Below, piece after piece: positions 1 through 64,000 of a stretch of 64,000 bases of DNA. The notes under the pieces were generated by a model. That model searched no databases and was not told where the DNA came from. It saw only the letters and a list, made by a program, of their open reading frames with translations. Position 1 is the stretch's first letter. Each line of letters opens with the position of its first letter. Made by a program: the position numbers and the translations under genes. Origin of the DNA: Halorhabdus sp. BNX81 (GTDB lineage Archaea; Halobacteriota; Halobacteria; Halobacteriales; Haloarculaceae); the NCBI RefSeq assembly GCF_029229925.1, contig NZ_CP107254.1, positions 2,356,001-2,420,000 on the forward strand, in the 5' to 3' direction.

Positions 1-223
1 CCGCGAGAAACCGTCGACCATCGTCGTTGTCGACGGCGAAGAGGATCTCGCGACAGTGCCGGCAATGGTGCTCACCCCGCCCGGTGGAAGCGTCGTCTAT
101 GGCCAGCCGGGCGAGGGCATGGTCCACGTCGCCGTCGACGCGGAGATGGCCGACCGTGCGCGGTCGATCCTCTCGCGGATGGACGGCGATCACGACCGGG
201 CGTTCGAGTTACTCGGCGTCTAG
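1..223 (+). CDS. GTP-dependent dephospho-CoA kinase (DUF359), C-terminal fragment
   Basis: The gene enters from the left edge; reading from base 2 gives 73 residues ending at TAG 221-223. The visible stretch contains VVVDGEEDL, AMVLTPPGG, VVYGQPGEGMV and a closing ILSRMDGD, which is the C-terminal pattern of the archaeal DUF359 family. Members phosphorylate dephospho-CoA with GTP in the last step of CoA synthesis. The N-terminal half lies outside the window, so the assignment rests only on this tail. The neighbouring kinase gene is convergent. Confidence 0.8.
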   Translation, partial: REKPSTIVVVDGEEDLATVPAMVLTPPGGSVVYGQPGEGMVHVAVDAEMADRARSILSRMDGDHDRAFELLGV

Positions 224-244
224 ACCGGACACGGGGACCGACGA

Positions 245-1672
245 CTAGGCCTCGAAGTGCCTGACGCCGTGAAACTCGAAGCGTGCGCCCCCGTCCTCGT
301 TGTCAGTGAGTTCGATCGTCCAGTTGTGGGCGTCGGCAATGGTCGCGATGAGCGCCAGTCCAAGCGTCGAGGTATCCGACCCCGAAAGGCCCGGCTGAAA
401 GACCGCCTCGTGCTGGTCGGCCGGGATGCCGATGCCGTCGTCGGCCACAAAGAACCCCTCGTCGTCGGACAGCGCACCGACCGTGATCGTGATGTCGTCG
501 GTTCCGTCACGGCCATGTTCGATCGCGTTTGCAAACAGGTGATCGAGCAACAGCCGAAGTCGACCGGGATCGACGTAGATCCTCGCGTCGGTCGATACCT
601 GGAGTGTCGCACCGTCGCATTCGTGGTTCGCCCAGACGTCCCGGGCGATTTCAGCGAGGGGGACGTGATCGAGATCCGTCGCGGGTTCGCCCTGCCGCAT
701 CACGGTGATGATGTCGGCGACGAGAGCGTCGATACGATCGAGTGCGCGCTCGACGGCGGCGAACTGATCGGTCTCGTCGGTTTCCCGGGCGACCTCCAGC
801 CGGCCCATCGCCACCGAAAGCGGGTTCCTGATGTCGTGACTCACCATCGTCGCGAGGCGTCTGAGCCGCTCGTTTTGTCGCTGTAATTGGCGTTCGTACT
901 GCTTGCGCTCGGTGATGTCCTGGGTCACGCCGACGGTTCCGACGATCGCCCCGTTCCGGTCGTACCAGGGGACTTTCGTCGACATGACGGTCGTTCCGAC
1001 GCCGTGCTCCCCATATGACGCCTGGACGCGCTGCTCGACGGACTCACCGGTCTCGATGACAGCCTGTTGGTCCTCGGTACTCTCGGCGGCGAGCCCAGAC
1101 GAGTACAGGTCGAAGTCAGTCTTCCCGACGATGTCGTCCGGATGGTGGTGACGCTTTCCCTCCGGGTTCTCGATGTACGGCGGGCCGATCATGTCGAGCA
1201 ACGCATCGCTGACAGCGACGTGGCGACCCTTGCGGTCCTTGACGTACACCGACATCGGGACGTTCGCGAGCAGCGAGTCGAGTATCGACTGCTCACGGCG
1301 AGTCGTGACGTGTTCGTCCACGAGGGATGCGAGTTCCGAAAGCAACTCGACGCGGTCGACGTCCGGCGGCACCGTGAACTGACTCGTCGCCCCGTCGGGA
1401 GCCACCGCATCCAGCGCCGGCAGTTGCCCGACGGTGACGACGATGATCGGGACCGAGCCGACGCGATCCTGGATCTCGTCGATCCACCTGCTAACATCGG
1501 TGTCCGTGTCTGTTTCGACGACGACACAGTCGACCGATACCCCATCGGCTGCCGCCGAGCGAACAGTCTCCCAGGACCGGAGGACGAACGGGCGGTCGGA
1601 CCCGTTCCACCGCTCTACCAGTGTCTCGGCAGCCGGCCCACGATAACCCACGACTGGCGCGTCGTTCAGCAC
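245..1672 (-). CDS. PAS-domain sensor histidine kinase
   Basis: A 475-residue soluble kinase starting at GTG (complement 1670-1672). Residues 1-120 look like a receiver-like or unclassified input region. Residues about 128-255 form a PAS domain ending in the usual GVTQDITERKQ exit. The phosphoacceptor is H279 in MVSHDIRNPL. The catalytic domain has N382 (FANAIEHG), G1 DDGIGIP near 411-417 and a late SDTSTLGLAL. No transmembrane segment is visible, so it probably senses a cytoplasmic signal. No response regulator is adjacent, as is common for haloarchaeal kinases. It is divergent from fixABCX across a 359-bp spacer that carries repeated palindromes, but nothing links the two directly. Confidence 0.85.
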   Translation of the reverse strand: MLNDAPVVGYRGPAAETLVERWNGSDRPFVLRSWETVRSAAADGVSVDCVVVETDTDTDVSRWIDEIQDRVGSVPIIVVTVGQLPALDAVAPDGATSQFTVPPDVDRVELLSELASLVDEHVTTRREQSILDSLLANVPMSVYVKDRKGRHVAVSDALLDMIGPPYIENPEGKRHHHPDDIVGKTDFDLYSSGLAAESTEDQQAVIETGESVEQRVQASYGEHGVGTTVMSTKVPWYDRNGAIVGTVGVTQDITERKQYERQLQRQNERLRRLATMVSHDIRNPLSVAMGRLEVARETDETDQFAAVERALDRIDALVADIITVMRQGEPATDLDHVPLAEIARDVWANHECDGATLQVSTDARIYVDPGRLRLLLDHLFANAIEHGRDGTDDITITVGALSDDEGFFVADDGIGIPADQHEAVFQPGLSGSDTSTLGLALIATIADAHNWTIELTDNEDGGARFEFHGVRHFEA

Positions 1673-1833
1673 CGACGTAGCGGATGACAGGACACCACCA
1701 CCTGATTACCAACTGTAGTGTAGGTCCCTGTTTAACCCTTCTGGCAGGATTGCGTGGGTCGGGGGCTGATATTGTGACATGGGAACGACCGGCGACACGA
1801 AAGTGACCCAAATATACGGGGATATCGGTTCAA

Positions 1834-1913
1834 GGATGCATCACGAAAACATGAATAAAAAAGTCCGTGATGCATTCCGGCCTTGTCGATAAAGAAGTCG
1901 TGATGCATCACGA
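1834..1913. promoter_or_regulatory. Three phased palindromes, candidate operator array
   Basis: Three copies of one palindromic core occur: GGATGCATCA at 1834-1843, TGATGCATTC at 1868-1877 and TGATGCATCA at 1901-1910. The last lies inside a perfect 16-bp palindrome, TCGTGATGCATCACGA, at 1898-1913. Centres are 34 and 33 bp apart, about three helical turns, so the sites could sit on nearly the same DNA face. This arrangement suggests a cooperatively binding regulator. The array is 119 bp before fixA and 162 bp before the kinase start, so the regulated gene is undetermined. I do not recognise the motif. Confidence 0.6.
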
Positions 1914-2008
1914 GATCGGTCACAGGCCGTTTTCACGCGCTGGGAATAGCGCTGTCATTTACTATCGTTAGGATCCCTTCTCCCGGTGTGAACCGAATCG
2001 CAATCCCA

Positions 2009-2016
2009 CTATATAG
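2009..2016 (+). promoter_or_regulatory. TATA-like element of fixABCX
   Basis: CTATATAG at about 2010-2015 is 20 nt before the fixA ATG at 2032. That is slightly closer than the usual 26-27 nt, so transcription would start at or just inside the first codons unless another element is used. No Shine-Dalgarno sequence precedes the ATG. Confidence 0.45.
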
Positions 2017-2031
2017 GGGGTCAAAGCAGAG

Positions 2032-2811
2032 ATGACCGACGGCTGGAACATCGTCGTCTGCGTCAAGCAAGTGCCTGATGCCGCGGAGGTTTCGATCGAT
2101 CCCGACACGGGGATCCTCAACCGAGCGGACGCGGAGGCAGTGATGAACGCGCCGGACTACAACGCCGTCGAGGCGGCCCTGGAGGTCCGTGACGAAGTCG
2201 GCGGCACGGTCACGGCCCTCACGATGGGGCCGGCAAGTGCCCACGAAGTCCTTCGTGGGGCTGTCGCGATGGGTGCCGACGACGCCGTGTTGCTGACCGA
2301 TCGGGCCTTCGGCGGCAGCGACACCTGGCCGACGAGCCTCGCGCTGGCCCGGGCAGCCGAGGAGCTCGACGCCGACGTCGTCTTCGGCGGCGAGGAAACC
2401 ACCGACTCCTCGACCGGGCAGGTCCCGCCGGGGATCGCCGCCCACAACGACTGGGCCCAACTCACCTACGTCGAGGACCTCGAACCCCGCCCCGACGAGG
2501 ACCAGCTGGTCGCGAAACGCGACGTCGAGGGCGGCTACGAGCGAGTCGCCGCCGATCTTCCGGTGGTCGTCGCCATGGAGTTCGGCGAGAACCAGCCCCG
2601 GACGGCGGGGCTCCACCGGAAAATCTACGCCGAGACCGACTTCGAGCCGGTCGAGTGGTCAGCCGCCGATATCGACGTCGAAGACGAGGTCGGGCTGGCC
2701 GTCTCGCCGACGCAGGTCGGCGGGATGGCGACCGCCGAGCCGGTCCCGCGCGAACAGGAAAAGGTCGACGACGTCGAAGAGATCGCCGACCAGATCGCGG
2801 AGGTGCTCTAA
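2032..2811 (+). CDS. fixA: FixA, electron transfer flavoprotein beta-type subunit
   Basis: A 259-residue ETF beta/FixA protein with the typical N-terminus IVVCVKQVPD and the nucleotide-site motif DVVFGGEETTDSSTGQV. With FixB it forms the flavin heterodimer that takes electrons from NADH. In FixABCX complexes these are bifurcated to quinone through FixC and to a low-potential acceptor through FixX. It is the first gene of a compact four-gene operon; its TAA is followed immediately by the fixB ATG. The start at 2032 follows a TATA-like element and matches family N-termini. No nitrogenase gene is visible, so the role here is probably general redox balancing or respiration. Confidence 0.92.
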   Translation: MTDGWNIVVCVKQVPDAAEVSIDPDTGILNRADAEAVMNAPDYNAVEAALEVRDEVGGTVTALTMGPASAHEVLRGAVAMGADDAVLLTDRAFGGSDTWPTSLALARAAEELDADVVFGGEETTDSSTGQVPPGIAAHNDWAQLTYVEDLEPRPDEDQLVAKRDVEGGYERVAADLPVVVAMEFGENQPRTAGLHRKIYAETDFEPVEWSAADIDVEDEVGLAVSPTQVGGMATAEPVPREQEKVDDVEEIADQIAEVL

Positions 2812-3855
2812 ATGGCCGCTGGAGCGAACGCCGATACGGCTGCCGAGGTCGACGCCCACAGCGACGTCTGGGTGTTCGTCGAACAGCACGACGGCGAGGT
2901 CGCGAAGGTCGCCTGGGAGTTGCTCGCGAAGGGGCGGGAGCTCGCTGACCAGAAGGACGAGGACCTGGTCGCGCTCGTCATGGGCGAGGACATTCGCGAG
3001 ACGGACATCCCACAGCAGGCGATCGCCCGGGGCGCGGACCGCGTGCTCGTGGCCGACGATCCGATCTTCGAACCCTATCGCGCCGATCCCTACGGCGAGC
3101 AGTTCCGTCACCTCGTCGAGCAGCGCAAGCCGGACATCGCCCTGATCGGCGGGACCCACACCGGCCGGGACTTCGCCGGTCGGGTCGCCGTGCCGACTCA
3201 TGCCGGCCTGACCGCCGACACGACGGAGTTGGAGATCACCGACGAGCGCTACGAGATGCGCCGCCCCGCCTTCGGCGGGGACGCCCTGGCGACGATCATC
3301 TGCCCGAACCACCGTCCACAGATGTCCACCGTTCGCCCCGGCGTCTTCGACACGCCCGAGCCCGACGAAAGCCGGGAAGGGGAGGTCGAGGACGTCGAGA
3401 CCGTCGTCGGCGAGGACGAAACCCTCACCGAAGTGCTCGAACGCGAGGTCGGCGACGTGGCCGACATCACGGACGCCGAAGTCGTCGTCGCCGGCGGGAT
3501 GGGGCTGGAGGGGGATTTCGATCCCCTCTGGGAACTTGCGGACCTGCTCGGTGGGGAAGTCGCGGCAACGCGGGAGGCCGTCGAGGAGGGCTGGATCGAA
3601 CCCGCCCGCCAGGTCGGCCAGACCGGCAAGACCGTCCGGCCGAAACTCTACATCGCCGTCGGGATCTCGGGAGCCATCCAGCACGTCGAGGGGATGGACG
3701 ACTCCGAAACGGTGATCGCCATCAACAACGACGGCAACGCGCCGATCTTCGAGAACGCCGATTACGGCATCGTCGCCGACTACGCCGAGGTGCTGCCGGA
3801 ACTTATCGAACTACTCCGTGAGCGACTCGACGACACACCGGAGGTGTCAGCATGA
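2812..3855 (+). CDS. fixB: FixB, electron transfer flavoprotein alpha-type subunit
   Basis: A 347-residue ETF alpha/FixB protein. The C-terminal FAD-binding domain carries the family signature: [19 protein letters not shown], then GISGAIQH and AINND. It pairs with FixA to hold the flavins of the bifurcating module. It starts directly after the fixA stop with no gap, and its own end overlaps the fixC start in an ATGA arrangement, so translation of the operon is probably coupled. Length is normal for the family and no truncation is visible. Confidence 0.92.
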
Positions 3856-5264
3856 GTACCGACGCTCAGTCAGGCGAGGACGCCGGCGTTGAACCCGAAC
3901 CCAAGGAGAGCGAGGGGCCGCCGATGCCCCAGCCGACCAGCGAGACGCCCAACTACGACGGCGAGTTCGACGCGATCGTCGTCGGGGCCGGACTCGCGGG
4001 GAGTGCCGCCGCGCTGACGATGGCCGAGGAGGGCCTGGACGTGATCATGCTGGAGCGGGGCAACGCCCCCGGGACGAAGAACGTCTTCGGCGGGATCATG
4101 TTCACCCCGCGCATCCGCGAGCTGACGGACTTCGACGACGCGCCCAAAGAACGGTTCGTCGCCGAGAAGACCTTCTCGATGCTTAGCGAGGAGGGTGACG
4201 CTACCGAGGTCTCGATGCAGCCGGCGGCCTGGAAAGAGGAACCGCACAACGACTCCTGGATGGTCCTCCGGGGTGACTTCGACGAGTGGTTCGCCGAGCA
4301 GGCCGTCGAGGCCGGCGCGACGCTGCTCACCGAGACGACCGTCACTGATCTCGTTCGCGAGGACGGCACCATCGCGGGCGTCGAGACCGACCGCCCGGAC
4401 GGACGGCTGCACGCGCCGACGGTCGTCCTCGCCGAGGGGGCCAACTCGCTGGTCAGCGAGGGGGCCGGCCTGGCCAAGCCCCAGGAGCGCACGGACATCG
4501 CCGTCTCCGCGAAGGAGGTCCGAAAATACGACCGCGAGACCATCGAGGATCGCTTCCACCTCACCGACGACGAGGGTGCGGCGATCCACTACTTCGGCGA
4601 CGGCGCAGTCGGCGACGCGGTCGGCGGCGGGTTCATCTACACGAACAAGCGGACGCTCGCCATCGGCGTCGTTTACTCCATCGAGGACGCCGTTCACGAT
4701 GAGCGCACCCCCGACGACGTGCTCGACGACTTCAAGTCCCACCCGGCGGTCGCGCCGCTCGTCAAGGGCGGCCGGATGGTGGAATATTCCGCCCACGCGA
4801 TTCCGGAAGGCGGCCCGGATGCGATGCCCGATCTCGTCCACGACGGCGCGGTGATCACCGGCGACGCCGCCGGATTGGTGCTAAACAACGGCCTGCACCT
4901 CGAAGGGACGAACATGGCCGTCGAGAGCGGGTATCACGCCGGAAAAGCGGTCGCCGATGCAGTGGCGTCCGGTCGGACGGACGCCGCGGCCCTCGCCGAC
5001 TACGAGGACGACCTCACCGACTCGTGGGTGATGGACAACCTGAACCACTACGGGTGGTTCTTAGACGCCGCCGCGGAGGACAAGGAGTTCCTCTTCGACG
5101 ACCTGCCGCGGGCCATCGCCGACGCCGAGACCGACTACTTCCGGATGAACGACGAACCGAAGACCCGCCACACGAAATCCGCCCGCAAGCGCCTCGTCGG
5201 CGCGATGGGCGGGTACCTCGGCGCGGCGAAGAAAGCCTGGAAATACCGCAAGATGTTCATCTAG
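3852..5264 (+). CDS. fixC: FixC, flavoprotein-quinone oxidoreductase
   Basis: A 470-residue FAD-dependent oxidoreductase of the FixC/ETF-QO family. After an acidic, proline-rich leader of about 38 residues, an N-terminal dinucleotide-binding motif (VVGAGLAGSAAAL) begins near residue 42. The FAD-contacting GDAAGLVLNNGLHLEGTNMA motif lies in the C-terminal half. It would accept an electron from the FixAB flavins and deliver it to menaquinone at the membrane. It overlaps fixB by 4 nt and is followed after 4 nt by fixX. The N-terminal extension is acidic and probably a haloadaptation. Confidence 0.92.
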   Translation: MSTDAQSGEDAGVEPEPKESEGPPMPQPTSETPNYDGEFDAIVVGAGLAGSAAALTMAEEGLDVIMLERGNAPGTKNVFGGIMFTPRIRELTDFDDAPKERFVAEKTFSMLSEEGDATEVSMQPAAWKEEPHNDSWMVLRGDFDEWFAEQAVEAGATLLTETTVTDLVREDGTIAGVETDRPDGRLHAPTVVLAEGANSLVSEGAGLAKPQERTDIAVSAKEVRKYDRETIEDRFHLTDDEGAAIHYFGDGAVGDAVGGGFIYTNKRTLAIGVVYSIEDAVHDERTPDDVLDDFKSHPAVAPLVKGGRMVEYSAHAIPEGGPDAMPDLVHDGAVITGDAAGLVLNNGLHLEGTNMAVESGYHAGKAVADAVASGRTDAAALADYEDDLTDSWVMDNLNHYGWFLDAAAEDKEFLFDDLPRAIADAETDYFRMNDEPKTRHTKSARKRLVGAMGGYLGAAKKAWKYRKMFI

Positions 5265-5268
5265 ACCA

Positions 5269-5586
5269 ATGAGTGCACAACCCGGAACCCCCGACGTCGA
5301 ACAGCCATCGATCGAAGACCGCCTCTACACCGTCAAGTACGAGGACCCCGGCGAGTCCCACCTCGACGTGGAACTGGCCGGCATCTGCGAGGAGAAGTGC
5401 GTCACCCAGGACTGCGTCTCGGTCTGTCCCGCCAACGTCTGGCGGATGGAGGGTGACGACGGCGTCCCAACCATCGCCTACGAGAACTGCCTCGAATGTG
5501 GCAGTTGCCGGTGGGCCTGCTCACATGGCAACGTCGTCTGGGAGTACCCAGAGAACGGCAGCGGCGTCTCCTACAAGTTCGGATAG
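5269..5586 (+). CDS. fixX: FixX, ferredoxin-like iron-sulfur protein
   Basis: A 105-residue ferredoxin-like protein with eight cysteines in two groups: C40, C44, C49, C53 and C74, C77, C80, C84. This fits up to two [4Fe-4S] clusters, as found in characterised FixX. It would be the electron acceptor or relay beside FixC. The start at 5269 gives a 4-nt gap after fixC and a typical leader. The downstream spacer to the next gene is 113 bp, marking the probable operon end. Confidence 0.9.
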   Translation: MSAQPGTPDVEQPSIEDRLYTVKYEDPGESHLDVELAGICEEKCVTQDCVSVCPANVWRMEGDDGVPTIAYENCLECGSCRWACSHGNVVWEYPENGSGVSYKFG

Positions 5587-5699
5587 TCCTGAATCGTCGG
5601 ACGACGACGTTATCGTTGCGCTGTTTCCGGTTTGCACCGTCCGAGGCGAGTCGTCGATCCGCCCAGAATTGATAGCTGTCTGCAAACATATGGCCCCCC

Positions 5700-5921
5700 A
5701 TGGCCACACAGTCGTCTGCCGATCTGCTCGCGTCGTCGATCCAGCGAACGATTCTCGGGGTCTTGCTGGCGATGGTGTGGGTCGGGCTGGGAGTCACAGT
5801 GCCGGCAGTGCTCGGTGGAGGAGTGCCCGGGACGATCGCGGTGGTGGTGCTGACAGTGCTGTTCGTCGCGGCGCTCGTTGCGTTGTTCGTCGAGGGGATT
5901 CGCGAGGGTCAAAAGGGATAG
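5700..5921 (+). CDS. Small two-helix membrane protein
   Basis: A 73-residue protein with two predicted membrane helices, about residues 17-38 (TILGVLLAMVWVGLGV) and 44-65 (TIAVVVLTVLFVAALVALFV), and a short charged C-terminus. Codon use is typical haloarchaeal. It may be transcribed with the membrane protein 36 bp downstream. I do not recognise a family and no function can be assigned. Confidence 0.65.
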   Translation: MATQSSADLLASSIQRTILGVLLAMVWVGLGVTVPAVLGGGVPGTIAVVVLTVLFVAALVALFVEGIREGQKG

Positions 5922-5957
5922 TTTCATACGACCGACGCGTGAGGAGTCGCCTGAACG

Positions 5958-6815
5958 ATGGGACTCTTCAGACGCATTTCGATCGGGTTCGGACTGGCAC
6001 GGCGCAGTGGTCGGGTATTGCGGGCACACCCGAATCTGCTTGCGTTCCCGCTGCTGGGTGGGCTCGCCGGCTTGGCGTTCGTCATGACGGTCTTCGGTGG
6101 GTTGTTCGTGGCCGATCTCGGATCGGGGGTAGTCATGTACGCCACGCTGTTCGTCGTCTACGTCGTCGAGACGTTCATCGCCTCCTTTTTCACGGCGGCG
6201 TTGGTCGCCGCGACGCGAGAGACCTTCCGGGGAGAGGAGCCCACGGTCCGGGCAAGTCTGGCCATCGCCTGGGAGAAGCGCTGGCAACTGCTGGCGTGGT
6301 CGGTCATCGCGGCGGTCGTCGGGGTGATCATCCGGGGAATCGAAGAGTCGAGTGAGATCGGCGGGACGATCCTGGCAGCGGTGTTTAGTTTCGCCTGGGG
6401 CGTCATGACGTACTTCATCGTCCCCGTGATCGTCTTCGAGGAGCCCTCGATCACGGGCATGTTCAAGCAGAGCGGCCGGACGATCAAGCGCACGTGGGGT
6501 GAATCCCTCGGGACGCTCTCGGCGATCAGTATCGTCACCGTCCTGCTCGTCCTCGGCGGGTTGGGGGTGGCGGTTGTGACGTTCCTGACAGTCGGCAGCA
6601 CGGGCCTCCCGGGGCTCGTGGCGACAGTCGTGATCGGCGGCGGGGCGGTCCTGCTGGCATTCCTCGTCGGCCAGGCACTGACGGGCGTCGCCAAGACGGC
6701 GCTGTACGTCTACGCGACCGACGAGGAGGCTCCGGAGTTCTTCGAGGATATGGACTTCAGTCAACTTGGCGGCGGGAGTCAACGCTCGGCCGGGATGGCC
6801 GGCGGTCGGATCTGA
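5958..6815 (+). CDS. DUF6159-family polytopic membrane protein
   Basis: A 285-residue integral membrane protein. Its N-terminus (MGLFRRISIGFGLARRSGRVLRAHP followed by LLAFPLLGG) resembles the DUF6159 family. About six hydrophobic segments can be seen, including pairs near residues 30-75, 110-160 and 190-240. The function of the family is unknown. The gene ends 41 bp before the convergent ZIP transporter gene. Confidence 0.75.
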   Translation: MGLFRRISIGFGLARRSGRVLRAHPNLLAFPLLGGLAGLAFVMTVFGGLFVADLGSGVVMYATLFVVYVVETFIASFFTAALVAATRETFRGEEPTVRASLAIAWEKRWQLLAWSVIAAVVGVIIRGIEESSEIGGTILAAVFSFAWGVMTYFIVPVIVFEEPSITGMFKQSGRTIKRTWGESLGTLSAISIVTVLLVLGGLGVAVVTFLTVGSTGLPGLVATVVIGGGAVLLAFLVGQALTGVAKTALYVYATDEEAPEFFEDMDFSQLGGGSQRSAGMAGGRI

Positions 6816-6855
6816 GCGACGACGCGCAGGGACACACGGCACCGCCGGGGTCATA

Positions 6856-7713
6856 TCACCCCAGCGCCACGTCCAGATACAACATCACGAGCACGCCGGC
6901 CATCGTCCCGAGCGTCGCGACGCGTTCGTTGCCACGAGTGTGAGTCTCGGGAACGATCTCGTCGCTGATGACGAACACCATCGCACCCGCCGCAAAGCCC
7001 ATCGCGTAGGGAAGGAGAGGGGCAACGACAGTCACGGCGAGTGCGCCGAGAACGGCCAGCGGAATCTCGACGACGCCCGCTCGGATCCCGGCGACGGCGG
7101 CGTAGAGTCGCCGATCGAGACCGGCGTTGATGGCGGCGATCGAGACGGCGAGTCCTTCGGGGATATTCTGGATTCCGATCGCCAGCATGAGCGCCAGGGC
7201 AGCGCCGACGTCACCCGAGCCGAACCCGACGCCGACGGCGAGCCCCTCGGGAATGTTGTGCAGCGTGATCGCGAGGATGAACAGCACGACGCTCGCGACC
7301 CGTGGATCGTCGATCGGAAGCTGCTCGGACTGGCCGGCCGCGTCCGCCCGCTTGCGGCCCGTCAACAGGATGTGGGCGTGGGGGACCAGGGCGTCACCGC
7401 GATCCAACACGAGGACGCCCAGGGCGATCCCGATCAGGACCGGGAGCGGCCGGAGCAACCCGTCGGCGGCGACACCCGGCACCAGGATCTCGGTCGCGTC
7501 GATGCCCGGGACGATCAGGCTGGTGAACGCCGCGGCCATCATCACGCCGGCGGCGAATCCCAGCGCGCCGTCCAGGGCACGTTCGCTCGGATCGCGCCAG
7601 ACCAGGACGAGCGACGCGCCAAGCAGGTTGAGCGCCGCGATGACGACACCGCCGATCAGCGCCTGGACGAGCCGGTTCTCGCCCACGAGATCGACGAAGA
7701 GACCAGTCACCAT
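6856..7713 (-). CDS. ZIP-family divalent metal transporter
   Basis: A 285-residue ZIP (ZupT/GufA-like) transporter with about eight membrane helices. The metal-binding core is visible twice: HNIPEGLAVGVG and QNIPEGLAVSIA. The second has Gln in place of the His seen in ZupT-type members, a variant I believe occurs in the GufA branch. It probably moves zinc, iron or manganese across the cytoplasmic membrane; the substrate cannot be read from sequence. It faces away from the iron-uptake operon on its right by only 124 bp, a suggestive but unproven functional neighbour. Confidence 0.88.
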   Translation of the reverse strand: MVTGLFVDLVGENRLVQALIGGVVIAALNLLGASLVLVWRDPSERALDGALGFAAGVMMAAAFTSLIVPGIDATEILVPGVAADGLLRPLPVLIGIALGVLVLDRGDALVPHAHILLTGRKRADAAGQSEQLPIDDPRVASVVLFILAITLHNIPEGLAVGVGFGSGDVGAALALMLAIGIQNIPEGLAVSIAAINAGLDRRLYAAVAGIRAGVVEIPLAVLGALAVTVVAPLLPYAMGFAAGAMVFVISDEIVPETHTRGNERVATLGTMAGVLVMLYLDVALG

Positions 7714-7837
7714 CGCCGATCGTTCCCAGGAGTGATCATCGTGTTAGCACTCGTCGGGTCGATATTTGAACCTTGTCCGTCGAGCGGACGTCGCTCCCAG
7801 AGAAGCCTGGACGCGGACAGTTTCGTCGGTTCTGTAA

Positions 7838-8764
7838 TCAGCCGTCACCGTCGTGCAGCGCCCGGAGCGGCGTCACCCGTGGACCGCTGTCGGTCACCGT
7901 GACCCGTGCCTCGACGCCGAACACCTCGGCCAGCAACCCCTCAGTGATCACCGCCTCGGGGGGGCCGCGATCGTAGACCGCCCCGTCCCGCAACGCGACG
8001 ACGTGATCGGCGTACCGGGCCGCCTGCTCGATGTCGTGAAGGACGATCCCGACCGTGACCTCCCGCTCGTCGCGGAGTCGCTCGACGATCCCCATCACCT
8101 CCAGCTGGTGGTGCATATCCAGAAACGTCGTCGGCTCGTCAAGCAGGAGAACGTCGGTCCCCTGGGCCAGCGCCATCGCGATCCAGACGAGTTGTTGCTG
8201 GCCGCCGCTGAGGCTACCGACCTCGCGGTCACGCAGGTGGCCGACCCCCGCCAGGTCGATCGCCTCGTCGATCGCTTCCCTGTCAGCCTCCGTGAGCGAC
8301 TCGAAGAACCCCCGGTGTGGATACCGCCCGTGCCCCACCAGGTCCGCAACCGAGAGGCTGTCGGGTGCGACGTTCTCCTGAGACAGCAGTCCGAGCTTGC
8401 GGGCGAGTTCCTTCGCCTCCAGCGTGTGGACGTCCGTCCCATCGAGCAGAACGGTCCCGTCGTCGATGGAGAGCTGGTCGGCGAGGCCGGAAAGCAGCGT
8501 ACTCTTGCCGCTGCCGTTCGGGCCGATCAGCGCCGTCACCTGCCCGGGCGGGAGTCTGATCGTCACGTCGTCGATCACTGGCTCCTCGCTCCCGGGATAG
8601 CCGGCGACGACGTCCTTGCCGAGGAACTCGCTGGCGTCGGGGGAAGGGTCGCCGTGATCAGCGTCGTTCTCACCGGTGGCGTCCCCGGCAATTTCGCCGG
8701 TGGTTCCGGAGGGTGGCTGTATCGCCTGGCTTCCGCCATCCGTCTGTGGTGTGTCTTCGTCCAT
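7838..8764 (-). CDS. ABC transporter ATPase, iron/siderophore (FecE/FhuC) type
   Basis: A 308-residue ATPase with a low-complexity acidic N-terminal extension of about 45 residues. It has Walker A (GPNGSGKST), signature LSGGQQQ, Walker B (VLLLDEPTTFLD) and the H-loop histidine in VLHDIEQ. It matches the FecE/FhuC/BtuD type that powers uptake of ferric siderophores, haem or cobalamin. The start overlaps the permease stop by 1 nt, showing translational coupling. It is the last gene of a five-gene operon that begins under DtxR-like operators, which favours iron-siderophore over cobalamin as substrate. Confidence 0.9.
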   Translation of the reverse strand: MDEDTPQTDGGSQAIQPPSGTTGEIAGDATGENDADHGDPSPDASEFLGKDVVAGYPGSEEPVIDDVTIRLPPGQVTALIGPNGSGKSTLLSGLADQLSIDDGTVLLDGTDVHTLEAKELARKLGLLSQENVAPDSLSVADLVGHGRYPHRGFFESLTEADREAIDEAIDLAGVGHLRDREVGSLSGGQQQLVWIAMALAQGTDVLLLDEPTTFLDMHHQLEVMGIVERLRDEREVTVGIVLHDIEQAARYADHVVALRDGAVYDRGPPEAVITEGLLAEVFGVEARVTVTDSGPRVTPLRALHDGDG

Positions 8765-9918
8765 CAGATCTCACCCATCGATTCCTGTCTGCGCATCAGA
8801 TACAGAAAATACGGCCCGCCGACGAGCCCGGTCACGATCCCGACAGGGATCTGGACCGGCAGGGCGAGTCTGGCCCCGACATCGGCGGCGACCATCAGCG
8901 CCGGGCCGACGAACAGACAGCCGATCATCAGCTTCCGGTAGTCGCTACCGACGATGTTGCGCACCATGTGCGGGACGATCAACCCGACGAACCCGACGAT
9001 ACCCGCGACGGCGATGCTCGCCGCGGCCGCGAGGACGGCCACGCCCGAGAGCGCAAAGCGGACGCGTTCGACGCGCATGCCCAGCGAACTTGCGGTTCGC
9101 TCGCCGAGCAGGAGGACGTTCAGCTGTCGAGCACTGAGGACGGCAAGTACCAGCGCCAGCACCGACCATGGCAGGACCATCCGGACCTGCTCCCACTCAG
9201 TGCCAGTCAGCGAGCCAGTGATCCACGCGATCGCCGACTGGACGATCCCGAGATCATCAGCGAAGAAGAACATGGCCCGCTGGAGGCTGCCAAAGACCGT
9301 GCTGACGATCACGCCCGCAAGCACCAGCCGGACCGGCGAGGTGCCGTTCTTCCAGGCGATGGCATAGACGATCACGAACGCGAGGACGCCCCCGGCCGCG
9401 GCGAACACCGGCAACAGCATCGACGTGCTGACGTGGAGTTCGGCGACGAGCAACGGGACGACGAACGTCACGCCGGGGATCGCGACGAGCGTCAGGAGGA
9501 TCGCGAGCCCGGCCCCGGAGGACACCCCGAGGATGAACGGGCTCGCGAGTTCGTTGCGCGTCACGGCCTGGAAGATCGCCCCCGAGACGGCCAGATTCAT
9601 CCCGACGAAGACGGCGACGATCACCCGCGGGATCCGCATGTTCCAGACGATCAGGCTCTGGTTCGAGAGTTCGGGAAGTTCGCCACCGAGCAGGAACCCC
9701 TGCCAGGCCTGGAGACTGAACAGCACTTTCGGGTCGGAGACGGCCGCCCAGGCCTCACCCCACGTCATCGCGAAGTCCCCGTAGCGGATCTGGACGAACC
9801 CGGCGACCAGCACCACGACGACGCTCGCGAGACAGAGCGAAAGCAATGCGCTGTCGACGCGATCGAGCCACCCCAAGCGCGAGGCGACCCGGTCGCGCGT
9901 CGTCGGTTCGCCCGCCAT
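8764..9918 (-). CDS. ABC transporter permease, FecCD/BtuC family
   Basis: The permease is 384 residues when started at the ATG complementary to 9916-9918 (MAGEPTTRDR). The open frame continues upstream, but only over antisense of the neighbouring reductase gene. About ten hydrophobic helices are visible, with FecCD hallmarks such as NLAVSGAIFQAVTRNELASP, LASPFILGVSSGAGLAI and GFVGLIVPHMVR. It forms the membrane channel for the iron chelate delivered by the two binding proteins. It starts 2 nt after the reductase stop and overlaps the ATPase start. Confidence 0.9.
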   Translation of the reverse strand: MAGEPTTRDRVASRLGWLDRVDSALLSLCLASVVVVLVAGFVQIRYGDFAMTWGEAWAAVSDPKVLFSLQAWQGFLLGGELPELSNQSLIVWNMRIPRVIVAVFVGMNLAVSGAIFQAVTRNELASPFILGVSSGAGLAILLTLVAIPGVTFVVPLLVAELHVSTSMLLPVFAAAGGVLAFVIVYAIAWKNGTSPVRLVLAGVIVSTVFGSLQRAMFFFADDLGIVQSAIAWITGSLTGTEWEQVRMVLPWSVLALVLAVLSARQLNVLLLGERTASSLGMRVERVRFALSGVAVLAAAASIAVAGIVGFVGLIVPHMVRNIVGSDYRKLMIGCLFVGPALMVAADVGARLALPVQIPVGIVTGLVGGPYFLYLMRRQESMGEI

Positions 9919-9920
9919 GG

Positions 9921-10940
9921 TCAGGTGTCCACCTCCAGGGTGTCCCGGTCGGCCGCGATCTCCGCGGCGCGTTCGAGGACGAGTTCGTCCTCGAGGTGCT
10001 CGAGCAATCGCCGCTGGCCGCGGTCGGCCGTCGATTCGATCTCCGCCTCGGAGCGATACGCCGCGAGTCGACGGTCGATCTCCCGTTCGCGGAGTGCGAC
10101 GTAGCGGCGGCGATCCACCTCGCGATCGGCGGGCCACCGGTCGGCGAACACCCCTCGCCAGGTCTCGCGCTCGCCCCACTTGTCTTCGCGCGATGACTCG
10201 GGGCGGACCCAGTCGTAGTAGGGGGCGAGCGCGGGCGGGTACCCCTGATCGCAGCGGACGGCCTCGACGACTTCGATCCCGACACGCGCGCCGCGACCGG
10301 CGGCCACGATCGCCTGTCGATCCGCCGCTCTCGAGGGCGAGGCGATATATAGGCCGTCGACGGGTGTCCCGCCGTCACGATCGGGATACGAGCGGTCGAG
10401 TCTGGTCCGGCCGTCGGCCCCGTCGAGCGTCTCGAAGGCGTCGTCTTCCAGAACAGGCCGGAGATATTCCCCGCCGTAGCGCGTCGCCGCGACGACCCGG
10501 TCGGCGGTGTGGGTGTTTCCAGCCGCCGTCTCGACGACGAATCCGGAGTCATCCGAGCGGTGTTCGACACGTTCGTCCGGGCGATCGATCCGTTCGACCA
10601 GTTCCGGGACGACATCACAGCCGGCTTCGGTGGCGTGGTCCTCGAACAGTGTCGACAGTGTCTCCACGCCGATGCTGACCGGGAATCCGGGGTAGTTCTC
10701 GACGACGGCGCACTGCTGGAGGGATGAGCGCCCGCGGTCGCAGACGAGCGTGTCCAGCCCGTACCGGGCCGTGAACACGCCAGCCGAACAGCCGGCAGGG
10801 CCGCCGCCGACGACGATTACGTCGTAGTCGGTGGCCGCCGTGCCACCTTCTCCGCCGTGACCGGCGCTCGTCGTGTTCGTGTGCCCGCGCCCGTCACGTT
10901 CGGTACTCGTCGCGTGACTCGATTCCTCGTGGTCGGTCAT
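9921..10940 (-). CDS. FAD-dependent oxidoreductase within the siderophore uptake operon
   Basis: A 339-residue protein when started at MTDHEESSHA. After a His/Gly/Ser-rich hydrophilic leader of about 35 residues comes a dinucleotide-binding motif (VVGGGPAGCSAGVF), as in thioredoxin-reductase-like flavoproteins. The CxxC redox pair of true thioredoxin reductase is absent. The C-terminal third is highly charged and helical, with no family I recognise. Its position between binding-protein and permease genes suggests reduction or modification of the imported ferric chelate. That role is inference from context; it could equally be a siderophore-tailoring enzyme. Confidence 0.75.
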   Translation of the reverse strand: MTDHEESSHATSTERDGRGHTNTTSAGHGGEGGTAATDYDVIVVGGGPAGCSAGVFTARYGLDTLVCDRGRSSLQQCAVVENYPGFPVSIGVETLSTLFEDHATEAGCDVVPELVERIDRPDERVEHRSDDSGFVVETAAGNTHTADRVVAATRYGGEYLRPVLEDDAFETLDGADGRTRLDRSYPDRDGGTPVDGLYIASPSRAADRQAIVAAGRGARVGIEVVEAVRCDQGYPPALAPYYDWVRPESSREDKWGERETWRGVFADRWPADREVDRRRYVALREREIDRRLAAYRSEAEIESTADRGQRRLLEHLEDELVLERAAEIAADRDTLEVDT

Positions 10941-10942
10941 CG

Positions 10943-12259
10943 CTATCGGTCTCCGGTGATCGTCCCAGCGACGCGATGGTGATCGAATAGCTGTTCGTCC
11001 GCCGAGAGGTCCGGATACGGACCGGACTCGTAACGTGGCCACGTACCGAACTGCTCGGGATAGAGCTGTTTTGCGCCCATCTCGAGTTGGAAGAGGTTCA
11101 TGAGGGGGCCCTGATGTCTCCCGCCCTGGGCGTAGATCCGGTCGTTCCGGACGGCGCTGACCGCACTGGCGACGGGATCCTCGGCGAGGGTCTCCCGGAT
11201 CGCAGGCATGTCGTGGTCGTCGACGATCCCGCCGAGGATCACGAGGACATCCGGATCGGCTTCGAGCAGTCCCTCGTAGTCGATCTGGGTGCCGCTGCCG
11301 ACGGCGTCGTCGTCGGCGAAGGCATCGACCGCGCCGAGCGGCCGGGTATGGGCAGCGTGATAGCCCGGGCCGTTCACGTCGTAGACCCACATCGTGTCGT
11401 TGCTCGTCGAGGGGAGGACCATCGTGACTGTCGGCCGCTCCGATTCCGGCGGGAGCCCCTCCCGAATCGTCGCCACCAGCGCCTCGTGCTCGCGTCGAAG
11501 GGCCTCGTAGCGCTCTTGTTCCCGAAGGACCGAGGCGACGTGGCCGAAGGTTTCCCAGAGCGTGTAGTACTCGTAGCTGTCGGCGTAGGCTTCGGGTGGT
11601 GTGGCGTGTTCGGCGCTGAACTTGTTGCCGAACCACGGCGCGACGCGTTCTGCGACCTCCTCGACATCCGCGCGCTCCCACTTGCCCATCGTGACCACGT
11701 GAGCGGGATCGGCGAGGTGAACGTCGCTGTCGAGGTCGTAGAGTTTCTCCTTGCTCGGGTTCCAGGAGTCATAGCAGTCGCTCCAGTCGACGGAGACGCC
11801 ATCGAGTGGTGCGGTGATGGCGTCCATCAGCGAGTTCGTGTACTCGACGGCGTAGACGGCGTTGACATCGTCGCCCCGACCGAGGGCCAGCGCCATCTCG
11901 GCGTAGGGATTCATGATCGTGAAGATGTCCTCGGGGGTCTCCTCGAAGGGCACTTCTCCCATGGGGGCCATCGAGACAGAATATTCGCCTGCATCTTCGT
12001 CACCGTCCTGCTGGTCCGTCTGTGTCGCGGTTTCGTCGGTCGGTGTCGTCGATTCGGTCGGCGTGGCGGTCGCCGTCGGATCTGCCTGGCTGTCGGTCCC
12101 CGTGGGTGTCTCACCTGCCGGCGTCTCGGTCCCGTCCCCGTCACCCAGACAGCCGGCCAGCAAGCCACTGCCCAGAAGCGCCGTTCCGCTGGCGAGCCAC
12201 GCGCGTCGAGTCAGTCCGGCGTCCCCATCTTCGTCCGCCGGGAATCGGTCGTCGGACAT
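10943..12259 (-). CDS. ABC transporter substrate-binding lipoprotein (second copy)
   Basis: A 438-residue binding protein of the iron-chelate type. The chosen start, MSDDRFPADE, lies just after the stop of the upstream gene. The signal has a twin-arginine (LTRRAWLASG) and a lipobox (LLAGC). A Thr/Pro/Glu-rich linker follows, then the binding domain. It is a paralog of the gene immediately upstream, sharing the order GEVPFEETPED / GEVSFEGVPET, a PWFGN/PFFGN segment and a YYTL segment. Export through Tat and lipid anchoring outside the membrane are expected. It presumably works with the permease and ATPase encoded downstream. Confidence 0.86.
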   Translation of the reverse strand: MSDDRFPADEDGDAGLTRRAWLASGTALLGSGLLAGCLGDGDGTETPAGETPTGTDSQADPTATATPTESTTPTDETATQTDQQDGDEDAGEYSVSMAPMGEVPFEETPEDIFTIMNPYAEMALALGRGDDVNAVYAVEYTNSLMDAITAPLDGVSVDWSDCYDSWNPSKEKLYDLDSDVHLADPAHVVTMGKWERADVEEVAERVAPWFGNKFSAEHATPPEAYADSYEYYTLWETFGHVASVLREQERYEALRREHEALVATIREGLPPESERPTVTMVLPSTSNDTMWVYDVNGPGYHAAHTRPLGAVDAFADDDAVGSGTQIDYEGLLEADPDVLVILGGIVDDHDMPAIRETLAEDPVASAVSAVRNDRIYAQGGRHQGPLMNLFQLEMGAKQLYPEQFGTWPRYESGPYPDLSADEQLFDHHRVAGTITGDR

Positions 12260-12260
12260 T

Positions 12261-13478
12261 TCAGAACTCCCCATTGACGACATCGGCAACGCGTTCACGG
12301 TCGAACAGTTCCGCCTCGACGCCGTAGAGGTGGCGGGCGGTCCGCTCGGTCAGGACCATGTTCGTGATCGGCCCCTGGTAGAGCCCGCCGGCACGGTAGA
12401 CATCGCCGTTGTCGACGGCGGTGAGTGCGCTCGCCGTCGCGTGTTCCTCCAGGGAGGCGACCACAGTGTCCTCGAACGCGGATTCCGAGAGACCCTCGTA
12501 TCCACGCAGGAGGAGGACTTCGGGGTCGACATCGAGCAGGGTTTCGAGATCGATCGCCGCGCGACTCCCGTGGAAGTCCTTGATGTCGGTGCTCGCCAGG
12601 GCGTCCCTGACCTTGAGATCGTGGAGGTGCTTGAACCCGGTACCCTCGCCGATGACGTAGGGGTAGAACTCCACGGGCTGGTCGCCGACGCCCCAGAGGA
12701 CGGCGACTTCCGGGCGCTCGCCCTGACCGGGGACAACCGGCGCGAGGTTGGACTGAAAGTCGTCGTGGATCGCCTCGAAAGCCTCGAAGTACTCGGTGCG
12801 CTGGAAGACCTGCGCCAGCTTCTCGAAGGCCTCATAGAGCGTGTAGTAACGGTAGTCGGAATGCCAGGGATAATGCTGGGCGTAAATACAGTTGCCAAAG
12901 AAGGGGCCGACGTCGCGTTCGATCGCGGCGATGTCCTCGTCGTCCCACCCGCTGAAGCGGTTCATCAGGAAATTCGGGTCGATGACGTGGATGTCGGCAT
13001 CGAGGGCGTAGAACCGTTCCTGGCTGACGCTGTCCTGGTAGAGTGAGACCATCTCGCTCTTGTCGACCGAGACGCCCGGAATCGCGTCGTAGTAGTCGGT
13101 GTGATATCGGTTCGTCAGCCAGACGGCCTTCGGGGGTTCCAGGCCAAGCGCGATTCCCATGTCCGCCCAGCTGCCGTTGTTCGCGACCCAGGTCTCAGGG
13201 ACTCCCTCGAAAGAGACCTCGCCGACCGGTACGAGCGAGACGGAATACGACTCGGACGGCGACTCACTGGCAGCAGGCGTGTCCGTTGCCGTGGTGTCAG
13301 TCTCCGTTGGCGTGTCTGTCGGTGTTTGGGTCGCCGTGTTTGTCGGCGTAGCACCTTCAGAAGTATCGTCGTTCGTGCCCAGACAACCGGCGAGCAGACC
13401 GCCGGCGATCGCCGCGCCACTGTACTGCAACAAACGTCGTCGAGTCGGCGTTCGGTCTCCGTCGTGTTCGGGCTGCAT
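12261..13478 (-). CDS. ABC transporter substrate-binding lipoprotein (first copy)
   Basis: A 405-residue binding protein that opens the uptake operon. The N-terminus has the twin-arginine motif TPTRRRLLQYSG and lipobox LLAGC, then a Thr-rich linker and an iron-chelate-type binding domain. Its promoter carries two DtxR-like boxes, so it is probably expressed under iron limitation. One nucleotide separates its stop from the next gene. It and the downstream paralog look like a tandem duplication that has diverged strongly, which may broaden ligand range. Confidence 0.88.
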   Translation of the reverse strand: MQPEHDGDRTPTRRRLLQYSGAAIAGGLLAGCLGTNDDTSEGATPTNTATQTPTDTPTETDTTATDTPAASESPSESYSVSLVPVGEVSFEGVPETWVANNGSWADMGIALGLEPPKAVWLTNRYHTDYYDAIPGVSVDKSEMVSLYQDSVSQERFYALDADIHVIDPNFLMNRFSGWDDEDIAAIERDVGPFFGNCIYAQHYPWHSDYRYYTLYEAFEKLAQVFQRTEYFEAFEAIHDDFQSNLAPVVPGQGERPEVAVLWGVGDQPVEFYPYVIGEGTGFKHLHDLKVRDALASTDIKDFHGSRAAIDLETLLDVDPEVLLLRGYEGLSESAFEDTVVASLEEHATASALTAVDNGDVYRAGGLYQGPITNMVLTERTARHLYGVEAELFDRERVADVVNGEF

Positions 13479-13483
13479 ATGAA

Positions 13484-13497
13484 TTAGGGCAGCCTAA
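13484..13497 (-). promoter_or_regulatory. DtxR-family (iron repressor) operator, proximal site
   Basis: TTAGGGCAGCCTAA is an inverted repeat, TTAGG-N4-CCTAA, like the core recognised by DtxR/IdeR-type metalloregulators. It lies between the minus-strand TATA-like element (around 13500-13506, CTTATG) and the ATG at 13478, so a bound repressor would cover the transcription start of the siderophore uptake operon. Confidence 0.7.
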
Positions 13498-13520
13498 AAA
13501 CATAAGACACTTTCGAAAAT

Positions 13521-13534
13521 TTTGGCTCGCCTAA
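13521..13534 (-). promoter_or_regulatory. DtxR-family operator, distal site
   Basis: TTTGGCTCGCCTAA is a second, imperfect copy of the same TTAGG-N4-CCTAA pattern, with one mismatch in the left arm. It lies upstream of the TATA-like element, 37 bp from the proximal site. The pair therefore brackets the core promoter. Iron-dependent regulation of the operon is the natural inference. Confidence 0.6.
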
Positions 13535-13744
13535 AACCCGAGTGAATGATCAGTACAGACGATCACAACGGCTATCACTGTCCAATCCAGGTGACGCGAG
13601 AACGGGGAACTGCGTGGCCACTGAGCCCCCCTACCGGCTGATTCGACGAGATCGGGGCCACTGATCGATGGCTGGACGTAACTGGCATCGCTCCGCCCAG
13701 CCATAGATTGATTAGCTATCCCTTCTAATCGATCATGAGGAAGC

Positions 13745-14794
13745 ATGAAAGCATTTGTTATGAGCGAAATCGGCGAGACGGCGATCATCGAGAAGGAGCG
13801 GCCCGAACCCGGTCCCCGGGACGCGATCCTCGAACCCACGGAAGGACTAATCTGTACCTCCGATTGCCACACGGTCCACGGTGCGATCGGCGAGCGTGAG
13901 GATCTGACACTCGGTCACGAGGTCGTCGGCGTCGTCGACGAGATCGGCAGCGAGGTCGAGCACTTCGAGGCGGGCGACCGTGTCGCCGTCGGCGCGATCA
14001 CGCCCGACTGGAACTCCCTGGCCGCCCAGGACGGCCATCCTTCCCAATCGAACCAGGCACTCGGCGGGTGGAAGTTCGCCAACGTCAAGGACGGCACCTT
14101 CGCCGAGTACGTCCACATCAACGACGCCGACGGGAACATGGCGAAGATCCCCGAGGGCGTCAGCGATCACGAGGCGGCCTACGTCGCGGACATGCTTTCG
14201 ACTGGCTTTGCGGGCGCAGAGCGCGGCGACATCCCGATGGGCGGGACCGTCGCCGTCTTCGCCCAGGGCCCCGTCGGCCTCATGGCGACGAAAGGGGCCG
14301 AACTGCAGGGTGCCGGCCGGATCATCGCTGTCGAGACCGTGCCCGAGCGCAAGGAACTCGCCCGCGAGTACGGCGCGACCGACGTCGTCGACTTCGGCGA
14401 GGTCGACGCCGCCGAGGAGATCATGGACCTGACCGACGGCGAGGGCGTCGACGTCGCCATCGAGGCCCTGGGAGCCGACGAGACATTCCAGGACTGTATC
14501 AAAGTCACCAAGCCCGGCGGCACGGTCTCGAACGTCGGGTATCACGGCGACGGCGAGTTCCGCCACATCCCGCGGGCGGAATGGGGCGTCGGCATGAGCG
14601 AGATCGACATCGTCAACGATCTCTGTCCGGGCGGGCGGCTGCGCATCCAGCGCCTGCTGCGCTTGCTCGATCAGGGCAAGGTCGACCCGACGAAGATGAC
14701 CACCCACGAGTTCGAGTTCGACGATATTCAGGAGGCCTTCGAGATGATGGAGACGAAGGAAGACGGGATGATCAAGCCGCTGATCCACTTCTAG
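13745..14794 (+). CDS. Zinc-dependent secondary alcohol dehydrogenase-like medium-chain dehydrogenase
   Basis: A 349-residue medium-chain dehydrogenase. Predicted catalytic zinc ligands sit in CTSDCHT, GHEVVG and the AYVADMLSTG segment, in which an Asp acts as ligand in the Thermoanaerobacter/Clostridium secondary-alcohol dehydrogenase branch. The four-cysteine structural zinc loop is missing, as in that branch. The Rossmann motif is AVFAQGPVGLMA. It should oxidise secondary alcohols or reduce ketones with NAD(P); the cofactor cannot be read with confidence. The ATG at 13745 is preceded by GAGGAAG, a plausible Shine-Dalgarno sequence. Confidence 0.88.
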   Translation: MKAFVMSEIGETAIIEKERPEPGPRDAILEPTEGLICTSDCHTVHGAIGEREDLTLGHEVVGVVDEIGSEVEHFEAGDRVAVGAITPDWNSLAAQDGHPSQSNQALGGWKFANVKDGTFAEYVHINDADGNMAKIPEGVSDHEAAYVADMLSTGFAGAERGDIPMGGTVAVFAQGPVGLMATKGAELQGAGRIIAVETVPERKELAREYGATDVVDFGEVDAAEEIMDLTDGEGVDVAIEALGADETFQDCIKVTKPGGTVSNVGYHGDGEFRHIPRAEWGVGMSEIDIVNDLCPGGRLRIQRLLRLLDQGKVDPTKMTTHEFEFDDIQEAFEMMETKEDGMIKPLIHF

Positions 14795-14864
14795 GCCGGT
14801 TCGACGGCCTTCGTCGTGGGGATCACCCGTCCGAGATCGTTCAATTTCGGCGTCGTGAATCACG

Positions 14865-16010
14865 TCACTCGGCATCGGGGAGGATGACCGACACTGTGGT
14901 TCGATCACCCCGTCGTTCGTAGCCGAGTTCGCCGCCGTAGCTTTCGACCAGCCATTTCGCCAGCCACAGCCCCAGTCCGCTGCTGTGTGAAAGCTGGGAG
15001 ATGGGCCGATCGTCGAAGACCGCCGCCCGGGCGAACTCCGGGATCCCCGGGCCGTCGTCGGTGATCGTCGCAACGGCCTGCTCGCCGTCATCGTGGGCCG
15101 CGATCCGGATGGTCGAGCGTGATTCGGACCGTGGGCGCGTGACAGTCGGCGGTGTGGGATTGTGCTCAACGGCATCCTGACGAGCCTGCGAGTCAGGGGT
15201 CGTGGAACCGTGTTCCACGGCGTCCTCCGGAGCCTGCGACGGAGGGCTTGTCGAGCCATGCTCGACAGCGTTTTCGACGAGCGCGTCGAGCGCCTCGAAG
15301 AGACGGCGATCGCCAGTGACGGGGAGTGTCTCGGGGAGATCCGTCTCGAAGGCAACCGCCTCCGCTGACACGGCGTGTCGATCGACGACGTTCCGGAGTG
15401 TGCTCGCCAGGTCGACTGTGGATCGGTCGGGCGACCCGTCGCCGAGGATGTCCCTGACGCGTCCCGCCGCCGCGCTCAACTCCTCCAGATCGTCGGCGGC
15501 GGCCCGGATGCGCGTGAGGTGGGCTCGCAGATCGTCGTCCTCGATCACATCGAGAAGCGCATCCGTCGACAGCAGGATCTGTGAGAGATCGTTCCGGAGG
15601 TTGTGTCGGAGGACCCGATGGAGGACCTCGTGATGGCGCTGCTGGCGGTTTCGGTCGGTGATATCGGTGTAAATCGCCAAGCCGTGACTGCCCCCCTCGT
15701 GCTCGAAGGGGACGCCGCGGTACCGAAACTCCCGCAAGCCGTCGGCGGTCTGGCGGGTGACCGTCGCCCAGTTGGCCTCGCCATCGGCAGTCCGCTGATC
15801 GAAGGTCGCGGCCTCGCCCGTTCGGTGGGTTGGAACGATGAAGTCGTTGAGCGACTCGCCGACGATCGTCGCGCGGTCGTACCCGAAGGTTTCGACGAAT
15901 CCGGGATTGACCGTCCGGACGACGGGGACGTTCTCGACCATCTCGATCTCGGCGACGGCGTCCTCCGTGAGTTCGAACAGGAGCCCGTATCGATCGGGCG
16001 CGTCGGTCAT
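14865..16010 (-). CDS. PAS sensor histidine kinase with an expanded N-box repeat
   Basis: A 381-residue soluble kinase. PAS domain at about 10-120 (exit IYTDITDRN), phosphoacceptor H136 in VLRHNLRND, N-box beginning LVENAVEHG at 244-252, G1 DDGPGIP and G2 SSGLGLWLAKWL. Residues 247-284 are a tandem repeat of about 16 residues: NAVEHGSTSPPSQAPE, DAVEHGSTTPDSQARQ and a partial third copy. The repeat inserts directly after the ATP-binding N-box. The start overlaps the stop of the upstream chemoreceptor-RecA fusion by 4 nt, so the two proteins are probably made together. No response regulator is adjacent. Confidence 0.87.
   Translation of the reverse strand: MTDAPDRYGLLFELTEDAVAEIEMVENVPVVRTVNPGFVETFGYDRATIVGESLNDFIVPTHRTGEAATFDQRTADGEANWATVTRQTADGLREFRYRGVPFEHEGGSHGLAIYTDITDRNRQQRHHEVLHRVLRHNLRNDLSQILLSTDALLDVIEDDDLRAHLTRIRAAADDLEELSAAAGRVRDILGDGSPDRSTVDLASTLRNVVDRHAVSAEAVAFETDLPETLPVTGDRRLFEALDALVENAVEHGSTSPPSQAPEDAVEHGSTTPDSQARQDAVEHNPTPPTVTRPRSESRSTIRIAAHDDGEQAVATITDDGPGIPEFARAAVFDDRPISQLSHSSGLGLWLAKWLVESYGGELGYERRGDRTTVSVILPDAE
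15160..15272. repeat. 48-bp in-frame tandem repeat inside a histidine kinase gene
   Basis: Two and a fraction copies of a 48-bp unit encode DAVEHGST-type 16-residue repeats after the N-box of the kinase at 14865-16010. Copies have diverged at synonymous and nonsynonymous sites, so the expansion is not brand new. The unit length is a multiple of three and keeps the frame. Confidence 0.7.
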
Positions 16011-17614
16011 GCGCTCGGGGGCGTCGTATCATTCGTTCGGGGCACGACCGCGACCGATCCCGGGCGATCACCGGTCCGGAGCGCGCCCCGAACCGGCGTG
16101 TCGGCGGTGGGATCGGTGTCGACGGTCAGGACGCGACGATCGCCGGACACGTCGAGGGTGAACGCCTGATCGGCGGCCCCGACGTAAAACGAGGCGACCG
16201 ACGCCGCCACAGCCCCGCGATCGACGACGTTGAGGACCGTGTCGGTGGCCTCGAAGATCCCCTCGTCGTTCTCGAAGCGGGCCGCGCGGGCGGCCTCCTC
16301 GCCCAGTGTCGCGATCTCGCCGGCGATGTTACCGACGATCAGCAGTGGCTGCTCGCGCCGCCGGTCGGTCTCGCGGTTGACCGCGCCGAGCGACCGGGCC
16401 CCAAGATCGAAGACGTTCGTGTCGGACTGCCAGGTGTCGAACGCATCGAGAACGAACAGCCGATCGTTCGCCAATGTCGCCGAAAGGGAGACGTCCCGAT
16501 GGGCGAGCGCACCATCGAGCGTCTCACGATCGAGCCCGGGCGGCGGCGTCACCGAGACGGCGTTGCCGGTGGCGATCGCCCCGGCGACGAGCCCCGCGAT
16601 CAGGTCGGCGATCGCCACATCCGAATACTGGAGGACGACCTGCCCGCCCTCGATCAGCCCGCCAGTGAGATCGTCGAGTCCGTCGAGCCCCGTCGAGATA
16701 CGCGCGTGGTCCCGGTCGGTCGTGACGCCCGAAAGCGCATCGCCGACTTCCCCGAGCATCGTCGTCTGTTCGGCCCGGCTCTCCCGGATCGAAGAAATAT
16801 TGCCCCGGATCGACTGTGCACGGTCGGCGACGTCTTCGGCCGTCGTGGCGATCTGTTCGCTGGAGGCGGCCAGATCGTCAGTCGCCGTCGAAACGGACTG
16901 GACATCCTGGGCGGTCCGGTCGACGGAATCCGAGACAGCCTCGAAGCGCTCGACGGCGGTCCGAACCGACGAGACCCCGGTCTCGATCTCCTCGACAGTC
17001 GTTTCCAGGGCGTCGACGGTCTCGTCCGTCGCAGTTCGCACTTCGGTCAGGCTCGTTTCGATGGCGTCGGCCTGCTCGCGTGATTCCGCGGCCAGGCCCT
17101 TGATCTCCTCGGCGACGACGGCGAACCCGTCCGCCGAGTCGTCGTCGGCGCGTGCGGCCTCGATCGAGGCGTTCAGCGCCAGCATGTTCGTCTGCTCGGC
17201 GACGTCGTCGATGCCGGCGACTGCCTCCTCGATGGCCGCGATGCGATCCTCGAGCCGGCGCACCTTCGCGGCCAGGTCCGAGCTGGTCTCCCGGACGCTC
17301 CGCACGACAGCCATCGCTTCCGTGGCAGCGTCGTGTCCCTCAGCGGCACGCTCACGAGCGTCGGAACTCTGTCGGGCAACCTCGTCTGCGGTCGCCGCGA
17401 CTTCCTCGATGGTCGCACTCAGCTCCGAGACCGCCTCGACAGTGCTCGCCGCCTCCTCGGCCTGTGTGGCGGCGCTCTCGTCGATCGAGGAGAGTTGCTC
17501 GTCGACATCGGCCGACGTGGCTCGAAGCACCTCGATCGCCCCCTGGGCCGTCGCGATCGGGCGGTCGTTCGTCCGGTCCGATCCGTCGGTCGTGCTGTCC
17601 GCCGTCCCCCTCAT
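16007..17614 (-). CDS. Cytoplasmic chemoreceptor-type signalling domain fused to a degenerate RecA/KaiC-like domain (HTR-like)
   Basis: The protein is 535 residues when started at MRGTADSTTD (ATG complementary to 17612-17614). Residues about 40-290 are a long heptad-rich signalling region with the chemoreceptor hairpin tip [17 protein letters not shown] (140-156) and GFAVVAEEIKGLA. Residues about 303-505 resemble a RecA/KaiC-type core (STGLDGLDDLTGGL), but the Walker A position reads GGLIEGGQVVLQYSD with no GK[ST], so nucleotide hydrolysis is unlikely. No transmembrane helix is visible. It overlaps the downstream PAS kinase by 4 nt, suggesting a signalling pair. Longer in-frame starts exist up to 17845 but run into the divergent RNase Z start. 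Confidence 0.8.
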   Translation of the reverse strand: MRGTADSTTDGSDRTNDRPIATAQGAIEVLRATSADVDEQLSSIDESAATQAEEAASTVEAVSELSATIEEVAATADEVARQSSDARERAAEGHDAATEAMAVVRSVRETSSDLAAKVRRLEDRIAAIEEAVAGIDDVAEQTNMLALNASIEAARADDDSADGFAVVAEEIKGLAAESREQADAIETSLTEVRTATDETVDALETTVEEIETGVSSVRTAVERFEAVSDSVDRTAQDVQSVSTATDDLAASSEQIATTAEDVADRAQSIRGNISSIRESRAEQTTMLGEVGDALSGVTTDRDHARISTGLDGLDDLTGGLIEGGQVVLQYSDVAIADLIAGLVAGAIATGNAVSVTPPPGLDRETLDGALAHRDVSLSATLANDRLFVLDAFDTWQSDTNVFDLGARSLGAVNRETDRRREQPLLIVGNIAGEIATLGEEAARAARFENDEGIFEATDTVLNVVDRGAVAASVASFYVGAADQAFTLDVSGDRRVLTVDTDPTADTPVRGALRTGDRPGSVAVVPRTNDTTPPSA

Positions 17615-17814
17615 GCAAACCCCTCGTCCAGTTCGGTTCTCGTTCCGTTCGGTTCGTCCAACTGAGACGTCGTTACAGCACACATTCGCACACTGAATCG
17701 GGACGAACCGGGAATAGTTGAAACTGCGCGGGCGCGTCAAATCTTGCCCGGCCGACCGGGGAAACTCCACAGGTCGACAGTTTCCGACCGGCCGACCGGG
17801 TCGTTCCGAAGGGC

Positions 17815-17821
17815 GTTTATC
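17815..17821 (+). promoter_or_regulatory. TATA element of rnz
   Basis: GTTTATC is centred 27 nt before the ATG at 17845, predicting a leaderless transcript for RNase Z. The 230-bp spacer to the divergent HTR-like gene also contains a GGCCGACCGGG direct repeat near 17750 and 17790. Confidence 0.55.
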
Positions 17822-17844
17822 CCTCGCCCGGCGACCGGAAGACA

Positions 17845-18777
17845 ATGCGCGTGACGTTTCTCGGGACGAGCGGCGCGGTGCCGACGACCGAACGCAACCC
17901 TTCGGGAGTGATGGTCCGCCGGGAGGGCGAGCGACTGCTCTTTGACTGCGGCGAGGGGACCCAACGCCAGATGATGCATTTCGGGACGGGCTTCGACGTT
18001 GCGCACATCTTCGTCTCGCACATGCACGGCGATCACGTGCTGGGCATCCCCGGCTTGTTGCAGACGATGGACTTCAACGACCGCGAGGACCCGCTGGCGA
18101 TCCACGCGCCACACGGGACCCGGTCTCGGCTGGAGGAGCTTCTCTCGGCGACCGGCGATCGGCCGTCCTATCCCCTCCGAATTACCCAGAACGGCCCGGG
18201 TGACGTGGTGCTCGACGCCGAGGGCTACGAGGTCCGCACGATCGAGACCGAACACCGGACCCAGTCGCTCGGCTTCGCACTGGTCGAAGACGACCGGACG
18301 GGACGTTTCGACCGGGAAAGGGCCGAGAACGAACTCGGGATCGAGCCCGGACCGAAGTACTCGAAACTCCACGCGGGGGAGCCAGTCGAACACGACGGGC
18401 GAACGATCCAGCCCGAGGAGGTCGTCGGCCCGCCGCGGCCGGGTCGGACGGTCGTCTACAGCGGCGATACTCGCCCCGTCGAGGCGGTCCGCCGAGCCAG
18501 CGAGGACGCCGACCTGTTGATCCACGACGCGACCTTCGCCGACGACCGGGCCGAGCGCGCCCGGGGGACCGGCCACTCGACGGCGCGGGAAGCCGGATCG
18601 CTGGCAGCCGAAGCCGGCGCGAAGCGCCTCGCGCTGACGCACATCTCGACGCGATACGCCGGACAGGCCGACCGACTCGAAGCGGAGGCCCGCGAGGCGT
18701 TCGGCGACGCCGCCTTCGTCGCAAGTGACGGCCAGGCGGTCGATGTCCCGTACCCGGATGACACACGAGACGAGTGA
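17845..18777 (+). CDS. rnz: Ribonuclease Z (tRNA 3'-processing endonuclease)
   Basis: A 310-residue metallo-beta-lactamase-fold nuclease that removes 3' trailers from tRNA precursors. The zinc site is visible in SHMHGDHVLGIPGLLQT, YSGDTRP and the late LTHISTRY. The N-terminus MRVTFLGTSGAVPT and DCGEGTQRQM are family hallmarks. Length fits the short RNase Z form. It is divergent from the HTR-like gene and stands alone. Confidence 0.93.
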   Translation: MRVTFLGTSGAVPTTERNPSGVMVRREGERLLFDCGEGTQRQMMHFGTGFDVAHIFVSHMHGDHVLGIPGLLQTMDFNDREDPLAIHAPHGTRSRLEELLSATGDRPSYPLRITQNGPGDVVLDAEGYEVRTIETEHRTQSLGFALVEDDRTGRFDRERAENELGIEPGPKYSKLHAGEPVEHDGRTIQPEEVVGPPRPGRTVVYSGDTRPVEAVRRASEDADLLIHDATFADDRAERARGTGHSTAREAGSLAAEAGAKRLALTHISTRYAGQADRLEAEAREAFGDAAFVASDGQAVDVPYPDDTRDE

Positions 18778-18870
18778 CATCCCGGACAATGTCCGAGACG
18801 GGGAGTAAGATGTTCACACGGTCTCACGGATCACAGAACAATTACACCACCGTATCCACAGACTAGGGCA

Positions 18871-20022
18871 ATGGCAAAACAGCGGGCCGACGCCGCCGTC
18901 GCGAGGGCGCTCGGTTCGATCTCGCCGTGGGGCGTTCGCCTCGCCTGTGGTGGCGTTATCGCGGCGGCAGGACTGGCGGGCATTCTCGTCCCGCTGGTCC
19001 GTCTGTTCGCCACGCCCGGCGGTGTTTCCGGTCCGGTCGCGGGTGTGCTCGTCCCGGCCGTGTTCGGTCTTGTCGTTCTCGCCAGTGGCTACTGGCTCGG
19101 GGGGAGCGACCTCGACGGATCGCTGGCTGCTGCGGTCATGGTATGGTGGTTCCTGGGGACTGCCTTCGGTGCGTTCACGGCACTCGGCCTCGTCGGCTAT
19201 CAGATGGCGGCGGGCCTCGGTGTGGCCGACGCGGCGATCGTGCTCAGCGGGATCGCCTCTATCGGCGGCGTCGGTGGCCTGCTCGTCGGTCACTACGACG
19301 CCCGGAGTCAGCGTCGCCGACGCGAACTCGAACGCGAACACGAGCGGCTCGCCGACGAACGCCAGAAGCTCGCGCTCCTCAACCGGATCGTCCGCCACGA
19401 CATCGGCAACGACCTCCAGATCATCAGCGGCATGAGCAGCCACCTCGAAGCGTACGTCGATCCCGATGGCCGTGAGCATCTCGATCGGGTACAGCGAACC
19501 ACGGAAGAGGCCATCCAGTTGACCGAACAGGTTCGGGCGTTCGTGGCGTCGCTCGACGAGAACGAACCTTCCGAACGCCGCCGAATCTCCCTCAAGCGCG
19601 TGCTTGACACCCAGATCGAAAACACCCGGGAAGTCTACCGGGAAGCGACAGTCACCCTTGCGGGCGAGGTTCCGGACGTCGCGATCCACGCCGACGAACT
19701 CCTCTCGACGCTCTTTCACAATCTGCTCTCGAACGCAGTCGAACACAACGACCGGGACAGTCCGTCCGTCGAACTGTCGGTCGAACGCGACGCCGAAACG
19801 GTCGCCGTCTCGGTGGCCGACGACGGCCCGGGCATCCCCACCCAGGAGCGTGAGCGCCTCCAGGCCGTCGACACCAGTCCGGATCCAGCAGGCGAGTCAG
19901 GGCTCGGGTTGTACATCGTCGGCATGCTCGTCGATCGCTACGGCGGGACGATCGCGATCGACGACCGGGAGTCCCGTGGGACGGTTGTCACGGTCAACCT
20001 GCCGATCGCCGACGGCGAATAG
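18871..20022 (+). CDS. Membrane sensor histidine kinase with four N-terminal helices
   Basis: A 383-residue kinase. Four membrane helices at about 24-46, 53-75, 85-108 and 118-140 form the sensor. A charged coiled-coil linker (145-170) follows, then the H-box with H176 in IVRHDIGND. The N-box is LLSNAVEHND, G1 is DDGPGIPT and G2 ESGLGLYIV. No extracellular loop is long enough for a classic binding domain, so it may sense membrane state or an ion. There is no adjacent response regulator. Confidence 0.87.
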   Translation: MAKQRADAAVARALGSISPWGVRLACGGVIAAAGLAGILVPLVRLFATPGGVSGPVAGVLVPAVFGLVVLASGYWLGGSDLDGSLAAAVMVWWFLGTAFGAFTALGLVGYQMAAGLGVADAAIVLSGIASIGGVGGLLVGHYDARSQRRRRELEREHERLADERQKLALLNRIVRHDIGNDLQIISGMSSHLEAYVDPDGREHLDRVQRTTEEAIQLTEQVRAFVASLDENEPSERRRISLKRVLDTQIENTREVYREATVTLAGEVPDVAIHADELLSTLFHNLLSNAVEHNDRDSPSVELSVERDAETVAVSVADDGPGIPTQERERLQAVDTSPDPAGESGLGLYIVGMLVDRYGGTIAIDDRESRGTVVTVNLPIADGE

Positions 20023-20125
20023 CACCCCTCGACATCACGCTCGGGACGCCGACGGCAAGTTGCCAGCCCCCCGACGCGAACCGACACCCGTTACTGTCAT
20101 CTGTGCCGGCGTGGAATGAAACGGC

Positions 20126-20515
20126 ATGGAGCTTTCACACGTCGCGATATGGGTGACCGACCTCGACCGATCCCTCGACTTCTACGAGGCATTGGGCTTC
20201 GAGCGGGCGTGGTCGTTCACCGCAGACGGCGTCGAGAACGTCTACGTCAGCGGTGACGGTGGCGAACTCCAGTTGCGTCACGATCCCGACCGAACGACGC
20301 CGATCGCACCGACGCGGGCCGACACCGACCACGTTGCGCTGGGTGTCGAGGACGAAGCTGCTGTCGAGGCGGCTGTCGAGCGGAGCCGCGACGCTGGCGG
20401 CTCGGTCATCGACGGCCCACACGTCGTCGAACCGGCCGACGCCTACGCCGCCTTCGTCGAAGACCCCGACGGCTACACCCTCGAGTTCGTCACATCGCTG
20501 GAGGGAGACCAATGA
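20126..20515 (+). CDS. VOC/glyoxalase I-family protein
   Basis: A 129-residue single vicinal-oxygen-chelate module pair. Typical ligand positions are present: H5 (LSHVAIWV), an internal TDHVALGV and a terminal GYTLEFV. Some members are lactoylglutathione lyase-like and others are dioxygenases or resistance proteins; the substrate cannot be told from sequence. It overlaps the deacetylase start by 4 nt, so the two genes are coupled. Confidence 0.82.
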   Translation: MELSHVAIWVTDLDRSLDFYEALGFERAWSFTADGVENVYVSGDGGELQLRHDPDRTTPIAPTRADTDHVALGVEDEAAVEAAVERSRDAGGSVIDGPHVVEPADAYAAFVEDPDGYTLEFVTSLEGDQ

Positions 20516-21375
20516 CTGATCCGCGCCTCGCGCTCGTCTTCGACGACGGGTATCGCAGCGACTTCGACATGCTTCGACCGGCACTCGCGGACCTCGACGC
20601 CCCCATGACGCTGGCGATCGTCCCCGGGTGGCTCGGCGGCGAGGACCACATCACAGCCGACGAACTCGCGACGCTCGCCGCCGAGGGACACGAAGTCCTC
20701 TCACACGGCCGCCGTCACCGCTACCTGGGAACCCATCGGGTAACGGCGGACGCGTCGGCTGGCGACCGTCGAGTTACCCTGGACAACCACGTCTTCCCCG
20801 ATGACGACCACGGCGTCTACGTCGGCGACACCTACGAGATCACCAACGGCGAAGACGCCGAAACGCTGACCCTTGCCGAGAAATTGGGCACCGACGACGA
20901 ACCGATCATGGAATTCGAGACGGCGATTTCGGGCGATTACACCGCCGGCGAAGCGGTCGTCCGCCCGACGATGGCGACCATCGAGGACGAGATCGTCGGC
21001 GTCCGCGAGGAGTTCGACGACCTGGGCTTCGATCCGACGGGCTTTGTCTTCCCGTATGACGCCACTGACCCGCGAGCTTGGGACGTCGCGAGCGAGGAAT
21101 ACGACACCATCGCGAACGCCGGAGTCAGGTCGCTGCCGAACCCAGCAGGGACGCTTCCGACGAACTGGCGACGGTACTACCTCCAGACGAGCCATCAGAC
21201 CCGGCCGGAACTCGCGGCGTACCTCGATACGCTCGCCGAGCAGGGTGGCGTGGGGATTCTCGCGGGCCACAGCGACTGGGAGTCGGTTCCCGAAGAGCGC
21301 GTGATCTGGACCGTCGAGGCCGCCCGCGAGCGCGGGATCGAAGTGACGACGCTCCACGAGGCAGCCGAGCGCTAA
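20512..21375 (+). CDS. Polysaccharide deacetylase-family protein
   Basis: A 287-residue NodB-fold protein. The catalytic/metal motif LALVFDDGY is at the N-terminus and the HxxxH-type metal motif appears as LSHGRRHR. A DNHVFPDDDHGVYVGDTYEI-type insertion of about 65 residues separates the early motifs from the later GFVFPYDA segment. It would remove acetyl groups from a glycan or act on a related amide. The gene is coupled to the upstream VOC gene. A MITE-like element begins 14-20 bp after its stop. Confidence 0.82.
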   Translation: MTDPRLALVFDDGYRSDFDMLRPALADLDAPMTLAIVPGWLGGEDHITADELATLAAEGHEVLSHGRRHRYLGTHRVTADASAGDRRVTLDNHVFPDDDHGVYVGDTYEITNGEDAETLTLAEKLGTDDEPIMEFETAISGDYTAGEAVVRPTMATIEDEIVGVREEFDDLGFDPTGFVFPYDATDPRAWDVASEEYDTIANAGVRSLPNPAGTLPTNWRRYYLQTSHQTRPELAAYLDTLAEQGGVGILAGHSDWESVPEERVIWTVEAARERGIEVTTLHEAAER

Positions 21376-21381
21376 ACGAAG

Positions 21382-21620
21382 CACTACCGTCTCACTGGCG
21401 GTGTTCAGATAAGCACCGAGTAAGAAGCCTGTTTTCTCTGCTAATCAGCCAAATCCTGGTGGAATGAAAGGGCGAGCCAGTTTCGAGAACCCCGACGAAG
21501 TAAGCACTGCAGGGCGCGAAGCGCCCGAAGCGCGCAGCGAGTCGCGGGACCGAAACTGGCGAGGGCTTTCAGAGTTGTCTCACTCTCGGCAGATCCTTAT
21601 CTGAACACTACCGTCTCACT
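21382..21620. mobile_element. 216-bp MITE-like element with terminal inverted repeats and target duplication
   Basis: Ends are 17-bp inverted repeats matching at 15 positions: GGCGGTGTTCAGATAAG at 21397-21413 and CTTATCTGAACACTACC at 21596-21612. Both ends are flanked by GTCTCACT (21389-21396 and 21613-21620), an 8-bp target-duplication candidate. The duplication extends to 15 bp (CACTACCGTCTCACT) because CACTACC also precedes the left copy. No transposase frame is present. The inside folds: arms at 21465-21485 and 21551-21571 pair at 17 of 21 positions, around a GGGCGC-GAA-GCGCCC hairpin at 21522-21536. The 8-bp duplication and GG-starting ends are reminiscent of IS6-type elements, but the parent is not identified. 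Confidence 0.7.
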
Positions 21621-21661
21621 TCGGCGAGGTTTCAAGACCCAGGAGCGCCTATACCTCTGTA

Positions 21662-21952
21662 ATGGCGACCCAGCAGTATCGAATCGTCTCCGCGGAGGAC
21701 TCGGAGATTCACGGGGAGCCCCACATCGAGGGGAGCCGCGTCACGGTCCGAGATGTGCACGCACGCGTCGAACAGCGCGGACTCGCCCCCGAACGAGTCG
21801 CCGAGCGGTACAACCTGGACATCGCAGACGTCTACGAGGCACTCGCGTATTATCACGCCAATCCCGAGGAGATGCGACGGGTCGAGAAACGCCACGACCG
21901 AGCCGCCGCCGAGGCCAGAGAGCGGTCGTCGCTCACGCCACCCGACAGCTGA
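21662..21952 (+). CDS. DUF433-domain antitoxin-like protein
   Basis: A 96-residue DUF433 protein. The pattern is visible in IHGEPHIEGSRVTVRDV, then RYNLDIADVYEALAYYHANPEEM. DUF433 proteins have a winged/HTH-like fold and usually pair with PIN-like DUF5615 partners as presumed antitoxins. Only 3 nt separate it from the DUF5615 gene. Upstream DNA is a MITE-like element ending 50 bp before the ATG, so the promoter may have been altered by insertion. Confidence 0.85.
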   Translation: MATQQYRIVSAEDSEIHGEPHIEGSRVTVRDVHARVEQRGLAPERVAERYNLDIADVYEALAYYHANPEEMRRVEKRHDRAAAEARERSSLTPPDS

Positions 21953-21955
21953 CCG

Positions 21956-22300
21956 ATGGCGTATCGGCTCATCCTCGACGAGAACGTCGAGCACGAGGTG
22001 GCCCATCGGCTCGGGAACTACGGCCACGACGTCGAGCACGTCGATTTTGTACCCGAGCTCGGGAAGGGGACTGCCGACCAGCCGATCGCGCGGTATTCAC
22101 TCGACACCGATCGCGTGATCGTGACGTACGACGACGACTTCGTCCTCGAGGTGGACGAAGGCCAGTATCGGGCGGTGTTGTATTTCGACGACGCGGCGCT
22201 GTCCGTCGAGCAGGTCTCGGACATCATCCACACTGTTTCTCGGAACTACCCACAGGAAGCGTTGCAGGGCCTCGAGTACGTCGGCGAGGAATGGCTCTGA
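21956..22300 (+). CDS. DUF5615 PIN-like toxin candidate
   Basis: A 114-residue PIN-like protein. The family motif LILDENVEHEVAHRLGNYGHDV and the later VIVTYDDDFVLEV carry the acidic residues expected for a metal-dependent nuclease site. With the DUF433 gene it forms a toxin-antitoxin-like pair; toxicity is inferred from the family rather than shown here. The pair lies beside a MITE-like element, consistent with an accessory module. Confidence 0.85.
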   Translation: MAYRLILDENVEHEVAHRLGNYGHDVEHVDFVPELGKGTADQPIARYSLDTDRVIVTYDDDFVLEVDEGQYRAVLYFDDAALSVEQVSDIIHTVSRNYPQEALQGLEYVGEEWL

Positions 22301-22499
22301 GCGACGGCCCGGTCACCTCTCACCGCGAATGGAATACGCTCCGTGGGTGAAAACCGTCTCTGTATATTTGACTCAGCCTGCCCGAGTCGCGCCCTGTGTC
22401 CCCCATGAGAGGACTGACTGTTGCAGATCGTGCGAAATCAACGTGCCTCGTTCCCGACAATCGGCATCATGAGGAATTTTAGCGCCCGCGGCGTCATGG

Positions 22500-22507
22500 G
22501 TTTATAC
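22500..22507 (+). promoter_or_regulatory. TATA element of the DUF460 gene
   Basis: TTTATACT at about 22500-22507 is centred 27 nt before the GTG start at 22531, predicting leaderless transcription and supporting that start. The 230-bp spacer 22301-22530 holds no other recognisable feature. Confidence 0.6.
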
Positions 22508-22530
22508 TGCTGAGACACCTAGGTACCACC

Positions 22531-24510
22531 GTGCAACGGACGGCTGCCCTGGACGACGTGATCTTCGGCGTGGACGTCCAGAGCGGGGACGTGCGGGGGG
22601 ATGCGCCCTCCTACGCGCTGGTCATCTTCGACGGCGAGAGCATCGACCGGGACGTGGTGAGCCGCCGGAAACTGCGGCGACTCATCGAGGACGAAGAGCC
22701 CGCCATCGTCGCCACGGACAACATGTACGAACTCGCCGCGGACAAGGACGCCCTCGTCCACTTCCTCCGGGAATTGCCCGACGGAACCCGGCTCGTCCAG
22801 GTGACCGGCGACGAGCAGCCCGAACCGCTCTCCAGGGTCGCCTCCCGCCACGGCGTCCCCTACGGCAAAGACCCGATGAAAGAGGCCGAGGCCGCGGCCC
22901 GACTCGCGGCGGGCAACGTCGGTTACGCGGTGTCGGCGTTCTCCGAAACGACCGAGGTGAAGGTCTCCCGCGGCCGCTCGACCGGCGGCGGTGGGGGCTG
23001 GAGCGAGGACCGCTTCACCCGACGGATTCACGGTTCGGTCAAGAAGCTCGCCCGCGAGGTCGAACGCGAACTCGAGGCCGCGAATCTCGAATACGACCGC
23101 AATGTAACCGAGAAGTACGGCGGCTTCTCGAACGCGATCTTCGAGGTCGAGGCCCCACCGGAAGACATCCCCGTCTCGCGGGAACGGTCGGGCGACACCA
23201 GGATCGAGATCGAGCGCGAGCGCTTAGAGGGCATCGAGTTCGAGCCGCTGGCCCACCGGCGCGATCACGTCGTCGTCGGCGTCGACCCGGGGACGACCAC
23301 CGCCGTCGCCGTCGTCGGACTCGACGGCGAGGTCCTTGAGGTCCACTCGACCCGGACTGCGGACACCGCCGCAGTCATCGAGTGGATCATCGAACGCGGG
23401 CGGCCGATCGTCGTCGCCGCGGACGTCACGCCGATGCCCGAAACCGTCGAGAAACTCCGCCGGAGTTTCGACGCGGCCAGCTGGACACCCGACAGCGACC
23501 TGCCCGTCGACGAAAAACTCCACCGGACGCGCGAGGAAGCCTACGACAACGACCACGAACGCGACGCCCTGGCGGCCGCCCTCGAGGCCTTCGACGATCA
23601 CGAAGACCAGTTCGAGCGCGTTGCCGCCAAGGTCCCGCCGCGCGAGGAGGTCGGTCCCGTCCTGGCCCGCGTTGTCGCCGGCGAGGAGTCCGTCGAGAGC
23701 GTCCTGGACGACCTCGCGGACGACGACGGCGAACCCCCGGAGCCGACCGAACACACCCCACGCGAACTCACCGCCGAGGAGAAGCAGATCAAGCGCCTCC
23801 AGGACCGGGTCGACCGACTCGAGTCCCACGTCGCGGATCTCAACGAGACGATCGAAACGAAAGACGGGACGATCAGCGACCTCCGGGACAAACTCGAATC
23901 GGCCCGCAGCGAGCAGCGAGCGGAGACCCGCAAACGGCGGGAAGTGACCCGCCTCGAACGCGAGAACGACCGCCTCGAACGCGAACTACAGAGCGAGCGT
24001 GAGCGAGTCGAGGACCTGGAGGGCAAGCTCGAACGGCTGAAAGCGCTCTGGAAGCTCGACCACTCCAATTTCGCCGAGGTCGAGGAGACCAAGGAGGGGC
24101 TCGTCCCCGTGAAGGTCGTCGAGAAGTTCACGACCGCGGCGATCGAGGACGCCGACGACCGGTTCGGACTCGCGGAAGGCGACATCATCCTCTTCCGTGA
24201 CGCGACGGGTGCGGGCCGCTCGACGGCCGAGCGACTGGCTGATCTCGACCCACGGCTCGTCCTCCGAACGGGTGGTCTCTCGGACGTCTCCGACGAAGTG
24301 CTCTTCGAGGAGGACGTCCCGGTCGCGCCGGCCGAGAACGTCACCGTCCAGGAGGTCGACGAACTCGCCGTCGCCCGCGAACGTGAGGTCGAGGAAGCCA
24401 TCGAAGAGTGGAAAGAGTACGCGAGCGAGCGCAAGAAGGCCCGGACCGCGGAGATGGTCGACACGCTGATCAGCGAACACCGGGCGTCGGGCCACGGCGG
24501 CAGCGTGTGA
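22531..24510 (+). CDS. DUF460-family protein with RNase H-like domain and coiled coil
   Basis: A 659-residue archaeal protein starting at GTG. The N-terminal region (1-130) contains a FGVDVQSGDV motif and a Gly-rich loop STGGGGGWSEDRF. The central region has an RNase H/RuvC-like strand, VVVGVDPGTTTAVAVVGLDGEVL. A long charged coiled coil covers about 410-520, followed by a small C-terminal domain. The family is conserved in archaea with no established role; the fold suggests nucleic acid binding or processing. It stands alone with its own promoter. Confidence 0.85.
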   Translation: MQRTAALDDVIFGVDVQSGDVRGDAPSYALVIFDGESIDRDVVSRRKLRRLIEDEEPAIVATDNMYELAADKDALVHFLRELPDGTRLVQVTGDEQPEPLSRVASRHGVPYGKDPMKEAEAAARLAAGNVGYAVSAFSETTEVKVSRGRSTGGGGGWSEDRFTRRIHGSVKKLAREVERELEAANLEYDRNVTEKYGGFSNAIFEVEAPPEDIPVSRERSGDTRIEIERERLEGIEFEPLAHRRDHVVVGVDPGTTTAVAVVGLDGEVLEVHSTRTADTAAVIEWIIERGRPIVVAADVTPMPETVEKLRRSFDAASWTPDSDLPVDEKLHRTREEAYDNDHERDALAAALEAFDDHEDQFERVAAKVPPREEVGPVLARVVAGEESVESVLDDLADDDGEPPEPTEHTPRELTAEEKQIKRLQDRVDRLESHVADLNETIETKDGTISDLRDKLESARSEQRAETRKRREVTRLERENDRLERELQSERERVEDLEGKLERLKALWKLDHSNFAEVEETKEGLVPVKVVEKFTTAAIEDADDRFGLAEGDIILFRDATGAGRSTAERLADLDPRLVLRTGGLSDVSDEVLFEEDVPVAPAENVTVQEVDELAVAREREVEEAIEEWKEYASERKKARTAEMVDTLISEHRASGHGGSV

Positions 24511-24565
24511 AGGTGTCGTCCGGGCGAACGTTTTTGTCCCCCGAAGTCCCGGTCGATATCGAGAG

Positions 24566-25201
24566 ATGTCCCAGGACGTCACGCTGGCAGTCGGCGACAG
24601 CACGTATCCCGGACGACTGAACACGCCCGAGGAGCCTTCAGATCGCGGGATACTGATCGTTCCCGGCGCGGGACACGGGCCGTTCGGCGACGTGTTCCTC
24701 CGTTTTGCCCGGAGAGCAGCCGAGGACGGACACTACGTTGCCCGATTCGAGACGTGGATATCCCCCAACGACCTGGAGGCTAAAACCGACGAAGACTTCC
24801 GGGCGGAACTGGCGGCCGGCGTCGAGTTCCTTCGTTCGCGGGGCTGTTCGACGATCACGGTCGTCGCCAAGAGTTTCGGCGGCCGAGTGGCTCTAGAGCA
24901 CCTGCCGGACGGCGTCGATCGGCTGGTACTGTGGGCTCCCGCAGTCCTGGCCGAAAACGCCGAGAACGTCCCCGAAGACGCCTGGGATCACCTGCCAGCC
25001 GTGACTCCCGGCGAATTCGGCGTCGACGTTCTGACTCGGATCCTCCAGGGTGACGACGACGGCATCCCCGTCGACAGTGCCGAGCGGATCGCCGAAGGAT
25101 TGCCAGACGGCGAACTCGTGGTCCTCCCCGACGAGGATCACTCGTTTTTGCGTAACTATACACGCGTCATCGAGGAGACGGTAGCGTTCTTGCCGGAGTG
25201 A
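24566..25201 (+). CDS. Alpha/beta hydrolase
   Basis: A 211-residue hydrolase of the small dienelactone/KANL3-Tex30-like type. The oxyanion segment is VPGAGHGPFGD, the nucleophile elbow AKSFGGR (Ser), the acid lies in QGDDDGIPV and the catalytic His in DEDHSFL. The substrate is unknown. It starts 55 bp after the DUF460 gene; a T-tract GTTTTTG near 24530 in that gap could terminate the upstream transcript. Confidence 0.82.
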   Translation: MSQDVTLAVGDSTYPGRLNTPEEPSDRGILIVPGAGHGPFGDVFLRFARRAAEDGHYVARFETWISPNDLEAKTDEDFRAELAAGVEFLRSRGCSTITVVAKSFGGRVALEHLPDGVDRLVLWAPAVLAENAENVPEDAWDHLPAVTPGEFGVDVLTRILQGDDDGIPVDSAERIAEGLPDGELVVLPDEDHSFLRNYTRVIEETVAFLPE

Positions 25202-25280
25202 CGGCAGTCGGCGGCGAGTCACCGGGATCCGTCTGTCTTCGGGGTGAGAATATTTGTGTCTCAGAACACGAGGATATCTC

Positions 25281-25805
25281 ATGGAACAATTCGTCGCCGA
25301 GAACCTCGATCGGTACGGAGACACCCAGGGTGTCCTGCCCGAGCGGCTGGAGGACTTCGGTGAACAGTATCGCGAGCAGGGATACCTGACGCGCGACCAG
25401 CTGTACGAACTGGCCTACGAGACCGCGACCCGGAGCGCCTATCACGTCGAGTCCAACCCCGAAGCGCGCTGTATCGAAGTGACGCGAAACGTCCGAACAG
25501 TCGAAGGCGATTTCTCGAAGGTGCAGCTGCTCTCCGGCCTCTCGGGATTCAAAGCCCCCGTCGCCTCGGCGGTTTTGACGGCGCTGGATCCCGAGCGCCA
25601 CGCCGTGGTGGACACCCGCGTCTGGGCCGCCCTAGAACGGCTGGAGTATCTCGACGGGCGCAAGGAGAACTTCGACGCCGCCGACTACGTGACGATGATC
25701 GAACCGATCCGCGAAATCGCCGACGAGACAGGGTATTCACCGGCAGACGTCGGCTACGCGCTGTTCGCCTACGACGACCACGTCCGGGAAGGCACACTTC
25801 ACTGA
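25281..25805 (+). CDS. HhH-GPD-like uncharacterised protein
   Basis: A 174-residue protein starting at MEQFVAENLD. The segment LSGLSGFKAPVASAVLTALDP followed by AVVDTRVWAAL resembles the helix-hairpin-helix and active-site region of HhH-GPD base-excision glycosylases, in which an Asp lies a short distance after the hairpin. Overall length is shorter than a typical glycosylase and no iron-sulfur cysteine cluster is present. It could be a DNA-repair or defence-associated protein; I cannot name it. Confidence 0.65.
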   Translation: MEQFVAENLDRYGDTQGVLPERLEDFGEQYREQGYLTRDQLYELAYETATRSAYHVESNPEARCIEVTRNVRTVEGDFSKVQLLSGLSGFKAPVASAVLTALDPERHAVVDTRVWAALERLEYLDGRKENFDAADYVTMIEPIREIADETGYSPADVGYALFAYDDHVREGTLH

Positions 25806-25857
25806 CTGTCCGTCGTGAAGACTCGGATAAGCGCGCTGAATCGAACGGCGTCGGACC

Positions 25858-25971
25858 TTACTCAGGGCCAGGTTCCTCGGGAGTCGATTCGCCGCCACGT
25901 AGTTTGGCGGCGACGACGGCGATGGTTGCAAACAGTACAGCACCGACAGCGAGTTTCTTTTTCGAACGCAT
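25858..25971 (-). CDS. 37-residue single-helix membrane protein
   Basis: A short ORF encodes MRSKKKLAVGAVLFATIAVV and a 17-residue tail ending PEEPGPE. It has a basic N-terminus, one hydrophobic helix (about 7-22) and an acidic, proline-rich tail. A minus-strand TATA element (TTTATATC, 25994-26001) is centred 27 nt before its ATG, which fits a leaderless gene and supports expression. It lies between convergent and divergent neighbours in a gap of 324 bp. Function unknown. Confidence 0.6.
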   Translation of the reverse strand: MRSKKKLAVGAVLFATIAVVAAKLRGGESTPEEPGPE

Positions 25972-25993
25972 ACTCGGCCGTTGGTCGCTATGG

Positions 25994-26001
25994 GATATAA
26001 A
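25994..26001 (-). promoter_or_regulatory. TATA element of the 37-residue ORF
   Basis: TTTATATC on the minus strand, 27 nt from the ATG complementary to 25969-25971. On the plus strand the neighbouring tgtA start at 26130 has only a weak TTCTTAG-type element near 26099. Confidence 0.55.
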
Positions 26002-26129
26002 CCGACGACCAGAGCTTCCGAGCCAGCAGTACGGGGGATCAAGGACCGTGGTGCCGACGAGTTGTCCGCCAGTCGGTCGCTGTGATCACCAAACGGAATT
26101 CTTAGGCCCGCCGATCACCCAGGACGGCT

Positions 26130-27599
26130 ATGCGCGATCACTTCGAACTCCAGGCGTACGACGCCATGGGGCGGCTCGGCGAGTTGACCGTCCCGCGGGC
26201 GGACGTCACCGTCGAGACGCCCGCACTGCTGCCGGTCATCAACCCCCACCACGAGACGATCGATCCCGGACGGCTGGCGGAGTTCGGAGCCGAGATCCTG
26301 ATCACGAACAGCTACGTGATCTACGGGAGCGACGAGGTCCGAGAGCCGGCGCTCGACGATGGATTGCACGACCTGCTGGATTTCGACGGCGCGATCATGA
26401 CCGACTCGGGATCGTTTCAGCTGGCCGAGTACGGCGAGATCGACGTCAATACGACTGAGATCCTCGAATTCCAGCGTGAGATCGGATCGGACATCGCGAC
26501 GCCGGTGGACATCCCGACACCGCCCGACGCCGACCGCGAGCAGGTCGGCCGGGAGATGGAGACGACACAGGCTCGACTCGAAACGGCCGCCGACTTCGAC
26601 GCCGGGGAGATGCTGCTCAACGCGCCAGTCCAGGGGGCGACCTACCCCGATCTTCGGGAGCAGGCCGCTCGGGACGCGTACGCGACGGGGCTCGATGTCT
26701 TTCCGATCGGCGCGGTCGTCCCGCTGTTGAACGATTACCGGTACGCCGAGATAGTCGACGCCGTTGCCGGGGCCAAGCGCGGCCTGGGCGAGGACGCCCC
26801 GGTCCACCTCTTCGGCGCGGGCCATCCCATGATGTTCGCCCTCGCCGTCGCGGCCGGCTGTGATCTGTTCGACTCTGCCGCCTACGCCCTGTACGCCCGC
26901 GACGGCCGATATCTGACCGTCCGCGGGACCGAACACCTCGACGAACTCGAACACTTCCCGTGTGAATGCCCCGTCTGCTCGACCCGAACTCCCGCGGAGC
27001 TGCGCGACCGGCCGACTCACGAGCGCACCAAACTGCTGGCCGAGCACAACCTCCACGTCTCCTTCGGCGAAATGCGCCGTATCAAGGGGGCGATCCGGCA
27101 GGGGAATCTGCTGGAACTTGTCGAGACCCGCGCTCGCGCCCACCCGACAATGCTCGACGGCTACCGGGCGCTGCTCGACCACGCCGAACAGCTCGAACGC
27201 ACCGACCCCGCCTCGAAGGACGCCTTCTTCTACCTTTCGGGGGAGAGCGCCGACCGCCCGGAGGTCCGGCGACATCACGATCGACTCGCGCGGCTGTCAC
27301 CGCCCGCGGACCTCGTGCTCGCGGCCGATCCCGACGCTCACGCTGGATCGGACGCCGACGTCTGGGCGGTCGAGCCTCCCTTCGGGCCGGTCCCGCGTGG
27401 CCTCGATCAGACCTATCCACTCACGGCGGAGCTGCCCGAGCGACTCGACGGCCGGGCCTACCGGGCCGCTGCTCGTGGCGTGAATCGTCTCGCCGAGACG
27501 AGTGACGCCGCGATCACGCTCGTCGACGACGGCTGGCCGGCGAGCGCACTCGACCTCGTCGCCGAGGGCGTGGACATCGACACGACAGTCGAAGAGTGA
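26130..27599 (+). CDS. tgtA: tRNA-guanine(15) transglycosylase (archaeosine pathway)
   Basis: A 489-residue archaeal TGT that swaps G15 of tRNA for preQ0. The substrate-site Asp92 lies in IMTDSGSFQ. The core ends with a zinc site, [16 protein letters not shown], and later His, as in ArcTGT. It is shorter than the form with a full C-terminal PUA extension; the PUA function is probably supplied by ArcS encoded 2.8 kb away. It is the first of three archaeosine genes in this region, although they are not one operon. Confidence 0.93.
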
Positions 27600-27705
27600 C
27601 AGACGCTTACCGGATCGCTCCGCTGGATCGACTGCCGGCATCGCCGAACCCGGTAAGGTCTGACAGCACCCGTGCGTTTTCCCGTCGGGTCGCCGTTTCG
27701 CCAGT

Positions 27706-28653
27706 ATGAGTCAGTTCGACCGGACCAAAGAGTCCGGCAACGAATCGGGGGCAGGGACCGAGACCGGTCCGGGACCGGCCCGGACCGAGTCGCGGATCCC
27801 GCCGGCGGAGGTCTTTTCCATTCTGGGCAACGACACGCGGGTGGCCATCCTCCGGGCCATGCTGGAACTGGACGCGGACGAGCAGCCGGTCAGCTTCACG
27901 GCCATCTTCGAGCAGGTCGACATCGCCGACAGCGCCAACTTCAGCTACCACCTCGAGAAGTTGACGGGTCATTTCGTCGCCCAGCGCGAGGACGGCTACG
28001 TGTTCCGGTATCCCGGCCGGAAGGTCGTGAGTTCGATCTTCACCGGGACGCTGACCGAGCGCGCCCAGCTCGGCTTTTTCCCCGTCGATGGGTCCTGTTA
28101 TGCCTGTGATAGATCTCTGCACGGGTGGTACGTCGACGACGAACTCACCATCGGCTGTATCGACTGTGGGACGATCCAGGTCAGCTACCCGTTCCCCGCC
28201 GGCGGCCTCGACGACCGCACGACCGAAGACGTCCTGGAAGCTTTCCAGCACTACGTCCGTCACCACTACTGTCTGGCCGCCGACGGCGTCTGTCCGGAAT
28301 GTACCGGCTCGATCGAGTCGGATCTCGTGGCCGACCCTGACGAGGACGACCTGGAGGTCGCCGTCGAACACGTCTGTCAACGCTGCGGGTACCGCCTGGA
28401 GTCAACCGTCGGTATCACGCTGCTCGATGTCGCCGACGTCCTGGTGTTTTTCTCCGAGCGCGGGGTCGATCTGAACGCGACGCCGTTCTGGCACTTCGAC
28501 TGGTGCGTCAGTGACAAGCGAACGGAGATCGTCGACGACGAGCCGCTCCGTGTCCGGCTGACTCTCCCCTGTGCAGGCGACGAACTCCGCGTCCTGCTCG
28601 ACGAAACCGTCTCCGTGATCGACACTGCAGTCGTCGAACGCCTCCCGGAGTAA
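27706..28653 (+). CDS. ArsR-like winged-helix regulator with zinc-ribbon C-terminus
   Basis: A 315-residue protein. After an acidic linker, residues about 30-110 are a winged helix (EVFSILGNDTRVAILRAML, then NFSYHLEKLTGHFV). The C-terminal half has cysteine pairs CYAC, CIDC, CPEC and CQRC, consistent with two zinc ribbons, a layout found in haloarchaeal DUF7351-type regulators. It may bind a metal or redox signal. It lies between tgtA and a flavin reductase gene; targets are unknown. Confidence 0.8.
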   Translation: MSQFDRTKESGNESGAGTETGPGPARTESRIPPAEVFSILGNDTRVAILRAMLELDADEQPVSFTAIFEQVDIADSANFSYHLEKLTGHFVAQREDGYVFRYPGRKVVSSIFTGTLTERAQLGFFPVDGSCYACDRSLHGWYVDDELTIGCIDCGTIQVSYPFPAGGLDDRTTEDVLEAFQHYVRHHYCLAADGVCPECTGSIESDLVADPDEDDLEVAVEHVCQRCGYRLESTVGITLLDVADVLVFFSERGVDLNATPFWHFDWCVSDKRTEIVDDEPLRVRLTLPCAGDELRVLLDETVSVIDTAVVERLPE

Positions 28654-28802
28654 GCCGGCTCAACAAAGTATCAAAAAATAAACTGTAGTTGGGTGGAGGA
28701 AGGGCTCATACCGGTCGAGTCCGTAGTCGTGGATATGACGCAGTCACTGACTGGACGGATGGCATCGACGACCCAGGCGAGCGGACGGAGTACTCGGTAA
28801 CG

Positions 28803-29300
28803 ATGGTCGACGCCGAGCAGTTCCGGGCCGTCCTCGGGCAGTTCGCGACCGGCGTGACCGTCGTGACGCTGCCGGGCGACCCGCCCCACGGCATCACCGT
28901 CAGCGCCTTCGCCAGTCTGTCGATGGACCCGCCGCTCGTGTTGATCTCGCTCGACCACGACACCGACGCCCACCGGCGACTCGCCGACGGGGACGACGAC
29001 GGGTTCGCCGTCAACATCCTCGCCCGCGACCAACGCGAGGTCGGCGAATTCTTCGCGGGGATGACCGACGATGGCGATCCCCTCGCCGAAGCGACCGACG
29101 CGCCGGCCACGGGTGCACCCGTCTTCGACGACGACCTCGCGTTCGTCGACTGTTCGGTGTACGATAGCTTCGAGGCGGGCGATCACACGGTCTACGTCGG
29201 GAAGGTCGAAGCGGCCGAGTTGTTGAACCCCGAGGCCGACCCGCTCACGTATCACCGCGGCGAGTGGGGCACGATTCCGGCGGCGGCGGACAACGCCTGA
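28803..29300 (+). CDS. Flavin reductase-family FMN-binding protein
   Basis: The protein is 165 residues when started at MVDAEQFRAV; an upstream in-frame ATG at 28689 would add an unlikely basic leader. The family pattern is clear: QFATGVTVVTLPGDPPHGITVSAF, then PPLVLISLDHDT and FAVNILARDQ. It would bind FMN and reduce flavin with NAD(P)H for a partner oxygenase, none of which is visible nearby. It is convergent with the SOD gene. Confidence 0.87.
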   Translation: MVDAEQFRAVLGQFATGVTVVTLPGDPPHGITVSAFASLSMDPPLVLISLDHDTDAHRRLADGDDDGFAVNILARDQREVGEFFAGMTDDGDPLAEATDAPATGAPVFDDDLAFVDCSVYDSFEAGDHTVYVGKVEAAELLNPEADPLTYHRGEWGTIPAAADNA

Positions 29301-29462
29301 CTACCCAGCGAAGCCACTTTTCGAAAGCGAACGACGCCAGCCCACCGCGAGCCACGACTATCTCGACCGTCGCCGTAGTCGGGTGAGTCACGGCCGCGGC
29401 GTTGCATCCTGTCTTTCGCGAAAAAATGCCCACTGCAGTGTGTTCGAGACGACGTCGCGTAT

Positions 29463-30065
29463 CTACTCGAACAGTTCGACGGCCTGCTCGAAGCGCGCGG
29501 CGGGTTCCTCCCAGTCGACGACCTCGAAGAAGTTCTCGACAAACTCGCCGCGGGCGGGCCCGTAGTCGTGGTAGTAGGAGTGCTCCCAGACGTCCAGCGC
29601 CAGGACGGGGTGGCTGCCCCAGAGCGCGCCCTGGTCGTGTTTGTCGACGACGACATTGCGAAGCTGGTTGCTGAACGAATCGTAGACCAAAAGCGCCCAG
29701 CCGCCGGCCCCGCTGGCGGCGGCCTCGAACTCGCCCTTCCAGGCGTCATAGGAGCCGAAGTCCTCCTCGATTCGCTCGCGGAGGTCGCCCGCGGGTTCGT
29801 CGCCACCCTCCGGGCTCATCGACTGCCAGAAGAGGTCGTGCAGGACGTGGCCGGAGCCGTTGTGCGTGACGTTGCGGATCGCGCCGGCCGAGGAGTCGAA
29901 CTCACCGGCCTCGCGGTTCGCCGCGAGGGTCTCCTCGGCGGCGTTCCAGCCGTTGACGTAGCCCTGATGGTGGGTGTCGTGATGCCAGCGCAGTACCTGC
30001 TCGGAGATGTGCGGTTCCAGTGCGTCGTAGTCGTACGGTAGCGGCGGTAGCTCGTAGTCGCTCAT
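29463..30065 (-). CDS. sod: Superoxide dismutase (Fe/Mn family)
   Basis: A 200-residue SOD starting at MSDYELPPLP. Metal ligands are visible in LRWHHDTHHQGYV, HVLHDLFWQSM and ALDVWEHSYYHDY. The family cannot be split into Mn or Fe use from this sequence alone; Mn is usual in haloarchaea. The promoter has a minus-strand TATA-like TTCATATCC around 30095-30103 and a perfect inverted repeat over the presumed start site, which suggests redox- or metal-dependent control. Confidence 0.92.
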   Translation of the reverse strand: MSDYELPPLPYDYDALEPHISEQVLRWHHDTHHQGYVNGWNAAEETLAANREAGEFDSSAGAIRNVTHNGSGHVLHDLFWQSMSPEGGDEPAGDLRERIEEDFGSYDAWKGEFEAAASGAGGWALLVYDSFSNQLRNVVVDKHDQGALWGSHPVLALDVWEHSYYHDYGPARGEFVENFFEVVDWEEPAARFEQAVELFE

Positions 30066-30068
30066 GTT

Positions 30069-30089
30069 ACGCATTTCCGAGTAATGCGT
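30069..30089. promoter_or_regulatory. Inverted repeat at the sod transcription start
   Basis: ACGCATT (30069-30075) and AATGCGT (30083-30089) form a perfect 7-bp inverted repeat with a 7-nt spacer. It lies between the TATA-like element and the ATG of sod, over the expected start site, where a bound protein would block transcription. The regulator is unknown. Confidence 0.5.
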
Positions 30090-30383
30090 GGGACGGATAT
30101 GAACGTTCTCTGTAGCGGATTTTAGAAGGATACTTGATATTCAAATTTCGTCTCTTGAACGGTTATTGGCGGATATAGGCCATCGATACGAAATACCTAT
30201 ACTCGTTTTGATTGTTTTCACTTGCCGCAACGGAATGCCGGATATGGTCGAATCAGATCAGATAGCGTATATATGGCGTATCGCCGGGCTGAGACAGACG
30301 ATCGGGAGGGCGGCGGATCGGTTTCGGACTGAGAGCGTTCGGGACTGGAAAGATAGTTGTGAGCGCGTCTCCGAATGGGTTCC
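30090..30383. promoter_or_regulatory. AT-rich divergent spacer between sod and arcS
   Basis: This stretch has no convincing gene. It is AT-rich from 30110 to 30280 and includes a TATA-like GTATATATG at 30267-30275, which would place an arcS start near 30297 and leave an 87-nt 5' leader. A second TATA-like sequence (ACCTATACT) lies near 30192-30200. The long leader is unusual among the mostly leaderless genes here. Confidence 0.5.
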
Positions 30384-32132
30384 ATGACCGAGTATTTCGA
30401 AGTGATCGACCGGGACGGGGCCGCCAGGATCGGCGACCTCCGGCTGGCCGCGTCGATCACTACGCCGGCGCTGATCGACGACGTGCTCGTCGACGCCGGT
30501 GACCTCTGGACGGAAGATCGCCAGGTCCCCGATGGCAGCGACGACGAGTTGACGGTCCTGCCCCACCGCGGGTTCCCGGCCGGGACGCCCGAGGAAGTCC
30601 AGACGGCCTTCGACCCCGCCGTCCCGGACGTCGAGTATCCCAGCGCCGCCGTCATCTCCCCGGAGACGGCTGCCGATCACGGCACCGACGCGTACGTCCT
30701 CGCCGGCGGGGCCGGCCTGGTCGGCCACAGTGAGGCGTTCGTCGACGCTATCGTCGAGACTCGGGAGTCGATCCCGCCGGATGCCGGCCTCTACCTTCCG
30801 GGCGTCGCCACGCCCGGCAACGTCGCCACCCTCGCGTACGCCGGGGTCGACCTCTTCGACACGGACCGCGCCGTCGTCCGTGGGACCCAGGGGTGGTATC
30901 TCACCCGCGACGGCGAGTATCGCCTCGCCGACCTCGACGAACTCCCGTGCTCGTGCCCGGCGTGTCAGCAGGCTGTCGAGGACTTCGACCGCGAGGACTG
31001 CGTCGAGCACAACGAACGCGTCCTCGACGCCGAGCTCCGGACCGTCCGCAACCGGATCCGTGATGGGGAACTTCGGGACTACATCGAGGGCCAGGCCCGC
31101 CACGAGCAGTGGCTGACTGCGACGATGCGGCGACTCGACGACGAGTACACCTACCTCGAACAGCGCACGCCGCTGCTCCGGAAAGCCGAGATCACGGCGT
31201 CGACCGACGACACGCTCCGGCGGGTCGAGATCCAGCGCTTCGCCGAGCGCGTTACCGACCGCTATCGCAACCGCTTCGATGCCCCCCTCGTTCTGGTGCC
31301 GTGCTCGGCGACGAAGCCATACAGCGACTCCCAGAGCCACGGCCAGTTCCGCGAGGCGATCAACTACCGCGGGCACGTCGCCTCGATGACCTCGCCGATC
31401 GGCGTCGTCCCCCAGGAACTCGAACTTACCTACCCGGCCCAGCACTACGACACCGTCGTCACCGGCCGGTGGTCCGAGACGGAGATCGAATTCGTCGCGG
31501 ATGTGCTCGAAGCCTACCTCGCCGCCAACGACTACCCGCGCGTGATCGCCCACGTTCCCGAGGACTACCGGGCGATCACCGAGCGCGTCGAGAAGCGCCT
31601 CGACCGGGAGTTCGAGTACACCGTCGCCGATCACCCCACGACCGACGAATCGCTCGCGAACCTCTCGAAAGCGCTCGCGGGCGAGCAAAAGTACCGCAAG
31701 CGCGAGCGCCAGCACAACGTGATTCGCGCCATCGCCGACTACCAGTTCGGCGCGGGCGCTGGCGACGAACTCTTCGGGGACTTCAGCGTCGAGAGTCGCT
31801 ATCCGAAGCTCCGGGTTCGAGACGACGACGACGAGCAACTCGCCGCGATGGTGCCCGAGTACGGCGTCCTCGCGCTGACGCTCGCCGGCGCTCGACAGTG
31901 GGTCGACGCTGACGTCCCGACCAAGCGCGTCGAAATCGACGACTTCGTCCCCCACGGCAGCGTCCTGGCGCCGGGGATCCTCGACGCCGACGAGTCGATC
32001 CGGGTCGGTGACGAAGTGGTCTTCGAGGGGCCCTCGGCGTTCGCGATCGGCCGGGCGAACATGAGCGGGCCGGAGATGGTCGCCAGTTCGCGGGGGATCG
32101 CCAGCGAGGTCCGCCACGTCGAAGAGAAATGA
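30384..32132 (+). CDS. arcS: Archaeosine synthase subunit ArcS
   Basis: A 582-residue protein when started at MTEYFEVIDR (an ATG at 30375 would add three residues). The N-terminal two thirds are TGT-like (LRLAASITTPALIDDVLV; zinc-type PCSCPACQQA). The C-terminus is a PUA domain (VEIDDFVPHGSVLAPGI, VRVGDEVV-like). ArcS attaches lysine to preQ0 at tRNA position 15, and its partner RaSEA then generates archaeosine; both genes are in this locus. The stop overlaps the VanZ-like gene in an ATGA arrangement. Confidence 0.9.
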   Translation: MTEYFEVIDRDGAARIGDLRLAASITTPALIDDVLVDAGDLWTEDRQVPDGSDDELTVLPHRGFPAGTPEEVQTAFDPAVPDVEYPSAAVISPETAADHGTDAYVLAGGAGLVGHSEAFVDAIVETRESIPPDAGLYLPGVATPGNVATLAYAGVDLFDTDRAVVRGTQGWYLTRDGEYRLADLDELPCSCPACQQAVEDFDREDCVEHNERVLDAELRTVRNRIRDGELRDYIEGQARHEQWLTATMRRLDDEYTYLEQRTPLLRKAEITASTDDTLRRVEIQRFAERVTDRYRNRFDAPLVLVPCSATKPYSDSQSHGQFREAINYRGHVASMTSPIGVVPQELELTYPAQHYDTVVTGRWSETEIEFVADVLEAYLAANDYPRVIAHVPEDYRAITERVEKRLDREFEYTVADHPTTDESLANLSKALAGEQKYRKRERQHNVIRAIADYQFGAGAGDELFGDFSVESRYPKLRVRDDDDEQLAAMVPEYGVLALTLAGARQWVDADVPTKRVEIDDFVPHGSVLAPGILDADESIRVGDEVVFEGPSAFAIGRANMSGPEMVASSRGIASEVRHVEEK

Positions 32133-32545
32133 GCGCGGGGGCCCGGCCGGTCGATCGACCGCTACGGTGGCTGATCGTCATCGTCGTCGCGGCGATCCTC
32201 TTCGTCGCGGCGGTCGTCGAACCTTCGTCGGATATCGCCCGATCGGGACCGTTCGGCCTGCTCACACAGGCGACCTGGCTGCACGTCTTCGGCTACGCCT
32301 TTTTCAGCCTGACGCTGGTGTACGCACTGCTGGATACGCCCGACGAGCCGACGCTCCATCCAGCGGTCGTCCCCATCATCGTCGTCGCCTACGGCATCCT
32401 GCTCGAACTCGTCCAGATGTTGATCCCCTACCGCTCCTTTGGCGTGGGGGACATCCTCGCGGACGCGGTCGGGGCCGTCGTGGTGGTCGCCGTGTGGGCC
32501 TACGGCCGGGCCGCGCTGGCGGCGCTCGGGTTTCGCCGGTCGTGA
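32129..32545 (+). CDS. VanZ-like membrane protein
   Basis: A 138-residue protein with four hydrophobic helices. The VanZ-family pattern is visible in HVFGYAFFSLTLVYALL and ELVQMLIPYRSFGVGDILADAVGA. VanZ-like proteins are widespread membrane proteins of uncertain role. The gene overlaps the arcS stop by 4 nt, so it is translationally coupled to a tRNA-modification gene, probably for expression reasons. Confidence 0.82.
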   Translation: MSAGARPVDRPLRWLIVIVVAAILFVAAVVEPSSDIARSGPFGLLTQATWLHVFGYAFFSLTLVYALLDTPDEPTLHPAVVPIIVVAYGILLELVQMLIPYRSFGVGDILADAVGAVVVVAVWAYGRAALAALGFRRS

Positions 32546-32620
32546 GATGATCTTGATGGGATCATCGATCACAAGGTAGGGACGCAGGGGCTTTAGGGAC
32601 TGACCGGCTATCCGTTTCCA

Positions 32621-33697
32621 ATGAGCCAGCCGAGTCCGGACGTCTACGAGCAGGGACGGGGCATGGATGCCCACAATAAGGTGATGCGGGAGATCCGCTC
32701 CCGCAACGACGCCTCCTACGAGCCCGACGAACCAACCCGGGTCTGGATCGACCGGGACAACACGCCCGACGGCGTCGTCGATTCGCTGACGATCGTCCTC
32801 AACACCGGCGGGTGTCGGTGGGCCCGGGCCGGCGGCTGCACGATGTGTGGCTACGTCGCCGAGAGCGTCGACGGCGGGACGGTCGCCCACGAGGACCTCC
32901 TCGCCCAGATCGACGCCGCTCTGGAACAGGAACGCGAGACCCACGACGGCACCTGCCGGCAGGTCAAGATCTACACGTCGGGAAGTTTCCTCGACGAGCG
33001 CGAGGTCCCCGCCGAGACCCGGCAAGCCATCGCCGACGCCTTCGGTGATCGGGATCGGATCGTCGTCGAATCGCTCCCGGACTTCGTCGATCGGGAGAAG
33101 ATCGCGGACTTCCGCGAGCAGGGCCTTGCCGTCGACGTGGCGATCGGTCTGGAGACGGCGACCGACCGGGTCCGCCACGACTGCGTGAACAAGTACTTCG
33201 ACTTCGCCGACTTCGAGGACGCCTGCGCCGAGGCCCTCGCCGCCGACGCCGGCGTGAAGGCCTATCTCCTCATGAAACCGCCGTTCCTCAGCGAGAGCGA
33301 GGCCATCGAGGACATGATCTCCTCGGTCGAGCGATGTGCGGCCGTCGATGGGTGTCACACCGTCTCGATGAACCCGACAAACGTCCAGCGCTACACGATG
33401 GTCGAACAGCTCTATTTCGACGGCGGCTACCGCCCGCCATGGCTCTGGAGCGTCGCCGAGGTCCTCCGGGAAACGGTCGAGGAGGACGTCACCGTCGTCT
33501 CGGACCCCGTCGGCCACGGCAGCGACCGCGGGCCGCACAACTGCGGGGAGTGTGACGAGCACGTCCAGACGGCGATCAAGGACTTCAACCTCCGGCAAGA
33601 CCCGAGCGTGTTCACGCAGGTCGAATGTGAGTGCGAACGAACCTGGGATGTCGTCCGCGAGCGCGAGAAGAGCTACTCGTTGCCGCTCGCGCAGTGA
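32621..33697 (+). CDS. Archaeosine synthase radical SAM subunit RaSEA
   Basis: A 358-residue radical SAM enzyme with a noncanonical cluster motif C65-x7-C73-x2-C76 (GGCRWARAGGCTMCGY). This is the RaSEA type, which acts with ArcS to convert lysine-bearing preQ0 at tRNA position 15 into archaeosine. The C-terminal CNCGECD-like HNCGECDEHV and CECERTW segments may bind metal. It follows arcS and the VanZ-like gene with a 75-bp gap. Confidence 0.88.
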   Translation: MSQPSPDVYEQGRGMDAHNKVMREIRSRNDASYEPDEPTRVWIDRDNTPDGVVDSLTIVLNTGGCRWARAGGCTMCGYVAESVDGGTVAHEDLLAQIDAALEQERETHDGTCRQVKIYTSGSFLDEREVPAETRQAIADAFGDRDRIVVESLPDFVDREKIADFREQGLAVDVAIGLETATDRVRHDCVNKYFDFADFEDACAEALAADAGVKAYLLMKPPFLSESEAIEDMISSVERCAAVDGCHTVSMNPTNVQRYTMVEQLYFDGGYRPPWLWSVAEVLRETVEEDVTVVSDPVGHGSDRGPHNCGECDEHVQTAIKDFNLRQDPSVFTQVECECERTWDVVREREKSYSLPLAQ

Positions 33698-33698
33698 G

Positions 33699-33935
33699 TC
33701 AGGTCGAGTCGTCGGTGACGGCCATGATCCGCGGCAGGGCTTCGTCACGGATCAGCTTCGCCCCCGCGATCAAGAGGAGCGCGCCGACGACGATTTCCCA
33801 GACGCCGACCATCTGCTGGCCGGCGGTGAGGTTTTCGAACCCGGCGGATTCCGCGATAAATCCCACGAGCGTCAGCACGCCGGCCAAAAGCGCCATCGCG
33901 ACGCCAGTGAGTTGCTCGACTACAACATCTAACAT
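33699..33935 (-). CDS. Small two-helix membrane protein with a clear Shine-Dalgarno site
   Basis: A 78-residue protein with two membrane helices at about 11-30 (GVAMALLAGVLTLVGFI) and 42-62. The ATG complementary to 33933-33935 is preceded by GGAGGG (33939-33944) at normal spacing. That indicates a leadered transcript, unlike most neighbours. Its 3' end is only 1 nt from the convergent RaSEA stop. Function unknown. Confidence 0.65.
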   Translation of the reverse strand: MLDVVVEQLTGVAMALLAGVLTLVGFIAESAGFENLTAGQQMVGVWEIVVGALLLIAGAKLIRDEALPRIMAVTDDST

Positions 33936-34063
33936 ACACCCTCCTACGAGAACCGGCGATTATGACTCTTTTCGTTCCGTCGTCGGGCCGAGGACGTGCT
34001 CGCCAGCCTGCTGATGCGTTGAGCGACCATCGTGCCCGATCCGGGCGACGCGTGACGAAATCG

Positions 34064-34070
34064 TTATATT
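34064..34070 (+). promoter_or_regulatory. TATA element of a small membrane-protein gene
   Basis: TTATATT is centred 27 nt before the ATG at 34094, predicting a leaderless transcript and deciding that start over the longer frame that opens at 33962. Confidence 0.6.
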
Positions 34071-34093
34071 TTCTCCCGAGATATGCGACGAAG

Positions 34094-34321
34094 ATGGCAC
34101 CTACTCGGAATATAAACTATGCATCGTGGACGAAAAACAGCTTTCTCCTCGGCGTTGCCCTCCTGTCGATCGGCGCGTTGGGCCACATCGTCGGTCCAGC
34201 ACTCGTCGGTCAGTTAGAGGGGTGGGTATCGACGCTGCTGCTCGACCTGGAAATCCTCGGCGTGTTGATCGGCCTGATCGCGCCGCTCGTGTTCGGCATC
34301 GTGCTCCCGCTGACGGAGTAG
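34094..34321 (+). CDS. Small two-helix membrane protein
   Basis: A 75-residue protein starting MAPTRNINYASW. Two hydrophobic segments at about 16-35 (SFLLGVALLSIGALGHI) and 47-72 (LLDLEILGVLIGLIAPLVFG) suggest a hairpin in the membrane. The start is set by the TATA element 27 nt upstream. No family is recognised. Confidence 0.65.
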   Translation: MAPTRNINYASWTKNSFLLGVALLSIGALGHIVGPALVGQLEGWVSTLLLDLEILGVLIGLIAPLVFGIVLPLTE

Positions 34322-34364
34322 CGGCCTGGCTCACGGCGACGGTCGAGACAAAAATCAGCCCAGC

Positions 34365-35372
34365 TCAGAAGAACGCGGCCGCTTCCGTGGCGTAGTCCTC
34401 TGGCGGCACGTCGACGACGCTCTCGTCGTGGAGCGTGGCGAAGAACGGTGAGTCCGACCAGTAATATTGCTCGAAGACCGCCCGGGCGACCAGGTCGATC
34501 ACCGGCGGGTTCGCCGGATCGCCGTCCTGGAGCGTGATCGCGAGGTTGAAGCTGTTGTGGCCGGCCGACCCGTAGTACTGGAGGCCGTTGACGATCCCGG
34601 CCGCCAGGTCCTCGACGACCGGATCGGTCGGATCGGGGACGTCCACGCCCGGCGCGACGCCGCGGACGTGGCGGTGGTGTTTGGGCGCGTACGGCGCGAC
34701 CCACTCGACGGCGCCGGTCGAGCCGATGTATCGGTCGGTCTCGGTCGTCTCCGAGACCGAGTCCTCCCAGTAGGAGGCGTCGTGTTCCTCGCGGTAGGCG
34801 CGGGCCGCCTGGGCGCGGTCGGTCTGGAGGTTCGTCCCGCACTCGTCGACCAACGTCTGCATGTGGGGATGGATGATGCTGCTGCCGGCCGGCCGCAGGA
34901 AGTTCATGTTGATCGAGGCGTACTCGTCAGCGGCGTCGGACTCGAAGGCGGTGGTGACGAACTCCAGGGCAGCCGCCAGCCCGTCGGTGAACTGCTGGAC
35001 GGTGAACTCGTCGATCGGGACGTAATGATCCTCGGTCAGGACGACCACGTTGGAGTGGTCGCCGTAGGGGTTGAGGTTGGGGAACGATGTCGCCTCGCCC
35101 CACTCGCCGCGGTCGAACCCGACCCAGTCAGGATAGGTCGGCGTCGCCTCTGTGACCATGTCGGGACAGAAAAAACACCCTTCGCTGTCCCCGACGACGG
35201 CATCGATGTCGGGGTCGCCCTCCGGCCGGACGAAGTTCTCCGAGACGATCCGTGACTGGCGTCCTGTGAGCGGATCTTCGCGGATCTCGGTCTCGACTGA
35301 GACCTCCTCGAAGTCCTCCAGCGGACTGTGGAACCACGTCGTCTGTGTAGCGGGGTCGAAGTCGAACGTCAT
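34365..35372 (-). CDS. Galactose-1-phosphate uridylyltransferase-like protein (HIT superfamily)
   Basis: A 335-residue GalT-like protein. The nucleotidyl-transfer motif is SIIHPHMQTL (HPHxQ), with a zinc-type CFFCPDM pair in the N-terminal half and KHHRHVRG later. It may transfer UMP or AMP to a sugar phosphate; the exact substrate is unknown. It is divergent from a small HIT hydrolase, a member of the same superfamily, across 129 bp. Confidence 0.8.
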   Translation of the reverse strand: MTFDFDPATQTTWFHSPLEDFEEVSVETEIREDPLTGRQSRIVSENFVRPEGDPDIDAVVGDSEGCFFCPDMVTEATPTYPDWVGFDRGEWGEATSFPNLNPYGDHSNVVVLTEDHYVPIDEFTVQQFTDGLAAALEFVTTAFESDAADEYASINMNFLRPAGSSIIHPHMQTLVDECGTNLQTDRAQAARAYREEHDASYWEDSVSETTETDRYIGSTGAVEWVAPYAPKHHRHVRGVAPGVDVPDPTDPVVEDLAAGIVNGLQYYGSAGHNSFNLAITLQDGDPANPPVIDLVARAVFEQYYWSDSPFFATLHDESVVDVPPEDYATEAAAFF

Positions 35373-35501
35373 CGATTCCGACTATACGGAGAGCGCTAAA
35401 AAAGCTACCCGCAGCGCGTCCGGGCCACGCGTTGTAACCGGACGCGACGAGTTACAGCCAGGACCCGGCGGTTTTTGGGACGGGCGGTCGTTCACTCGGA
35501 T

Positions 35502-35924
35502 ATGCCAGACTGCGTGTTCTGTGCGATCGTCGACGGCGAACTGCCGAGTCACACCGTCCACGAGACCGACGACGCCCTTGGGTTTCTGGACGCCAACCCG
35601 CTCGCGAAGGGACATACGCTCGTGGTTCCCAAGGACCACCACGAGCGACTCGATGACCTCCCCTCCGAGACGGCGACGGGGTTCTACGGGGCAGTTCACG
35701 AGGTCGTCCCGGCCGTCGAGGCGGCCCTCGACGCACCGGCGACGACCGTTGCCGTCAACAACGGCGAGTCCGCGGGACAGGAAGTCCCCCACGTTCACGC
35801 CCACGTCGTCCCGCGCTTTCCGGACGACGACGCCGGGCCGATCCACGCACTCTTCGACGATCGCCCACACCGTTCAGCTGCCGAGCAATCGGACCTCGCT
35901 ACCGTGATTGCCGCCGAGATCTGA
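35502..35924 (+). CDS. HIT-family nucleotide hydrolase
   Basis: A 140-residue Hint/HIT protein. The zinc-type CVFCAI at the N-terminus and the active-site HVHAHVVPRF triad are clear. Family members remove AMP or GMP from phosphoramidates or adenylates. The chosen start, MPDCVFC, avoids an unlikely leader on the longer frame from 35475. Confidence 0.9.
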   Translation: MPDCVFCAIVDGELPSHTVHETDDALGFLDANPLAKGHTLVVPKDHHERLDDLPSETATGFYGAVHEVVPAVEAALDAPATTVAVNNGESAGQEVPHVHAHVVPRFPDDDAGPIHALFDDRPHRSAAEQSDLATVIAAEI

Positions 35925-35993
35925 CTTTCGGCAACCTCAGTTTACAGTAATATCAATAGATTAATTACGTTGAGTTGTCTTTTCATAGTTGCT

Positions 35994-36866
35994 GTGCACG
36001 CTCCAGGCACATCGGGGGAATGCCCGGAATGTTCGGGGGAACTGATGCGTGACGGTCGTGAAGCGATCTGCCAGGACTGCGGGCTGGTCGTCTCGGAAGT
36101 GCAGGTCGACCATGGACCGGAATGGCGATCGTTCGATGACGACTCGACCGACCGACGACGGACCGGACCGCCGATCTCGCGGTCGCGTCACGATCACGGG
36201 TTGTCAACCCGGATCGGGCGTGATCGTGGCGCACCGCCGCGACGCCGACGCCGGATCGCGCGGTTGCGCCGCCAACATCGTCGGTCCCAGACGTCTTCGA
36301 AGGCCGAGCGGAACCTGATGTACGGCATCATGGAGATCCGCCGGCTCGTCGGCCGGTTGTCACTGTCTCGAAACTTCCGTGACGAGGCGTGCGTCCTGTT
36401 CGAAACAGCCCAGGGGGACGGGCTGTTGCACGGGCGCTCTATCGAGGGGATGGCTGCCGCCGCGGTGTACGCCGTGTGTCGCATCGCCGGCGTCTCGCGG
36501 ACGATCGAAGAGATCACGACGGTCGCCCATGCGAGCGAAAGCGAACTCACAGTGGCCTACGCTGCCATCAACCGCGAACTGGGGCTGGAAACCGGGCCGA
36601 TCGATCCCCGGGAATACCTGCCCCGGTTCGCCAGTCGGCTCGACCTCCACGTCGACATCGAGCGTCGGGCTCGTGAACTCGCGGCGTTCGTCTCCGAGGA
36701 GAATCTGGCCGGCGGCCGTGCGCCGAGCGGGGTGGCAGCAGCGTGTCTATATACGGCGGCCTGTGAGCGGAACATCGACGTCACGCAACGCGAGGTTGCG
36801 GATGTCGCCGGGGTGGCACCCGCAACACTCAGGTCGACGTATCAGGACGTGCACAGCAACGCCTAA
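35994..36866 (+). CDS. Divergent transcription initiation factor B (TFB) paralog
   Basis: A 290-residue TFB-like protein. The N-terminal zinc ribbon has CPEC and CQDCG, then the B-finger/linker motif GPEWRSFDDD and a DHGLSTRIG segment. A very basic stretch (RRRRRIARLRRQHRR) leads into two cyclin repeats, with GRSIEGMAAAAVYAVCR and GRAPSGVAAACLYTAA. I chose GTG at 35994, 30 nt after TTAATTA, rather than TTG at 35970. Haloarchaea carry several TFBs; this copy is divergent and may direct a gene subset. Confidence 0.85.
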   Translation: MHAPGTSGECPECSGELMRDGREAICQDCGLVVSEVQVDHGPEWRSFDDDSTDRRRTGPPISRSRHDHGLSTRIGRDRGAPPRRRRRIARLRRQHRRSQTSSKAERNLMYGIMEIRRLVGRLSLSRNFRDEACVLFETAQGDGLLHGRSIEGMAAAAVYAVCRIAGVSRTIEEITTVAHASESELTVAYAAINRELGLETGPIDPREYLPRFASRLDLHVDIERRARELAAFVSEENLAGGRAPSGVAAACLYTAACERNIDVTQREVADVAGVAPATLRSTYQDVHSNA

Positions 36867-36916
36867 CGCGCACAAGCGGCGGAGAACGGGGGAGTAGAAA
36901 CCGGTCGTAGAGACGA

Positions 36917-39900
36917 TCAGGTCGTCCGGAGATGGTCGGTACGGGGTTCGTACACCTCGCCTTGCTGTTTGAGCTTCTCGATCTCGTGTTCGGCCTTTGA
37001 GGCCTCCATCCCGACCTCCTCGGCGCGCTCGATCACCACGTCGACGGGTGCGCCCTCGTCGTACTCTTCCTCGATATCGGCGATGATCCCGCGGATGTTC
37101 TTGATCCGATCGCGCTGTGACTTGGAGGTGCCCGTCTCGACCACGTCAGCGTCGAGTTCGCCCGTCTCCGGGTCGATCCCGATGTCCTCCAGCGACGAGC
37201 GGACGATCCCGATGACGCGTTCGGCGTCTTCCTCCTCGACGGTATCCGAGAGTCGCACCCTGGCGCTTGCCTCGGCGAGCCGCACTAGCGCCTCGAGTTT
37301 CCGGGCCGTGACGGGCACCGGCGCGTCCTCGCCCGAGCCCTTCGTCCGCAACTCGACGTAGAAGTCCCGGATCGCGGCTTTGGCCTCCTCGGTCATCGTC
37401 GGGAAGCAGTCCCGCTTGGCGAAGGCGACGTACTTCCGGAGGAGTTCGGGGTCGATCTCCGGGGCGACCGTGTCGGTGACGTTCGCGACCTCCTCGGCGC
37501 TGTAGTCCGAGGTACTGTTTTGCTCACGGTGGGTGTTGAGTTCACCCGCGTAGTTCGTCCGGAGGATGTGCTCGGCCAGTTCGGCGTCCGCCTCCTCGTC
37601 GGGCTCGTCGGTGACGGTGAAGATGAGGTCGAACCGGGAGATGAGTGCCGGCTCGAGGTCGATCTGCTCGCCGATCGGCTCGTACTGGTCGAAGCGGCCA
37701 TACTTGGGGTTTGCCGCCCCGAGCAACGAACAGCGGGATTTGAGTGTGGCGTTTATTCCAGCCTTGGAGATGCTAATACTTTGTTGTTCGAGGGCTTCGT
37801 GCATCGCCGAACGATCTTCGGAATTATGAACGACCATTCCGTTGGCGAGGAAATTGTGGGTGCCTTCGACAGTCAGGTCGTACACTGAATCGTAGTCGTG
37901 GTCCGGGACGCTCTCGACGTGTTCCACCGTTCGAAGCCCGATATCGCCGAGTCTGGATTCCGCCGGGCCAAGGCGATCGGATGAGGTGTCGATTTGGGCT
38001 ATTCCACCGTCAGTTGCCATCTCTGAGCCTTCCGGGACGAAAACGAGATCGCCCGGTTGCAGGTCTTCGGCAGGTGTCTCGACTCTCCCGCGGGCCTGTT
38101 CGATGAAGAACGGATGATCCGGCGTGACAGTCACTTCTTCGCCAGTCGAGAGCGTCACCTCGTGGAGTGTCTCGGGTGCGTCGTACTCGTGGATGGCCGT
38201 CACCGGGCGTTTCGTCAGCGTATTATCGTCGGTCATCGTCCACACGTCGAGATCGACATCCCGTATCGTGCGCCCGTTCGGGAGTTCCTCGATGGAGCCC
38301 GCTTCGGCAGCCTCGATAGCCAGTTCGCGTATTCGTCGTTGTCCATCACCCGTCTGCACGAGAGTATTTCCGATCACACAGCGCATCTTGTCTAACTCGT
38401 CCACTGCCGCGATCCCGCGATCGGCCAGCACCAGTGCGCCGGCTTCGAGCGTCCACTGTTGGCCGTCCCCGAAGTCGTCCCTCACAGCCGCAGCGGTGTT
38501 GTGCGTGACCAGTCCGTTGCCGAGGAAGTTGTGCGTCTCCGGGACGGTCAGGTCGAAGACTTCCTTCTCGCCCGTGTCGACGGCGGCGACGACCTCCTCC
38601 CACCGGAGATCGGCCTCGACGGCCTCCTCGACGAGCGGTTCGACCGGCCCGAGATCGATGTCCGCGAGCATCGATCTGGCGCGAGCCCGGCCCGGGTTGT
38701 CGCCGCGGTTGACGTTCTGATAGTAGTCGCCGGCAACACCGTCGACGGCGGCGAGCGCCGACCCAACCGGAATCTTCTCGCGCTGGCGTCGCTCCTCACG
38801 GACGATCTCCTCGAGAGCGGTCTGTTTCTCCACACTCTCGAAGCCGATCGCCTCGGCGTAGTTGTCGATCTCCGCACCGTACAGCTCCAGGAAGTACTGG
38901 ACGTGGCCGGATTCGATCTCGTGGCCGTTGGCCAACTCGGACGTTCCGCGTCGATCGCGCTCCCGGTTTCGAGCCTTCACACTGTAGGACTCCAGCATGA
39001 GCTGGACCTGCTCGGCCAGCGTCTCGCTGATCGTCGACAACAGGACGCTCGACCCACCGTTCTCCCCGCGCACCGAGACCGAACCGTCGGCGTCCATCAA
39101 CCCGCGGAGGAACGCGTCTCCGTGTTCCGCGACGGTGAGTTCAGGAGCGAGTGCGAGGTCTTTTTTCGGACTCTCCATGCCGGCGTTTTCGAACAGTCGA
39201 GCAATCGTGACGCTGTTGACCCGAATGCAGGGCACGCGATCGTCCTGGCGTTCGATCGCCGGCCGCTTGTCGAACTTCGCTTCGAAGATGTCGGCCGCTC
39301 GTTCGAGCAGCGCCTCGTTTCCGTTGGAGATCCGAACCATCCCGCGATTCCCGTCGCGGCGGTCCAGTGAGATGTCGCCGTCGCCGAAGACGAGCCCGAG
39401 CAGGTACATGAGGTCCGCGTCGAAGGTCTCCGGGATCGTGATGCTGTCGCCGTGCCGGACCATCAGGCGCTCGAAGTCGACGGCCGACCGTGTCGCGTCG
39501 ATGGCCTCGAGCATTCGATCGAGTTTCTCCAGCGGAACGTGGCGGTTCTTCAGGTGAGCGTAGATGAAGTCCTCTGAGAGATCCAGGGCGTCGGCCGCAT
39601 CCCGGAGGGTGCCGAATTCCTCGGTGAGTTCCGTCCGGAGGAACTCGATGGACTCCTCTGTAAGCCTCACTTTCTCCGTCGAAAGCGTCAAGAAATCCCG
39701 GACCTCGACTGCGGAGCGATCGAGGTCTGCAAAGCGCGGTGCGGCGATGAAATCGCCGGCCTCGACATCCGAGATTTCGGTCCACTCGATCCCCTCGCTC
39801 CCGCAGGTCAACACCGGCGTGTTCACCGAGGCTTCGAGTTCTTTGCCGTACTCGGTCTCGATCCGGCGGGTCGGCTTCTCGGGCATCCGCCAGACGTGAC

Positions 39901-42727
39901 TCGACGTCCGGGCATCCATCTCGCCGTCGTCTCTGTCGAACGTCTGGACGTCGATCGCTCGCTCGGCAGCCGTTTCGGTGGCGACTGGTTCCGGGAGTTC
40001 CTGCGTCACGACGTCCCGAATCTGTCTGAATCCGTCCTCGGTCTGGATCCGGGTGTCTCCAGTGACGCACAACCCTGCCGAACTGGATCCCTTCCCCGAG
40101 GTGAAAACTGATCGTGGTGCGATATGTCGGATATACTGGAGAATCTGTGAATTGTGAGAGACGACACCGTTGGAAACGTAGCTGTGGGTCCCCTCAACTT
40201 CGAGGTCGTACACCCACTCATCGTCGGGTTCGACCGTTTCGATCGAGGAGATGCGATCCCAGCGAACGTCGTTCGTCGCGAGATCGCCCAATCGGTCGAC
40301 AGTGGGTTCGACGGCGAGTGCCTCCTCGAGTCGGTCGCTGACGACCCCGCTGGCGGCGACTGTCTCACCGCCGTCGGGTGCGACCGCGTTGCGCTCGTAG
40401 TAGCTGATCGCCGTCTGGGTGACGTCCATCCCATCGGCGAGCGATTGCTGTGAGATCCCGAGTTCGTCCCGCAGTTCGACGATCGTCTCCCAGTCCTCGC
40501 CAGCCAGCCCGTCGCGCTGGTCTTTCAGCCACGCGAGTCGCTCCTCGAACGCATCGACGACGGCGCGGAGCGATTCGCGACTCGGGTTTCGGTCGCCGCG
40601 CTCGTAATGCTGGTAGGTGGTTCTGGGAACGCCGCAATCTGTTTGTGTGAGCGCGAGAGCTTCACGGACTTCACGTAGCGTTTCCGAAAGGCCTGGAATG
40701 ACGTCTGTATTCGTGTTCGATGGTGTGTCTGTGAACGCACGTGACGCCGTTGCTTTTCGGTCGGTAACAAATCCGATTCGATCCACGTACGTGCGGAAAT
40801 CAGTCCCACTGATCCGAAGACGGTAACTTCCGTTCTGTCGGGATTCGAGATGTGCGTTGATGCCGAACGCGAGAAGGAGCGCTTGGACACCGTCTAGCAG
40901 TTCCCGACTCATTGAGGCGACAGCGATTTCACGCTCCTTCGGTGAGACGGTCCCTTCGCTGTCGACGTATGCGCGCAAGAACGCCCGCTTGTTTTCGAGA
41001 GATGCACGGAAGAGAGGATCCGGAACGCGCTGTTCGGCGGATCGTTCGTGGATAGCCGGTTCGAGTTCGTGGAGGAAATCGACGAACTCAACGGATGAAC
41101 ATGTGACGATATCGACGGAATCACGGGTGTGATGTGCACGTCTCGTGGTCCGCAACCCCAACGACTCACAACAGGCAGACACGTCCTCGAGGATTTCTTC
41201 GTCGGCATTCGTGACGACGACCGATCCGTTAGATTCGCTATCAGTCACGTGTCCTTCCGCGATTATGTACCCGAGTAAGCGCGAAAGACGTGGTGTGATC
41301 TCGGACGGTGTCTCGAGGTGATTCGCCAGATCTCGATCGACCGTATAATGTGATATCGATAGTCGATCGTCTCCACTCTCAGCTAACCGACGAGGGGCCG
41401 CAAGAAAGTCCCCCTCAGCCAACGTTTCTGCCGTGCGGGGTTCGAGACCGAGGCCAGATTGGACAAACAATGGATGAGACGGCGTCACGGTTACTTCACG
41501 ACCGCTTCGACTTCGAATAGTGTACAACTTCTCGGGGGCCTCCCGCTTCCAAACCTTGGTTACTCGCTTTCGCGTGACTGTTCCATCGTGTCCGAGCGTT
41601 TGTACCTGGAAGTCAGTCGTATCGTACCATCCATCGTCAACAGGAACAGGATCGTCGAGATTCGATTCGACGATGTCTCCCAATGCTCGCCGTGTCCCAT
41701 CGGCCAGTGTCACATTAGTGTCATATTTCTGGCACTTACCTGTACCAGGGTCCCCGATTAGAAGCACGTGGAGGTCCCCCCGAATCCGAGACTCGTCAGG
41801 CAGATGTTTTGTCACGCCAGAGAAGAGTTGGAGCGCGATCGCGAGTTTCTCCTGGTCGTAGCCGTAGATCGAGGGCGCGATGGAGTCGGTCATCTGCTCG
41901 TAGATGTCCCGCTCCTCAGAGAGGGCGACAATCTCCTTTTTGTCGTCTTCGTCGATGTCCATCTCCTCGAACTCCTCGTCCTCGATCTCGACGCTGACGC
42001 CGTTCATGTAGACGTCGAACATGGCCGACTTCTCGCGGTCGTTGCCACGCTGATCGAGTTTGAGCACGCCGGTCACCCGGACGTGATCGCCCGCGGTGAC
42101 GTGGCCGGTGATGTCGTCCTCGATGTTGACGTCGATGTTCTGGGGCGTCTCCCCGCCACGCAGCCCTTCCGGGGATTCCTGCACCCGGAGCTTCTGGGCG
42201 TCGATGAACTCCGATTGATCAAAGTTGATCCGGAAGGGCCCCTGGCGTTCACAGCCCTGGCACTCGTGTGGTTCCTGGAAGTCGCCGGTCGATTGGGGGA
42301 TGCGAGTGAGCGTGCCACAGCGCTGGCATTCGAAGGCGGCGTCGGTGATCTTGGGTCTGACCTCGGTGGCCTTCCGGATGATGCCCTGGATGCTGACGAG
42401 TTGGCCGCGGTGGTCGGCTCGAATATCCCGGATGTCCGTGGATTCCGGGAGGTTGGTCATCCGGACGTGAGCCTGGCCGAGCTTCACGTCGATCGGCAGG
42501 TCAAAGAGTCGGAGGGCCTCCTCGGCGTACTCCTGCAACTGGTCGGGTTTGTTGCGGTAGTCCTCCGCCAGGTCGGGGTCGAACCGGTAGAGGTCCTGGT
42601 AGTCGACGAACAGCGACTTCTGGTCGTTGGGGTATTTCTGGGCGAGCTCGCCGATCTCGTTGCGGTAGTAATCGCGATAGAACTCCTCGAAGAGATCGAT
42701 GAACTCCGTGTTCTCCGCGCGAGCCAT
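36917..42727 (-). CDS. mcm: Replicative helicase MCM precursor with three inteins
   Basis: One unbroken frame of 1936 residues starting at MARAENTEF. Removing three inteins leaves 698 residues, the normal haloarchaeal MCM size. The extein has an N-terminal domain with zinc cysteines (CQRC, CQGC), Walker A (GDPGTGK, then S after splicing), Walker B-type AAVDELDKM, the arginine-finger region SRFDLIF and a C-terminal winged helix. Inteins interrupt at GTGK/S, SAGL/T and DKMR/S, all in the AAA+ core, so the helicase is inactive until spliced. The hexameric product unwinds DNA at the replication fork. The neighbouring phaC operon is on the same strand 102 bp away. Confidence 0.95.
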   Translation of the reverse strand: MARAENTEFIDLFEEFYRDYYRNEIGELAQKYPNDQKSLFVDYQDLYRFDPDLAEDYRNKPDQLQEYAEEALRLFDLPIDVKLGQAHVRMTNLPESTDIRDIRADHRGQLVSIQGIIRKATEVRPKITDAAFECQRCGTLTRIPQSTGDFQEPHECQGCERQGPFRINFDQSEFIDAQKLRVQESPEGLRGGETPQNIDVNIEDDITGHVTAGDHVRVTGVLKLDQRGNDREKSAMFDVYMNGVSVEIEDEEFEEMDIDEDDKKEIVALSEERDIYEQMTDSIAPSIYGYDQEKLAIALQLFSGVTKHLPDESRIRGDLHVLLIGDPGTGKCQKYDTNVTLADGTRRALGDIVESNLDDPVPVDDGWYDTTDFQVQTLGHDGTVTRKRVTKVWKREAPEKLYTIRSRSGREVTVTPSHPLFVQSGLGLEPRTAETLAEGDFLAAPRRLAESGDDRLSISHYTVDRDLANHLETPSEITPRLSRLLGYIIAEGHVTDSESNGSVVVTNADEEILEDVSACCESLGLRTTRRAHHTRDSVDIVTCSSVEFVDFLHELEPAIHERSAEQRVPDPLFRASLENKRAFLRAYVDSEGTVSPKEREIAVASMSRELLDGVQALLLAFGINAHLESRQNGSYRLRISGTDFRTYVDRIGFVTDRKATASRAFTDTPSNTNTDVIPGLSETLREVREALALTQTDCGVPRTTYQHYERGDRNPSRESLRAVVDAFEERLAWLKDQRDGLAGEDWETIVELRDELGISQQSLADGMDVTQTAISYYERNAVAPDGGETVAASGVVSDRLEEALAVEPTVDRLGDLATNDVRWDRISSIETVEPDDEWVYDLEVEGTHSYVSNGVVSHNSQILQYIRHIAPRSVFTSGKGSSSAGLCVTGDTRIQTEDGFRQIRDVVTQELPEPVATETAAERAIDVQTFDRDDGEMDARTSSHVWRMPEKPTRRIETEYGKELEASVNTPVLTCGSEGIEWTEISDVEAGDFIAAPRFADLDRSAVEVRDFLTLSTEKVRLTEESIEFLRTELTEEFGTLRDAADALDLSEDFIYAHLKNRHVPLEKLDRMLEAIDATRSAVDFERLMVRHGDSITIPETFDADLMYLLGLVFGDGDISLDRRDGNRGMVRISNGNEALLERAADIFEAKFDKRPAIERQDDRVPCIRVNSVTIARLFENAGMESPKKDLALAPELTVAEHGDAFLRGLMDADGSVSVRGENGGSSVLLSTISETLAEQVQLMLESYSVKARNRERDRRGTSELANGHEIESGHVQYFLELYGAEIDNYAEAIGFESVEKQTALEEIVREERRQREKIPVGSALAAVDGVAGDYYQNVNRGDNPGRARARSMLADIDLGPVEPLVEEAVEADLRWEEVVAAVDTGEKEVFDLTVPETHNFLGNGLVTHNTAAAVRDDFGDGQQWTLEAGALVLADRGIAAVDELDKMRCVIGNTLVQTGDGQRRIRELAIEAAEAGSIEELPNGRTIRDVDLDVWTMTDDNTLTKRPVTAIHEYDAPETLHEVTLSTGEEVTVTPDHPFFIEQARGRVETPAEDLQPGDLVFVPEGSEMATDGGIAQIDTSSDRLGPAESRLGDIGLRTVEHVESVPDHDYDSVYDLTVEGTHNFLANGMVVHNSEDRSAMHEALEQQSISISKAGINATLKSRCSLLGAANPKYGRFDQYEPIGEQIDLEPALISRFDLIFTVTDEPDEEADAELAEHILRTNYAGELNTHREQNSTSDYSAEEVANVTDTVAPEIDPELLRKYVAFAKRDCFPTMTEEAKAAIRDFYVELRTKGSGEDAPVPVTARKLEALVRLAEASARVRLSDTVEEEDAERVIGIVRSSLEDIGIDPETGELDADVVETGTSKSQRDRIKNIRGIIADIEEEYDEGAPVDVVIERAEEVGMEASKAEHEIEKLKQQGEVYEPRTDHLRTT
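37823..38380 (-). other. MCM intein 3, a 186-residue mini-intein
   Basis: The intein lies between DELDKMR and SEDRSAM. It begins CVIGNT, has block B TVTPDHPFF and ends VEGTHNFLANGMVVHN, with +1 Ser. At 186 residues it contains only the splicing (Hint) domain, with no LAGLIDADG motifs, so it cannot home by itself. The short linker at about residues 120-145 (SEMATDGGIAQIDTSSDRLG) marks where an endonuclease may have been lost. Confidence 0.92.
38498..40069 (-). other. MCM intein 2 (524 residues) with LAGLIDADG endonuclease and an atypical block B
   Basis: The intein lies between SSAGL and TAAAV. It starts CVTGDT and ends VPETHNFLGNGLVTHN, with +1 Thr. The endonuclease motifs are LLGLVFGDG and LRGLMDADG. 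Block B reads EASVNTPVLT: the usual His is replaced by Thr, although the DNA reading is unambiguous. An HTH-like LRDAADALDLSEDFIYAHL precedes the endonuclease motifs. The missing His normally assists the N-S acyl shift, so splicing must rely on a compensating residue or be slow. Confidence 0.9.
40151..41734 (-). other. MCM intein 1 (528 residues) with LAGLIDADG endonuclease and HTH segments
   Basis: The intein interrupts Walker A between GDPGTGK and SQIL. It begins with Cys, has block B VTPSHPLF and ends VEGTHSYVSNGVVSHN, so it has all splicing residues including the penultimate His and last Asn; the +1 residue is Ser. Two dodecapeptide motifs, LLGYIIAEG and LRAYVDSEG, mark a homing endonuclease. 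C-terminal to these are two Xre-like HTH segments, ALTQTDCGVPRTTYQHYERG and GISQQSLADGMDVTQTAISY. Much of 40600-41735 is visibly poorer in GC than the extein, which suggests recent arrival. Confidence 0.92.
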
Positions 42728-42829
42728 TATAATAGCCACTGTTGAGCGCACTGCCCCAAGAAGGTTCGCAAACCAGGGTGGAAGTGGACGGACGGCAAAA
42801 ACAAAACGACGGCGGCGACCGACGCGTCC

Positions 42830-44116
42830 TCACTCGATGGCTTCGAACCAGTCCTCGACGCGGCCCGGCGGGGCCTCGGCGAGCTCGGCGACGGTCTCGC
42901 GATCCGAGGCGGCCAGGTCCTCGACGGTCTCGATGCCGGCCGCCCGGAGGCGCTCGGCGTAGGTCGGGCCGATCCCGTCGACGGTCTCGACGTCAGGCGA
43001 GCCGCGGGACCGGTCGCTGAACCACTCGGCGACCTGGGGCCAGACATCCTCGTGAGTGCTCGAGGAGACGGCCATGCCGACGTGGCCCGTCGAGTACTCG
43101 ATGATCTCGGTGTCCTCGCTGGGGATGACGTCGTTGAACGGCTTGCTCGCCGTCGGCGGGACGAGATGATCGTACTCGCCGACGATCTGCAGGACCGGCA
43201 TGTCGATGTTCCCGATGTCGACGTGCTGGTCACCCAGATAGAGTTCGTTCTCGTAGAGCTTGTTACCCTGGTAGATGTCCTCGAGGAACTGGGCGTAGGT
43301 CGCGCCGGCGACGTCGACGCCCTCATCGAGCCACCGTTCCATCCGTGCGAAGTTCTTCACGAAATCCTCGTTGTCGAGGTTCTCGACGAAGCGGACGTAC
43401 TTGGTGACGTAGTTGTCGATCGGATCCATCAGGGCAAAGCCCTCGTCTAAGAACTCCGAGGGGACGTTCCCGAACGTCTCGATGACCTGCCGGGGATCGT
43501 AGTACGCCTCGGCACCCCACTGTTCGAGGACGCCGCCCGACTCCTCGAAGTGCAGTCCGGTGGCCATCAGTCCGAGAGCATTGATTTTCTCGGGATGGAG
43601 GGCGCTGTACATTACGCTCATCGTCCCGCCCATGCAGTACCCGAGGATGTTGATCGCGTCCTGGCCCGAGCGCTCCCGAACCGTGTCGACGCAGTTGTCG
43701 ATGTAGCGCTCGACGTAATCCTCCAGGGTAAGGTGCTGATCGAGCCGCGAGGGCTCGTTCCAGTCGATGAGGTAGACGTCGTGGCCCCCTTCCAGCAACC
43801 GACGGACGACCGAGCGGTCGGGCTGGAGATCGAGGATATATGGCTTGTTGATCAGCGCGTAGACGATCAAGATCGGAACGTCCTCGCGTTCGTCCTCCGG
43901 AACGTCGATGCCTGCCGCCTCGGGATCGTAGTGGAGGAGTTCGAGTTTGTTCTCCTCGTAGACGACGTCGGCAGGTGTGGTGCCGACCTCGACGTCGGCC
44001 ATCGTTTCGAGACGGTCGTCGAGCACCTCGGCGGTCTCGCCGGCTGCAGTCATCTCCTCGAGCGCCCGGCGTTGGACGTCCATCGCGGCACTCATTGGGT
44101 CTGGCATGTCGATCAC
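42830..44116 (-). CDS. phaC: Class III polyhydroxyalkanoate synthase, catalytic subunit, with C-terminal HhH domain
   Basis: A 428-residue PHA synthase. The catalytic triad is C161 ([10 protein letters not shown]), D316 (GEYDHLVPP) and H345 (STGHVGM). Residues about 376-425 form a helix-hairpin-helix-like domain ([20 protein letters not shown]), an extension not needed for polymerisation. The start is GTG at 44116, overlapping the phaE stop by 4 nt; an internal ATG at 44107 is an alternative. With PhaE it polymerises hydroxyacyl-CoA into storage granules. It is the last gene of the pha operon. Confidence 0.93.
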
Positions 44117-44661
44117 TCCTCTACGGCCTCGAGAACACGGTCGAGTTTCTCCTCGACCGCGTGCTGACGGCGTTCGAGTTCGACCAGCCGTTCGCCGACT
44201 TCCTCGACGTCCCCGCGGGTCGGAAAGCCAAGGTCCGCGATGGCCTCCTGGCTGAGGTCGTCGGCCTCCTGGCGCATCTCGAGCATGGACTGGATGAGTT
44301 GGCCGTTGGCGGCAGCAAACGCGCTCGTGCCCATGATCTCCTTTGCGGCCTCGTTGGCCGAGGACAGCCAGATATCACGGAACTCGGTGGGATCAACGTC
44401 CTCGCCCTGAGCCGCGTCGGCCGACCGTTCGAACATCCGTTCGGCGGCGTCCATCCATACCTCCGCCGCCTGGTTGTACCCCTCCATGCCCTCGGTGAGT
44501 TCGTCGTCTTCCATCACCGAATCCGACAGAGTTTCCGACCAGGACTCGACGAACGCCGCCTGGGCCTGCATGTTCTGCTCGACCGATTCGGCGACGGCCT
44601 CGTTCATCTCCTCGACCATCTCACTGTACTCCGCGCCGATGTCCGCGTTCTTATCGCTCAT
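44113..44661 (-). CDS. phaE: PHA synthase subunit PhaE
   Basis: A 182-residue acidic, mostly helical protein. Its position directly before phaC with a 4-nt overlap, its length and its C-terminal coiled coil ([26 protein letters not shown]) match haloarchaeal PhaE. It forms the active heteromeric synthase with PhaC. Sequence conservation of this family is low, so context carries much of the assignment. Confidence 0.87.
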
Positions 44662-44703
44662 GGTTTATCACGTGTGCGCTGGTAAGAAAAAACTACGTCC
44701 CTC

Positions 44704-45255
44704 TCAGGCGTCGACGGCCTCGGCGGCCTGTTCCTGAACGTCCTGAATCTGCTCGCTGACTTCCTCGACTTGTTCCTGGAGGTCCGCTACCTGATCGGCC
44801 ATCCCCTCGACGGCTTCGACCGACTGCGTCTCTAAGTCCTCGTGGGCCTCGATCAGCATCGAGATCTGATCGTCGAGGGCGGACAGCGAATCGGCGGTCA
44901 TCTCGTCGTAGGCCTCGGCACCCTCACCGAGTTCCTCCTCGACGGCGTCGAAGGCCTCGGCGTGGTTCTCAAGCAGGAATTCGAACTGCTCGTCGACGGT
45001 CGAGCGCAGTTCCTCGACGGCCGGCTCGACGCCGGGGACGCTCGATTCGATCGCATCGAGGTACGTGTGGACGGCCGTCTGGCTCAGTTCGACGCCGCGA
45101 CGCTGGACGGACTCCTGACTCTCGAAACTCCCCATGACGGCTTCGTTCATCCGCTGCTGGAGGGAGACGGTCTGTTCGAGGGCCTTCTGGCTCTGTTCGA
45201 TGGTTGCGCGCTGTGCTTCGAAGACGGTCGTTACGGGCGTGGTGTAGTCTGCCAT
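44704..45255 (-). CDS. phaP: Phasin-like PHA granule protein
   Basis: A 183-residue helical, Gln/Glu-rich protein with heptads over much of its length (SLQQRMNEAVMGSFESQESV; a C-terminal VADLQEQVEEVSEQIQDVQEQ coiled coil). The place between the AbrB-like gene and phaE and the phasin-like composition identify it as PhaP, the granule-coat protein that limits granule size. It is separated from phaE by 42 bp. Confidence 0.83.
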   Translation of the reverse strand: MADYTTPVTTVFEAQRATIEQSQKALEQTVSLQQRMNEAVMGSFESQESVQRRGVELSQTAVHTYLDAIESSVPGVEPAVEELRSTVDEQFEFLLENHAEAFDAVEEELGEGAEAYDEMTADSLSALDDQISMLIEAHEDLETQSVEAVEGMADQVADLQEQVEEVSEQIQDVQEQAAEAVDA

Positions 45256-45257
45256 TG

Positions 45258-45548
45258 TTAGTCACTCCGGTTGCGTTTGACCGGGAGGACGACGGCCTGG
45301 ACGATGTCGCCTTCTTCGATGTCCAGCGCCTCGCGCTCGGCATCGGGGATGGAAAGCCGACCGCCGCTCTGCACACGGGTCTTGAACGTCGCCAACTTAC
45401 TCATCGTCCCGATCTGGTTCATGTCCAGTCCGGTCGCGCCCCCACCAGTCATCTGGCGAAGTAGCTCCTGCTGTTGTTCGAGCGCCTTCTCGCTCGCTTC
45501 CGTGAACATCGTCGGCGGCCATGGGAAGCCGTCGTCCTCGTCTGTCAT
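45258..45548 (-). CDS. AbrB/SpoVT-fold PHA regulator-like protein
   Basis: A 96-residue protein. The N-terminal half is a helical PHA-associated segment (TMFTEASEKALEQQQELLRQM). The C-terminal half is a swapped-hairpin AbrB-type domain (TFKTRVQSGGRLSIPDAEREALDIEEGDIV). It heads the pha operon and ends 2 nt before phaP. It corresponds to the position of the PhaR-type regulator in haloarchaeal PHA loci and may repress its own promoter and associate with granules. Confidence 0.82.
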   Translation of the reverse strand: MTDEDDGFPWPPTMFTEASEKALEQQQELLRQMTGGGATGLDMNQIGTMSKLATFKTRVQSGGRLSIPDAEREALDIEEGDIVQAVVLPVKRNRSD

Positions 45549-45574
45549 CGGTCAACTGTAGATAGTCCTTTCAG

Positions 45575-45584
45575 ATACTTAAGC
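45575..45584 (-). promoter_or_regulatory. TATA element of the pha operon with adjacent direct repeat
   Basis: Minus-strand GCTTAAGTAT is about 31 nt before the ATG at 45548. Just upstream, ACCATT occurs twice on the plus strand (near 45597-45602 and 45608-45613), a possible BRE or regulator contact. The AbrB-like product is the obvious candidate to bind here. Confidence 0.5.
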
Positions 45585-45778
45585 TTTCCTCTCAATACCA
45601 TTGAAAACCATTAGATGGCAGCGAACGCACGACTCGTCCAATAGTGCAGTTGCCACCGGGGGCGATCGGCCGATCACAGTCCTACGGCCCACCACATCCG
45701 GAGTGATACACCGATCGAAGACATCGCCATCCCGGCCCACGCTCCGGAGGCGATCGACCGATGGGGCTGTAATGGCGG

Positions 45779-45803
45779 GAATATACATATCTATAGTATA
45801 TTC
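45779..45803. promoter_or_regulatory. AT-rich inverted repeat
   Basis: GAATATAC (45779-45786) and GTATATTC (45796-45803) are perfect 8-bp arms separated by 9 nt. It has TATA character on both strands and could act as a bidirectional core promoter or operator. It is 285 bp before the receiver gene, so any plus-strand transcript would have a long leader. Confidence 0.45.
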
Positions 45804-46087
45804 AAAATGTATATAATCGTGAACTACTTGGCATTGGATTTCGTTACTGGAAATGGAATTGATACTATGGTGGGTACGAGCCCTGTGTCCTTGGTGGAGG
45901 GGACAACCGATTACAGATCCGTCTCGTGGGCAAAACGGAGCGAAGCAACGCGTGTGGCGTTGGACCGGCCCGGTCAGCACACCCGACCGATCAGACCAGC
46001 AGACGTAGGCAGGCCCGACAGGGAGGACGTGTCTGACCCGGACGGACCAGCACAGACTGGAACCCATTGGGGTTTCCCACGAGAGCA

Positions 46088-46468
46088 ATGGTTGATGCGC
46101 TGATCGTTGAGGACGACGAGACGACCCGGTCGGTCCTGGCCGAGCGGCTAGCATCCGACGGCTTCAAAGCAGTTGCCAGACCGTTCGCCAGTGAGTGTCG
46201 CCAGTTCATCGCGAACAACGGCCCGCCGGAGGTGTTCGTCATCGATGCCGTCCTCCCGCGGGCGGATGGCGTCGCGTTCGGACGAGAACTCGCTGACGGG
46301 TACTCCGGGACCGTTGGGGTGTTTCTGTTCAACTATCGTAGCCGGGTCGATCTGAGCCTGTCAGGACAGGACGCGACTCTCCTGGCAGTGTCTGAGCGCC
46401 CGGGACTGGAAGTCTTTCCATCGGTCGACCCGGAGCGGATCGCCCAGCGAATGTGGAGGTACGTATGA
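46088..46468 (+). CDS. Degenerate response-regulator receiver protein
   Basis: A 126-residue single-domain receiver. The acid pair (IVEDDE, E8-D10) and the phosphoacceptor-position D53 (FVIDAVLP) are present. The switch Thr/Ser after strand 4 is replaced (GVFLFNYRS), and the conserved Lys is absent: K27 is the only lysine in the protein. It may therefore act as a binding module with no ordinary phosphorelay. Its stop overlaps the HEAT gene in ATGA, and the glycosyltransferase follows, so it probably modulates that membrane complex. Confidence 0.82.
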   Translation: MVDALIVEDDETTRSVLAERLASDGFKAVARPFASECRQFIANNGPPEVFVIDAVLPRADGVAFGRELADGYSGTVGVFLFNYRSRVDLSLSGQDATLLAVSERPGLEVFPSVDPERIAQRMWRYV

Positions 46469-47568
46469 TCGAAGGAGCCGTTGCGGACGCATATCGGCTG
46501 TTCGCTGTCCTATCGGCTGCCGGGTTGGTGACGACGGGGACCCTTCTCGTAGCGATCTCGGTGATCCGTCATTACCGGGATCGCTACGTCGAATCCGTGA
46601 TCGGGGACCTCCGGCCGGAAATCGTCGCGCGGGCCACAAGCGACGATCCTGAGTGGGTGCCGTGGATTACCGAGCTCTCGTTTGTCGAGCGATACGTCCT
46701 TCGCAGGGAGACCCGAAAGCAACTGGAGAGCGTCTCAGGGGCCTACCGGGAAAATATTTCGACCCTCGCTGTCGCACTCGATATCGACACTCGAGCCCGC
46801 CGACAGCTTGCCTCCGATAATGAAACGCACCGACATCGCGGACTCGTCACGCTGTTGTTGCTCGACGCCAGGCTTGATGTCGATCGTGCCATAGCCACTG
46901 CCGAGACCCAGTATGAGCGGGCAATAATCGCAAGACATATGCAGGATTCCGGCGATCAGTCCCGTGCGGTTGAACTCCTGGTAGAGCCGGGAGAACCGCT
47001 TCCCGGGTTCGCATTGTACACACTATATCATATCGTCCGTCAGAACCCCGCGACCCTCATCCGTGAGACACCGGCCTGGAAATCATGGGACACCACGCTG
47101 GTCGTCCAACTGCTCTCGATCCTGCGTCGCGTCGAGTGGGTTGAGACACCGGAAGTCACGTCGTGGCTCCGGGTATGCCTGAGCGCCGATTCGCCGGCGA
47201 TCCGGGCTGGGGCCGTCAACGCGTTGGAACCGTACATCTCAGCCACCGGAAGCGTCCCACCCCGTCTCGATATCGACAGCGTGCTCCTCGATCCATCGAT
47301 ACGGGTCCGTGCTGCGGCGTTTCGTCAGCTGTCCGACGTCGATGATCTCCGGACCCAGGAGTTGATTCGTTCGATCGCGGATCGCGAACCGAGCAAAATC
47401 GGACGACACGTCGTGGCCACGGAGCTCGATCGAAACCACCCCGAGACGGACATCCAACCGCCCCGATGGTCGATCAACTGGCGGGCACCCTGGGATCTCG
47501 AATGGGAGAACCAGCCGCTTCTCGCGCCCGAGGAGGGCGAGGCAGAACGGCGGGAGGTCCGAATCTAA
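46465..47568 (+). CDS. Membrane-anchored HEAT-repeat protein
   Basis: A 367-residue protein. One N-terminal membrane helix at about 9-33 (LFAVLSAAGLVTTGTLLVAI) is followed by helical repeats with HEAT-like periodicity (ADSPAIRAGAVNALEPYI; DPSIRVRAAAFRQLSDV) from about 90 to 310 and a Trp/Pro-rich tail. HEAT scaffolds bind partner proteins. It overlaps the receiver gene by 4 nt and the glycosyltransferase gene by 1 nt, which implies a receiver-scaffold-enzyme assembly at the membrane. Codon use is slightly less GC-biased than neighbours. Confidence 0.75.
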   Translation: MIEGAVADAYRLFAVLSAAGLVTTGTLLVAISVIRHYRDRYVESVIGDLRPEIVARATSDDPEWVPWITELSFVERYVLRRETRKQLESVSGAYRENISTLAVALDIDTRARRQLASDNETHRHRGLVTLLLLDARLDVDRAIATAETQYERAIIARHMQDSGDQSRAVELLVEPGEPLPGFALYTLYHIVRQNPATLIRETPAWKSWDTTLVVQLLSILRRVEWVETPEVTSWLRVCLSADSPAIRAGAVNALEPYISATGSVPPRLDIDSVLLDPSIRVRAAAFRQLSDVDDLRTQELIRSIADREPSKIGRHVVATELDRNHPETDIQPPRWSINWRAPWDLEWENQPLLAPEEGEAERREVRI

Positions 47569-48971
47569 TGTGGCTGCTCGATACGTTTCTGCCGGTGATC
47601 GGCATCACGTTTTTGGTGGTGATCTGTGGGTCGTATCTGCTCATCCATCTAGCGGCAGTGATTCGAATGCGAAAGCAAGTAACTGGTCGGGCCTGGGAGC
47701 CGGTCTATGACGTGCTCGAGGATCCACTGGTCCCCGATATCGCCGTCGTCGTTCCGGCGTACAACGAGGAAACCGTGATCGTCGAGAGTGTGCGGTCGTT
47801 CCTGAATCTGAACTACCCGAACTTCGAGATCGTCGTCGTCAACGACGGCTCGACTGATGGGACACTTGCGGTACTCGACGAGGAGTTCTCGCTGACGGAG
47901 TTGGAGGTTCCACCGATGCTGTCGGATGCACCCTGTGAACCAGTCCACGGCGTCTACCAGTCGAACGCCGTCGAGAATTTGCGCGTCGTCGACAAGGAAA
48001 ACGGCGGAAAGGGCGACGCCCACAACGCGGGTATCTGGCTCACGGACAGCGAATTGTTCTGTATCGTCGACGCCGATACGATCATCCAGCCGACCTGCCT
48101 TGCGAACATGGTCCGGCCGTTCCTCGAACATCCGGACGAAATGGTTGCGGTGGGTGGCCCCATCCGCGTCGCCAACGGGTCGACCATCGACGAGGGACTG
48201 ATGACACGGCCACAACTGCCCTCGAACCTGCTGGCGGGCCTCCAGCAAGTCGAGTACATTCGGGCGTTTTACTCCGGTCGACTCGGCCTCGATCAACTCC
48301 GGAGCCTCATTCTTATCTCGGGCGCATTCGGCCTGTTCCGGACCGATCTGGTCCGTGAGATGGGTGGCTACGATGAGGACTCGATCGTCGAGGACATCGA
48401 GTTCACAGTTCGATTACACCGCCACCTGATCGATCGGGATCGCCCCTATCGTGTTGGCTACCTGCTTCACCCGCTCGTCTATACACAAGTGCCTGAGGAC
48501 ATCGCCACACTGGCGAACCAGCGCCGCCGCTGGTTCCGTGGGCTCGTTGAGACGATGGTCAAACATTACGACGCCATGTTCGATCGGCAGTACGGCCGGA
48601 TCGGCATGTTCGCGCTCCCGTTTTTCTGTATCGGTGAGGGGATCGGGCGGATCCTCGAAGCGATCGGATACCTGCTGTTGCCAGTGATGTTGGCCGTCGG
48701 TGTAGTCTCGCTGAAACCCATTTTGTTCGTGTTCGTCGGCACGATGTTTTTCGGTGTGTTGTTGACGTGGATCAGCATCTTCACCGAAGTCTGGAGTTCG
48801 GGACAGTACGGCCATCCCCGACAGGTGCTCAAGCTCATGGGCCTCGCCGTGGTGGAGTTCATCGGCTATCGCCAGTGGCGAACGTTCGTGGCCGTCCAGG
48901 GACTGTTCGAATATGTCCGCGGCGAGAACTCGTGGGGTGAAATGGAACGGTCCACCCTGAACACCGATTGA
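47568..48971 (+). CDS. Processive family 2 glycosyltransferase
   Basis: A 467-residue membrane GT2. A membrane helix at 8-32 precedes the catalytic domain (VVPAYNEETVI, VVNDGSTDGT, DAD at 168-170, EDIEF, QRRRW). Three to four C-terminal helices follow. The D, DxD, ED and QxxRW set is that of processive synthases such as PgaC, hyaluronan or cellulose synthase. It likely polymerises or exports an extracellular polysaccharide. No PilZ domain is present; regulation may come from the HEAT and receiver proteins encoded upstream. Confidence 0.87.
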   Translation: MWLLDTFLPVIGITFLVVICGSYLLIHLAAVIRMRKQVTGRAWEPVYDVLEDPLVPDIAVVVPAYNEETVIVESVRSFLNLNYPNFEIVVVNDGSTDGTLAVLDEEFSLTELEVPPMLSDAPCEPVHGVYQSNAVENLRVVDKENGGKGDAHNAGIWLTDSELFCIVDADTIIQPTCLANMVRPFLEHPDEMVAVGGPIRVANGSTIDEGLMTRPQLPSNLLAGLQQVEYIRAFYSGRLGLDQLRSLILISGAFGLFRTDLVREMGGYDEDSIVEDIEFTVRLHRHLIDRDRPYRVGYLLHPLVYTQVPEDIATLANQRRRWFRGLVETMVKHYDAMFDRQYGRIGMFALPFFCIGEGIGRILEAIGYLLLPVMLAVGVVSLKPILFVFVGTMFFGVLLTWISIFTEVWSSGQYGHPRQVLKLMGLAVVEFIGYRQWRTFVAVQGLFEYVRGENSWGEMERSTLNTD

Positions 48972-49071
48972 GGGCTCGCTTCACGGATCGATACATACGG
49001 CGGTGACCTCCCACGCCGATTCTGTCGATTACCCCACAGTTTTGTATCAGGCCATCGAAACACCAGGCGAA

Positions 49072-49548
49072 ATGAGCGATACACCGGACACAGCACTCGA
49101 AGGCGGTACCGATCTCCCCGAATGGGAGTGGAGTCGAACCGTCGAAAACAGCGACGCCGTCGGCGTCGGCGATACCGTCACCTTCAGCAAAGAGATCACC
49201 GACGACGACGTCACCAGTTTCGCCAGGGCCAGCGGCGACACCAACCCGCTCCACCTTGAGGACGAGTACGCGGCCGAAACGCGGTTCGGCGGCCGAATCG
49301 CCCACGGCATGCTGGTCGGGGGCCTCATCAGCGCTGCACTGGCGCGGTTCCCGGGCACCGTGGTCTACCTCTCCCAGGAGTTCGAATTCAAAGGCCCCGT
49401 GGGGATCGGCGACCGGGCGACCGCCGAAGTCGAAGTCGTCGATACCCTTGATGGCGGGCGGTATCGACTGTCGACGCAGGTTCTCGTCGCGGACGAAGTA
49501 GTCATCGACGGCGAGGCTGTCGTGTTGATCGACGAGGAACCCGCCTGA
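49072..49548 (+). CDS. MaoC/PhaJ-type (R)-specific enoyl-CoA hydratase
   Basis: The protein is 158 residues when started at MSDTPDTALE. The hot-dog hydratase motif is clear: ARASGDTNPLHLEDEYA followed by GGRIAHGMLVGGL, with the catalytic Asp and His. It would hydrate crotonyl-type enoyl-CoA to (R)-3-hydroxyacyl-CoA. A site 3.5 kb from the pha operon suggests it supplies PHA monomers. Confidence 0.87.
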   Translation: MSDTPDTALEGGTDLPEWEWSRTVENSDAVGVGDTVTFSKEITDDDVTSFARASGDTNPLHLEDEYAAETRFGGRIAHGMLVGGLISAALARFPGTVVYLSQEFEFKGPVGIGDRATAEVEVVDTLDGGRYRLSTQVLVADEVVIDGEAVVLIDEEPA

Positions 49549-49564
49549 GGGGAGCAGTCCGGGG

Positions 49565-50101
49565 CTACTTCTCGACCACCAGCATCGCAACACGTTCACA
49601 CACGAGATCCGACAGCGTCGCGTCGGTCGCGGCCCGTTCAGCGTCGGTGATGTCGAAGAAATCGGCGATCAGTTCTGGGTCAGAGAGTCCAAGCGTCTCG
49701 GCCGACCCAATACATTCCATCGCCTCGACGACCGTGCGGGCGGCCCGTTCGCGTTCGGTCACGCTGTCGCCCCCGCCCGCGCTCTGCCGGCCACCCACGG
49801 CGTGACAGACGACGACCGCCGGCTGCTCACCGCGGGAGACGCCCATGGTCAGGGCGTCCTGGATCTGGCGGCGACCGGCCGCGTACAGCAGGATCTCGAC
49901 GCCGGGATCGCGGGCGATCATCTCATCTCGCGCGTGTGCGCGATCGGCCAGTTCGCAGGCCCGTCTGAGGTGCTCGCGACCGGCGACGTATCGCGCGTCG
50001 AACGCCTGGACCGCCACGCCGTGCTCGTTGCCGATCGCATCGAGTCGATCGAGAAACGCGTCCAGCTCGTCGATCCGAAGCGTCCCTTCGATTACCTCCA
50101 T
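49565..50101 (-). CDS. cgi121: KEOPS complex subunit Cgi121
   Basis: A 178-residue protein with the Cgi121 pattern: VQAFDARYVAGREHLRRA, ARDPGVEILLYAAGRRQIQDALTMGV. In KEOPS it binds the tRNA 3' CCA end and the kinase Bud32 for t6A formation at position 37. Its start overlaps the hel308 stop by 1 nt, so the two are coupled; this helicase-Cgi121 linkage is, to my knowledge, frequent in haloarchaea. A Gly/Ser insertion (GGRQSAGGGDS) sits in the second half. Confidence 0.9.
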   Translation of the reverse strand: MEVIEGTLRIDELDAFLDRLDAIGNEHGVAVQAFDARYVAGREHLRRACELADRAHARDEMIARDPGVEILLYAAGRRQIQDALTMGVSRGEQPAVVVCHAVGGRQSAGGGDSVTERERAARTVVEAMECIGSAETLGLSDPELIADFFDITDAERAATDATLSDLVCERVAMLVVEK

Positions 50102-52596
50102 CAGAAGTCACCCAGGCTTGACTGATCGGCAGCGTCGTCCTCGTCACCGTCCCGTTCGGCGGTGCCAGCGCCGTTGGCGGCTGTCTCGCCGTCGCCGCCC
50201 CCCGCCGTCGAGGGGGTCCCGTCCGGTTCGACCGGCGTCACCTCGTCCATCGAGGGATCGCGATGGCCGGCATTTTCCAAGATATTCTGGGCCGTTTTCT
50301 CCCGGCCGCGAAGTGCCCCAAGCACGACACCCTTCTCTGCCTCCCGGAGGTCCTCGCGGGACTCGATGCCGGCGGCGAACAGTCGGCGGGCGCGCTTGCG
50401 ACCCACGCCGCGGACGCCCGCGAGGTCGACGAGTTCCGCCCGGACGCCGTGTTCGACGCGCACGCGAGCCTCCCGGATCGCCGGCGTCACGTCCAGGCCA
50501 ACCTCGCCGGCCAGCCGCTCGGCGGCGTTGAGCAACCACGACGCCGTCTCGACCTTCCCACGGATGTCGCCCGGCCCGACGCCGTAGCGCTCGGTGATGG
50601 TTCCCTCCTCGACCTCGTCGGCCCAGTCTTCGAGGAGTCGGGCGGTCTTCAGCGCCGACAGCCAGTCCTCGAAGCGACCCTCCTCGAACTCGCTTGGCAT
50701 CGCGCCGAGGAACTCCGCTTCGCGCTCGTAGGCTTCCATGGAGTACTCCTCCTCGTCACCAGACCGGAGGTAGAGTTCGTACATGTCCGGCGTCCGGGAG
50801 ACGAGGTGGTACAGCCCCATCGCGGTCGGCTGGGGGGTGTCGTCAGTGTCGTCGGAGTCACCGATGTCGTCGCCCGCGTCCGACACCAGTTCGCTGGCCG
50901 GCTCGAAGCCCGGCGGCTCGTCGTCCCGCTCCCCGTCGTGGGGTGATCGAGTCGATCGCTCCCCGGCCGTTCGCTCGAACTCGCGCAAGCCGTCGAGCAT
51001 CTCCGCCGCGCTCATCGGGTCGAGGTAGAGTCGCGAGACAGTCTGGCCGATGGATGTGGCCCGAAGGGTGCCGTCCCCGTCGTCTTCGCGCGTGAGGAAG
51101 TCGTTGGCCTCCAGATAGGCGATCACCTCGTCGACGACCGTCTCCAGGCGGCCGCCCTCGGTCGTCTGGCTGGCATAGAGCGTGGCTTCGAGGAAGTCCA
51201 GCAGCCCCGCGCGGGAGTTTGCGAACCCCGAAGCCACCGTTGAGAGAATGTGCGTCCGGAGTGCGGGTTCGGCGGCGAGTTTCGACTGGACGGGTTCGGG
51301 GTCGGCCCAGACGTAGCGCTCGAACAGTTCGTCGAGTTCGTCGTGGCTGCTCGCCAGCAAGAGGGCCTCCCCGTACGGATCCAGCCCGGGGCGGCCGGCC
51401 CGGCCCATCATCTGGTGAACTTCCAGCACCGAGAGGGGCTGCATCCCGCCCGCAGTCCCGTCGTAGCGCCGCCAGTCCCGGACGACGACGCGCCGGGAGG
51501 GGGTGTTGACCCCGGCCGCCAGTGTCGGGGTCGCCGAAATAACCTTCACGAGACGCTCCTGGAAGACGTCCTCGACGAGCGAACGATGTTCCCGGGAGAG
51601 CCCGGCGTGATGGAAGGCCGCGCCACCCTCGACAGCGTCGGCCAGATCGTCGCTGGTCTCGGTGTCGCTGACATCGCGGATCTCCGCGGCGATCTCGGCG
51701 AGTCGCTCGCGTTCCTCGCCATCGAGGTGCGGTTCGGTCGTCGACGCGAGCCGGCGGGCCGCGGCCTCGGCGTTCCGCCGTGAGTTGACGAACACCAGCG
51801 TCGAGCCGTCGTCCTCCAGCGTGTCCCGCACGATGGCTGCCGTCTGCTTCTCGCTATCCCTGACCGGGAGGCGCTTCTGGTTGCCGTCTTCGAGATGGAG
51901 CGCCTGCCCGTAGTGGACGCCTTTTTTCAGGTCGATGGGCCGCCAGGTCGAGTCGACGAGTTCGGCGTCGAGCCACTCGGCGAGCGCGTCGGCGTTGCCG
52001 ATGGTCGCCGACAGCGCCACCGTCTGAAGGTCCGGGTTGCGCTTTCGAAGTTTGGCGAGCGTGACCTCCAGGGTCGGGCCGCGCTCGCCGTCGTCGACGA
52101 GGTGGACCTCGTCGGCCACGACGCAGTCGAGGTCGTCGATCCATGGCGCATCGTTTCGCACGAGGGAATCGACCTTCTCGCTGGTGGCGACCACGACGTC
52201 TTTATCGGCGAGCCACCCGCCGTCGCTCTCGTAGTTGCCCGTCGAGACGCCGACCTCCAGGCCGTAGGCCTCGAACTGTTCGAACTCGGTGCGCTTCTCG
52301 CTGGCGAGCGCCCGGAGCGGCACGATGTAGAGCGCGGTACCGTCAGTTTCCGCTGCGTGGTCTACACCTTCGTCGCCGGCTTCATCGCCTTCCCCGTCCG
52401 TGATCGCCGAGAACATCGCGAGTTCGGCGATGAGGGTCTTGCCACTGGCCGTGGGCACGCTCGCGACGAGGTTCGCCCCATCGGTGACGCCCCGTTCGAC
52501 GGCCTCGGCCTGTGGTGGATACAACTCCTCGATGCCCTCCGCCTGCAGGTGCTCGGGCAACCACGCGGGTACCCCCGGAATGTCCGCAACGTCCAT
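50101..52596 (-). CDS. hel308: Hel308-family DNA helicase
   Basis: An 831-residue superfamily 2 helicase. Walker A VPTASGKT, box DEVHLVD, motif [15 protein letters not shown], a ratchet region and a C-terminal HhH ([20 protein letters not shown]) are in order. A long acidic tail (about 60 residues, ending SSLGDF) may bind partners such as PCNA or RPA. It acts in replication-fork repair and recombination. A minus-strand TATA (CTTAAA, 52623-52628) sits 29 nt before its ATG. Confidence 0.93.
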
Positions 52597-52622
52597 TGGG
52601 CATGTTTTGGGTCGGCCCCCGG

Positions 52623-52658
52623 TTTAAGGGTTCGTCTGTCGGCGGAGAGTCTTATGTA
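52623..52658. promoter_or_regulatory. Divergent TATA elements of hel308 and a ferredoxin gene
   Basis: The minus-strand CTTAAA at 52623-52628 serves hel308, and the plus-strand CTTATGTAT at 52651-52659 is centred 27 nt before the ferredoxin ATG at 52681. The 84-bp spacer thus holds two back-to-back core promoters, both compatible with leaderless transcripts. Confidence 0.55.
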
Positions 52659-52680
52659 TGGCCGGCCCCGAGGGAGGCCC

Positions 52681-52926
52681 ATGCGCATTGAATTCGACCG
52701 CGAGACTTGCATCGGGATGTTCCAGTGCGTCGTCGAGTACGATGCCTTCGAACGGGACGAGGACGCCGGGAAAGCCGTGCTCGTCGATGGCGAGGAGACG
52801 GACGACGGCATGGTGACACTCGACGTGGCGGCGGACGAGGAACTCGACGCGAAGTTCGCCGCCCGGACGTGCCCGGTCGACGCGATCACGGTCTACGACG
52901 ACGAGGGCGAGCAGTTGGTGCCGTGA
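52681..52926 (+). CDS. [3Fe-4S]-type ferredoxin
   Basis: The protein is 81 residues when started at MRIEFDRETC. The cluster motif is C10-IGMFQ-C16 and a late C-P (RTCPVDAI). The second cysteine position of a [4Fe-4S] motif is Met13, so three cysteines remain, which fits a [3Fe-4S] cluster as in small actinobacterial P450 ferredoxins. Its electron partner is not visible. A frame extending left to 51895 is antisense to hel308 and is not used. Confidence 0.85.
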   Translation: MRIEFDRETCIGMFQCVVEYDAFERDEDAGKAVLVDGEETDDGMVTLDVAADEELDAKFAARTCPVDAITVYDDEGEQLVP

Positions 52927-52938
52927 GTTTGTAGAAAG

Positions 52939-52947
52939 CTATATTTT
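52939..52947 (+). promoter_or_regulatory. TATA element of the 57-residue RHH-like gene
   Basis: CTATATTTT is centred 27 nt before the ATG at 52970 and predicts a leaderless transcript. It fixes the start at 52970 instead of the longer frame from 52946. Confidence 0.6.
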
Positions 52948-52969
52948 GTCGTGTCCGCTGACAACTCGT

Positions 52970-53143
52970 ATGGCACCGACTGTTCCAATCATCGCGGAGA
53001 CGAACGAGAAGCTCGAACAGTTACAGGGAGAAATCGAACGCGAGACGGGCCACAGCGTGTCGAAAAATGAACTCCTCGATCGGATGGTCGATCGGGCGTT
53101 CGAGTCGAAATCGGAGCTGATCGAGTCGTTTCGAGCGGAATAA
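52970..53143 (+). CDS. 57-residue ribbon-helix-helix-like protein
   Basis: A short protein with the layout of an RHH/CopG unit: a beta strand (TVPIIAETNEKL), helix A (EQLQGEIERETGH) and helix B (SVSKNELLDRMVDRAFE). RHH proteins bind DNA as dimers; many are antitoxins or copy-number regulators. No toxin gene is adjacent, so it may be a stand-alone regulator. It is convergent with pgi, 26 bp away. Confidence 0.65.
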   Translation: MAPTVPIIAETNEKLEQLQGEIERETGHSVSKNELLDRMVDRAFESKSELIESFRAE

Positions 53144-53169
53144 TCGAGTCTGCAGCGGCCTGAACGCCC

Positions 53170-54462
53170 TCACTCGATCGTCAGCTCGGTCTTCTCGGCG
53201 ACCTCGTCGGCTTCTTCGAAGTCGCCGCCGCCGAGCAGGCCGCGGGTGGCCTTCTTGCCCCATTCGACGGCCGGCTGGACGAATGCATCGACATTGTAGA
53301 GTTCGCCCGCGAGGATCGTCGCCGCCTCCATGCTGTAGAGCAACTCGCCGATCGCCGCCTCGTCGACGCGGTCGATCTCGATGCGGACGTTCGGCAGTCC
53401 CGCATTCGCGAGGCTGGCCTCCGTCGCTTCGAACTCGGCGTCGATCAACTCGCCCAGCGTCGAGCCACCGAGATACGAGAGTCCCGCCAGGTCTGTCTCG
53501 GGAATCGTCGTGTCCGCCCGCTCTTTGGGTCGAATGAACGTGACCATCTTGTCGTGGGGGCCGGCCCGGTAGAGCTGGAGCTGGGAGTGCTGGTCGGTCG
53601 CGCCAAGCGCCCGGACGGGCGTCTGGCCGACGCCGTCCTTGCCGACGCTCTCGGCCCACAGCTGTGAGTACCATTCGGCGTAGGTCTCCAGGGATTCGGC
53701 GTAGGGCAGCAGGACGTTGATGCCGGCACCGCGCTGGTCGAGCGCGTAGTTGACCGCGCCGTATGCGTAGGCGGGCGAGTCGAACAGCGAGGGGCCGAGC
53801 GCGTCGTCGGCGTCACGGGCACCGTCGAGGATCGCCTCGATGTCGTGGCCCTGCAGTGCGGCTGCCGCGAGTCCGACCGTCGAGAGCACCGAAAAGCGGC
53901 CGGGAACGCCGTCAGGAACGGGAAGCGACGGCAGGTCGTGTTTCTCGGCGAGATCCCGGAGGTTGCCCTCCGGTCCGGTCGTGACCCAGGTTCGTTCGGT
54001 CCAGTCGACCCCTGCGTCTTCCATCGCCTCGCGCACGACGAGGAAGTTCGACAGCGTCTCGGCGGTCATTCCGGATTTGGAGACGACGTTGAGTGCGGTC
54101 TTCGAGAGGTCGATGTCGTCGAGATGATCGGCGACCCACTTCGGATCGACGTTGTCGAGATAATAGGCGTCGACATCACTGTCCAGGGCGGCCGAGATCG
54201 TCGCCGCGCCCAGCGCGCTGCCGCCGATCCCGACGTTGATCAGCGTCTCACAGTCCGCGAAGGGTTCGACCGCTTTCTGAATCGCGTCGACGTCGACGTT
54301 CTCGGGCTGGTTCAGCGTCGCGTAGCCGTGTTCGTCGTTCGCTCGGCCGTCCTCGATGCGGGCGTGGGCCGCGGCGACGCGATCGTCGAGTCGTTCGAGC
54401 GCTTCACGGGGAATCCCCGGCGTGGCGACCTCGGCGAGTGCGTTTCCGATGTCTACCTGCAT
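53170..54462 (-). CDS. pgi: Glucose-6-phosphate isomerase
   Basis: A 430-residue PGI-superfamily isomerase. Sugar-phosphate binding motifs include INVGIGGSALGA and VVSKSGMTAETLSNF; the catalytic Glu/His region lies in the central GATDQHSQLQLYRAGP. It interconverts glucose 6-phosphate and fructose 6-phosphate. It is downstream of the hisB-ACT pair by 61 bp on the same strand, probably by chance of gene order. Confidence 0.92.
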   Translation of the reverse strand: MQVDIGNALAEVATPGIPREALERLDDRVAAAHARIEDGRANDEHGYATLNQPENVDVDAIQKAVEPFADCETLINVGIGGSALGAATISAALDSDVDAYYLDNVDPKWVADHLDDIDLSKTALNVVSKSGMTAETLSNFLVVREAMEDAGVDWTERTWVTTGPEGNLRDLAEKHDLPSLPVPDGVPGRFSVLSTVGLAAAALQGHDIEAILDGARDADDALGPSLFDSPAYAYGAVNYALDQRGAGINVLLPYAESLETYAEWYSQLWAESVGKDGVGQTPVRALGATDQHSQLQLYRAGPHDKMVTFIRPKERADTTIPETDLAGLSYLGGSTLGELIDAEFEATEASLANAGLPNVRIEIDRVDEAAIGELLYSMEAATILAGELYNVDAFVQPAVEWGKKATRGLLGGGDFEEADEVAEKTELTIE

Positions 54463-54523
54463 ACGAACGTCATCCAGTGGCTCCCACCTACCTTTGTCGA
54501 TCAGCGCTGGCGGAGTGGCTCGA

Positions 54524-55048
54524 CTACTGCAATTCGATCTTGTGGACGAACGCCAGTTCGCGGATCTCGTTGAGCAGGTCGCCCGGCACGGCGTCGTCAG
54601 TGATGACGTACAGCCGTGGCTGGTCGGTGAACTCCGGGTCCTCGGTGATGACCTGCCGGATGGAGATGTCCCGGTCGGCGAGGAGTTCGGTCACGGTCGC
54701 GACGATGCCGGACTCCTCGGCCTCGCGGACGGCGACGGTCATCACCGCCAGATCCAGCACCGGCGCGAGGTCCATCAGGCTCGGGATCGCCGAGATGTTC
54801 TGAAAGATCCGCCGCAACTGCGGGTCCTCCAGAATGGCATCAGTCGTCGCGTCGACGACCCGCCGGTCGACATCCACCTCGCGAGCGATACCCGTGTTCG
54901 GGATCTCGATCCCGCCCGAAACGACCCGGCCGTCGTCGTTGACCGAGAAGCCACGTTCGAGTAGCAGACGGATGACCCGCTGCTGGCTCGGACTGTCCTC
55001 GAACTTTTCCATGATCGCTTCGAAGGAGGCGGACTGGTCGGCTGTCAT
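54524..55048 (-). CDS. HTH/ACT-domain amino-acid-responsive protein
   Basis: A 174-residue protein. The N-terminal segment ([23 protein letters not shown]) resembles a winged helix, and the C-terminal half ([32 protein letters not shown]) is an ACT-like domain. ACT domains bind amino acids. It overlaps hisB by 4 nt, suggesting that it senses histidine or another amino acid and adjusts pathway activity; that is inference. Confidence 0.75.
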
Positions 55049-55632
55049 AACTGCCCCTTCGTCGAGGGAGCGTCGGCGCGCCGGTCGTCGATCCGGGTCG
55101 CGTCATCGAGTGCCCGGGCCAACCCTTTGAACAGCGCCTCGACCTCGTGGTGGGCGTTTTCGCCCTCGACGCTCGCGTGCAGCGTGAGGCCGGCGTTCAT
55201 CGCAAGCGAGCGCAGGAAGTGCTTCGCCATGACACTGGTGAACTCCCCGACGGTGGCCTGGGAGAACTCGCCCTCGAAGTCGAAGTAGGGGCGGCCGCTC
55301 ACGTCGACGACGACGCTCGCGACGGCCTCGTCTAAGGGGACCCGCCGGTCGGCGAAGCGGTCGATCCCGCGTTTCTCGCCCAGCGCTTCGGTGAACGCTT
55401 CGCCGAGCGTGATCGCGACGTCCTCGACGGTGTGGTGGTCGTCGACAGCGAGATCGCCGTCACATCGGACGGTGAGATCGAACAGGCCATGCGTCGCGAA
55501 GGCATCGAGCATGTGGTCGAAGAAGCCGATCCCCGTCTCGACGGTCGACTCCCCGTCGCCGTCGAGATCGAGGGTCACCTCAATGTCGGTCTCGCCCGTC
55601 TCGCGGGTGACTGCGGCGGTCCGGTCGGTCAT
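55045..55632 (-). CDS. hisB: Imidazoleglycerol-phosphate dehydratase
   Basis: A 195-residue IGPD for histidine synthesis when started at [10 protein letters not shown]. Metal-binding motifs [12 protein letters not shown] and [12 protein letters not shown] are intact, as is [13 protein letters not shown]. It converts imidazole glycerol phosphate to imidazole acetol phosphate. hisA is encoded 1.3 kb away on the same strand, separated by a lipoprotein gene, so the his genes here are clustered but not one tight operon. Confidence 0.94.
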
Positions 55633-55723
55633 GGATCGATACACACCCCCCTCGTATTTGGTGATTGTGCCTCCGAGCGCGGGATCTCGGGAGCCGAATC
55701 ATGCACCGCGGAACGGCGTGTCC

Positions 55724-56707
55724 CTAGGTGGTGGATTGTTCGCTCCCGGCCGCAAACGAGAACGGGAGAAAGGCGATCGTGGCGTATCGGAGCACGTCCG
55801 TGTCAGTGTCGCCCGTGATCGTCACCGTGGCTCCGTCGGCGGCAACCGTCGGGTCGGGGACGTTCAATAGGGTTTCCTGCGCCCATTCCGTCACCGCCTC
55901 CTCGTCGACGACGGCCGCGTCCTCGAAGACGAGAACCGCTTCGATCGACGCTGTTTCCCCGGTGAAATCGTAGCCGAACCCCTCGGCGACCTGTCCCTCG
56001 ATGGTTCCGTCCTCGACGTCCGTCCGCTCGTGGCGGTCGTGCTTGGTCGCCGAGAGGAACGTCGCATCGGCGAGTGTAGTCACGACCGACTCGATTGCCG
56101 GTGTGGTTTCGACGTGTCGCGCTACAGCCCCCTGTCGAGCATCGACGACAGTTCGAACGGCCGGGTCGAACCCGCAGACGAGCCAGCCGTCACCGGCCGC
56201 ATACGACAGGTCGCCGTCGCTGAACACGACGACCTCGCCGTCGTCGTTGCGCCGGAATTCATCGCCGACGGCGTCGACGACATCGCCCTGATCGAAGTCG
56301 CCGACCGTGATCGAGGCCACGAGTCGCCCGAGGTGATCGACGCCCCGTGGAACCGCATTTATTTCGGGAGTTCCAAGGAAGACGATGTCGTCAACCGCCC
56401 CGTACTCGATTCCGAACTCCGAGTGCGAAACGCCGTTTCGGGCCGGGATTTCGACGTCGAACTGGGAACGGGCGTCTTCGGATAGCGACTCTACCTCGGA
56501 ACGGAGGGCTGCGGCGTCGACGCTCCAGACGGTATACTCGTTGTCCCGGAGCGTTGGGCCGTACTCGCTCACTGCCGTCGCTTGCGGTACGAACCGCTCC
56601 ACAGGATGGGGGTCCACACCGCCCGTTCCGGGGATAGCTGTACACCCGGCGAGCGCTGCAGTCAGCACCGTCCCTGAACCGAGAACGAAACCACGTCGAT
56701 CGACCAT
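55724..56707 (-). CDS. Tat-exported lipoprotein of unknown function
   Basis: A 327-residue protein. The N-terminus has a twin-arginine motif (VDRRGFVLG) and a lipobox (LAGC, C22), then a mostly beta-rich, acidic extracellular domain with no cysteine pair motif or known family that I recognise. It is placed between hisB and hisA but has its own start region and is probably unrelated to histidine synthesis. Confidence 0.75.
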   Translation of the reverse strand: MVDRRGFVLGSGTVLTAALAGCTAIPGTGGVDPHPVERFVPQATAVSEYGPTLRDNEYTVWSVDAAALRSEVESLSEDARSQFDVEIPARNGVSHSEFGIEYGAVDDIVFLGTPEINAVPRGVDHLGRLVASITVGDFDQGDVVDAVGDEFRRNDDGEVVVFSDGDLSYAAGDGWLVCGFDPAVRTVVDARQGAVARHVETTPAIESVVTTLADATFLSATKHDRHERTDVEDGTIEGQVAEGFGYDFTGETASIEAVLVFEDAAVVDEEAVTEWAQETLLNVPDPTVAADGATVTITGDTDTDVLRYATIAFLPFSFAAGSEQSTT

Positions 56708-56913
56708 ACCGACGACGTAATCTGGCGGAGTAATATGTTTTACCGTCGTAAGGAAATCCCGGGTGAGACAGTGCTACTTCCCTGACCGCACGGTGTCGCT
56801 CCCCGAACCCGTCCCGGGTCGAGATCAAGCGCCGGACGACGGGGATGGATGAGGGAACACCGATTCCGGTGGCGACCGGGAAGTACATGACAAGTCAGGT
56901 ACCCGTCGCCGGC

Positions 56914-57636
56914 TCACTCGACGGCGGCGATCGCCTCTTGCAGTGTGAACGCGCCCTCGTAAAGTGCGCTGCCGACGACGACTGCCGCCGCGCCAGCGTC
57001 TTTCAGATCGCGAACGTCGTCGATGGTCGCCACGCCGCCGCTGGCGATCACGGGGATGTCGACGGCCTCGACGACGCGTTCGACGGGCCCGGTCCGGACA
57101 CCTGCCAGTTGCCCCTCGACGTCGACATCCGTGAAGAGGATGCCCACCGCGCCCAACTCGGCGTACCTGCCGGCGGCTTCGGCCGGATCGAGACCGGTCG
57201 ATTCGGTCCACCCCGAGACGACGACCTCGCCGTCGCTGGCGTCTAAGCTGACGAGCACGCTGTCCGGATGGGTCTCGCTGATCTCGGCGACGATCTCGGG
57301 ATCCTCGACGGCGGCCGTCCCGAGGATGACGCGATCGACGCCCGCATCGAGGAGGGCCCGGGCGTCCTCGGCCGTGCGAATGCCGCCGCCGAGTTGGAGG
57401 TCGACATCGACGGCTGCCCGGATCGCCGCGATGGCGTCGGCGTTGGCGCGTTCGCCCTCGAACGCACCGTCGAGATCGATCAGGTGCAGGGTTTCCGCGC
57501 CCGCCTCGACCCACCGTTCGGCCGCGCTGACGGGGTCGCCGTACGTCTTGCCAGTCCCGCGCTCGCCGCCGACGAGCTGGACGACCTGCCCGCCCTGCAT
57601 GTCGACTGCCGGGATGACCGTAAAGTCCGGGAACAT
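56914..57636 (-). CDS. hisA: ProFAR isomerase (phosphoribosylformimino-AICAR-phosphate isomerase)
   Basis: The enzyme is 240 residues when started at MFPDFTVIPAVD. It is a TIM barrel with catalytic Asp near the N-terminus (VIPAVDMQGG) and a second Asp in FTDVDVEGQ; phosphate-binding GGGIRT and SGGVAT are intact. It catalyses the Amadori step of histidine synthesis. The open frame extends far upstream to 58032 but overlaps the divergent HemAT gene. Confidence 0.94.
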   Translation of the reverse strand: MFPDFTVIPAVDMQGGQVVQLVGGERGTGKTYGDPVSAAERWVEAGAETLHLIDLDGAFEGERANADAIAAIRAAVDVDLQLGGGIRTAEDARALLDAGVDRVILGTAAVEDPEIVAEISETHPDSVLVSLDASDGEVVVSGWTESTGLDPAEAAGRYAELGAVGILFTDVDVEGQLAGVRTGPVERVVEAVDIPVIASGGVATIDDVRDLKDAGAAAVVVGSALYEGAFTLQEAIAAVE

Positions 57637-57874
57637 GCGCCTGGATCGGCCGGCACAGGGGGAAAACGTATCGATCGAAGCCGCCCTGACCCACCATGAG
57701 AACTTCCAAAAGGTATGAAAAGTACAGCTATATAGCCCTCCCTTTTTGAAATCATATTTGAAATTGGGAGGACGGCGATTAATAGGCCCCAGAAGATAAC
57801 AAGCCCAAAGTGAAACAGTCGTTCCCCCGAACACCGACGTGAGGGGTCGACGTGTTCCACTGATAGTGAGACCC
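57637..57874. promoter_or_regulatory. Divergent spacer between hisA and the globin sensor
   Basis: The 238-bp spacer holds a perfect 10-bp palindromic TATA, GCTATATAGC (57727-57736), that could serve both strands. An inverted repeat CCTCCC/GGGAGG (57737-57742, 57766-57771) encloses a direct repeat TTGAAAT. Another TATA-like GATTAATAG lies near 57777-57785. Either transcript would have a leader of 60-115 nt. Confidence 0.5.
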
Positions 57875-59377
57875 ATGCCACCGACAGATGACGACGTGAT
57901 CGATGCACAGCGACGGGGTCGGGTCGATGGCTCGACCCTCACCGACGAGATCGGGATCGACCGGGAAGAGATCTCCTGGCGAAAGGGCTTCACCCAGTTC
58001 GACGAGAAAGACGCGAGGCGGCTGGCCGACATGGAGGCGGAGTTCGATGAGCTCGCCGACGAGCTCGCCGGGGAGTTCTACGATCACCTCCAGGAGTTCG
58101 GTGACGCCGTCGACGTGATGGGGCGCTCCAGCAAGGGTATCGAGGCACTCAAACGGACCCAGTCGGCGTACCTCCGGGCGCTAGGGGACGGCGAGTACGG
58201 CCAGGACTACTTTGATCGTCGAGCCAGGATCGGCAAACTCCACGACATGCTCGAAATGGGGCCGAAGTTCTACCTCGGGGCCTATGTCATCTACTACCAG
58301 GGCATCATGGAGATGATCGCCGACGACGTCAAAGCCGAACTCGCCGGGCAAGGGGAGCCTGCCGGCAACGACACGGACGAACTGAACCCCGAAGAGGCGG
58401 TCGACGCGGTCGTCGAACGGTCGCTCTCGGCGCTGAAGTTGCTCAACCTCGACCAGCAGGTGGCGATGGACACCTACATTCACGCCTACAACCAGCGTGT
58501 CGAGGCGGAACTCGACCGTCGACGGACAGTCGCCAGCGAGGTCGAGACGGCAGTCGACGAAACACAGGCGGCGGCCGACGACCTCGCAGACAGCGCGGGG
58601 CAGATCAGTTCGATCGCCGACGAACAGGTCGACAGTGTCAGCGAAGTCTCGGGGGAAGTCTCGAACATGAGTGCAACGATCGAGGAGATCGCGGCGACGG
58701 CCGACGACGTCGACGCGACAAGCGCCGAGGCCGAGCGCCTCGCTGAAGACGGACGGGACGCAGCCACCGACGCGATCGACGTCATGCAGGCAGTCGACGA
58801 CTCTGCGGCGGACGTCGCCGAAGACGTCGACCGCCTGCAGGATCGCGTCGGCGAGATCGACGAAGTCGTCGAGGTGATCAACGACATCGCCGAGCAGACG
58901 AACATCCTCGCGTTGAACGCCTCGATCGAGGCCGCCCGTGCCGGCGAGGCCGGCGACGGCTTCGCCGTCGTGGCCGACGAGGTCAAGAGTCTTGCCGGGG
59001 AGTCCCAGGAACACGCGGGCGAGATCGAGGAGATGGTCGCGGCGATTCAGGACGACACCGACGAGACCGTCGAGAGTCTCGCAGAGACGACCGAACAGGT
59101 CCAGGACGGTATCGCCCGCGTCGAGGCCGCCATGGAGAACCTAGAGGACATCGTCGAGGCCGTCACTGAGACGTCCCGTGGCATCCAGGAAGTCGCCGAA
59201 GCGACCGACGACCAGGCCGCAAGCACCGAGGAAGTCGCCTCGATGGTCGACGAACTCGTCGGCCAGGCCGAGACGATCGCCGAGGAGGTCAACGACATTG
59301 CGGCCGCAAACCAGGAGCAATCCGCCAACGTCCGTCAGATCCGTGAATCGATCCGGGAATTGAACCGGGAATCGTAA
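57875..59377 (+). CDS. HemAT-like globin-coupled chemoreceptor
   Basis: The protein is 500 residues when started at [10 protein letters not shown]. Residues about 25-210 are a sensor globin with proximal His123 ([20 protein letters not shown]). Residues about 220-500 are a chemoreceptor signalling domain with the tip [18 protein letters not shown] and [13 protein letters not shown]. There is no membrane helix, so it is a soluble aerotaxis or gas sensor like HemAT of Halobacterium and Bacillus. It would signal to CheA/CheW, which are not in this window. Confidence 0.93.
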
Positions 59378-59559
59378 CCGGACGGGCGCTCGTTCACACC
59401 TCGATTTCTCATATAAGTATATTTGCCCCAGTCTCTGGAGGCGTGTACCCCGAACTGTGCAATTCCGGCATCTAATCGCCGCTGTAGCCATTATAGTGCA
59501 TTTCATTGGTTTCGTGATTGCGTTGTCGTCGGTCCACGAGTCGATCGAAACCCGCACAC

Positions 59560-59566
59560 TTATATA
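59560..59566 (+). promoter_or_regulatory. TATA element of the thermosome gene
   Basis: TTATATA is centred about 32 nt before the ATG at 59595, giving a leader of a few nucleotides. The 217-bp spacer from 59378 otherwise shows only AT-rich patches around 59410-59425 and 59490. Confidence 0.6.
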
Positions 59567-59594
59567 GAACCACAGACAAACATGCTACCGACTT

Positions 59595-61274
<1,680 letters not shown>

Positions 61275-61416
61275 GCGGGGTTCCGTCCTGCCGTCGACGA
61301 ACAGCGGCTGATCGACATCCTTTTCGAGGTCGCCGAAACCAGGCACCGAGCCGCGGCGAAGGACGTGTGGATATCGGATGGTTCAGACCGGCCCGTTGAG
61401 AGTGACGCCACCGCGA

Positions 61417-61644
61417 TCAGAAATTCCGTTTGCAGTATAGAATCGCGACGCCGCTGAGAAGCGCAAACGTCCCGAGACCGAACGCGTTGAGCGCAGAAAC
61501 GACGTAGACGGCCGAGGTCGGATCCAAAATAAACAGGTATGGGACCGTGAGCAACAGAAAGAACAGCGAAAACGCAAAGATATAGAAAAACTGCATCCGA
61601 CGATCACAGATCTCAACCATGAACATCGATGGCCCGTCCGTCAT
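61417..61644 (-). CDS. Small two-helix membrane protein
   Basis: A 75-residue protein. Two hydrophobic helices at about 18-38 (MQFFYIFAFSLFFLLLTVPYL) and 45-68 span the membrane; the C-terminus is basic (YCKRNF). The start codon overlaps the stop of a 14-codon ORF in an ATGA arrangement. It is convergent with the thermosome gene. No family is recognised. Confidence 0.65.
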   Translation of the reverse strand: MTDGPSMFMVEICDRRMQFFYIFAFSLFFLLLTVPYLFILDPTSAVYVVSALNAFGLGTFALLSGVAILYCKRNF

Positions 61645-61685
61645 GATTCATCCTCCCACTCGAAGGCGGTCTGGCCCGTGGACAT
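61641..61685 (-). CDS. 14-residue upstream ORF coupled to a small membrane-protein gene
   Basis: An ATG complementary to 61683-61685 opens MSTGQTAFEWEDES and stops at TGA (61641-61643), overlapping the start of the next gene in ATGA. The peptide is acidic and the frame is tiny, so it may be a real micropeptide or a coupling leader. The exact overlap is the main support. Confidence 0.4.
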   Translation of the reverse strand: MSTGQTAFEWEDES

Positions 61686-61987
61686 GCGTATGAGTCTCGC
61701 CTTCGGTTGAAAAAACGTTTCCCCTTGGCGTCTGTGGTATATCTGTTCGCACACGCACACGCGAGAACACCGTTGGGAGATGCGTACCCATCTGCTACAA
61801 GTTATTTTTCTTACAAATTATACGTATTACATTACGCTGAGAGAGGATCGGCTTCGAGACGCGCCGATAAGAAACAGTTCTGGACCGAATGACCCCACAT
61901 CACGTTCCCCCGTGGTTTCGTTATTAGAATATCGGAGTGAAATTATAATGGAAAGCTTTATTAATGTCTGATTGAGAATATCGTACC
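61686..61987. promoter_or_regulatory. AT-rich spacer with the promoter of an oligopeptide-binding protein
   Basis: This 302-bp spacer is unusually AT-rich after 61790. The element CTTTATTAA (61956-61964) is centred about 28 nt before the ATG at 61988, a good leaderless promoter. Short plus-strand frames at 61707-61971 have no coding character. I see no tRNA or repeat here. Confidence 0.55.
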
Positions 61988-64000
61988 ATGCGGAGACCCA
62001 ATAATCCGCTGGATGAACTGTCCAGACGCCAATATGTTCAAGCGATCGTCGCGGCCAGCGTCGCCGGTGTCGCTGGGTGTGGCGACGACGGGAGCGGCAA
62101 CAATACCGGGGAAGAGAACGGCAACGGGGGCACCGACGAAGGCGGGGAAGAGCCCGTCAGCCAGACGTTCAACGTCGTCGACAACAACGTCCTCGAGCAG
62201 GCCAACATGAGTACCTGGCAGACGGGAGACGCCTCTACCGGGAAAAACTGGATGACGGAACTCTCATCCGCCCGGACCCAGGAGATCGACATCATCATCG
62301 ACGGCCACACGTACTCGATGCCCCACGTCGACGGGCTCGAAGAGGTCGAGATCCCGGCGATGATCACGGATTACACCGCGGAACCGCCGTACGACATGTA
62401 CAACACGTACAACCAGGACCTCTACTACTGGGACGAGGAGACGCCCATCGACGCCGAGGCCCGGGTTGAACACGACTACGTCTACTACGGGTACGACGGG
62501 CTGATCTTCAACGCGGACGAGGCGTTCAAGTCCGAGGCCGTCGAGCAGTTCCGACATCACTTCTGGTACAATGATGGCACGCGGCGGCTGGAGCCACGCA
62601 ACTCCAACGCGCCGACGGGCGAATCCGAACTCCCGGACGACGGTACCAACGCCTACGTCATGCAGAGCGACACCGTCGAAGGTGTCGCCCAGACCGAGGC
62701 GATGCCGATGCACCCGTCGTTCACCACGCCGTACGCCGAGAAGTACGCGGACACGGCAAATCAGGAAGCGATGACCGAGGTCACCAACGAACTCGAGGGT
62801 GACAGTATCTCCGTGGGACGATACGCCGACGAGGGCTGGGGCGGCGGTCCCTACAAGATCGAGTCCAGCGACGACGTCAGCGGGACTGAAGTCCTGATGA
62901 AGCTTCGTGAGGACCACCCCAACGACCACATCAACATCCCCGAACTCCGGATCCAGTTCGCGACCGAGGACCGCGCACAGATCGTTCGCTCACGTGGACA
63001 GGTCGACCTCGAAAACGGCGTCCTGCCGGAGTCGACGGGGTCGATCAACCGTCAGTCCGTGCCGGACCACATCCAGGAGATCTCCCGGTGGCTCCAGGTC
63101 GGCGGGGACAACCTCATCTTCAACTTCAACAACAAGCACCTCGGTCGCCTGTGGGTCCGACGTGCGGCCGTCGCCGCGATCGACTGGAACCAGGTCGGGG
63201 CCAACGGCTGGGGGCCCGAAGTCTCGGAAACCAACCCCCACCACACCGGACTGCTCGAGACCGTCAGCGAGGGGAACTTCGATGACGAATTCCTCGACAG
63301 TCTCTACACCTACCCGATCGAAGCCGATCAGGAACTGGCCGCCGAGTGGATGCGGAAGGCCGGCTACGAGAAACAGTCCGGGTCCTGGGTCGGACCGGAC
63401 GGCGACAGTCCGGACTGGGACCTGACGTTCAACTCCGGGGAATCCTCCTGGATCGGTGGCGTCCAGACCGTCATGGCGAACCTCGAGGACTTCGGCCTTG
63501 GCGTCACGCTCGACGGGCAAGCCTGGGACACCTACACCGATCGACTCTCGCCGCCGGACTACGATTACGACATCGCGCTGCAGTGGGCGAACTTCCAGAC
63601 GATCACCGGTGCCTACGACTACAACGGCGCGTGGTGGTCGAACCCGCTGCTCTCGGGCAGCCCCGACACGGCTCCGTACTTCGACCTGCAAGAGGAAAAC
63701 GAGGTCGACGGGCTGGGCCGGCCTGTCCAGGAGGTCCCGCTCCCGTCGGAAGTCGGCTCGATCGAGGCACCGGATGGCTCCTACAAGGTGCCCGACAGCA
63801 TTCCGGGCGGCGCGGACACCTACGACATGAAGACCGTGACCGAGAACCTACGCGAGCCCGGGATCGACATCGAGGAGGTGCGCAACCGGGCGAAAGTCGC
63901 CGCACGGTACTTCAACTACTACCTCCCGAACTTCGTCTTCCACTCCTACTACAACGGAGTCTACGGCGACGTTCGCGGGTTCAACTTCCCGCCACACGAT
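61988..64000 (+). CDS. Oligopeptide/solute-binding lipoprotein (ABC transporter family 5), 3' truncated
   Basis: The gene runs off the right edge after 671 residues without a stop. The N-terminus has a twin-arginine signal (LSRRQYVQAIV) and lipobox (VAGCG), then a Gly/Glu/Asn-rich linker and a large extracellular domain. Segments such as GGPYKIESSDDV and FNFNNKHLGRLWVRRAAVAAID match the peptide/nickel-type SBP family. It probably delivers peptides or another solute to an ABC permease encoded beyond the window. The length already exceeds many family members. Confidence 0.88.
   Translation, partial: MRRPNNPLDELSRRQYVQAIVAASVAGVAGCGDDGSGNNTGEENGNGGTDEGGEEPVSQTFNVVDNNVLEQANMSTWQTGDASTGKNWMTELSSARTQEIDIIIDGHTYSMPHVDGLEEVEIPAMITDYTAEPPYDMYNTYNQDLYYWDEETPIDAEARVEHDYVYYGYDGLIFNADEAFKSEAVEQFRHHFWYNDGTRRLEPRNSNAPTGESELPDDGTNAYVMQSDTVEGVAQTEAMPMHPSFTTPYAEKYADTANQEAMTEVTNELEGDSISVGRYADEGWGGGPYKIESSDDVSGTEVLMKLREDHPNDHINIPELRIQFATEDRAQIVRSRGQVDLENGVLPESTGSINRQSVPDHIQEISRWLQVGGDNLIFNFNNKHLGRLWVRRAAVAAIDWNQVGANGWGPEVSETNPHHTGLLETVSEGNFDDEFLDSLYTYPIEADQELAAEWMRKAGYEKQSGSWVGPDGDSPDWDLTFNSGESSWIGGVQTVMANLEDFGLGVTLDGQAWDTYTDRLSPPDYDYDIALQWANFQTITGAYDYNGAWWSNPLLSGSPDTAPYFDLQEENEVDGLGRPVQEVPLPSEVGSIEAPDGSYKVPDSIPGGADTYDMKTVTENLREPGIDIEEVRNRAKVAARYFNYYLPNFVFHSYYNGVYGDVRGFNFPPHD

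Follow-up and report, generated by a model that had tools for sequence, protein, structure and literature searches.

Our preferred reading of the receiver-HEAT-GT2 genes at 46088-48971, to which we assign a probability of about 0.55, is that they represent a divergent copy, probably obtained by lateral transfer, of a conserved haloarchaeal kinase-receiver-HEAT-GT2 system, in which the receiver would be uncoupled or structural and control would be exerted by expression. The degenerate receiver is an exception peculiar to this copy and not the logic of the system. The genes are part of a stretch of 64,000 nucleotides from Halorhabdus sp. BNX81, hereafter the window, in which the following features are relevant:

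45258..45548, minus strand: AbrB-like gene heading a PHA group (phasin-like, PhaE and PhaC genes after it); left flank, outside the cassette
45621..49030, no strand: inserted segment holding the cassette; homology to congeners ends at about 45620 and restarts at about 49031, boundaries approximate
46088..46468, plus strand: stand-alone receiver gene, 126 aa (ATG 46088, TGA 46468); pseudo-receiver by its predicted residues
46465..47568, plus strand: HEAT-repeat protein gene, 367 aa (ATG 46465, TAA 47568); predicted N-terminal hydrophobic anchor
47568..48971, plus strand: membrane GT2 synthase gene, 467 aa (ATG 47568, TGA 48971); catalytic motifs kept, no PilZ domain
49003..49548, plus strand: MaoC-like hydratase gene; right flank, outside the cassette

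Gene layout and distribution of the cassette

According to the reading frames, all on the plus strand, the receiver and HEAT genes overlap by 4 nt and the HEAT and GT2 genes by 1 nt. The first-pass annotation of this DNA had described three genes with these overlaps, and its coordinates, strand and overlaps all turned out to be correct on re-reading. It had also called the second product a membrane-anchored HEAT protein, which its homologues and one hydrophobic segment support. On its own, the window protein reaches only 19.6 bits against HEAT_2 (cut-off 27.7), and because this score is below the cut-off its HEAT identity is taken from its homologues: HEAT_2 is matched by each of the 19 family members that were aligned, with E values of at most 0.01 and a best one of 1.4e-20. 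Its one hydrophobic segment, residues 13-31, supports an N-terminal membrane anchor. A structure model built from four sequences has a mean pLDDT of 54.7 and is helical-solenoid-like only around residues 165-325.

The third gene encodes a full-length family-2 enzyme with membrane segments at both the N- and the C-terminus. It contains the motifs VNDG, DxD (VDADT) and QxxRW (QRRRW), while its TED motif reads VED, with ED kept and T replaced by V. Motifs and membrane segments fit a predicted GT2 synthase of the processive type. A profile search of the protein gave no PilZ domain, as had been claimed before, and the nearest NCBIfam model is that of PgaC/IcaA (TIGR03937) with 127.6 bits, at an equivalog cut-off of 422.3.

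Of the 391 Halobacteria genomes sampled, 63 have a HEAT homologue, and these represent 24 of 86 genera; within the family, 26 of 146 genomes have one. The haloarchaeal receiver-HEAT-GT2 cassette is defined here by 62 related loci, taken with longer flanks. At all 62 the GT2 gene lies directly downstream of the HEAT gene, and at 60 the receiver gene lies directly upstream. Thus the arrangement is more than chance, and the window copy has the same order on one strand. The first-pass annotation had proposed a search for this order and had named uniqueness to one strain as evidence against its idea; instead, the order is found across Halobacteria, and in a variant form in bacteria. Within 7 kb of 47 of the 62 loci a kinase-profile match occurs. 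Kinases are common in haloarchaea, so that the 32 strong matches among these, many directly adjacent, are better evidence than the total of 47. In addition, a secreted protein of about 720 aa is encoded near 25 of the 62 loci.

Some loci deserve separate mention. At L036:3746-6931 the receiver is fused to an upstream multi-PAS/GAF protein inside the ATPase region of the latter, either as a genuine fusion or as the result of a deletion. At L056, L103 and L115 the GT2 gene is broken or incomplete or the receiver match is missing, and these might be decaying copies. Two genomes carry the HEAT gene twice with equal scores (G012:C2:24153 and 491179; G021:C1:37812 and 3487650), which suggests that the cassette was duplicated recently or that the assembly overlaps. 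On a Halosolutus plasmid (L159) a gene for a sugar-phosphate nucleotidyltransferase and glmS come after the cassette at 7570-10544, which hints at an amino-sugar nucleotide as the possible donor in this case.

Receiver residues, insertion site and origin of the window copy

The receiver of the window scores 28.6 bits against Pfam Response_reg (PF00072), below the gathering cut-off of 30.2. It retains the acidic pair D9/D10, the phosphoacceptor D53 and the Pro. The position of the switch Thr is occupied by Asn in every alignment made. In an ungapped alignment from T to K (...AVSERP vs ...YVSKP), the Lys column holds Arg, followed by an insertion of seven residues, while an alternative alignment places Phe in this column, so that Lys is missing either way. 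The earlier description of a receiver without switch Lys and Thr is therefore accurate. The 60 other receivers, two of which are incomplete at the acidic pair in the alignment, have the phosphoacceptor D in 60/60, the switch T in 52 and S in 8, K in 60/60 and P in 60/60; among the cassettes examined, the loss of switch residues is restricted to the window copy. Pseudo-receivers are defined as lacking at least one of five active-site residues (PMC12632262), and judged by its residues the window receiver is one of them. The switch T and K are the residues which contact the phosphoryl group (PMC12632262). A single-sequence structure prediction of the window receiver gave a mean pLDDT of 40.5 and was set aside.

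The receiver is also unusually divergent. In a regression of receiver identity against GT2 identity for all pairs, its excess divergence amounts to 12.9 points, whereas the other receivers have a spread of 1.96 and the lowest of them lies at -5.0. The HEAT protein of the window is no outlier in the same pairwise comparison, and thus the acceleration is specific to the receiver. The window copy lacks the complete phospho-receiver site found in 60/60 others and also the nearby kinase, which is usual but not universal. No kinase-profile match was obtained within 7 kb of the cassette, and the nearest one in the 64-kb window is at 18778-20019.

The site of the cassette is empty in five congeners, in which the AbrB-like gene and maoC are about 170-190 nt apart; in a sixth congener (G073) the neighborhood is rearranged. 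From the break of homology at about 45620 and its return at about 49031, an insertion of about 3.4 kb follows, which apparently leaves the proximal upstream regions of both neighbors in place. The similarity to relatives does not extend to the left of about 49031, and maoC therefore probably starts at an ATG near 49072. Terminal repeats or a target duplication, as expected for a transposon-borne insertion, did not stand out at the ends of the segment. Elsewhere in the window, a single frame of 1944 aa (36917-42751, minus strand) resembles MCM replicative helicases and, judged from its translation only, seems to be interrupted by three intein-like inserts, one at the GTGK motif, one after SSAGL and one after DELDKM.

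The same genome contains a second receiver-HEAT-GT2 cassette on the opposite strand (G000:C1:71354-74277). Its receiver is complete, and a fourth gene after the GT2 gene (L035:7084-8235) encodes a GAF-HisKA-HATPase histidine kinase. Three tandem genes for the secreted-looking protein of about 720 aa (L035:11391-18427) run divergently from it. This protein, conserved beside many cassettes, has a lipobox and a Tat-like signal, yielded no Pfam family and gave only weak structure matches. Acidic and aromatic residues that are invariant in it hint at an enzyme with the glycan as its substrate, while the label glycosidase-like is a guess. A recent duplication of this second cassette does not explain the window copy, given that the two GT2s are 51% identical and that the window GT2 forms an isolated long branch.

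Base composition sets the window copy apart as well, with a GC3 of 69-76% compared with 78-87% in neighboring genes and 81-86% in the receiver, HEAT and GT2 genes of the second cassette. The samples of the family, the class and the order yielded no ortholog, and the closest GT2 in them is about 51-53% identical. In the tree the window GT2 falls within the haloarchaeal clade, where its branch is very long and its placement unsure. As bacteria fall outside this clade at 100/100, a direct bacterial origin is not favored, with the reservation that long branches are involved. Three other cassettes are carried on haloarchaeal plasmids. The simplest reading is lateral acquisition from an unsampled haloarchaeon.

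Proposed regulation of the synthase

A profile search of the genome revealed neither PilZ nor GGDEF domains, while control genomes gave matches. This argues against c-di-GMP control of the synthase, and control without c-di-GMP is thus plausible. The first-pass annotation had suggested control by protein contacts instead of a second messenger, which remains reasonable in this respect. However, it had seen the degenerate receiver as part of the arrangement, whereas 60/60 other receivers are complete. Together with the kinase near 47/62 loci, this makes the family look like two-component phosphosignaling, and it is best read, as far as sequences tell, as a two-component-controlled GT2 polysaccharide synthase.

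Where the set is complete, a histidine kinase with GAF or PAS domains would phosphorylate the lone receiver. The receiver would then bind to and act on the membrane-anchored HEAT protein, which as a relay would gate the membrane GT2 and thereby the formation of what is probably a polysaccharide. The secreted protein of about 720 aa is a frequent companion of this set. In the window copy, with the phosphoryl-holding residues lost and no kinase nearby, the receiver is most likely a structural or uncoupled subunit, and the synthase would be governed by expression, not by phosphorylation. However, D9, D10 and D53 are kept, which would be needless in a purely structural protein.

Other explanations were considered. 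One might speculate that a non-phosphate input such as a ligand, a partner protein, or redox or salt state shifts the window receiver, which would still regulate HEAT and GT2. This fits the open frames and tight overlaps kept in all three genes, the persistence of the receiver fold signature and acidic pocket, and the frequency of orphan pseudo-receivers in other organisms (PMC12632262). However, such an input is hypothetical, and close orthologs that would reveal selection on the window receiver were not found; we consider a working pseudo-receiver rather unlikely. D53 might also still be phosphorylated, for example by the kinase which the second cassette supplies in the same cell, with altered coupling; this would fit the retention of D9, D10 and D53 and the possible replacement of Lys by Arg. 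Yet with Thr changed to Asn and Lys lost, neither of the two residues in contact with the phosphoryl group is left (PMC12632262), and we regard this as the least probable of the explanations and indeed very improbable.

Alternatively, the cassette could be an acquired passenger in decay, with a drifting receiver and a synthase that is maybe of little use. The receiver is indeed the fastest-changing part of the cassette, the copy lies in an insertion and is without ortholog in the sampled genomes, and an intact second cassette is present. In contrast, all three frames are open, the catalytic motifs of the GT2 are intact, and HEAT and GT2 have diverged in normal proportion, unlike drifting genes. 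Decay is therefore unlikely in our opinion, and we favor the divergent copy with an uncoupled or structural receiver.

Bacterial relatives and known systems

Several bacterial phyla also have HEAT-GT2 pairs, in many cases accompanied by receivers or kinases, and bacterial relatives of the GT2 are often directly preceded by a HEAT gene. The gene order is receiver, receiver, YaiO, HEAT, GT2, Hpt in Mesorhizobium; receiver, TPR, HEAT, GT2, PAS protein in Erythrobacter; and hybrid kinase, receiver, HEAT, GT2 in Christiangramia, while in Deinococcus, Planococcus and Bacteroides a HEAT gene likewise lies directly before the GT2 relative. The archaeal and bacterial GT2s clearly share descent. For the HEAT proteins this is not evident, since the archaeal ones, compared directly as profiles with that of Christiangramia, gave a result that was not significant (probability 2%). 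One further contig, L120, titled Corynebacterium sp. 122RC1 and of questionable origin, holds a GT2 relative followed by a homolog of the secreted protein and preceded by a short gene without HEAT match. It is tempting to assume that, throughout prokaryotes, lone receivers gate GT2 synthases via a membrane HEAT adaptor, and that the window copy is a working archaeal pseudo-receiver in which phosphorylation was swapped for another input; we regard this broader proposal as doubtful.

The first-pass annotation knew of no described archaeal system of this composition, and none was found in the literature we searched, which covered few subscription papers; this holds for the form with separate receiver, HEAT and GT2 genes. 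Public records name the parts by domain only. Receiver-linked archaeal GT2s are a known kind, since REC-GT2 fusions of the MTH_548 type occur in Methanobacteriaceae (PMC5847659), while the separate-gene form with HEAT is widespread in haloarchaea but apparently undescribed. Archaea have many lone receivers, and according to a census most of these lie outside conserved gene neighborhoods (PMC5847659). Through the cassette, some of them acquire a definite neighbor and a testable output, a membrane glycan synthase, without c-di-GMP. A 2025 review was aware of no published functional study of an archaeal pseudo-receiver (PMC12632262). The intact and degenerate versions in one genome offer a natural comparison of what would be phosphorylation-dependent and phosphorylation-blind control.

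Compared with known systems, the Methanobacteriaceae fusions share with the cassette a receiver linked directly to a BcsA-like GT2 (PF13641) in archaea. However, in the MTH_548 type receiver and enzyme form one polypeptide, and no HEAT protein is described, whereas the window cassette has three separate frames with HEAT in between. The bacterial pairs resemble the archaeal set in that HEAT directly precedes a homologous GT2, and those of Mesorhizobium, Erythrobacter and Christiangramia also have receivers or kinases next to them, but the pairs often come with additional outer-membrane or TPR genes, none of which adjoin the archaeal set. The poly-N-acetylglucosamine synthases PgaC/IcaA are membrane GT2s like that of the window, the score of which is far below the cut-off of TIGR03937. 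With BcsA carrying PilZ, the window enzyme has in common the membrane GT2, DxD, (T)ED and QxxRW, and probably post-translational control in the usual form of the system; unlike c-di-GMP-controlled BcsA, it carries no PilZ domain, and its genome has neither PilZ nor GGDEF. Finally, the window receiver is like other pseudo-receivers in its missing active-site residues and in having no partner kinase gene beside it (PMC12632262), many pseudo-receivers of other organisms being orphans, and differs from them by keeping the phosphoacceptor Asp and the acidic pair.
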